Shown here one piece after another: positions 1 through 23,423 of a DNA stretch of 23,423 bases. How positions within the stretch are numbered: the first letter of the stretch is position 1; each line of letters begins with the position of its first letter. The position numbers and the translations under genes were made by a program. The notes beneath the pieces were generated by a model that was given only the letters and a program-made list of their open reading frames with translations, searched no databases and was not told where the DNA came from. This stretch comes from a virus, in IMG/VR virus record IMGVR_UViG_3300036853_000043, positions 1 to 23,423 of that record; one strand, written 5' to 3'.

Positions 1-11
1 GTGCCGCACAC

Positions 12-26
12 GTTTTCGCGGAAAAC
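12..26. repeat. Short perfect hairpin near left end
   Basis: GTTTTC and GAAAAC form a perfect 6-bp inverted repeat around a 3-base centre (GCG). It is followed at 33-56 by dense GC palindromes such as CCGCGG, GGGCCC and CCCGGG. It lies in the non-coding stretch before the first gene, next to where the packaging site of an HK97-type phage is expected (between the HNH nuclease and the terminase). It could be part of a cos or terminase-binding region, or an operator. The sequence alone does not decide. Confidence 0.35.
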
Positions 27-88
27 AGATTCTGCGCGCCGCGGGCCCGGGCGCACGGATCAACGACGGATCAGAGGGGGATCGAGGC

Positions 89-340
89 ATGGAGTGTGAC
101 AGGTCTGGTCAGAGTGTGATCCTGGTCGTCGGCCGTCCGCTCGAGCTTCCCTGGAACTTTGCCGGCGACGAGCTCGGGACGTGCGCCTACTGCGGCCGGT
201 TCGTGCGGTACCGGATCCGGCCCGTCCCGGGCGTCGTGGTCTGCCCGATCTGCGCGGGCTCGGCGCCGGGCGACGTCTGGATCCTCCCGCCCGAGCAGCT
301 CGGCGCCGCGCGCCAGGCGCTCCCCGCGGCCGCGCCATGA
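89..340 (+). CDS. Small zinc-ribbon protein
   Basis: This 83-aa protein has two CxxC pairs (C32/C35 in TCAYC and C52/C55 in VCPIC), the layout of a small zinc ribbon. Function is unknown; such proteins are common beside terminase genes and may bind DNA or assist packaging. The ATG is preceded by GAGGGGG at good spacing. The stop overlaps the next start as ATGA, so the two are probably translationally coupled. The same frame is open upstream to the window edge, but the ribosome site supports this start. Confidence 0.7.
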   Translation: MECDRSGQSVILVVGRPLELPWNFAGDELGTCAYCGRFVRYRIRPVPGVVVCPICAGSAPGDVWILPPEQLGAARQALPAAAP

Positions 341-528
341 TCCGCGCCCTGCGTCGCCTGTTCGTGAAACTCTTCGGCGATCCGCCCGATCCGGCCTGGC
401 ATCCTCAAACGCCGGTCCCGCGGTTCACGGGGTACGATCCGGACCTGGCGCGCCAGGGCGTGGAGCGGGCGCACGATCGGGCGACACGTATCCGGCGCGC
501 GAACGACGGCCCCGGGCGGGGCCTGTAG
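337..528 (+). CDS. Small basic hypothetical protein
   Basis: A 63-aa protein rich in arginine, beginning with an amphipathic basic stretch (MIRALRRLFVKLFG) and followed by a proline-rich middle. I do not recognise a family. It is supported mainly by its tight fit: ATGA overlap with the upstream zinc-ribbon gene and a stop one base before the small-terminase ATG. It belongs to the packaging operon by position. A membrane- or DNA-contacting role would be a guess. Confidence 0.6.
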   Translation: MIRALRRLFVKLFGDPPDPAWHPQTPVPRFTGYDPDLARQGVERAHDRATRIRRANDGPGRGL

Positions 529-529
529 C

Positions 530-1021
530 ATGGGCAATTGGAACTCGGGCCGCCGACCGGCGCCGTCCGCGCTGAAGGTGCTGCGGGGCAACCCCGGCAA
601 GCGGCCGCTCAACGTCGCCGAGCCCACGATCCCGGCGGCCGATCCGTCGTTCGACACGCCCCCGCTCGAGCTCGCCGACGACCCGGCCGCGGCCGCCGAG
701 TGGACGCGCGTCGCGCCGCTGCTCCGCCGGGTTGGGCTCGTGAGCGCGACCGAGCGCGCCGCGCTGACCGCGCTCTGTCAACAGTGGTCGCGGTACCTCG
801 CCGCGCACGCCCAGGTGATGGCGCTCGGGATGTGTATCGAGACGACGAAGAGCGTTCCGATCCCGAATCCGTATCTGCTCGTCGCCGATCGCGCGCTCCA
901 ACACTGTCAACGGCTCTGGTCGGAGCTCGGGCTGACGCCGTCGGGCCGCGCCCGCGCCTCGAAGCTCCCGACGCCGCCAGGCGAGGCGGCGCCCTCGAAA
1001 TGGGCGGGGCTGCTCACATGA
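530..1021 (+). CDS. terS: Terminase small subunit, P27 family
   Basis: This 163-aa protein recognises the packaging site and loads the large subunit onto phage DNA. The N-terminal RGNPGKRPLN motif (about residues 19-28) is a hallmark of the P27-type small terminase. It is followed by the helical part with WTRVAPLLRRVGLVSATERA and a C-terminal segment ending SKWAGLLT. The length is normal for the family. It starts one base after the preceding stop, and its own stop overlaps the next ATG (ATGA). Two small genes separate it from the large subunit, whereas in many phages the two are adjacent. Confidence 0.93.
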   Translation: MGNWNSGRRPAPSALKVLRGNPGKRPLNVAEPTIPAADPSFDTPPLELADDPAAAAEWTRVAPLLRRVGLVSATERAALTALCQQWSRYLAAHAQVMALGMCIETTKSVPIPNPYLLVADRALQHCQRLWSELGLTPSGRARASKLPTPPGEAAPSKWAGLLT

Positions 1022-1293
1022 CGCAGCCCGTACTCTTCGAGCTCGGGAGCGCCTGTCCGGAGACGTCACGCGCCCGCCCATCGAAAGCGATCGTGCGCAT
1101 GCACCTCAAGCACGGGCCAGGGCCCGCCGGGCGTACGTGTCGGAGGTGTGATCACCTGATTCGCGACCCGTGGCACCGGCGAACGTACTTCAAGTGTCGG
1201 CTGTTTGGCGTCACGTCGGGCCCGGCGACGGATTGGCGGCTGAGCTGGCCCGCGTGCGGGAAGTTCGAAGAGCGCGCCACGGTTACGAGATGA
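1018..1293 (+). CDS. Cysteine-rich putative zinc-binding protein
   Basis: A 91-aa protein with a CRRC pair, a later single cysteine in FKCRLFG and a last one in WPACGKFE. This resembles the CxxC-n-C-n-C pattern of small phage proteins found among packaging or replication genes. Function is unknown; zinc binding is inferred from the cysteines. It overlaps terS by ATGA and the following gene by ATGA, so it is embedded in one translational unit between the two terminase subunits. Confidence 0.7.
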   Translation: MTQPVLFELGSACPETSRARPSKAIVRMHLKHGPGPAGRTCRRCDHLIRDPWHRRTYFKCRLFGVTSGPATDWRLSWPACGKFEERATVTR

Positions 1294-1502
1294 AGAACCC
1301 GAACGGCCCCGATCACGGCGCCGCGGCGGATCGCGACGACCACGACGCGCGGGTCGGGCGAGCGGCCGTCCAGGCGGTCGCGACGCGGATCCGGCGCGCC
1401 CTCGACGCACACGAACCGATCGGCGGCGAGTATGACGACGGCTGGAACGACGCGGCCGATCTGGTCCTGACGCTGCTCCCGCGGCCGGGCGCGGCGACAT
1501 GA
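1290..1502 (+). CDS. Small hypothetical protein
   Basis: This 70-aa acidic/helical protein has no family that I recognise. It overlaps both neighbours by ATGA. Its N-terminus, MKNPNGPD, nearly repeats that of the next gene (MTNPNGPD of TerL), and the DNA repeat behind this is exact over 20 bases (1295-1314 and 1504-1523). The gene therefore looks like an insertion or partial duplication between terS and terL. The C-terminal part (IGGEYDDGWNDAADLVLTLL) is probably helical. Confidence 0.6.
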   Translation: MKNPNGPDHGAAADRDDHDARVGRAAVQAVATRIRRALDAHEPIGGEYDDGWNDAADLVLTLLPRPGAAT

Positions 1503-1523
1503 CGAACCCGAACGGCCCCGATC
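1295..1523 (+). repeat. 20-bp direct repeat pair flanking a small gene
   Basis: The same 20 bases (GAACCCGAACGGCCCCGATC) occur at 1295-1314 and 1504-1523, just inside the start codons of two consecutive genes and in the same reading frame. Recombination between the copies would remove the 70-aa gene and leave the large terminase with an intact start. This suggests how the gene was gained or duplicated. Confidence 0.85.
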
Positions 1524-3040
1524 GCAAGGTTCAGATCATCAACCAGCTGACGCACACGAAAGGCCCGTTCGCGGGGCAACCGTTCAACCTCCGGCCCTGG
1601 CAAGAGAAGAAGATCATCCGGCCGCTCTTCAAGATCGACCGCCGCACGGGCAAACGGCAGTACCGGATGTGCCTATTGATGACGCCGCGCAAGAACGGGA
1701 AAACCGAACTCGTCGCCGCGCTCGCGATCGACGGGCTGCTCTTCGACGGGGAAATCGGCGCGGAAGTGTACAGCGCGGCCGCGGACAAGGACCAGGCGGC
1801 GCTCGCGTTCAACGTCGCCGCGCAGATGATCCGGAACGACCCGGAGCTGCTCGCCCGCTGCGACATTCTCGACTCGCAGAAACGGATCGTCGATCACAAG
1901 ACGGGCTCGTTCTACCGCGCGATTTCGGCGGAGGCGTACTCGAAACACGGATTCAACGCGTCGCGCGTGCTCTACGACGAGCTCCACGCGGCCCAGTCGC
2001 GCGAGCTCTGGGACGTGCTCACGTCGTCGACGGGCGCCCGCGCGCAACCGCTCATGATCGCGATCTCCACGGCCGGGTACGATCGGCATTCGATTTTGTT
2101 CGAGATGTATCAGCACGCGAAGCGGGTCGCCAAGACGCCGGCGCTCGATCCGTCGTTCCTCCCGATCATCTTCGAAGCGCCCGACGACGCCGACTGGACC
2201 GACGAGCAGGTCTGGAAGCGCGCGAATCCGGCGCTCGGGGATTTCCGCTCGCTCGAGGAGATGCGCGCCGCATGCGCCAGGGCGAAGGAGATTCCCGCCC
2301 AGGAGCAAGCGTTCCGCCGGCTGTACCTCAACCAGTGGACCGAGCAAGCCTCGCGGTGGATTGGGCTCGACGCCTGGGACCGCTGCCAGGTCCCGATCGA
2401 CCGCGCCGCGCTCCGCGGCCGAAAGTGTTACGTCGGGCTTGACTTGTCGACGACGACCGACCTGACGGCCGCGGTGGCCGTATTTCCCGACGGCGAGTAC
2501 TTCGACGTCCTGGCGGCGTTCTTCGCGCCGGCGGAGCGGATCGTCCAGCGGACGACGCGGGATCGCGTCCCGTACGTGGACTGGGCGCGCGAGGAGCTGC
2601 TGACGGCGACGCCTGGCGCGGTCGTCGACTACGAGTACCTCCGCCGGCTGCTCCTCGACTGGGATCAGGAATTCGACGTCCAGGTCGTCGCGTACGACCC
2701 CTGGAACGCGACCGACATCATCAGTCGCCTCGAAAAGACGGACGGGTTCACGTGCGCGAAAGTCCGCCAGGGGTTCGCGACGCTGTCGGCGCCGTCGAAA
2801 CTTCTCGAGAAGGCGATTCTCGGCCAGCAGCTCCGCCACGACGGACACCCGATTCTCCGCTGGAACATCGGCAATATGTCGGTAGAATCGGACGCGGCGG
2901 GCAACATCAAACCGTCGAAGGATCTCTCGACGGAACGGATCGACGGCGGGTACGCGCTGATCATGGCGATCGATGCGATGGCCCGCCACGGGCACGACGC
3001 CGCGCCCGGCTACCAGATGATCATTCTCGGGGGACCGTAA
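1499..3040 (+). CDS. terL: Terminase large subunit, HK97 type
   Basis: A 513-aa packaging motor that pumps DNA into the prohead and cuts it. The ATPase half carries a Walker A motif TPRKNGKT (about residues 62-69) and Walker B VLYDE (157-161) followed by H163. The RNase H-like nuclease half shows the acidic residues D315 (GLDLS), D400 (VAYD) and D482 (IDGGYA). Length is normal for the Terminase_1/HK97 TerL family, so it looks intact. It overlaps the previous gene by ATGA and the next by TAATG. Together with the HNH nuclease at the other window end it suggests cos-type packaging, which is an inference. Confidence 0.96.
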   Translation: MTNPNGPDRKVQIINQLTHTKGPFAGQPFNLRPWQEKKIIRPLFKIDRRTGKRQYRMCLLMTPRKNGKTELVAALAIDGLLFDGEIGAEVYSAAADKDQAALAFNVAAQMIRNDPELLARCDILDSQKRIVDHKTGSFYRAISAEAYSKHGFNASRVLYDELHAAQSRELWDVLTSSTGARAQPLMIAISTAGYDRHSILFEMYQHAKRVAKTPALDPSFLPIIFEAPDDADWTDEQVWKRANPALGDFRSLEEMRAACARAKEIPAQEQAFRRLYLNQWTEQASRWIGLDAWDRCQVPIDRAALRGRKCYVGLDLSTTTDLTAAVAVFPDGEYFDVLAAFFAPAERIVQRTTRDRVPYVDWAREELLTATPGAVVDYEYLRRLLLDWDQEFDVQVVAYDPWNATDIISRLEKTDGFTCAKVRQGFATLSAPSKLLEKAILGQQLRHDGHPILRWNIGNMSVESDAAGNIKPSKDLSTERIDGGYALIMAIDAMARHGHDAAPGYQMIILGGP

Positions 3041-3231
3041 TGTCGAACCGCCTCGGGCGCCCGCCCCTCGATCCGACCGACCGATCCGTCGTCGTCACGC
3101 TCACGCTCACGAGTCGGACGCGCGATCGCATTGCGCGCCGCGCGGCGCTCGAGCGCGTCTCCGTGCCCGAAATCATCCGGCGCGACCTAGCGAACTCGGC
3201 GACTAAAAACTCAGAAATATCGCGCGGGTAG
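3040..3231 (+). CDS. Small ribbon-helix-helix-like protein
   Basis: A 63-aa basic protein with the pattern of a ribbon-helix-helix DNA-binding fold: a beta-like stretch (SVVVTLTLTSRT) followed by two helices (RDRIARRAALERVSVPEIIRRDL). It starts on the terL stop (TAATG) and ends 10 bases before the protease-capsid gene. It could regulate late genes or take part in packaging. The fold is inferred from sequence pattern and the role is unknown. Confidence 0.6.
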   Translation: MSNRLGRPPLDPTDRSVVVTLTLTSRTRDRIARRAALERVSVPEIIRRDLANSATKNSEISRG

Positions 3232-3241
3232 AATCCCGGGC

Positions 3242-5158
3242 GTGTTGCGCGCGTACGCCGTCCTCGATTACAAGCGGGCCGACGCCGCGACGCGCCGCAT
3301 TGCCGGGACGGCCACGACGCCCGCGCTCGACCGCACGGGCGATTCCATCGATCCGTTTGGCGCCACGTTCACCAATCCCCTTCCGCTGCTCTGGCACCAC
3401 AACCCGGAACGCTCGATCGGGACCGTGACGCTCCAGGCGCCGACGCGGGACGGGATCCGGTTTGACGCCATACTCGCGACGGTCGACGAACCCGGGCCGC
3501 TCCGCGACCGGGTCGACGAGGCGTGGCAGTCGATCAAGGCCGGTCTGATTATGGGCGTCTCGATCGGGTACCGCGCGCTCGAGGGCGGCGTCCAGATGCT
3601 CAAGGGCGGCGGCCGCCGATTTACCCAGATCGAAATCTGTGAACTCTCGCTCGTGACCGTGCCCGCGAATATGCACGCGACGATCGATGTGATCAAGTCG
3701 CTCGACGCCGCGTACCTGGCCGCGCCTGGCCGTGCTCCCTCCGACACGTCGGAACGTCCCCCGGTTCGCGCGCACAAGGGCGCGCCCCCTATGACTGCAA
3801 ACGAGAAGATCCAGAATTTCGAAAATACTCGCGCCGCGAAGGTCGCCCGCATGGCGACGATCATGGACGCGGCGGTCGACTCGACGCTGGCCGAGAACCA
3901 ACGCGAGGAGTACGACGAGCTGACGCTCGACGTGAAGGGGATCGACGACCACCTGGTGCGCGCCCGCGAGCTCGAGAAGCTCCAGGCGGCCGGCGCGACG
4001 CGCGTCGTCCCGGCGCCCGGGATCGTCCGCCCGAACTCGGTCATCTCGATCAAGTCGAACGTGCCCCCGGGGACCGCGTTCGTTCGCGCCGCGTGTGCGA
4101 AGCTCGTCTGTAACGGCAATGTGCACGAGGCGGCCGAGTACGCCAAGCGGTGGGACAGCTCGACGCCGGAAGTCGCGCTGTACCTGAAGGCCGCGATCGC
4201 GCCAGGCACGACGACCGACGCGACCTGGGCCGGCCCGCTCGTGAATGCGGCGATTGCGGCCGAATTCATCGAACTACTGCGGCCCGCGACGATTATCGGC
4301 CAGTTTCCGCCGACCGGCTCCGGAGCACTCCGGACGATTCCGTTCAACACGAAAGTCCCTGCACAGACCGCGGGGGGAACGTATGGATGGGTCGGCGAAT
4401 CGAAACCGAAGCCCGTCACGAAACTCGCGTTCGCGGCGACGACGCTGCCGATCGCGAAGGCCGCCGGCATCATCGTCCTGACCGAAGAGCTCGTGCGGCT
4501 GTCGAATCCGTCGGCGGAGGATCTGGTCCGGCGCGACATGATCGCCGGGATCGCGCAGTTCCTCGATGCACAGTTCATCGATCCGGCCGTCGCGGCCGTC
4601 GCCGGGGTCAACCCCGCGTCGATCACGAACGGCGCGCCGACCGCCGCCGGGAGCGCGAACCCGCTCGCCGACGTGATCTCGCTGATCAATCACTTCGCGA
4701 CGAACAACATCGCCGTCGACGGGGTGACGTTCATTCTCTCGGCGGCGAACGCGCTCGGGTTGTCGTTCCGCACGAACCCCGACGGCTCGCCGATGTTCCC
4801 GGGCATCACGATCAACGGCGGGAACTACAAGGGGTTGCGATTCATTGCCAGCCAGGCCGCCGGGACGAACGTGATCGCGCTGCAGCCGTCGCTCGTGCTC
4901 TACGCCGACGACGGCGGGGTGACGATCGACGCGTCGCGCGAGGCGTCGCTGCAGATGGACAGCGCGCCGATGTCGCCCTCCGATGCGACGACGGTGTACG
5001 TGTCGCTCTGGCAGACGAACTGCGTCGGGCTGCGGGCCGAGCGGTTCGTGAACTGGCTGCGGGCGAACGCCAACGCCGTGAAGTACCTGACGGCGGTCGC
5101 CTGGCCCGCGCCGAGCGGCGCCGCCGCGGACGCGCCCGGGGCGTTGTTCGCGAAGTAG
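3242..5158 (+). CDS. Fused prohead protease-major capsid protein, HK97 family
   Basis: One 638-aa frame holds two proteins that are usually separate. Residues about 1-155 match the HK97-family prohead protease, with LLWHHN (candidate catalytic H52/H53) and MGVSIGYR (candidate S107), then the typical ICELSLVTVPAN segment. A linker leads to M184, where a charged coiled-coil scaffold (delta) region begins, followed by the HK97-fold capsid protein (about 260-638). The frame starts with GTG and has no clear ribosome site. An internal ATG at 3791 has AAGGG upstream at a workable distance, so a separate capsid precursor could also be made. Fused protease-capsid genes are known in some phages. The protease would act in the assembling prohead and release the mature capsid subunit. 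Confidence 0.93.
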   Translation: MLRAYAVLDYKRADAATRRIAGTATTPALDRTGDSIDPFGATFTNPLPLLWHHNPERSIGTVTLQAPTRDGIRFDAILATVDEPGPLRDRVDEAWQSIKAGLIMGVSIGYRALEGGVQMLKGGGRRFTQIEICELSLVTVPANMHATIDVIKSLDAAYLAAPGRAPSDTSERPPVRAHKGAPPMTANEKIQNFENTRAAKVARMATIMDAAVDSTLAENQREEYDELTLDVKGIDDHLVRARELEKLQAAGATRVVPAPGIVRPNSVISIKSNVPPGTAFVRAACAKLVCNGNVHEAAEYAKRWDSSTPEVALYLKAAIAPGTTTDATWAGPLVNAAIAAEFIELLRPATIIGQFPPTGSGALRTIPFNTKVPAQTAGGTYGWVGESKPKPVTKLAFAATTLPIAKAAGIIVLTEELVRLSNPSAEDLVRRDMIAGIAQFLDAQFIDPAVAAVAGVNPASITNGAPTAAGSANPLADVISLINHFATNNIAVDGVTFILSAANALGLSFRTNPDGSPMFPGITINGGNYKGLRFIASQAAGTNVIALQPSLVLYADDGGVTIDASREASLQMDSAPMSPSDATTVYVSLWQTNCVGLRAERFVNWLRANANAVKYLTAVAWPAPSGAAADAPGALFAK

Positions 5159-5174
5159 TTCCCTCGAGCGGCGG

Positions 5175-5213
5175 GGCGGCGGGCGGGTTTCCCCTCGCCC
5201 CCGTCTCGCCGCC
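5175..5213 (+). terminator. GC-rich imperfect hairpin between capsid and portal genes
   Basis: The 69-base gap between capsid and portal genes holds a strong imperfect stem: GGCGGCG (5175-5181) with CGCCGCC (5207-5213), then CGGG (5184-5187) with CCCG (5200-5203). There is no run of T after it, so it is not a classical intrinsic terminator. It could stabilise or attenuate the mRNA so that capsid protein is made in excess of portal. Confidence 0.35.
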
Positions 5214-5227
5214 TCGGTCGGGCCCCC

Positions 5228-6643
5228 ATGCAGCTCGCCATTCTCGGGTACGAACTGATCGCGCGGAAAGCGGCCGCGGGCCTCCGCCCGCTCGATACCG
5301 CGTCGGGCCGCGGCGGCTGGTATCCGATCGTGCGGGAGTCGTTTACCGGCGCCTGGCAGAACAACGTCACCGTCGGCGGCGAAACGGCGCTCAGTCACTT
5401 CGCCGTGTTCGCGTGCGTCACGCTGATCGCGGGCGATATCGCGAAGATGGCCCTCCGCCTGGTCGAACGCGACGACGAGGGGATCTGGCACGAAACGACC
5501 AACCCCGCGTACTCACCGGTCCTGCGCAAACCGAACCGGTACCAGACGATCGTGAAGTTCGTCGAGCAGTGGATCACGTCGAAGCTCGTGCACGGGAACA
5601 CGTACGTCCTGAAAGAGCGGGACCAGCGGGGCGTCGTGAAGGCGCTCTACGTGCTCGATCCGACGAAGGTCTGCCCGATGGTCGCGTCCGACGGCGCTGT
5701 GTATTACGAGCTCCGCCGGAACGACCTGACGGGGCTCGGGCCCGAGCTGGTGGCCGACCAGGTCGTCGTCCCCGCGTCCGAAATCATTCACGACCTGATG
5801 GTCGCACTTTTTCACCCGTTGATCGGCGTCTCGCCGCTCTACGCGTGCGGCCTGTCCGCGCTCCAGGGGATCACGATCCAGCAGACGAGTCAGAAGTTCT
5901 TCGCCGGCGGGTCGAATCCCGGCGGCGTCCTGACCGCGCCTGGCGCGATCGCCGACGAGACGGCAAAGCGGCTCAAGGACTATTGGGATCAGAACTTCTC
6001 AGGCGATAACGTCGGGAAAGTCGCCGTGCTCGGCGACGGCCTGAAGTACGAACCGATGACGGTCAACGCGGCCGACGCGCAGCTGATCGAGCAGCTGAAA
6101 ATGAGCGCGGAAACCGTCTGCTCCTGCTTCCACGTGCCGCCGTTCATGATCGGGGTCGGCCCGCCGCCGCCCTTCGCCAACGTCGAACCGATGCAGCAGC
6201 AGTACTACAGCCAGGCGATCCAGAGCCTGGTCGTCTCGCTCGAAACCTCGCTCGATGAAGGGCTCGCGATCGCGGGGACCCCGTTCGGGACCGAATTCGA
6301 CATCGACGATCTGATCTACATGGACACGGCGACGAAAACGAAGGCGGCGGCCGACGCGATCGGCGCCGGCGCCGTGTCGCCGAACGAAGCGCGGAAAAAG
6401 TACTTCGGGCTCGGGTCGGTCAAGGGCGGCGACACGCCGTACATGCAGCAGCAGAACTACTCGCTGGCCGCGCTCGACGAACGGGATCGGAATGCGCCCT
6501 TCGCGCCCGCGCCCGCCCCGCCGGCCGCCCTGCCCGCGCCGGCGGCGCCCGCGCCGGTCGACGAGGTGAAGGGCGCCCGGTGGGGCGCCGTCGCCCTGGC
6601 GCTCTTGCAAAAGGATTTGGGGGGCCTGACCGATGGACTCTGA
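5228..6643 (+). CDS. Portal protein, HK97 family
   Basis: A 471-aa protein forming the dodecameric ring at the head vertex through which DNA enters and leaves. Recognisable stretches include ALSHFAVFACVTLIAGDIAK, KLVHGNTYVLKERD, the HDLMVALFHPLIGVSPLYA segment and FHVPPFMIGVG, all typical of HK97-type portals. The C-terminus is Ala/Pro-rich and probably disordered. The gene lies downstream of the protease-capsid gene, whereas the usual order is terminase-portal-protease-capsid. It overlaps the next gene by 11 bases. No clear ribosome site precedes the ATG; the upstream hairpin may influence initiation. Confidence 0.95.
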   Translation: MQLAILGYELIARKAAAGLRPLDTASGRGGWYPIVRESFTGAWQNNVTVGGETALSHFAVFACVTLIAGDIAKMALRLVERDDEGIWHETTNPAYSPVLRKPNRYQTIVKFVEQWITSKLVHGNTYVLKERDQRGVVKALYVLDPTKVCPMVASDGAVYYELRRNDLTGLGPELVADQVVVPASEIIHDLMVALFHPLIGVSPLYACGLSALQGITIQQTSQKFFAGGSNPGGVLTAPGAIADETAKRLKDYWDQNFSGDNVGKVAVLGDGLKYEPMTVNAADAQLIEQLKMSAETVCSCFHVPPFMIGVGPPPPFANVEPMQQQYYSQAIQSLVVSLETSLDEGLAIAGTPFGTEFDIDDLIYMDTATKTKAAADAIGAGAVSPNEARKKYFGLGSVKGGDTPYMQQQNYSLAALDERDRNAPFAPAPAPPAALPAPAAPAPVDEVKGARWGAVALALLQKDLGGLTDGL

Positions 6644-7259
6644 GACGCCCCGCCCCCGGATGTCCGCGAAGTGGCACCGCTGCTGGACGAAGGTCCAGGC
6701 GGAAGGCTACGACGCGCACCAGGCCGCCGCCATTTGCACCGCCGCGCTCGAGGAGGAGTCGTACGCCGCGGCCGCCGAGCTGGACGACCCGGCCGTCCTG
6801 GTCGACGCCATGGTGTCGGCCGTCAGACAGGCCCTCGCGCCCGTCGTGGGCCGGGTGAAGGCGCTCGAGGCGGCCCAGGCGGGACTCGGCGAGCTCCAGG
6901 CGACGGTCGCGACGCTGGCGGGTGCTCCGCCCGTCCCTGGGCCGCCGGGCCCGCCTGGGCCGCCTGGGCCGGCCGGCCTGCCCGGGGCCGCCGGGCCGGG
7001 CCTCGAGACGCTCAGCTACGACGGGGAACGGACGGTGACATTCGGCTGGACCCGGGACGGCGCCGCCGAAGAGAAGGCGTTCGTCGTGCCTCAAATGCTG
7101 TACCGGGGCGTGCACGTCCCGGGGCGCCTCTATGAGCGGGGCGACTGCGTCACGGCCGACGGCTCCGTCTTTCATTGCAACGTGGACACGACGACCACGC
7201 CCGGCGGCGCGACGGGCGCCTGGACGCTGGCCGTCAAACGCGGGAAGAACGCGCGATGA
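6633..7259 (+). CDS. Collagen-like protein with C-terminal binding-type domain, possible head fibre
   Basis: This 208-aa protein has three parts. An N-terminal helical region (1-95) begins with SAKWHRCWTKVQAEGY, a segment seen in small phage head proteins. Next comes a collagen-like run of seven GXY triplets (103-123; GPP repeats, then GPA, GLP, GAA). The C-terminal beta-rich domain (about 157-205; YRGVHVPG, YERGDCV, GSVFHC, GAWTLAVKRG) resembles small carbohydrate-binding modules of the CBM5/12 kind. Collagen runs usually form trimers, so a trimeric fibre on the head or neck is a reasonable guess. It sits between portal and connector genes, with ATGA overlap downstream. Confidence 0.75.
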   Translation: MDSETPRPRMSAKWHRCWTKVQAEGYDAHQAAAICTAALEEESYAAAAELDDPAVLVDAMVSAVRQALAPVVGRVKALEAAQAGLGELQATVATLAGAPPVPGPPGPPGPPGPAGLPGAAGPGLETLSYDGERTVTFGWTRDGAAEEKAFVVPQMLYRGVHVPGRLYERGDCVTADGSVFHCNVDTTTTPGGATGAWTLAVKRGKNAR

Positions 7260-7930
7260 GATCCTGGGCGTTTCTCTTCGCCGCGCCGCCCGATCCGCTC
7301 ACCCTCGGGGACGGGGAGCTCCGCTTCGACGCGGGGCCGCCGTACGTGGGGTTCGTGACGCGCCTGTACGTCGACAACCTGGACCGCGACGGGCAGTACA
7401 TCCGCCCGATGGTCGTCGACGCCGCGACCCCTGGGACGGTCCTCTACCTCGAGGGGGCGGGCGGGACGTTCGCGCACCTGCAGCTGTTGCGCGTGCCGAT
7501 CCCGCAAGTCGGGTACCTCGAGCTCCCCGTCGTCGTGCTCGAGGCGAGCGCGACGGGGATCCCGGCGGGCCCGGTGACGGCCGCGTTTCTCACGCCCGGC
7601 CCGCTCGACGCCGGCGACGATCCGCTCCTCGTGACGCTCGCGACCGCGAAAGATCACCTCCGGATCACCGACACGCTCCACGACACGGACGTGTCCCAGA
7701 AGCTCAAGAGCGCGAGCGCCACGATCCGCGACTACGTGAAGGATCAGAACGACCCGACCTGGGACGACGTCACGGCGCCGCCCTGGATCCAGGCGGCCGT
7801 GCTCCTGCTCCTGGCGCACCTGTACGAACATCGCGGCGATGAATTCGGCGCCGCCGGCGACAACGACGTGCGGGTCTGGGACGCGATCGCGAATCTGCTC
7901 CGACGGTCGCGCGATCCGGCGCTCGCCTGA
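7256..7930 (+). CDS. Head-tail connector (gp6-like) with extra N-terminal domain
   Basis: This 224-aa protein has a C-terminal half (about 125-224) resembling the gp6-type head-tail connector family: LATAKDHLRI, a helical region with IRDYV, and PPWIQAAVLLLLAHLYEHRGDE. These proteins form the ring beneath the portal. The N-terminal ~115 residues are beta-rich (LTLGDGELRFDAGPPYVGFV and following) and are not part of the usual connector, which is about 100 aa. It overlaps the fibre-like gene by ATGA. The extra domain may contact that protein, but this is inference. Confidence 0.8.
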   Translation: MRSWAFLFAAPPDPLTLGDGELRFDAGPPYVGFVTRLYVDNLDRDGQYIRPMVVDAATPGTVLYLEGAGGTFAHLQLLRVPIPQVGYLELPVVVLEASATGIPAGPVTAAFLTPGPLDAGDDPLLVTLATAKDHLRITDTLHDTDVSQKLKSASATIRDYVKDQNDPTWDDVTAPPWIQAAVLLLLAHLYEHRGDEFGAAGDNDVRVWDAIANLLRRSRDPALA

Positions 7931-7954
7931 GTTGTTGGGATTAGTGGGAGTGTG

Positions 7955-8281
7955 ATGGGGATCGGGAACTTCCGACACGTCGGGACCGTGCAAGCGCCCG
8001 TGTCGGTCCCTGACGGGGACGGCGGGACCGTCGAGACCTGGACGGATCTCCCGCCGGCCTGGCCGATCGACATCCGGCCGGCGACGGTCCGAGATCTGGA
8101 GCGGCAGACGGCGGGGACGATTGTCGCGACGGCGACGCACGTGATCCACGGGCGGTACCGGGCCGACGTCAACGTGAAGTGTCGCATCGTGTTCGAAGGG
8201 CGCCTGTTTCAGATCACGGGCCTCGCGCGCCCGTTCGAACGGCCGATCGATTTGTTGTTGTTTGCGAAGGAGATGATCTAG
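7955..8281 (+). CDS. Head closure / head-tail joining protein
   Basis: A 108-aa beta-barrel-type protein resembling the SPP1 gp16/HK97 gp7 head-closure family. Typical features are the N-terminal RHVGTVQAPV...DGDGGTVETW, the middle DIRPAT and the closing CRIVFEGRLFQITGLARP. It would seal the head-tail channel. ATG at 7955 is chosen over the adjacent GTG at 7952 because GGGAG lies at 7946-7950. The stop shares one base with the next gene's GTG start. Confidence 0.8.
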   Translation: MGIGNFRHVGTVQAPVSVPDGDGGTVETWTDLPPAWPIDIRPATVRDLERQTAGTIVATATHVIHGRYRADVNVKCRIVFEGRLFQITGLARPFERPIDLLLFAKEMI

Positions 8282-8667
8282 TGTCGGCCAAGCTCGAGCT
8301 CCGCGGCTTCGACGAACTGAAGGCGTATTTCGCCCAGTTCGCCGAGAAGCTGCAACACGACGCCGATCCGATCCTGTTGCGGGCCGCGCGCCAGTCGGAA
8401 GCGCAGCTGCTCGAGGCGTATCCCGTCGTGACCGGCGCGCTCCGGGCGGGCGTCAAGATCGTCGAGCGCCGGACCCGCCGCGGGGTGACGTTCTACCGGC
8501 TCATGTCGTCCGCGTACCACGCGCACTTGTACGAATTCGGGACCGCGCGCCAGCCGCCGCGCGCGACGTTTCTCCCGATTACCGAACGCGATCGACGGTC
8601 GGCGACGGTCGCGATCGCGGACCTCGTTCGCGCAGAAGGGCTCGCCGTCACGGGGGATCGGGTGTGA
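8281..8667 (+). CDS. HK97 gp10-like tail completion protein
   Basis: A 128-aa protein matching the HK97-gp10 family pattern: an N-terminal GFDELKAYFAQF helix, a helix leading to YPVVTGALRAGVKI, then the short YHAHLYEFGTARQPPRATFL motif that is diagnostic for the family. It acts at the neck, linking head closure to the tail tube. It starts with GTG on the TAG of the preceding gene and its end overlaps the next GTG (GTGA). Confidence 0.87.
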   Translation: MSAKLELRGFDELKAYFAQFAEKLQHDADPILLRAARQSEAQLLEAYPVVTGALRAGVKIVERRTRRGVTFYRLMSSAYHAHLYEFGTARQPPRATFLPITERDRRSATVAIADLVRAEGLAVTGDRV

Positions 8668-9086
8668 TCGACGTGAGCGAAGTCGAGCGCGCCCTGATCG
8701 GGACGCTCGCGGCGGATCCCGAACTGACGGGGTACCTCCCCGATGGGGTGTATTTCGATCTGGCGCTCCAGAGCTCGACGCGGTTCGCGATCGTGAGCGC
8801 GTCGACGTCGCGCGCGGACATGGAGTTTCACGGGGTCGACTCCTGGCGCGCGCTGATCTATGTCGTGAAGGCGGTCGTCCTCAGTAGCGGGACGCCCGTG
8901 ATCGCCCAGGCGGACGCGCGGATCGCCGCGCTGCTCGATCGCCAACCGCTCGCCCTCCCGCCGGCCGCCGGCGCGGGGCTCATGGTCATGCGGTGGGTCG
9001 ATCGGGTGCGGTACACGGAAAACGTCGACGGCAACACCTGGCAGCATCGGGGCGCGCGGTACGAAGTGATCGTCACGCCCGTTTGA
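8664..9086 (+). CDS. Tail terminator/completion-type protein
   Basis: A 140-aa protein in the position and size range of tail terminator proteins (gpU/DUF3168-like). It starts by GTGA overlap with the gp10-like gene. Beta-strand patterns such as YFDLALQ, RALIYVVKAVV and the end GARYEVIVTPV agree with that fold. It would cap the tail tube and connect it to the head. Assignment is by position and pattern, so a different neck protein is possible. Confidence 0.65.
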   Translation: MIDVSEVERALIGTLAADPELTGYLPDGVYFDLALQSSTRFAIVSASTSRADMEFHGVDSWRALIYVVKAVVLSSGTPVIAQADARIAALLDRQPLALPPAAGAGLMVMRWVDRVRYTENVDGNTWQHRGARYEVIVTPV

Positions 9087-9100
9087 GGGGAGCACACGTT

Positions 9101-9508
9101 ATGCGGAGACATGGATCACACGGCTCGGTTGAAATGGACGCCACGGGCGGCGCGACGCCGGCCGTCGTCGCCTCGCTCAACACCTGGTCGCTGGACCTGA
9201 AGCGCGATCGCGCCGACGCGACCTGCTTCGGCGACACGACGAAAGTGTACGTGCAGGGGTTGCCCGACATCAGCGGGAAGCTCGAGGGGGTCTGGGATGA
9301 GACGCTGTCCCCGGTGCTCTTCGGGGTCGCGCTCGGGGAAGTCGCCGCACTCCTCAAGCTGATCCCGTCGGACCTGGCGCCGACGTACTTCTTCTCGGGC
9401 CTGGCGTACCTCGACACGGGGATCGAAGTCGCGCACGACGGCGCGATCAAGGTCTCGGGGACGTTCGCGGGCGCGGGGCCCTGGACGATGGACCCCGTCA
9501 TTCCGTAA
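9101..9508 (+). CDS. Major tail tube protein (probable)
   Basis: A 135-aa protein with good translation signals (GAGGGGAG about 8 bases before ATG), as expected for an abundant structural protein. Sequence features include LNTWSLDLKRD, DTTKVYVQGLPDISGKLEG and the end GTFAGAGPWTMDP, which resemble small tail tube proteins of the simple beta-sandwich type. It lies between neck genes and the tail chaperones, the standard place for the tube protein. Confidence 0.75.
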   Translation: MRRHGSHGSVEMDATGGATPAVVASLNTWSLDLKRDRADATCFGDTTKVYVQGLPDISGKLEGVWDETLSPVLFGVALGEVAALLKLIPSDLAPTYFFSGLAYLDTGIEVAHDGAIKVSGTFAGAGPWTMDPVIP

Positions 9509-9817
9509 ATGCAGACGATCCGCGGGCGCGTGGCGGCCGTCAAGTGGGCGTATTACACGGCCGCGGCCGTCGAGGGGTACACCGTGACCCACGCGCCGAA
9601 GGCGGCCGGCTGGTCGGTCACGGGGACGCTCGTCCCCGGCGCCGTCGACGCGTACAAGCTGGCGCAGCGCCCGCTGTTCTTCGTCGCCCCGTTCAAGCGG
9701 GGCGCCTGGCGGTGGGAAATTCAGACGCTCACGCGGCGCGACGGCGGGCAGTTCGTCGCGCAGCTCGGGCCCGTTTCGATTGAGGGGGAGCATGGGATCA
9801 CGCGTCCGACGCCCTGA
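9509..9817 (+). CDS. Hypothetical tail-region protein
   Basis: A 102-aa protein whose ATG directly follows the tube-protein stop. Its middle (GWSVTGTLVPGAVDAYKLAQ) and end (FKRGAWRWEIQTLTRRDGG) look beta-rich. It overlaps the chaperone gene by 26 bases. It may be a tube-associated or decoration protein; no family was recognised. Confidence 0.65.
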   Translation: MQTIRGRVAAVKWAYYTAAAVEGYTVTHAPKAAGWSVTGTLVPGAVDAYKLAQRPLFFVAPFKRGAWRWEIQTLTRRDGGQFVAQLGPVSIEGEHGITRPTP

Positions 9818-10238
9818 AGTGGATGTGCTGCCGATTTCCGGCGGCGACACGATCACGGTCAAACGGTTTCTCACCGCCGGCGAATTTCGCGTGCTGATCA
9901 AAGCGTCGGCGAAACCCATCCGGCTGGACGCGGCGACCGCAGCCAGTGGACAGGATTTGATGTTCGAAGTCGACCCGGCGGAAAGCGGCGTCGGGATCGT
10001 CCTGGCGTACCTCCTGGACTGGACGTTCACCGACTTCGACGGCCGGCCGATCGTGATTCGCGATCAACCGCCGTCGGTCGTCCGCGCCGCGCTCGACGCG
10101 ATCGACTCGCAGAGCTACATGGAAGTCCAGAAGGCGATCCAGGCGCACGATCAGACGATGCGCGCGTTCATCGCGGACGAAAAAAAAACGACCGCTGGCG
10201 CGACGACGCCCGCGCCGACTTCGCCCTCTGCCGGCTGA
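9792..10238 (+). CDS. Tail assembly chaperone, short form (gpG-like)
   Basis: A 148-aa protein in the place of gpG, just before the tape measure. It begins with a beta-rich region (ISGGDTITVKRFLTAGEF) and ends with a helical part (VQKAIQAHDQTMRAFIADEKK). GAGGGGGAG lies just upstream of ATG 9792, favouring it over TTG at 9780. Near its end is A9 (10180-10188), where ribosomes can slip to make the longer form. The short form would coat the tape measure during tail assembly and is absent from virions. Confidence 0.82.
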   Translation: MGSRVRRPEVDVLPISGGDTITVKRFLTAGEFRVLIKASAKPIRLDAATAASGQDLMFEVDPAESGVGIVLAYLLDWTFTDFDGRPIVIRDQPPSVVRAALDAIDSQSYMEVQKAIQAHDQTMRAFIADEKKTTAGATTPAPTSPSAG

Positions 10239-10327
10239 CGGGCTGGACGCTCCAGGACGTGTGGGATCTCCCGATGCACTACTACGAATTCCTCGTCGAC
10301 GAACTGAAGCGCGAGTCGGCCCGGTGA
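9792..10327 (+). CDS. Tail assembly chaperone, frameshifted long form (gpGT-like)
   Basis: A -1 slip on the A9 run at 10180-10188 takes the ribosome into a frame open to 10327 without its own start. It adds about 46 residues beginning NDRWRDDARADFALCRLTGW and ending YYEFLVDELKRESAR, for a total near 178 aa. This extension is typical of T domains (short, Trp/Tyr-containing, helical) and ends 4 bases before the tape-measure ATG. The G/GT arrangement is known from lambda and many siphophages. The slip site and open frame are visible; the slip itself is predicted. Confidence 0.82.
10180..10188 (+). promoter_or_regulatory. Predicted -1 ribosomal frameshift site (A9)
   Basis: Nine consecutive A in an otherwise GC-rich region. 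Read in frame 0 as GAA-AAA-AAA-ACG, the run allows tandem tRNA-Lys slippage back by one base. It sits at residue about 131 of the tail chaperone, where functional G/GT slip sites normally lie, and the downstream -1 frame is open to the tape-measure gene. Confidence 0.85.
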
Positions 10328-10331
10328 CGCG

Positions 10332-11924
10332 ATGCCGCTGACCGCGAATTTTATCGCCGATTTCTCGTCGTTCATCACCGCCTGTCGGGATGCGACGACG
10401 TCGACCGAGGAGCTCGTCGAGGCGGCGGGGAAAGTCGGCGCCGACGTCGACCAGATGATCGCCCAGACGGCGGGCGGCATCAAGAACGCCGCCGTGGCGA
10501 TCGGCGACTTCGCGAAAACGACGTTCACGGTCCTGACCTCGTCGCAGGTGAAGGACTTCGTTAGTGATGTCACGTTCGCGGTGTCGGGGTTCATCAAGGA
10601 ATTCGAAGAGGGGGAGGTCGCGACGTCACGGCTGACCGTCGCGCTGAGGGACGCGGGGCAAGCCTCGCCGGCCGTCATCGCCGCGTACGGCGAAATGGCG
10701 ACGCAGCTCCAACACGTGTCCCGGTTCTCGGACGAAGCGATCACCGACGCGCAGACGATCTTTACGACGATCGGCCAGGTCGGCCCCGAGAACATGCGCC
10801 TGGTGCTCGAGGCGACGATGAATCTCGCGCGCGGGATGAACATGGAGCTCGTCCCCGCCGCGAAGCTCGTCGCCCAGGCCGCGCAGAGCGACGGCGAATC
10901 GCTCGGGAAACTCCACAAGATCTTCGGCGATGCGATCCCGGAGGGGGCGAAATTCTCTGAGGTGCTCGAGGCGATCAACGAGAAATTCGGCGGGCAGTAT
11001 CAAGCGGATCTCGAAACGACGACCGGGAAACTGGCGAATCTCAAAAACCAGATGTCCGACATCAACGAGCAGATCGGCGCGGCGCTCGCCGAGAATCTGA
11101 AGACGGTCCTCGGGTTGTTCACGGCGCTCCCGGAAGGGATGCAAACGTTCATCATCGCGGCCGTCGCGATCGGGGCCGCGCTCGCGCCGATCCTGATCTC
11201 GCTCTCGTCGGTGGTCACGCTCCTGGGCGCCTCGGGGCTCATGGGCGCGCTCGGCGCGGCCGGCGCCGCGATCGTGCCGTTTCTCCCCTTGATTGCGGCG
11301 ATCGCGGCCGCGGTGCTCGCCGTGTGGGCGGTGTGGCACTACTGGGATGACATGGTCGCGCTCGTCAAAAAGGCGGTCGACTATCTGAAGATCTATCTCG
11401 GCGACGTGCTCCCGGCCGCCTTCCGGGCAACGATCGACACCGTCAAACAGTGGTACTCAGACATCAAGCTCTGGCTCTACGACAAGCTCGCCTGGCTCAT
11501 CGGCGAAGTGGTCAAGCTCCCCGGGAAAGTGACGGCCGCGTTTGGGGAGATGTACGACGCGATCATCGGGCACTCCTACGTGCCCGATCTCATGAACGGG
11601 ATCGCGCGCCATTTCGCGAGCCTGAACTACATCATGGTCAATCCGGCGCTGGCGGCGGCGCAGGTCGTCTACGGGGCGTTCGCCCCCCTGGGCGATCCGA
11701 TCAAGATCGCGGCCGCCTCGATCGGCGGCGGCGGGGCCGCGGGCGGCGAGGCGGCGTGGGGCGGGGGCGGGGGCGGCGGCGGGGCCACGACCGTCAATGT
11801 CACGGTGAATATGTCGGGGATGCTCTCGGCCGACGATCCGCAAACGCGCGCGGCCGTCGCGGATCTGGTCTCCGACGCCGTCATGCAGGGGATGCGCGGG
11901 ACGCGCCGGCTCGGGACGGTATAG
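10332..11924 (+). CDS. Tape measure protein
   Basis: This 530-aa protein sets tail length and is probably ejected into the host with the DNA. It has long helices, a hydrophobic region at about residues 272-336 (TFIIAAVAIGAALAPIL and following), a HSYVPDLMNGIARHF segment often seen near tape-measure C-termini, and a Gly-rich linker at about 464-488 before a compact C-terminal domain. At roughly 1.5 angstrom per residue, a family rule of thumb, it implies a tail near 80 nm. It starts 4 bases after the frameshifted chaperone stop. No lysozyme or peptidase domain was recognised in it. Confidence 0.93.
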   Translation: MPLTANFIADFSSFITACRDATTSTEELVEAAGKVGADVDQMIAQTAGGIKNAAVAIGDFAKTTFTVLTSSQVKDFVSDVTFAVSGFIKEFEEGEVATSRLTVALRDAGQASPAVIAAYGEMATQLQHVSRFSDEAITDAQTIFTTIGQVGPENMRLVLEATMNLARGMNMELVPAAKLVAQAAQSDGESLGKLHKIFGDAIPEGAKFSEVLEAINEKFGGQYQADLETTTGKLANLKNQMSDINEQIGAALAENLKTVLGLFTALPEGMQTFIIAAVAIGAALAPILISLSSVVTLLGASGLMGALGAAGAAIVPFLPLIAAIAAAVLAVWAVWHYWDDMVALVKKAVDYLKIYLGDVLPAAFRATIDTVKQWYSDIKLWLYDKLAWLIGEVVKLPGKVTAAFGEMYDAIIGHSYVPDLMNGIARHFASLNYIMVNPALAAAQVVYGAFAPLGDPIKIAAASIGGGGAAGGEAAWGGGGGGGGATTVNVTVNMSGMLSADDPQTRAAVADLVSDAVMQGMRGTRRLGTV

Positions 11925-11927
11925 GCG

Positions 11928-14675
11928 ATGGCCGCGACCGATGTCGTCGTCCTGATCGACGGCCAGGTCGTCACCCCGTTCGCGCGCGTCGGGCGCCTGC
12001 GGATCGACGACCTGCTGAACGACGCGCCGAACATGGCGGCGCTCACGTTCGTCTCGGCGCCGCGCCTCGCGTCCGCCGAGACCGTGGGCGCCTTTGCCCC
12101 TCATGCCTTCGATGTCGGCGCGTTCGCGAGTCTGACGAGCCTGGCGGGCGCGTTTACCGACGCGTTCGATCCGGGCGCGTTTGCGCACCAACCGTCCCAC
12201 GCCGTCCCGATCACGCCTCCGCCGATCCTCCCGGGTGCCCTGATCGCGATCTATGCGGGCACGATCGACCCCGCGACGCAGCTCTTCGGCGGGCAGATCA
12301 CCGTCCGCGAGCAGTACGCCGAGCTCGACGTCCCGGCCCATGTCCGCTACGACCTCACGTGTATGGATTGGACGCGGCGGCTGAATCATCGCACCGTGAC
12401 GACCGAGTACCTCACCGCGAGCGTCACGGCGATCGTCCAGGACGTGATCACCCGGTTCGCGCCGCTCATCACGACGGCGCACGTTCAGGCGGGGCTGCCG
12501 TCGATCCCTGGGATGACGTTCACGTTCGAAGATGTCTCGGGCGCGCTGTCGCGCCTGGCGAAGAACATCGGCGCGCAGTGGTACGTCGACTACGTCGGCG
12601 ACTTGCATTTCTTCATCGGAACGGAAGCGGGGCCGCAACCGGCGCCGATCGTGCCCGGCGGCCGCTTTGCCGACCTGAAGATCGCGGCGGATCTCACCCA
12701 GATCCGGACGCGCGTCATCATTGAGGGGGCGGGCGGGGCCGCGGCGGCGACGCTCGCGACGGCCGACAGTCTGATCCCGCTCTCGACGGTGGTCTCCTTC
12801 CCGGCGGCCGGCGGCCGCGCCAAGATCGGGACCGCGCTCGTGACGTACACGGGCACACTCCCCGGAGGCGTGAAGGCGAATACAACGGCCCCGTTCCCGC
12901 CCGGGACGGCCCCCGTCGACCCGATCCCCCCGCCCGCGGCGCCAGGCGCCCCCGGGGTCGCGCTCGCGCCCACGTCGACGCCCGGGAAGCTCACGGGCGG
13001 GCCGTACACGTACGCCGTGACCCTGGAACTGTCCGATGGGCGGCGGTCGGACGTCGGCGCCGCGTCCGCGCCCGTGACCATTCCCGCGGCCGCGAACCCG
13101 CCCCCGACGACCGCGACCCTGCCGACCCCGCCGATCGCGGGGCCGATTCGGGCGGGGGTGACGGCCACGTACGCGACCAGTTACGTCGACGCGGCGGGGA
13201 ATGAAACCGTCGCGACGACGGGCGGGACGATCGTCACGGGGCGCGGGGTCGCGGCGCCCGCGGGATTCGTCGCCGTCAACGCGTCCACGGGGGGCGCGGT
13301 CGATCTTGGCTGGCGCGTGTACCGGATGACGTACGTCACCGCCGCGGGGGAAACGGCCCCGTCGCCGCTCGGGGCCGCGGTCCAAACGATCGCGGGGTTT
13401 CAGACCCACGTGATCTCGCTCATGCCGTCGAGCGATCCGCGGGTCGTCGCCCAAAAGATCTACCGATCGACGACCTCGGACCAGAGTACCGGGGCCGCGG
13501 CGCCGTACCGCTTTGTGATGTCGGTCACGGGATCCGGCCAGGTGAACGATATTTCGTCGGACGCCGCGCTCCCGACGGCCGCGCTCCCGATCACGTCGAC
13601 GGCCGACACGCCGGAAGGGGCGGTGGTGACGGTGCCCACGTCAAGCGATCCGCGGATCGTCGCCCGTCGCCTGTACCGGAAGGATGGCGGGGGCGAGTAT
13701 CGCCTGGTCGCGCACCTGGCCGACAACGTGACGACGACATTCGCCGATACGCTCCCCGCGACCGGCGGACAGCTCGCGCCCACGATCAACCGCGTCACGA
13801 CGGGCGCGGTCCTGGTCTCAGGGATCGCGATCGGGCCCGCGGAGACCGTGCGCCGGCGGCTGTTCCGGACCGCCGCGGGCGGATCGCAAATGCGGGAACT
13901 GGTCACGTTGAACGACAACACGACGACGACGTACACCGATGTCGACGGCGATACCGCGCTCGGCGGCGCGCCGCTCCCGCCCCAGGGGATCGCGGGGAAT
14001 CCCGGCGGCGCGGGCGGGGTGCAGCCGCCGACCCTCGCGGGCGCGACGCTGATCGAGCTCGACACGCTCGCCGGGATCCCGGCGGCGGGCTGGATCCTCG
14101 TCGAAGAACAAGTGATCCGGTACACCGGCACGTCGACCGCGGCGGGCCGGTTCTTTCTGACGGGCGTCCCCGCGGCGGGCGCCGGGGCGATCACGGCCGA
14201 TATGCTCGCGGGGACCGTGATCTCGACGGTGCCGGCGCTCGTGGGCGTCGCGCCGTCGCAACGGGTGACGATTGGCGACGATGTGAACCTGATCGTCCAG
14301 GTCGACGACCTCCCCGCCCAGACGGCACTCGCGGCGGTCGAAGGCGGCGACGGCATTGTCGAGCACTACATCCAAGATCGCCGGCTGAGCGACGACGGCG
14401 CCCGCGCGCGCGGGCTCGCGGAGCTCGTGCTGTTCAAAGCGGTCGAAACGCGGATCTCGTACACGACGCACGATCCCGAGACGCGCAGTGGGCGGACCGT
14501 GCACGTGAACCTGCCGGCGCCGACGAACCTGTCGGGGGACTTTCTCATTCAGCGCGTGACGATCGACGAGGTAATGACCTGGACGGAGACGTACCCGCGC
14601 CGGGTCGTCGATGCGTCGACGACGCGGTTCAGTTTCGACGATGTGTTGGCGCGGCTTCTCCTGGAGCAGACATGA
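11928..14675 (+). CDS. Large tail-tip/baseplate hub protein with inserted repeat domains
   Basis: A 915-aa protein directly after the tape measure. The N-terminal ~330 residues resemble tail hub proteins (VLIDGQVVTPFARVGRLRID, FGGQITVREQY, YDLTCMDWTRRLNHRTV, GALSRLAKNIGAQWYVDY). Residues about 334-690 are beta-rich repeats of fibronectin-III-like character (YTYAVTLELSDGRRSDVG, WRVYRMTYVTAAGETAPS, KIYRST, RRLYRKDGG, RRLFRTAAGG). The hub-like chain resumes and ends with NLSGDFLIQRVTIDEVMTW. Two repeat units share near-identical starts (SSDPRVVAQ and SSDPRIVAR), 213 bases apart. It appears to merge distal tail, hub and adhesion functions that are often separate genes. Insertions of this kind usually face the host surface. 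Confidence 0.82.
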   Translation: MAATDVVVLIDGQVVTPFARVGRLRIDDLLNDAPNMAALTFVSAPRLASAETVGAFAPHAFDVGAFASLTSLAGAFTDAFDPGAFAHQPSHAVPITPPPILPGALIAIYAGTIDPATQLFGGQITVREQYAELDVPAHVRYDLTCMDWTRRLNHRTVTTEYLTASVTAIVQDVITRFAPLITTAHVQAGLPSIPGMTFTFEDVSGALSRLAKNIGAQWYVDYVGDLHFFIGTEAGPQPAPIVPGGRFADLKIAADLTQIRTRVIIEGAGGAAAATLATADSLIPLSTVVSFPAAGGRAKIGTALVTYTGTLPGGVKANTTAPFPPGTAPVDPIPPPAAPGAPGVALAPTSTPGKLTGGPYTYAVTLELSDGRRSDVGAASAPVTIPAAANPPPTTATLPTPPIAGPIRAGVTATYATSYVDAAGNETVATTGGTIVTGRGVAAPAGFVAVNASTGGAVDLGWRVYRMTYVTAAGETAPSPLGAAVQTIAGFQTHVISLMPSSDPRVVAQKIYRSTTSDQSTGAAAPYRFVMSVTGSGQVNDISSDAALPTAALPITSTADTPEGAVVTVPTSSDPRIVARRLYRKDGGGEYRLVAHLADNVTTTFADTLPATGGQLAPTINRVTTGAVLVSGIAIGPAETVRRRLFRTAAGGSQMRELVTLNDNTTTTYTDVDGDTALGGAPLPPQGIAGNPGGAGGVQPPTLAGATLIELDTLAGIPAAGWILVEEQVIRYTGTSTAAGRFFLTGVPAAGAGAITADMLAGTVISTVPALVGVAPSQRVTIGDDVNLIVQVDDLPAQTALAAVEGGDGIVEHYIQDRRLSDDGARARGLAELVLFKAVETRISYTTHDPETRSGRTVHVNLPAPTNLSGDFLIQRVTIDEVMTWTETYPRRVVDASTTRFSFDDVLARLLLEQT

Positions 14676-15187
14676 AAATCCTCGATCACCGATTCAAGAG
14701 CGCGAAGGCGGACGGCGCCGACGCGTCGCAAGTGCAACCCTCCCACTGGAACGACGGACATCTCTTTACCGGAGGCGCCCGGGGCGACGTGTTGGCGCGG
14801 GACCCGACCGACGCGCAGTACGGGGCGATGTGGACCGGGGCGATCGGCACGTGGACCCCGAGCGACGCGAGCGGGGCGGGGCTCGTGTTCAGTAATCCCC
14901 TCGGCAAAGTCTGCCTGATGGGCCACCTCGTGTACATCTGGGCGTCGCTGGTGTATCCCGTGACCAGCAACGGCGCGACCGTCAACATTGGGGGGCTCCC
15001 GTACATCAGTGCCGTCGGGTTTACAAGTGGGTTCTACCAAACCTTCGGGATCACCCACTCGTTTCATTTGCCGGCCGACGCCGCGAACATCTTGGTGCTC
15101 CACCCGACAACGTTCGCCCAACGCACGAATGCCGAAATGAGCGGACAAACGATCACGTTTGCGGGGGCGTATCCCACCATCGTGTAA
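14672..15187 (+). CDS. Tail fibre / receptor-contact protein (probable)
   Basis: A 171-aa protein overlapping the tip gene by ATGA. The N-terminal part (ILDHRFKSAKADGADASQVQ and PSHWND) resembles segments that attach fibre proteins to the tail tip. The C-terminal part (GHLVYIWASLVYPVTSNGAT and VNIGGLPYISAVGF) is a beta-rich domain seen at the ends of many phage fibre proteins. It is short for a fibre, so it may be a trimeric tip knob. This is the most likely host-range determinant together with the repeats in the upstream protein. Confidence 0.75.
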   Translation: MKILDHRFKSAKADGADASQVQPSHWNDGHLFTGGARGDVLARDPTDAQYGAMWTGAIGTWTPSDASGAGLVFSNPLGKVCLMGHLVYIWASLVYPVTSNGATVNIGGLPYISAVGFTSGFYQTFGITHSFHLPADAANILVLHPTTFAQRTNAEMSGQTITFAGAYPTIV

Positions 15188-15225
15188 CGGTTCAGATAAG
15201 GGGAAAACTAGGCTCTAATAGGCCC

Positions 15226-15636
15226 ATGACGACGCCCGACTCTATCCCTCGAGTGCTCGGGGGTATGCGGATGTCCTTGGCCCTGATCGGCCTGGCGATC
15301 GCCGTGCTCGGGGTGATCGCGCTGGTCGCGGTCGCCTGGGTGAGCTTCAGATCCCCTTCCGTCCCAAAGTTTCAAATCGTCGCGGAGCAGGGCAGTGTGT
15401 TGTGCATCGTTGTGGACGACCAGGTCGCGGCCGATGATGCGGCGCTGCTCCAGATTGCCGACAAGCTCGTGCCCCGATTTCGCCTCCCGATGCTCGAGCT
15501 GCACGTGTGGACGGACGGGCGCCAGGTGCCGTACGACATTCGCAAAATCTCGGCCGCGCAACGGGCGGCGCGGCGCGCGCTGGTGGAGATCGACGTCAAT
15601 CGGGACGTGCGCAAGGTCGAACGCCCCGCGAAATAG
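15226..15636 (+). CDS. Single-span membrane protein of unknown function
   Basis: A protein of up to 136 aa with one strong hydrophobic segment (about residues 16-38; SLALIGLAIAVLGVIALVAV) and a soluble, charged C-terminal domain of about 95 aa. The start may be ATG 15226 or ATG 15265; the latter has GGGGG nearby and gives a protein beginning MRMSLALIG. It occupies the position, last in the late operon, where lysis genes often lie. A single span with a large tail is not a typical holin. It could be a lysis accessory or a lysogeny-expressed membrane protein. Confidence 0.65.
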   Translation: MTTPDSIPRVLGGMRMSLALIGLAIAVLGVIALVAVAWVSFRSPSVPKFQIVAEQGSVLCIVVDDQVAADDAALLQIADKLVPRFRLPMLELHVWTDGRQVPYDIRKISAAQRAARRALVEIDVNRDVRKVERPAK

Positions 15637-15658
15637 CGGGCCGGAAAGTACGTACTTT
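15625..15658 (+). terminator. Hairpin plus 14-bp palindrome at end of late genes
   Basis: CCCGC (15625-15629) and GCGGG (15636-15640) form a stem over the stop codon. They are followed by a perfect 14-bp palindrome AAAGTACGTACTTT (15645-15658). The pair could stop rightward late transcription before the attachment site. The palindrome alone could also be a protein-binding dyad for integration control. There is only a weak T run, so intrinsic termination is uncertain. Confidence 0.45.
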
Positions 15659-15689
15659 GCGCGCGGAATTAGGAGCGATCTGGCCTCGT

Positions 15690-15714
15690 GGGGGAACCCC
15701 TCGGGGGAACCCCT
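15690..15714 (+). repeat. Arm-type direct repeats, left of attP core
   Basis: Two copies of GGGGGAACCCCT at 15690-15701 and 15703-15714, spaced 13 bases start to start. Each is nearly self-complementary (GGGG-AA-CCCC). The same motif occurs twice in the same orientation on the other side of the tRNA-like core. This layout fits integrase arm-binding or excisionase-binding sites. Confidence 0.65.
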
Positions 15715-15755
15715 CGGAGAAGTCGTGAGTACTCAGGTAGTTACGCGGTCGACTC

Positions 15756-15805
15756 TCGGCCTTCTAAGCCGAGGGTCACTGGTTCAAGCCCAGTCGGGCG
15801 CGCCA
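15756..15805 (+). other. attP: attP core: 3' half of a tRNA-Arg(TCT) gene
   Basis: The segment folds as the 3' half of a tRNA: anticodon stem TCGGC/GCCGA around loop CTTCTAA (anticodon TCT), variable loop GGGTC, T stem ACTGG/CCAGT around TTCAAGC, then acceptor strand CGGGCGC, discriminator G and encoded CCA. The expected matching 5' acceptor strand (GCGCCCG) is absent upstream and the D arm is not convincing, so it is not a complete gene. Phages that integrate into tRNA genes carry such a piece to restore the target. The integrase is about 1 kb away. Confidence 0.85.
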
Positions 15806-15864
15806 ATAAATACAAGGGTTTACGAGGATTTTGTCGGGCGTGGCGCGGTCGGGGGCGCCCCCAA

Positions 15865-15900
15865 CGTATTTTAAATTAGTTAAAAATAGGCCAAAATACG
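15865..15900. promoter_or_regulatory. Inverted repeat and AT-rich tract before excisionase-like gene
   Basis: CGTATTTT (15865-15872) and AAAATACG (15893-15900) are 8-bp inverted arms around a 20-base AT-rich centre, ending four bases before the GTG start of the HTH gene. A GC palindrome GGGGGCGCCCCC (15851-15862) lies just upstream. AT-rich bendable DNA is normal in attP regions. The dyad may be an autoregulatory operator or an integrase/host-factor site. Confidence 0.5.
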
Positions 15901-15904
15901 CGCA

Positions 15905-16147
15905 GTGCGAAAACATGGGGGAACCCCTGGGGGAACCCCAAAACGCAAAGCCCCGCCGCCGGACTCGGCGCCTACCAGGCTCTTGAAACCGGAGGACGTC
16001 GCCCGCGAGTTCCAGATCTCCAGGGCGTCGGTGTATCGCCTGATTGCGGACGGGGATCTGCCGTCCGTCAACCTCGGGAAACGCAACATTCGGGTGCCGT
16101 TCGACTCCCTCGTCGCCTGGATCAAGAAGAAAGAATCCGGCGGTTGA
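15905..16147 (+). CDS. Excisionase-like helix-turn-helix protein
   Basis: An 80-aa protein with a MerR/HTH_17-type DNA-binding domain (about residues 26-77): LLKPEDVAREFQISRASVYR, then RLIADGDLPSVNLGKRNIRV and a final FDSLVAWIKKK. This is the pattern of the excisionase family, which bends attachment DNA and directs excision. It starts at GTG 15905; its N-terminal codons also contain two copies of the GGGGGAACCCC repeat (read as GGTPGGTP), so coding and binding sites overlap. TTG at 15983 is another possible start. Its stop abuts the convergent gene's stop with no gap (16147/16148). Confidence 0.78.
   Translation: MRKHGGTPGGTPKRKAPPPDSAPTRLLKPEDVAREFQISRASVYRLIADGDLPSVNLGKRNIRVPFDSLVAWIKKKESGG
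15917..15939 (+). repeat. Arm-type direct repeats, right of attP core
   Basis: Two adjacent copies of GGGGGAACCCC (15917-15927 and 15929-15939) identical to the pair left of the core. They lie about 115 bases beyond the tRNA CCA and inside the first codons of the excisionase-like gene. Binding here could connect integration or excision complexes to expression of that gene. Confidence 0.65.
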
Positions 16148-16438
16148 TCAGTGCGGCGCGCCTCGCCGCGCAGATTGGTTCGCGACAAACTGCAACAGCA
16201 GCGCCCGCAAGTCGTCGTCCAGGGCGGCGAGGTCGTCTGCCGTGGCTAACCGAAAGCCCGCGTCGGTCACCGCCAGGACCGCGCCACAGCCCGCACAGGC
16301 GGTGAGATCGCCCGGCGAGAGCGTCGGCGTCGGCTCGGTCTCGTCGACGCTCAGACTCGTGGCCGCATCCAACGGCGACGAACAGCTGGGACAGGTCCGG
16401 CGCCTCGTTCGTTCCGTATGGACGAAGAGGCGCCTCAT
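16148..16438 (-). CDS. Small zinc-ribbon protein
   Basis: A 96-aa protein with two CxxC pairs, CPSC (about 16-19) and CAGC (48-51), separated by an acidic linker, then a leucine- and aspartate-rich helix (TADDLAALDDDLRALLLQF). It is a likely zinc ribbon of unknown role. It is the last gene of the leftward integrase operon, overlapping the previous gene by ATGA, and ends base-to-base with the excisionase-like gene of the opposite strand. Confidence 0.7.
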   Translation of the reverse strand: MRRLFVHTERTRRRTCPSCSSPLDAATSLSVDETEPTPTLSPGDLTACAGCGAVLAVTDAGFRLATADDLAALDDDLRALLLQFVANQSARRGAPH

Positions 16439-16740
16439 TGCGGCCAGCCCCGCACGCGCGCGACCGCGGCCGCGTGTCCCGCGATGGCCGCGGCCCTGGA
16501 CGTGTAGCGTTCCTGGTAGTTGTCGAGCGCGCCGCCGAAGATCATTGTTTCCCAGAGTACGGGCGGCCCGAGTCCCCAATTGTGGTCGAGCCCGAGAAAG
16601 ACGGTCGAGATCTCCACGTCGCCGATCTCGGTTTTGCCGACGTGTCGATTCGCCGTTTCGAACCACGCCGCCCACACGGCGAGGTCGTCGCACGCGAGGG
16701 GTTCGCCGTCGAGTCCAAGCACGTACCGCCCGTGACGCAT
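16435..16740 (-). CDS. Conserved small phage protein (IGDVEISTVFLGLDH type)
   Basis: A 101-aa protein with a highly characteristic core: WAAWFETANRHVGKTEIGDV, then STVFLGLDHNWGLGPPVLWE and TMIFGGALDNYQERYTSR. I know this pattern from many phages and mobile regions as a protein of unknown function; the last part suggests a fold that handles a repeated row of small residues (AAAIAGHAAAVA). Its ATG lies 10 bases after the integrase stop, so it is cotranscribed with the integrase. Confidence 0.8.
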   Translation of the reverse strand: MRHGRYVLGLDGEPLACDDLAVWAAWFETANRHVGKTEIGDVEISTVFLGLDHNWGLGPPVLWETMIFGGALDNYQERYTSRAAAIAGHAAAVARVRGWPQ

Positions 16741-16750
16741 TCGCCCTGTC

Positions 16751-17959
16751 TCAGGATCCGGCCGCGTGTCGCACGAGGCGCAAGCGCGGCGCCGCCGGCA
16801 CGACGGGCGGGGGAATCGTGGGCATCGTCGCCTGGGCCGCGCCGGCCTTCGCAATCGCCGCCGCGACGCGCGCCGACACGGCGCCACGCGTGTACCGTTT
16901 CGTCGTTTCGAAACTCGCGTGCTGCAGGAGCTCCGAGACGGCGCCGATGTCGCCGGTCTCGCGATAGATCTCCGACGCGAACGCGTGACGGAGATCGTAC
17001 GGGTGACAATTCGGCGGGAGCGCGCTGAGCTCCTCGCGCCAGGTCTGATCCCCCGTCTCGGCGGCGACGCGCGCGGCCGCGGCCGCCGCCCGCGCGAGCC
17101 CGACGCGCCAGGTCTTACCGACACTGGACGCGGACCACGTTCGCCCCAAGAGGCCCGCGGCCGCGAAGTCGCGGAACGCGTCGACGGCCCGCGGGAGCAG
17201 CGTCACCCAGGCGCCGTGGGTCCCCTTGCCCTTGCGCCGCGGCCGGAGATAGACGCGCCCCTGGGCCAGATCCAGATCCCGCGCGCGGACGCGTCGGAGC
17301 GTCGCCGGCGCGATCCCCGTCCAGGCCATCACGCGAAGACGGATCTTCGACTGCGAGATCGGCGGGCGCGTTTCGCCCCGTCCGGCCCGGCCGCGATCCG
17401 GTAGCGCCTCGAGAATCAGGTTCACGATCCGCGCGGGAATGTCGCGCGGCTCCGCTTTCGGTGTAGCCAACCGCGCGATGCCGGTCGTCGGATTCTCGTC
17501 CCCATCGAGCGCCTGAAAGAATTTCCGCAACCGCGAGAGTCGCTGGTTGCACGTGGACTCGGCCGCGCCCGCGGTCGTCCACCCGGAGATCACCTGGATG
17601 ACCTCGAGTCGCGTGATCGTGCGGCGATCCCGATCGCCGAGCGGGCTCGTCATCCAATGGGTCAAGAGATCTTCGGTATCGATGCGATACCGTCCCTCCG
17701 GCAGCGCGGCGATAAAGTCCCGGATATCCGCCGCGAGGCTGCCGCGCCCGGGCGCGCTCGGCGCCGCCGTGGCGAGCGCGTACTTCGCGCCATGTTGCCA
17801 CGCGCGGATCTGCGCGAGATCGGTGCCGAGGGGAAACCGTTCGCGCCGAAGTGTCTGTGTCCCGTCTCGCGAATTGCCAATGCGGACCCGGGCGACGAGC
17901 GCGTCGCCATCGCGAACAATCCCAGGCCCAAGTCGAAGTATGCGATGTCGTCGTGGCAT
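16751..17959 (-). CDS. int: Tyrosine-type integrase
   Basis: A 402-aa site-specific recombinase that would join attP to the host tRNA gene. The C-terminal catalytic part shows YDLRHAFAS (R324), LQHASFETTKRYTRG (H347 and nucleophile Y356) and a basic beta-hairpin PRRKGKG (K243/K245). Two positions differ from the common pattern: the HxxR box begins with Y321, and the usual TGxR box reads MAWTGIAPATLRR with Ala217 where the first Arg is expected. The middle region (about 74-150) is the core-binding SAM-like domain. No clear ribosome site precedes the ATG. A leftward promoter within 17960-18043 is likely but not clear. Confidence 0.92.
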   Translation of the reverse strand: MPRRHRILRLGPGIVRDGDALVARVRIGNSRDGTQTLRRERFPLGTDLAQIRAWQHGAKYALATAAPSAPGRGSLAADIRDFIAALPEGRYRIDTEDLLTHWMTSPLGDRDRRTITRLEVIQVISGWTTAGAAESTCNQRLSRLRKFFQALDGDENPTTGIARLATPKAEPRDIPARIVNLILEALPDRGRAGRGETRPPISQSKIRLRVMAWTGIAPATLRRVRARDLDLAQGRVYLRPRRKGKGTHGAWVTLLPRAVDAFRDFAAAGLLGRTWSASSVGKTWRVGLARAAAAAARVAAETGDQTWREELSALPPNCHPYDLRHAFASEIYRETGDIGAVSELLQHASFETTKRYTRGAVSARVAAAIAKAGAAQATMPTIPPPVVPAAPRLRLVRHAAGS

Positions 17960-17967
17960 GTCGGCAG

Positions 17968-18000
17968 GTCTCAGGTATCAGAGCGTCTCAAGACGTCTCA
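17968..18000. repeat. GTCTCA repeats before integrase start
   Basis: GTCTCA occurs at 17968-17973, 17985-17990 and 17995-18000, the last two as CGTCTCA ten bases apart, just upstream of the integrase start on the minus strand. One helical turn spacing suggests binding by a protein on one face of the DNA, perhaps regulating integrase. Chance is possible for a 6-base motif. Confidence 0.35.
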
Positions 18001-18043
18001 CAGTATGAATACGTGTGATTCTGCCTAATTCTAGCTCAATTAA

Positions 18044-18072
18044 TTGACAACACGTCGAAGCGCAACTATATA
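18044..18072 (+). promoter_or_regulatory. Near-consensus sigma-70 type promoter, rightward
   Basis: TTGACA (18044-18049) and TATATA (18067-18072) are separated by exactly 17 bases inside a small AT-rich island in GC-rich DNA. It points toward the early genes starting at 18216, leaving a leader of about 135 bases. This is the clearest promoter in the window and probably the main early promoter. The divergent integrase operon starts within 100 bases on the other side. Confidence 0.75.
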
Positions 18073-18089
18073 AGAAGCAACGCGCCCTA

Positions 18090-18166
18090 TTGCAGCATTT
18101 GCAGCAGGGTTTACCGCTCCCCAGCGGCCGTGATCGCAGCCCGCCAGATCACCGGATGTTGTGATT
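18090..18166. promoter_or_regulatory. Leader with repeats and small hairpin
   Basis: Downstream of the promoter are a direct repeat TTGCAGCA (18090-18097 and 18099-18106), a hairpin CCGCT-CCCC-AGCGG (18114-18127) and an inverted pair ATCAC (18148-18152)/GTGAT (18161-18165). TGTGATT occurs at both 18014-18020 and 18160-18166, on either side of the promoter. These are candidates for repressor operators or leader attenuation; none matches a known operator that I recognise. Confidence 0.4.
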
Positions 18167-18215
18167 TGGGCGCCCCCCGCAACCGTTCGCTTGTCCGAAG
18201 GAAGGGAACAACCGT

Positions 18216-18554
18216 ATGCCGAAGGTGAAACGATCACCCGTTGGGAAACGATCCGCCGGCGTCCGCGAGGCCTATCTCGAGACGTTGCCCGTCATTCTCA
18301 CGCTCGACGAGCTCGCGCCGATCTATCGCTTGTCCCAGTCCACGATTCGGCGACAACTGCAGCAGGGGACGTTCGCGCCGCGCCCGTGGGACAAGTACCC
18401 GTACCGCTGGCGCCGCGATGATGTCCTCGCGGATCTGAAACGCGTCCGCCCACCGCAACCGCGGCGCCCGCATGGGTTCGCGGCCGTCGGCAAACCGCGC
18501 CCGGCGCGCGCGACGCTCCCGCCGCTCCCCGCCGCCTCGCGTCGGAGTCGTTAA
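18216..18554 (+). CDS. Helix-turn-helix DNA-binding protein, first early gene
   Basis: A 112-aa basic protein. Residues about 27-80 form an excisionase/MerR-like HTH (LTLDELAPIYRLSQSTIRRQ, then LQQGTFAPRPWDKYPYRWRR and DDVLADLKR). The C-terminal tail is Pro/Arg-rich and probably disordered. A strong ribosome site (GGAAGGGA) precedes the ATG. As the first gene after the main promoter it is a candidate regulator (Cro-, Cox- or repressor-like) or replication accessory. It is distinct from the second HTH protein beside attP. Confidence 0.75.
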   Translation: MPKVKRSPVGKRSAGVREAYLETLPVILTLDELAPIYRLSQSTIRRQLQQGTFAPRPWDKYPYRWRRDDVLADLKRVRPPQPRRPHGFAAVGKPRPARATLPPLPAASRRSR

Positions 18555-18579
18555 CCCGCACGCTCGAGGGGGCCGCGCC

Positions 18580-18963
18580 ATGAAATGGTTCCAATTGGAC
18601 GCGGACGCGCCCGACGATCCGAAGGTCCGCGCCGTCGTGCGCGAGCTCGGCCCGGCCGGATTCGGCGGGCTCGTCGGGCTCTGGTGTCACGTCGCGCGAC
18701 ACGGGCGCCGGCCAGGTCAAGGCGTCGACTCGCGCGGCGCGCCGCTACCCGTGGAAGATCTCCAGGCCGCGTCCATGCTGCCGGCGGATCAGTTCTCGAC
18801 GTTGATCGACGTCTGCACGCGGACGGGACATTTCCGGCGCGACGCGTGGGATCTGCATCGCGGGATCTGGATCCCCGCGATGGAACGCCGCGCCGATCAA
18901 TACGCCCGGCGCCAGGCGCGGCTGGGACAGCTCCCCCTCGATTGGACCGGCGGCCCTCGATGA
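18580..18963 (+). CDS. Phage replication-type N-terminal domain protein
   Basis: A 127-aa protein beginning MKWFQLDADAPDDPKVRAVV and continuing RELGPAGFGGLVGLWCHVARHG, a pattern I associate with the winged-helix-like N-terminal domain of phage and plasmid replication proteins (Lin1244/Lin1753, DUF4373-like). Its end (PAMERRADQYARRQAR) matches the point where such domains pass into variable C-terminal regions, so this is a stand-alone domain. GAGGGGG lies upstream of the ATG. A role in origin recognition fits the DnaA-box-like cluster found about 180 bases downstream. Confidence 0.7.
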   Translation: MKWFQLDADAPDDPKVRAVVRELGPAGFGGLVGLWCHVARHGRRPGQGVDSRGAPLPVEDLQAASMLPADQFSTLIDVCTRTGHFRRDAWDLHRGIWIPAMERRADQYARRQARLGQLPLDWTGGPR

Positions 18964-19139
18964 ATCCGGGCGTCCGGATGGTGCTGCGTATATTTCTGCG
19001 CGAAATGTGCGGAGTTTGTCCGCGTACAAGACAAGACAAAGATCAAGATCAAAACCCGCGCGCCGATGGCGCGCGAAGAAGAAGGCATCACGATTTTGAC
19101 CGTCAATTCGGCTCAAAACGAATAAGGTCAAGGGCTTAG
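18960..19139 (+). CDS. Possible small basic protein
   Basis: A 59-aa frame starting by ATGA overlap with the replication-type gene and ending at 19139. The product is very basic in its second half (ARRRRHHDFDRQFGSKRIRS), with a repetitive acidic/Gln stretch (RQDKDQDQN). It overlaps DNA that looks like an origin (short repeats, a hairpin and DnaA-box-like motifs), so it may not be a real gene. No ribosome site is clear. Confidence 0.35.
   Translation: MNPGVRMVLRIFLREMCGVCPRTRQDKDQDQNPRADGARRRRHHDFDRQFGSKRIRSRA
19026..19075. repeat. Short repeats and GC hairpin near putative origin
   Basis: Short direct repeats (ACAAG ACAAG, then GATCAA GATCAA) run over about 19026-19053 and are followed by a perfect 8-bp stem, CGCGCGCC (19057-19064) with GGCGCGCG (19068-19075), around GAT. 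There is no T run, so it is not a standard terminator. It lies between the replication-type gene and the DnaA-box-like cluster and may be part of the phage origin. Confidence 0.45.
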
Positions 19140-19183
19140 GCTGTGGAAAAGGCTGTGGAAAACCTGTTGATGAATTGTGGAAG
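19139..19183. other. DnaA-box-like cluster, possible phage origin
   Basis: A perfect tandem 12-mer GGCTGTGGAAAA occurs at 19139-19150 and 19151-19162. A related TTGTGGAAG follows at 19175-19183. On the other strand TGTGGAAAA reads TTTTCCACA, one base from the classical DnaA box TTATCCACA and a form used as a DnaA box in some bacteria. The cluster lies downstream of a replication-type protein gene, so host DnaA may act here. It also overlaps the upstream region of the lipoprotein gene, so a regulatory role is possible. Confidence 0.55.
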
Positions 19184-19192
19184 GTGGATCCC

Positions 19193-19621
19193 GTGCGAAA
19201 TCTGACCTGGCGAACCCTGCTCGTCGTCTCGCTGTTGGCGGTCGTGATCGCATGTCGGCCGACCACGATCGTCAACAACCTCCCGAACGACCCGAGCCCG
19301 GTCGTGACGGCGGCCGTCGTCGTGAAGCACACGATCCAGTTTCGCGTGAACGGCAACGCGACCAGCGTCCGCGTCCGGTACTCGACGCCCATCGATGGGC
19401 TCGGCCAGGTGGTGACGTCCCTGCCGTACTTCAACACGCTCGTGGTCGCCGGGGATTCCCTTTTTCTGTCGCTCGAAGGCACGCCGATTAGTTACGGGTT
19501 CGCCGTGTTCTACCCGTTCTTCTCGGTCCAGATCGTCGTCGATAACAACGTCTTTCGCGAGGCGACGACGCAGGACTTTCTCCTGGCGCCGCTTTCGATC
19601 AGCGGGCAATGGCGGCAATAG
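19193..19621 (+). CDS. Phage-encoded lipoprotein
   Basis: A 142-aa exported protein with a type II signal peptide: basic MRNLTWRT, hydrophobic LLVVSLLAVVIA, then C21 in the lipobox VIAC. GTG 19193 is chosen because AAGGTGG lies 6 bases upstream and gives a normal signal length; TTG 19175 would add six residues. The mature part is beta-rich (TIQFRVNGNATSVRVRYSTP, YGFAVFYPFFSVQIVVDNNV), possibly a small beta-sandwich. Lipoproteins in phage early regions often act in superinfection exclusion. That role is inferred from this association alone. Confidence 0.8.
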   Translation: MRNLTWRTLLVVSLLAVVIACRPTTIVNNLPNDPSPVVTAAVVVKHTIQFRVNGNATSVRVRYSTPIDGLGQVVTSLPYFNTLVVAGDSLFLSLEGTPISYGFAVFYPFFSVQIVVDNNVFREATTQDFLLAPLSISGQWRQ

Positions 19622-19858
19622 ATGGCGACGGTCCTCCCGCACCCGATCGCGGAACTCCTGCTCGAGGATCTGCGTCGCGCGGCGCTCTATCTCGACGAGC
19701 TCGGCGCCGGCCCGGCCCGCGACGCGGCGACGGCCCGCAACCATGCGACGCGCCTCTGGGCGGCGTCCCAAGCGGTCGAGCGCCTGGTCGTCGCCGTCGA
19801 GGGGATCGTCGTCCAGGAACGCGCGCGACGGGCGAACGAGGGGACGTGCGGATCATGA
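19622..19858 (+). CDS. Small helical hypothetical protein
   Basis: A 78-aa, Ala/Leu/Arg-rich protein predicted to be mostly helical (ELLLEDLRRAALYLDELG, ASQAVERLVVAVEGIVVQER). Its ATG directly follows the lipoprotein stop and its own stop overlaps the next ATG (ATGA). Function is unknown; it belongs to the early operon. Confidence 0.6.
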   Translation: MATVLPHPIAELLLEDLRRAALYLDELGAGPARDAATARNHATRLWAASQAVERLVVAVEGIVVQERARRANEGTCGS

Positions 19859-20223
19859 CGGCGACGTGTTACCGCGTTCAGGACGCCGACGGGCGCGGGC
19901 CGTGGCGGCCCGGATTCTCGCGGACGTGGATCGATGAGTCGGCGCCGGTTGGCCGGCTGAGGGAAACGATCTTCGATCTCGTACACCCACATCTCCTTCG
20001 ACAATTCGCGGCGACATACCACGTCGGATCGGCGTGTCGGACGCGCGATGCGCTCTGGCAGTGGTTCACGCCGATCGAACGCGCCCGACTTGAGGCCCGC
20101 GGCTACCATGTCGTCCGCCTGGTCGGCGACGTCGTCATCGCCGAAAGCGACTGGCAGATGGTGATCGGTCGGCCGCGCCCGTTCTCGGAAGGGGCAACAC
20201 GATTGCGGTGGGATCGGCGATGA
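19855..20223 (+). CDS. Conserved phage protein of unknown function
   Basis: A 122-aa protein whose pattern is widespread in phages: CYRVQDADGRGPWRPGFSRT near the start, HVGSACRTRDALWQWFTPIE in the middle and ARGYHVVRLVGDVVIAESDW toward the end, then RPRPFSEGA. The regular length and both ATGA overlaps mark it as an intact gene. No enzymatic motif is evident to me. Confidence 0.8.
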   Translation: MTATCYRVQDADGRGPWRPGFSRTWIDESAPVGRLRETIFDLVHPHLLRQFAATYHVGSACRTRDALWQWFTPIERARLEARGYHVVRLVGDVVIAESDWQMVIGRPRPFSEGATRLRWDRR

Positions 20224-20630
20224 ATGGCGCCGACCGCGCCGCCTGGACTCGGCAGCTCGGCGGCGAGCTCGACGCTCCGCCGCTCCGCGCGAACAAGTAC
20301 CACGCGCAGATGTGCACCGTCGACGGGATCCGCTTCGACTCGACGAAAGAAGCGCGCCGGTACGAAGAGCTCAAAGTCCTGGCGGCCGCCGGCGAGATCC
20401 TCGCGCTCGAGCGGCAACCGGAGTTTCCGATCATCGTCCTCGAGCTGTGGCGCGACGACGGCCAGCAGGTGCTTTGCGGGCGCTATCGCGCCGACTTCCG
20501 GTACGTCGATGCACAGAGCGGCGAAGTCGTGATCGAGGATACGAAGAGCGGGCCGACCAAGACGACCGCGTACCGCTTGCGTAAGCGCCTCGCCGAAGCG
20601 ATTCACGGCGTGACTATTCGCGAAGTGTGA
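20220..20630 (+). CDS. DUF1064 phage nuclease
   Basis: A 136-aa protein of the DUF1064 family, related to PD-(D/E)XK nucleases found in phage replication and recombination regions. The family core is clear: NKYHAQ, TVDGIRFDSTKEARRYEELK, LERQPEF, then YRADFRYVD and VVIEDTKSG. Candidate active residues are E44, D92, D107 and K109. The ATG overlaps the previous stop (ATGA) and is preferred over GTG 20208. A role as an endonuclease or junction-cleaving enzyme is expected from the family and is not proved here. Confidence 0.87.
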   Translation: MNGADRAAWTRQLGGELDAPPLRANKYHAQMCTVDGIRFDSTKEARRYEELKVLAAAGEILALERQPEFPIIVLELWRDDGQQVLCGRYRADFRYVDAQSGEVVIEDTKSGPTKTTAYRLRKRLAEAIHGVTIREV

Positions 20631-20646
20631 ACGGATGGGGGCAGCG

Positions 20647-20988
20647 ATGGAGATCAATCCGGGGCGCCTGGCGGAGCTCGAGGAGTGGGCCGCGGTGCAC
20701 GAGCGAAACGCCGCCCGCCTCACCTGGTCCGATGACGAGCGCGCGGCGCTCGATGACATCCGTCGGGCCTGTCGGTTTCAGAGCGACGCGGACGCGATCC
20801 GCGGCGCGCTCTGGTGGTACGCGCGCTTCCTCGAGCTCGACGTCCCGTCTGATGTGTTCGCGCTCGCCCTGCCGGCCGCGACGCGGGCCCATGTTCGCAG
20901 CGCGGTCGCGGCGCCGGCCGCCAGGTCGGAGGCGGCGGACGACCAGAGCGATCTCGGTTGTGAAGAACACGAAGGCTTTCTCGGTTGA
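20647..20988 (+). CDS. Hypothetical protein, possible ribbon-helix-helix relation
   Basis: A 113-aa protein, acidic and helical. The segment RFQSDADAIRGALWWYARFL resembles the helix-turn-helix end of ribbon-helix-helix proteins, but the N-terminal strand is not obvious. ATG 20647 has GGGGG just upstream; ATG 20635 is an alternative that adds four residues. It ends 14 bases before the PEP-CTERM gene. Confidence 0.6.
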   Translation: MEINPGRLAELEEWAAVHERNAARLTWSDDERAALDDIRRACRFQSDADAIRGALWWYARFLELDVPSDVFALALPAATRAHVRSAVAAPAARSEAADDQSDLGCEEHEGFLG

Positions 20989-21002
20989 AGGAGACTCCCC
21001 GC

Positions 21003-21755
21003 ATGAAACACGTTCTATTGGCTGTCCTGTCTCTCGCCCTCGCGTCGACCGCGGACGCGTCGGCCCTGCTGAACTTCACCTCTGGCGCGGCCGCGGCGCT
21101 CTGCGATACCCGCGTCGCCGTTTCGGCCGTCAACTGCGGCGCGGGGTTCACGGTCGTCGGCGACACGATCGCGTACGTGGGCGCGATCGGGACCTGGCAG
21201 ATCGACACGCTCGCGATCACAACGTCCAACACGCCAGGCGGGCCGACGCTCGGCAAGATCAACCTCGGCCTGGTCGACGTGCGTCACCTGAGCGGGCCCG
21301 ATGATCTGACGGTGGACTTCGGCCACGACGGGTTCACCGCGCCCGTCGGCCAGGGCCCGCTGACGGCCACGGGCGCCGACAGTGCCGACACGGTCGTCGC
21401 GGGCGATGCGTCGTACCTGACCGGGTACGCCCGCAATGCGAACGACATGGCGATCGCCGCCCCGACGTCGGCCACGGCCCTCGACGTGATCCTGCACGTG
21501 CCCGGGTGCTTCCCGGCCGCCGGCGTGACGCAGTCGTGCGCGATGAACTCGCCGGACGTGCCGTTCACGGTCGTCGGCCCCTTCTACAGCCTGAGCGCCC
21601 GCGCGGAGATTCATCAACACACGAGCGCGCTCGACCAGGCGTCGTACTTGGCGAAGGCGGCCGCGAACGTGCCCGTCGTGCCGGAACCGGCGACGCTCAT
21701 CTTGATCGGAACGGGACTGCTCGCGCTCGCGGCGCGCCGGCGGCGGGTGCGCTGA
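21003..21755 (+). CDS. Secreted PEP-CTERM protein (exosortase substrate)
   Basis: A 250-aa exported protein. It has an N-terminal signal peptide (MKHVLLAVLSLALASTADA, cleavage near residue 19) and a complete C-terminal sorting tail: VPEPAT (226-231), hydrophobic LILIGTGLLALAA, then RRRR (245-248). Such tails are recognised by exosortase in Gram-negative bacteria that make exopolysaccharide. Exosortase is not encoded in the window, so the host must supply it. The mature part is beta-rich with cysteines C34, C45, C169 and C179 that may pair. AAGGAG at 20989-20994 gives a strong ribosome site. It sits inside the early operon between phage genes, so it is a phage gene and not flanking host DNA. 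It could change the lysogen's surface or biofilm. Confidence 0.9.
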   Translation: MKHVLLAVLSLALASTADASALLNFTSGAAAALCDTRVAVSAVNCGAGFTVVGDTIAYVGAIGTWQIDTLAITTSNTPGGPTLGKINLGLVDVRHLSGPDDLTVDFGHDGFTAPVGQGPLTATGADSADTVVAGDASYLTGYARNANDMAIAAPTSATALDVILHVPGCFPAAGVTQSCAMNSPDVPFTVVGPFYSLSARAEIHQHTSALDQASYLAKAAANVPVVPEPATLILIGTGLLALAARRRRVR

Positions 21756-22234
21756 TGGCCTTCGCGGAAAACACGAGCGTATCGGTCGAGAAATCGCGGG
21801 CCGAAATTGAACGGCTCTTGATGCGCCATCGGTGCACGAAATTCATGTGCGGCACCGACAACGAGCAACACCGCGCGACGGTGCAATTTCAAGCGAACAA
21901 CCGGATCATCCGCTTCGAAATCGCACTGCCCAATCCGGCCGATCCAGCCTACCGAAAGATCAAGAACAGCTATCTCCAGCGGTCGAGCGCGGGCATCGAG
22001 AAGGTGGTCGATCAAGCCAGCCGAACCCGCTGGCGCGCGCTGCTCCTGGTGATCAAAGCGAAGCTCGAATCGATCGAGAGTGGGATCGCGACGTTCGAAG
22101 ATGAATTCCTCGCCCACATCGTGCTACCGAACCAGCAAACCGTCGCCGAGTACATCGGCCCGGCAGTCGAGCGGATGTACAAAACCGGCGTGATGCCGCC
22201 GGCCGACCGTCAACTGACGAGCGGGGACGTATGA
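21755..22234 (+). CDS. Conserved phage protein of unknown function
   Basis: A 159-aa protein with the characteristic start ENTSVSVEKSRAEIERLLMR and core HRATVQFQANNRIIRFEIAL, followed by RTRWRALLLVIKAKLESIES and FLAHIVLPNQQTVAEYI. I recognise it as a widespread phage and mobile-element protein that is commonly found with replication and DNA-repair genes; its function is not known to me. It overlaps the PEP-CTERM stop by one base (TGATG) and the next gene by ATGA. Confidence 0.85.
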   Translation: MAFAENTSVSVEKSRAEIERLLMRHRCTKFMCGTDNEQHRATVQFQANNRIIRFEIALPNPADPAYRKIKNSYLQRSSAGIEKVVDQASRTRWRALLLVIKAKLESIESGIATFEDEFLAHIVLPNQQTVAEYIGPAVERMYKTGVMPPADRQLTSGDV

Positions 22235-22452
22235 CGGGCCCGATCGCGCGCGTCACGTGTCCAGGTTGCGGCGGCCTGTTCGCGCGGCGCCTGGACGGCC
22301 GCACGCCGTACCGGCATGTCTGCTGCACCGATCCGACCTGGCGGCCGGCGCCGCGCGCGCGCTGTCGCTGCGGCGCGTATCTGACTCGGAGCGTCCTCGA
22401 CGCGGTGTATTGCCGGAAGTGTGATCGCCGGCGAACCTTGACGAAGCCATGA
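22231..22452 (+). CDS. Small cysteine-rich zinc-finger protein
   Basis: A 73-aa protein with CPGC, then CC, CRC and CRKC, which would allow two zinc-binding knuckles. Highly basic, so nucleic-acid binding is plausible. It is fully embedded in the operon by ATGA overlaps at both ends. It is one of several small zinc-type proteins in this genome. Confidence 0.75.
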   Translation: MTGPIARVTCPGCGGLFARRLDGRTPYRHVCCTDPTWRPAPRARCRCGAYLTRSVLDAVYCRKCDRRRTLTKP

Positions 22453-22676
22453 ATTCTGACGAGCGATTCATCGTCGCCGAAGTGTCCAAGAATTGGAAAG
22501 ACGGGCAAGAACTGACCCCTGGCTCGGGTCTGCTCGCGCAGCAATTCGAGCGCGTGATCGCTGTGAACGAGGCTCGCGGCTACCGGCTCGTCGAGTGGCG
22601 CCTTCATCGGCTGATGACGGGCCCGAATGAAATGAACGAAACGATCATCGCCCTGTTCGAACGCGCGGTGGTCTAG
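22449..22676 (+). CDS. Small conserved phage protein
   Basis: A 75-aa protein with SGLLAQQFERVIAVNEARGY, then LVEWRLHRLM and MNETIIALFER, a pattern seen in small phage proteins near the right end of the early region. It looks like a compact alpha/beta fold. Function is unknown. ATGA overlap with the zinc-finger gene; followed by a 33-base gap. Confidence 0.75.
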   Translation: MNSDERFIVAEVSKNWKDGQELTPGSGLLAQQFERVIAVNEARGYRLVEWRLHRLMTGPNEMNETIIALFERAVV

Positions 22677-22709
22677 GCGCAGAATCACACACCCAAAAGG
22701 GAGAGACAC

Positions 22710-22985
22710 ATGGACCGACCGAAGAACGAGATCGACGTACAAGAAACGCTCGACAAGTACCTCGAGGAGAACCCCGTCGTTCAGCAGTACGTGATGAAGA
22801 TCTACTACGTGCCCTCCGGCGCTGAGATTCCGCCCGCCGCGACGCATATGGTTCGGCTCACGGCCGTCGACGAGCCCACGCTCGAGCTCCGCCTGGGCGT
22901 CGTCGCCACGCCGAACACGACGGCGATTGCGAACGCCCTCCTCGGACTCATCGGCGCCGCGGCGCCCGATCCGAAGGAGCAATGA
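22710..22985 (+). CDS. Hypothetical protein
   Basis: A 91-aa acidic protein with a helical N-terminus (VQETLDKYLEENPVVQQYVM) and a beta-rich middle (THMVRLTAVDEPTLELRLGV). A strong ribosome site (GGGAGAG) precedes its ATG, unusual here where most genes are coupled by overlap, so it may be expressed more highly. It overlaps the HNH gene by ATGA. No family recognised. Confidence 0.7.
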   Translation: MDRPKNEIDVQETLDKYLEENPVVQQYVMKIYYVPSGAEIPPAATHMVRLTAVDEPTLELRLGVVATPNTTAIANALLGLIGAAAPDPKEQ

Positions 22986-23335
22986 AGTTCTGCGACGAAC
23001 CGGGCTGCGGCGCGCTGGTGGCTCGCGGCCGCTGCGCGACGCACGCCCGGGTCGTCGACCGTGCCCGCGGGTCGCGCCAGGCGCGCGGCTACGGGAACCG
23101 CTGGGCCCGACGTGCCCAATTGTTTCGCGCCCAGTACCCGCTCTGCGGGAACCGCCCACGCGGCCAGGTGCCCGTGATGTCCCAGTGCTTCGACGAGCAG
23201 CGGGTCACGCTCGGCGCCCATGTTGATCACGTCGTCCCGCATCGAGGGGACGAGGCGCTGTTCTGGGATGAACTCGGAAACTGGCAAACGCTCTGTGCCG
23301 CCTGTCACACGCGGAAGTCCGGCGCGGGATTGTGA
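22982..23335 (+). CDS. HNH endonuclease, HK97 gp74-like
   Basis: A 117-aa nuclease. The N-terminus holds likely zinc ligands (C4, C9, C18, H21) before RGYGNRWARRAQLFRAQYPL, a signature of the HK97 gp74-type family. The catalytic ββα-metal motif is AHVDHVVPH (H80, D82, H83) followed by N100 and CAACH (C105, C108, H109). In HK97-type phages this enzyme works with terminase to cut cos and start packaging. It lies at the far right of the window and terminase at the far left, which supports the two ends being joined in the phage. Confidence 0.9.
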   Translation: MKFCDEPGCGALVARGRCATHARVVDRARGSRQARGYGNRWARRAQLFRAQYPLCGNRPRGQVPVMSQCFDEQRVTLGAHVDHVVPHRGDEALFWDELGNWQTLCAACHTRKSGAGL

Positions 23336-23423
23336 CGCCGTCGCGCCGCGTGCGCACGGTCGTCGTCGGCGCGCGCCGGCGGGGGGGGGGCGTGTCCACG
23401 CGCCAGGGGGACGCCCCGGGGAC
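23336..23423. other. Candidate cos-side region with G10 tract
   Basis: About 88 bases after the HNH gene contain a run of ten G (23381-23390), dense palindromic GC such as GCGCGCGCC, and two copies of GGGGAC (23407-23412 and 23418-23423). No complete gene is seen. In HK97-type genomes the cohesive-end site lies here, between HNH and small terminase. The exact cut site cannot be placed from one sequence. Confidence 0.4.

Follow-up and report, generated by a model that had tools for sequence, protein, structure and literature searches.

The gene and its surroundings

The window, by which we mean the whole stretch of DNA analyzed here, corresponds to a viral record in IMG/VR with a length of 23,423 bases, and profile searches identify among its genes those for terminase, portal, a fused protease-capsid protein, tape measure, integrase, and HNH. 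The record probably represents an almost complete genome that is circularly permuted, since in contig G001 the sequence matching the window's end runs on into that matching its start. Close to the window's end, tightly packed within a resolvase/HNH operon, lies a gene for a protein with the export and sorting signals of a PEP-CTERM protein. The features that bear on its interpretation are as follows.

1499..3040, + strand: terminase large subunit (phrog_9), the query for finding relatives
15756..15805, + strand: probable attP, the 3' part of a tRNA-Arg(TCT) gene including CCA
16751..17959, - strand: tyrosine integrase (PF00589, phrog_1)
19175..19621, + strand: conserved lipobox protein (lipobox in most relatives), a second exported product in the PEP-CTERM gene region
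20208..20630, + strand: DUF1064/Holliday-junction-resolvase-like gene (PF06356, phrog_190), upstream of the PEP-CTERM gene in the same operon
20635..20988, + strand: small phage gene directly upstream of the PEP-CTERM gene; its ortholog is kept in G007, which is without the PEP-CTERM gene
20988..20994, + strand: ribosome-binding site AAGGAGA, from the sequence
21003..21755, + strand: PEP-CTERM (exosortase-substrate-like) gene, 250 aa (translation, PF07589, TIGR02595, four orthologs in phage contigs)
21003..21059, + strand: signal peptide, residues 1 to 19, with AxA site A17-D18-A19, read from the sequence; a hydrophobic start is present in 4/4 orthologs too
21678..21752, + strand: C-terminal sorting tail (VPEP motif, hydrophobic helix, RRRR), residues 226 to 250; PF07589 matches residues 226 to 247
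21755..22234, + strand: phage gene overlapping the PEP-CTERM stop by one base (phrog_17260)
22231..22452, + strand: conserved phage gene marking the far side of the cassette slot
22982..23335, + strand: HNH endonuclease gene at the operon end (PF01844, phrog_144)

The product ends in VPEPAT, a hydrophobic stretch, and RRRR, and its last 25 residues pass the curated cutoffs of both Pfam PF07589 (31.4 bits, E=1.8e-7; cutoff, 20.7) and NCBIfam TIGR02595 (26.3 bits; cutoff, 16). In this tail, VPEPATLILIGTGLLALAARRRRVR, a hydrophobic helix and then basic residues follow the PEP. By eye, the N terminus, MKHVLLAVLSLALASTADA followed by SA, shows a basic n-region that leads into a hydrophobic core and then an AxA site, and a Sec-type signal peptide can be recognized in the same way in all five orthologs, the window protein included. 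A PEP motif within the model, a helix with a basic end, and a signal peptide, the marks of a PEP-CTERM protein, are combined here in one product. The ribosome-binding site ends 8 bases before the ATG, which lies 14 bases from the stop of the upstream gene. The first-pass annotation of this DNA had claimed both export signals, a strong ribosome site with a one-base overlap downstream, and a phage without exosortase. All three claims are borne out, by the profile scores and the reading by eye, by AAGGAGA and the TGATG in which stop and next start overlap, and by a PF09721 profile search of the window record that found no exosortase. We are highly confident that the gene encodes a phage-borne protein of the exosortase-substrate type.

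Outside the tail, the protein matches no Pfam, NCBIfam, or PHROG family above cutoff, and a sequence search of the PDB gave no match. The AF2 model is poor, with the helix at 229 to 249 as its best-scored part, and a fold search was dropped for this reason. The body contains four cysteines that are invariant in 5/5 orthologs. Membership in the flocculation-associated PepA family (NF033554) or in other named PEP-CTERM subfamilies was rejected, as scores fell under the cutoffs; the PepA match, weak and extending over most of the protein, reaches 29.4 bits, far under the family cutoff of 80 bits. Like the proteins of the PEP-CTERM/exosortase (EpsH) sorting system (Haft et al. 2006, PMC1569441), the window protein has a signal peptide, a C-terminal PEP, a hydrophobic helix, and a basic end, together with a body without known homologs, which is typical of the family. 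Unlike them, it is encoded by a phage, as a single gene with no exosortase or exopolysaccharide (EPS) genes beside it. Phages are not mentioned in PMC1569441.

The lipobox protein of the 19175-19621 region (lipobox IAC or AGC) recurs in nearly all relatives, and L166 has it too (47%), next to a PEP-CTERM gene of an unrelated kind. This product may likewise be directed to the envelope, acting for example in superinfection exclusion. Superinfection-exclusion envelope proteins of phages include lipoproteins such as T5 Llp and Ltp of phage TP-J34.

Orthologs in phage contigs and an accessory slot

Scans of IMG/VR revealed four other contigs, of 22.7 to 24.0 kb, that carry orthologs among phage genes, with identities to the window protein of 93, 82, 68, and 71%. 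The PEP-CTERM tail is above the Pfam cutoff in all four, and across the five orthologs the PEP is invariant while the flanking helix varies freely. In three of the four contigs, the ortholog is situated between the DUF1064 gene on its 5' side and the phage gene at 22231 on its 3' side; in L005 the neighbors differ. The gene at 21755-22234 is also found 3' of the PEP-CTERM gene in L004 and is absent in L002 and L003. Contig G001 stops just 3' of the PEP-CTERM gene, and the gene order resumes at its opposite end, as in a circularly permuted genome. The tail modules of L004 and L005 are of another type, with 26% identity over part of the large tail gene, and the PEP-CTERM gene is therefore common to more than one backbone. 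Nei-Gojobori dN/dS values are 0.23 to 0.34 for the whole gene and 0.11 to 0.27 for the body, which, judged by these ratios, is under purifying selection.

PEP-CTERM proteins are classically host genes (PMC1569441), as would be expected had an assembly chimera formed or a host gene been caught at a contig join. Against this, four other contigs of similar length hold the ortholog among phage genes, an exact short-peptide scan of bacterial genome contigs found no relative of the window protein, and 396 Acidobacteriota genomes contained no homolog. We rejected a chimeric or host origin as effectively refuted, with only the slightest chance left to it. The claim of the first-pass annotation that this is a phage gene with phage genes on both sides stands, given the four contigs, the selection on the body, and the phage operon.

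Comparison of contigs indicates that the PEP-CTERM gene is an accessory cassette in a variable slot, because close relatives have other small genes there. In G007, G008, and G009, the flanking genes are kept, the PEP-CTERM gene is absent, and other small genes fill the slot; that of G007 holds a gene for a 50-residue membrane protein with the same manner of ending against the next gene. A joint search of 50 terminase relatives and the four ortholog contigs, many of these records being fragments, found a PEP-CTERM tail in 5/50 contigs, namely, the four with orthologs and one more. In this fifth contig (G032, locus L063), the tail belongs to the product of a gene with an unrelated body, which separates portal from the following gene of the head region.

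With phage genes on both sides, and missing from close relatives in which the flanking genes persist, the window's PEP-CTERM gene resembles a moron. A promoter or terminator of its own and expression in the lysogen, which characterize the classical moron, are not supported for it: a scan of 18000-23423 covering sigma-70-like sites only found no promoter, and the operon is tightly packed, so we do not file it as such. With morons and superinfection-exclusion envelope proteins, such as P22 SieA (PMC10883804), it has in common a nonessential-looking cassette in a variable slot and an envelope-directed product; it differs in bearing a putative host-exosortase tag, rather than being a lipobox or integral membrane protein, and in having no promoter of its own that we could find.

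The window is a mosaic. Its sequence agrees with L002 as far as about base 21,700 (92 to 100% over the body); beyond this point, for the tail and the gene after it, the agreement is with L004 (83 to 100%). The recombination breakpoint falls inside the tail-coding region, at 21690-21720, and the PEP is kept.

PEP-CTERM genes across uncultured phages

At least 120 IMG/VR stretches match a degenerate DNA pattern for VPEP-type tails, versus one stretch for a VPKP control pattern, where the frame is not a C-terminal tail; chance is thereby excluded. Among the matches listed, all 120 of 120 stretches have an ORF with a PEP-CTERM-like end, and a crude test detected a signal peptide in most of the 80 listed stretches examined. 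The bodies fall into several clusters, with many singletons besides. One broad profile detected terminase in 22 of 50 PEP-CTERM-bearing virus contigs tested, the viral nature of the other contigs of those 50 being as given by IMG/VR alone, and some contigs without a terminase match could be host ends of proviruses. An exosortase was detected neither in the window and its phage relatives with the gene nor in these 50 contigs. The first-pass annotation had described PEP-CTERM proteins as known mainly as host chromosomal genes, a view that needs amending now that they prove common in uncultured virus contigs; the search of phage databases for such tails that it proposed, with mapping of their context, yielded these stretches, several with the gene beside terminase or portal.

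PEP-CTERM genes with different bodies directly adjoin terminase or portal in several distinct phages, namely, in L143, L152, L169, L126, L176/L063, and L217, lying between the two in the first three and beside portal in L126 and L176. Where a locus has a match to a hallmark or methyltransferase gene, the PEP-CTERM gene is on the same strand (25/25 loci). One family is located 3' of a phage-type DNA methyltransferase, again on the same strand (L131, L141, L146, L149, L197, L227, and L228), and two to three PEP-CTERM ORFs per viral stretch are seen in L142, L178, L192, L205, L206, L221, and L228.

Only the tail is common to these otherwise unrelated phage proteins. Neither blastp nor hhalign supported kinship of the window protein's body with other phage PEP-CTERM families, and matches of the L063-type family in Pseudomonadota were to the tail only. 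A shared tail is what one would expect of an exosortase decoy, a protein whose tail occupies the host enzyme and cuts the display of host PEP-CTERM proteins, some of them maybe receptors or EPS factors. The purifying selection on the body and its conserved cysteines would be surprising in a mere carrier of a tail, however, and we regard a decoy as quite improbable.

Among isolated phages, four full-length PEP-CTERM queries against 50,697 phage records found no PEP-CTERM relative; weak matches in Mycobacterium phages were rejected, as they lie in DNA methylase genes. A tail-only tblastn search of isolated phages found nothing, a search in which the tail may have been masked as low complexity. 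In titles and abstracts, the pairing of PEP-CTERM or exosortase with phage or virus led to no paper on the subject beyond a mention in passing of 13 TIGR03118 proteins with a putative exosortase-interaction end in hot-spring viruses (PMC11003980). Those proteins are similar in having an exosortase-type end in virus contigs; they differ in forming a separate family, reported only as horizontally acquired genes with no function assigned, without context or a sorting argument.

For the L063-type body, modeling gave a beta-sandwich with high confidence (pLDDT, 87), which weakly resembles carbohydrate-binding modules (query-normalized TM-scores, 0.2 to 0.35) and tailspike domains. This predicted fold fits contact with polysaccharide, in a different protein that is no evidence on the window protein.

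Many phage-borne PEP-CTERM genes of uncultured phages appear to go unrecognized. On balance, we favor the view that substrates of exosortase form a widespread and overlooked class among phage accessory genes, in which many exosortase-less lineages have, independently of one another, PEP-CTERM proteins whose bodies are unrelated and whose genes often neighbor terminase or portal, and place these proteins on the infected cell surface by means of the host enzyme.

Host and exosortase

The phage probably relies on an exosortase of its host. The best terminase match in bacterial genomes (53%) is in an Acidobacteriota metagenome-assembled genome that has an exosortase. The attP is tRNA-Arg(TCT)-like in the window and L003 and tRNA-Val(CAC)-like in sister phages (L002, L242, L243, and L244, near integrase), so related integrases use different tRNA genes. 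The tRNA-Arg site was compared with 396 Acidobacteriota genomes and gave a best match of 88% over 50 nucleotides and no exact attB. The sister tRNA-Val site reaches 98% over 50 nucleotides in Acidobacteriota, where 24 of 347 genomes have matches at E<=1e-13, and 92% at best in Pseudomonadota, with none of 170 genomes at that threshold. In the class of the best sister-attP match, 25 of 100 genomes have exosortase; none was found in the best-matching genome itself. The sister sites hint at an Acidobacteriota host, which is only a lead because just these two phyla could be compared.

With a host exosortase no more than probable, the protein might instead work in the envelope without one, perhaps anchored in the inner membrane and acting from the periplasm in lysis or in entry exclusion. 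Among the window genes scanned, none was recognized as encoding an endolysin, holin, or spanin, and the short membrane protein in the same slot of G007 would be in keeping with such a role. Nevertheless, the invariance of the PEP in five orthologs whose flanking helix varies suggests that the PEP itself is recognized, and the tail has been kept through recombination within it. We consider an exosortase-free role improbable and continue with host sorting as the preferred reading.

Function of the phage-borne protein

The best explanation as a whole, to which we give an even chance, is that of a temperate soil siphophage with an accessory exosortase substrate that is sorted by the host and then covers or modifies the infected cell's envelope. 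From the gene, its position, and its family, we infer exosortase processing, surface location, timing, and function of the window protein. The protein would be made during infection from the resolvase/HNH operon, as suggested by gene packing, the absence of a recognizable promoter, and the packaging-module position of its counterparts. Its sequence predicts export by Sec and retention in the inner membrane by the C-terminal helix. A host exosortase, as family knowledge leads one to expect (PMC1569441), would recognize the PEP and release the protein toward the outer surface or the exopolysaccharide. There, the body may coat or alter the envelope or polysaccharide of the infected cell, with less adsorption by other phages or less re-adsorption of progeny as a possible consequence. 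A role in surface exclusion or in EPS is our first choice for the window protein, tentatively held.

The timing of expression bears on whether the infected cell or the lysogen is affected. The first-pass annotation suggested a possible effect on the lysogen's surface, on other phages, or on biofilm, and lysogenic conversion, in which the prophage expresses the protein and alters the aggregation, biofilm, or surface of a lysogen that benefits, has points in its favor: integrase and a tRNA attP make lysogeny likely, and floc formation in Zoogloea is reported to require PEP-CTERM proteins (PMC9012009). The proposal is weakened by the packing of the gene in the resolvase/HNH operon, with no promoter of its own found, and by counterparts in other phages between terminase and portal. 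Expression in lytic growth fits this position of the counterparts, which are unrelated to the window protein, and genomic position points mildly to a role in the lytic cycle. Lysogenic conversion thus seems rather unlikely to us, and we prefer an effect on the surface of the infected cell.

If this interpretation is true, phages draw on a bacterial pathway for surface sorting without encoding it themselves, and exosortase and exopolysaccharide biology would be linked to phage-host conflict in uncultured soil bacteria. The finding also bears on the abundance of orphan PEP-CTERM proteins in bacteria and the reasons for it, and the function of the window protein is testable in culturable exosortase-positive hosts.
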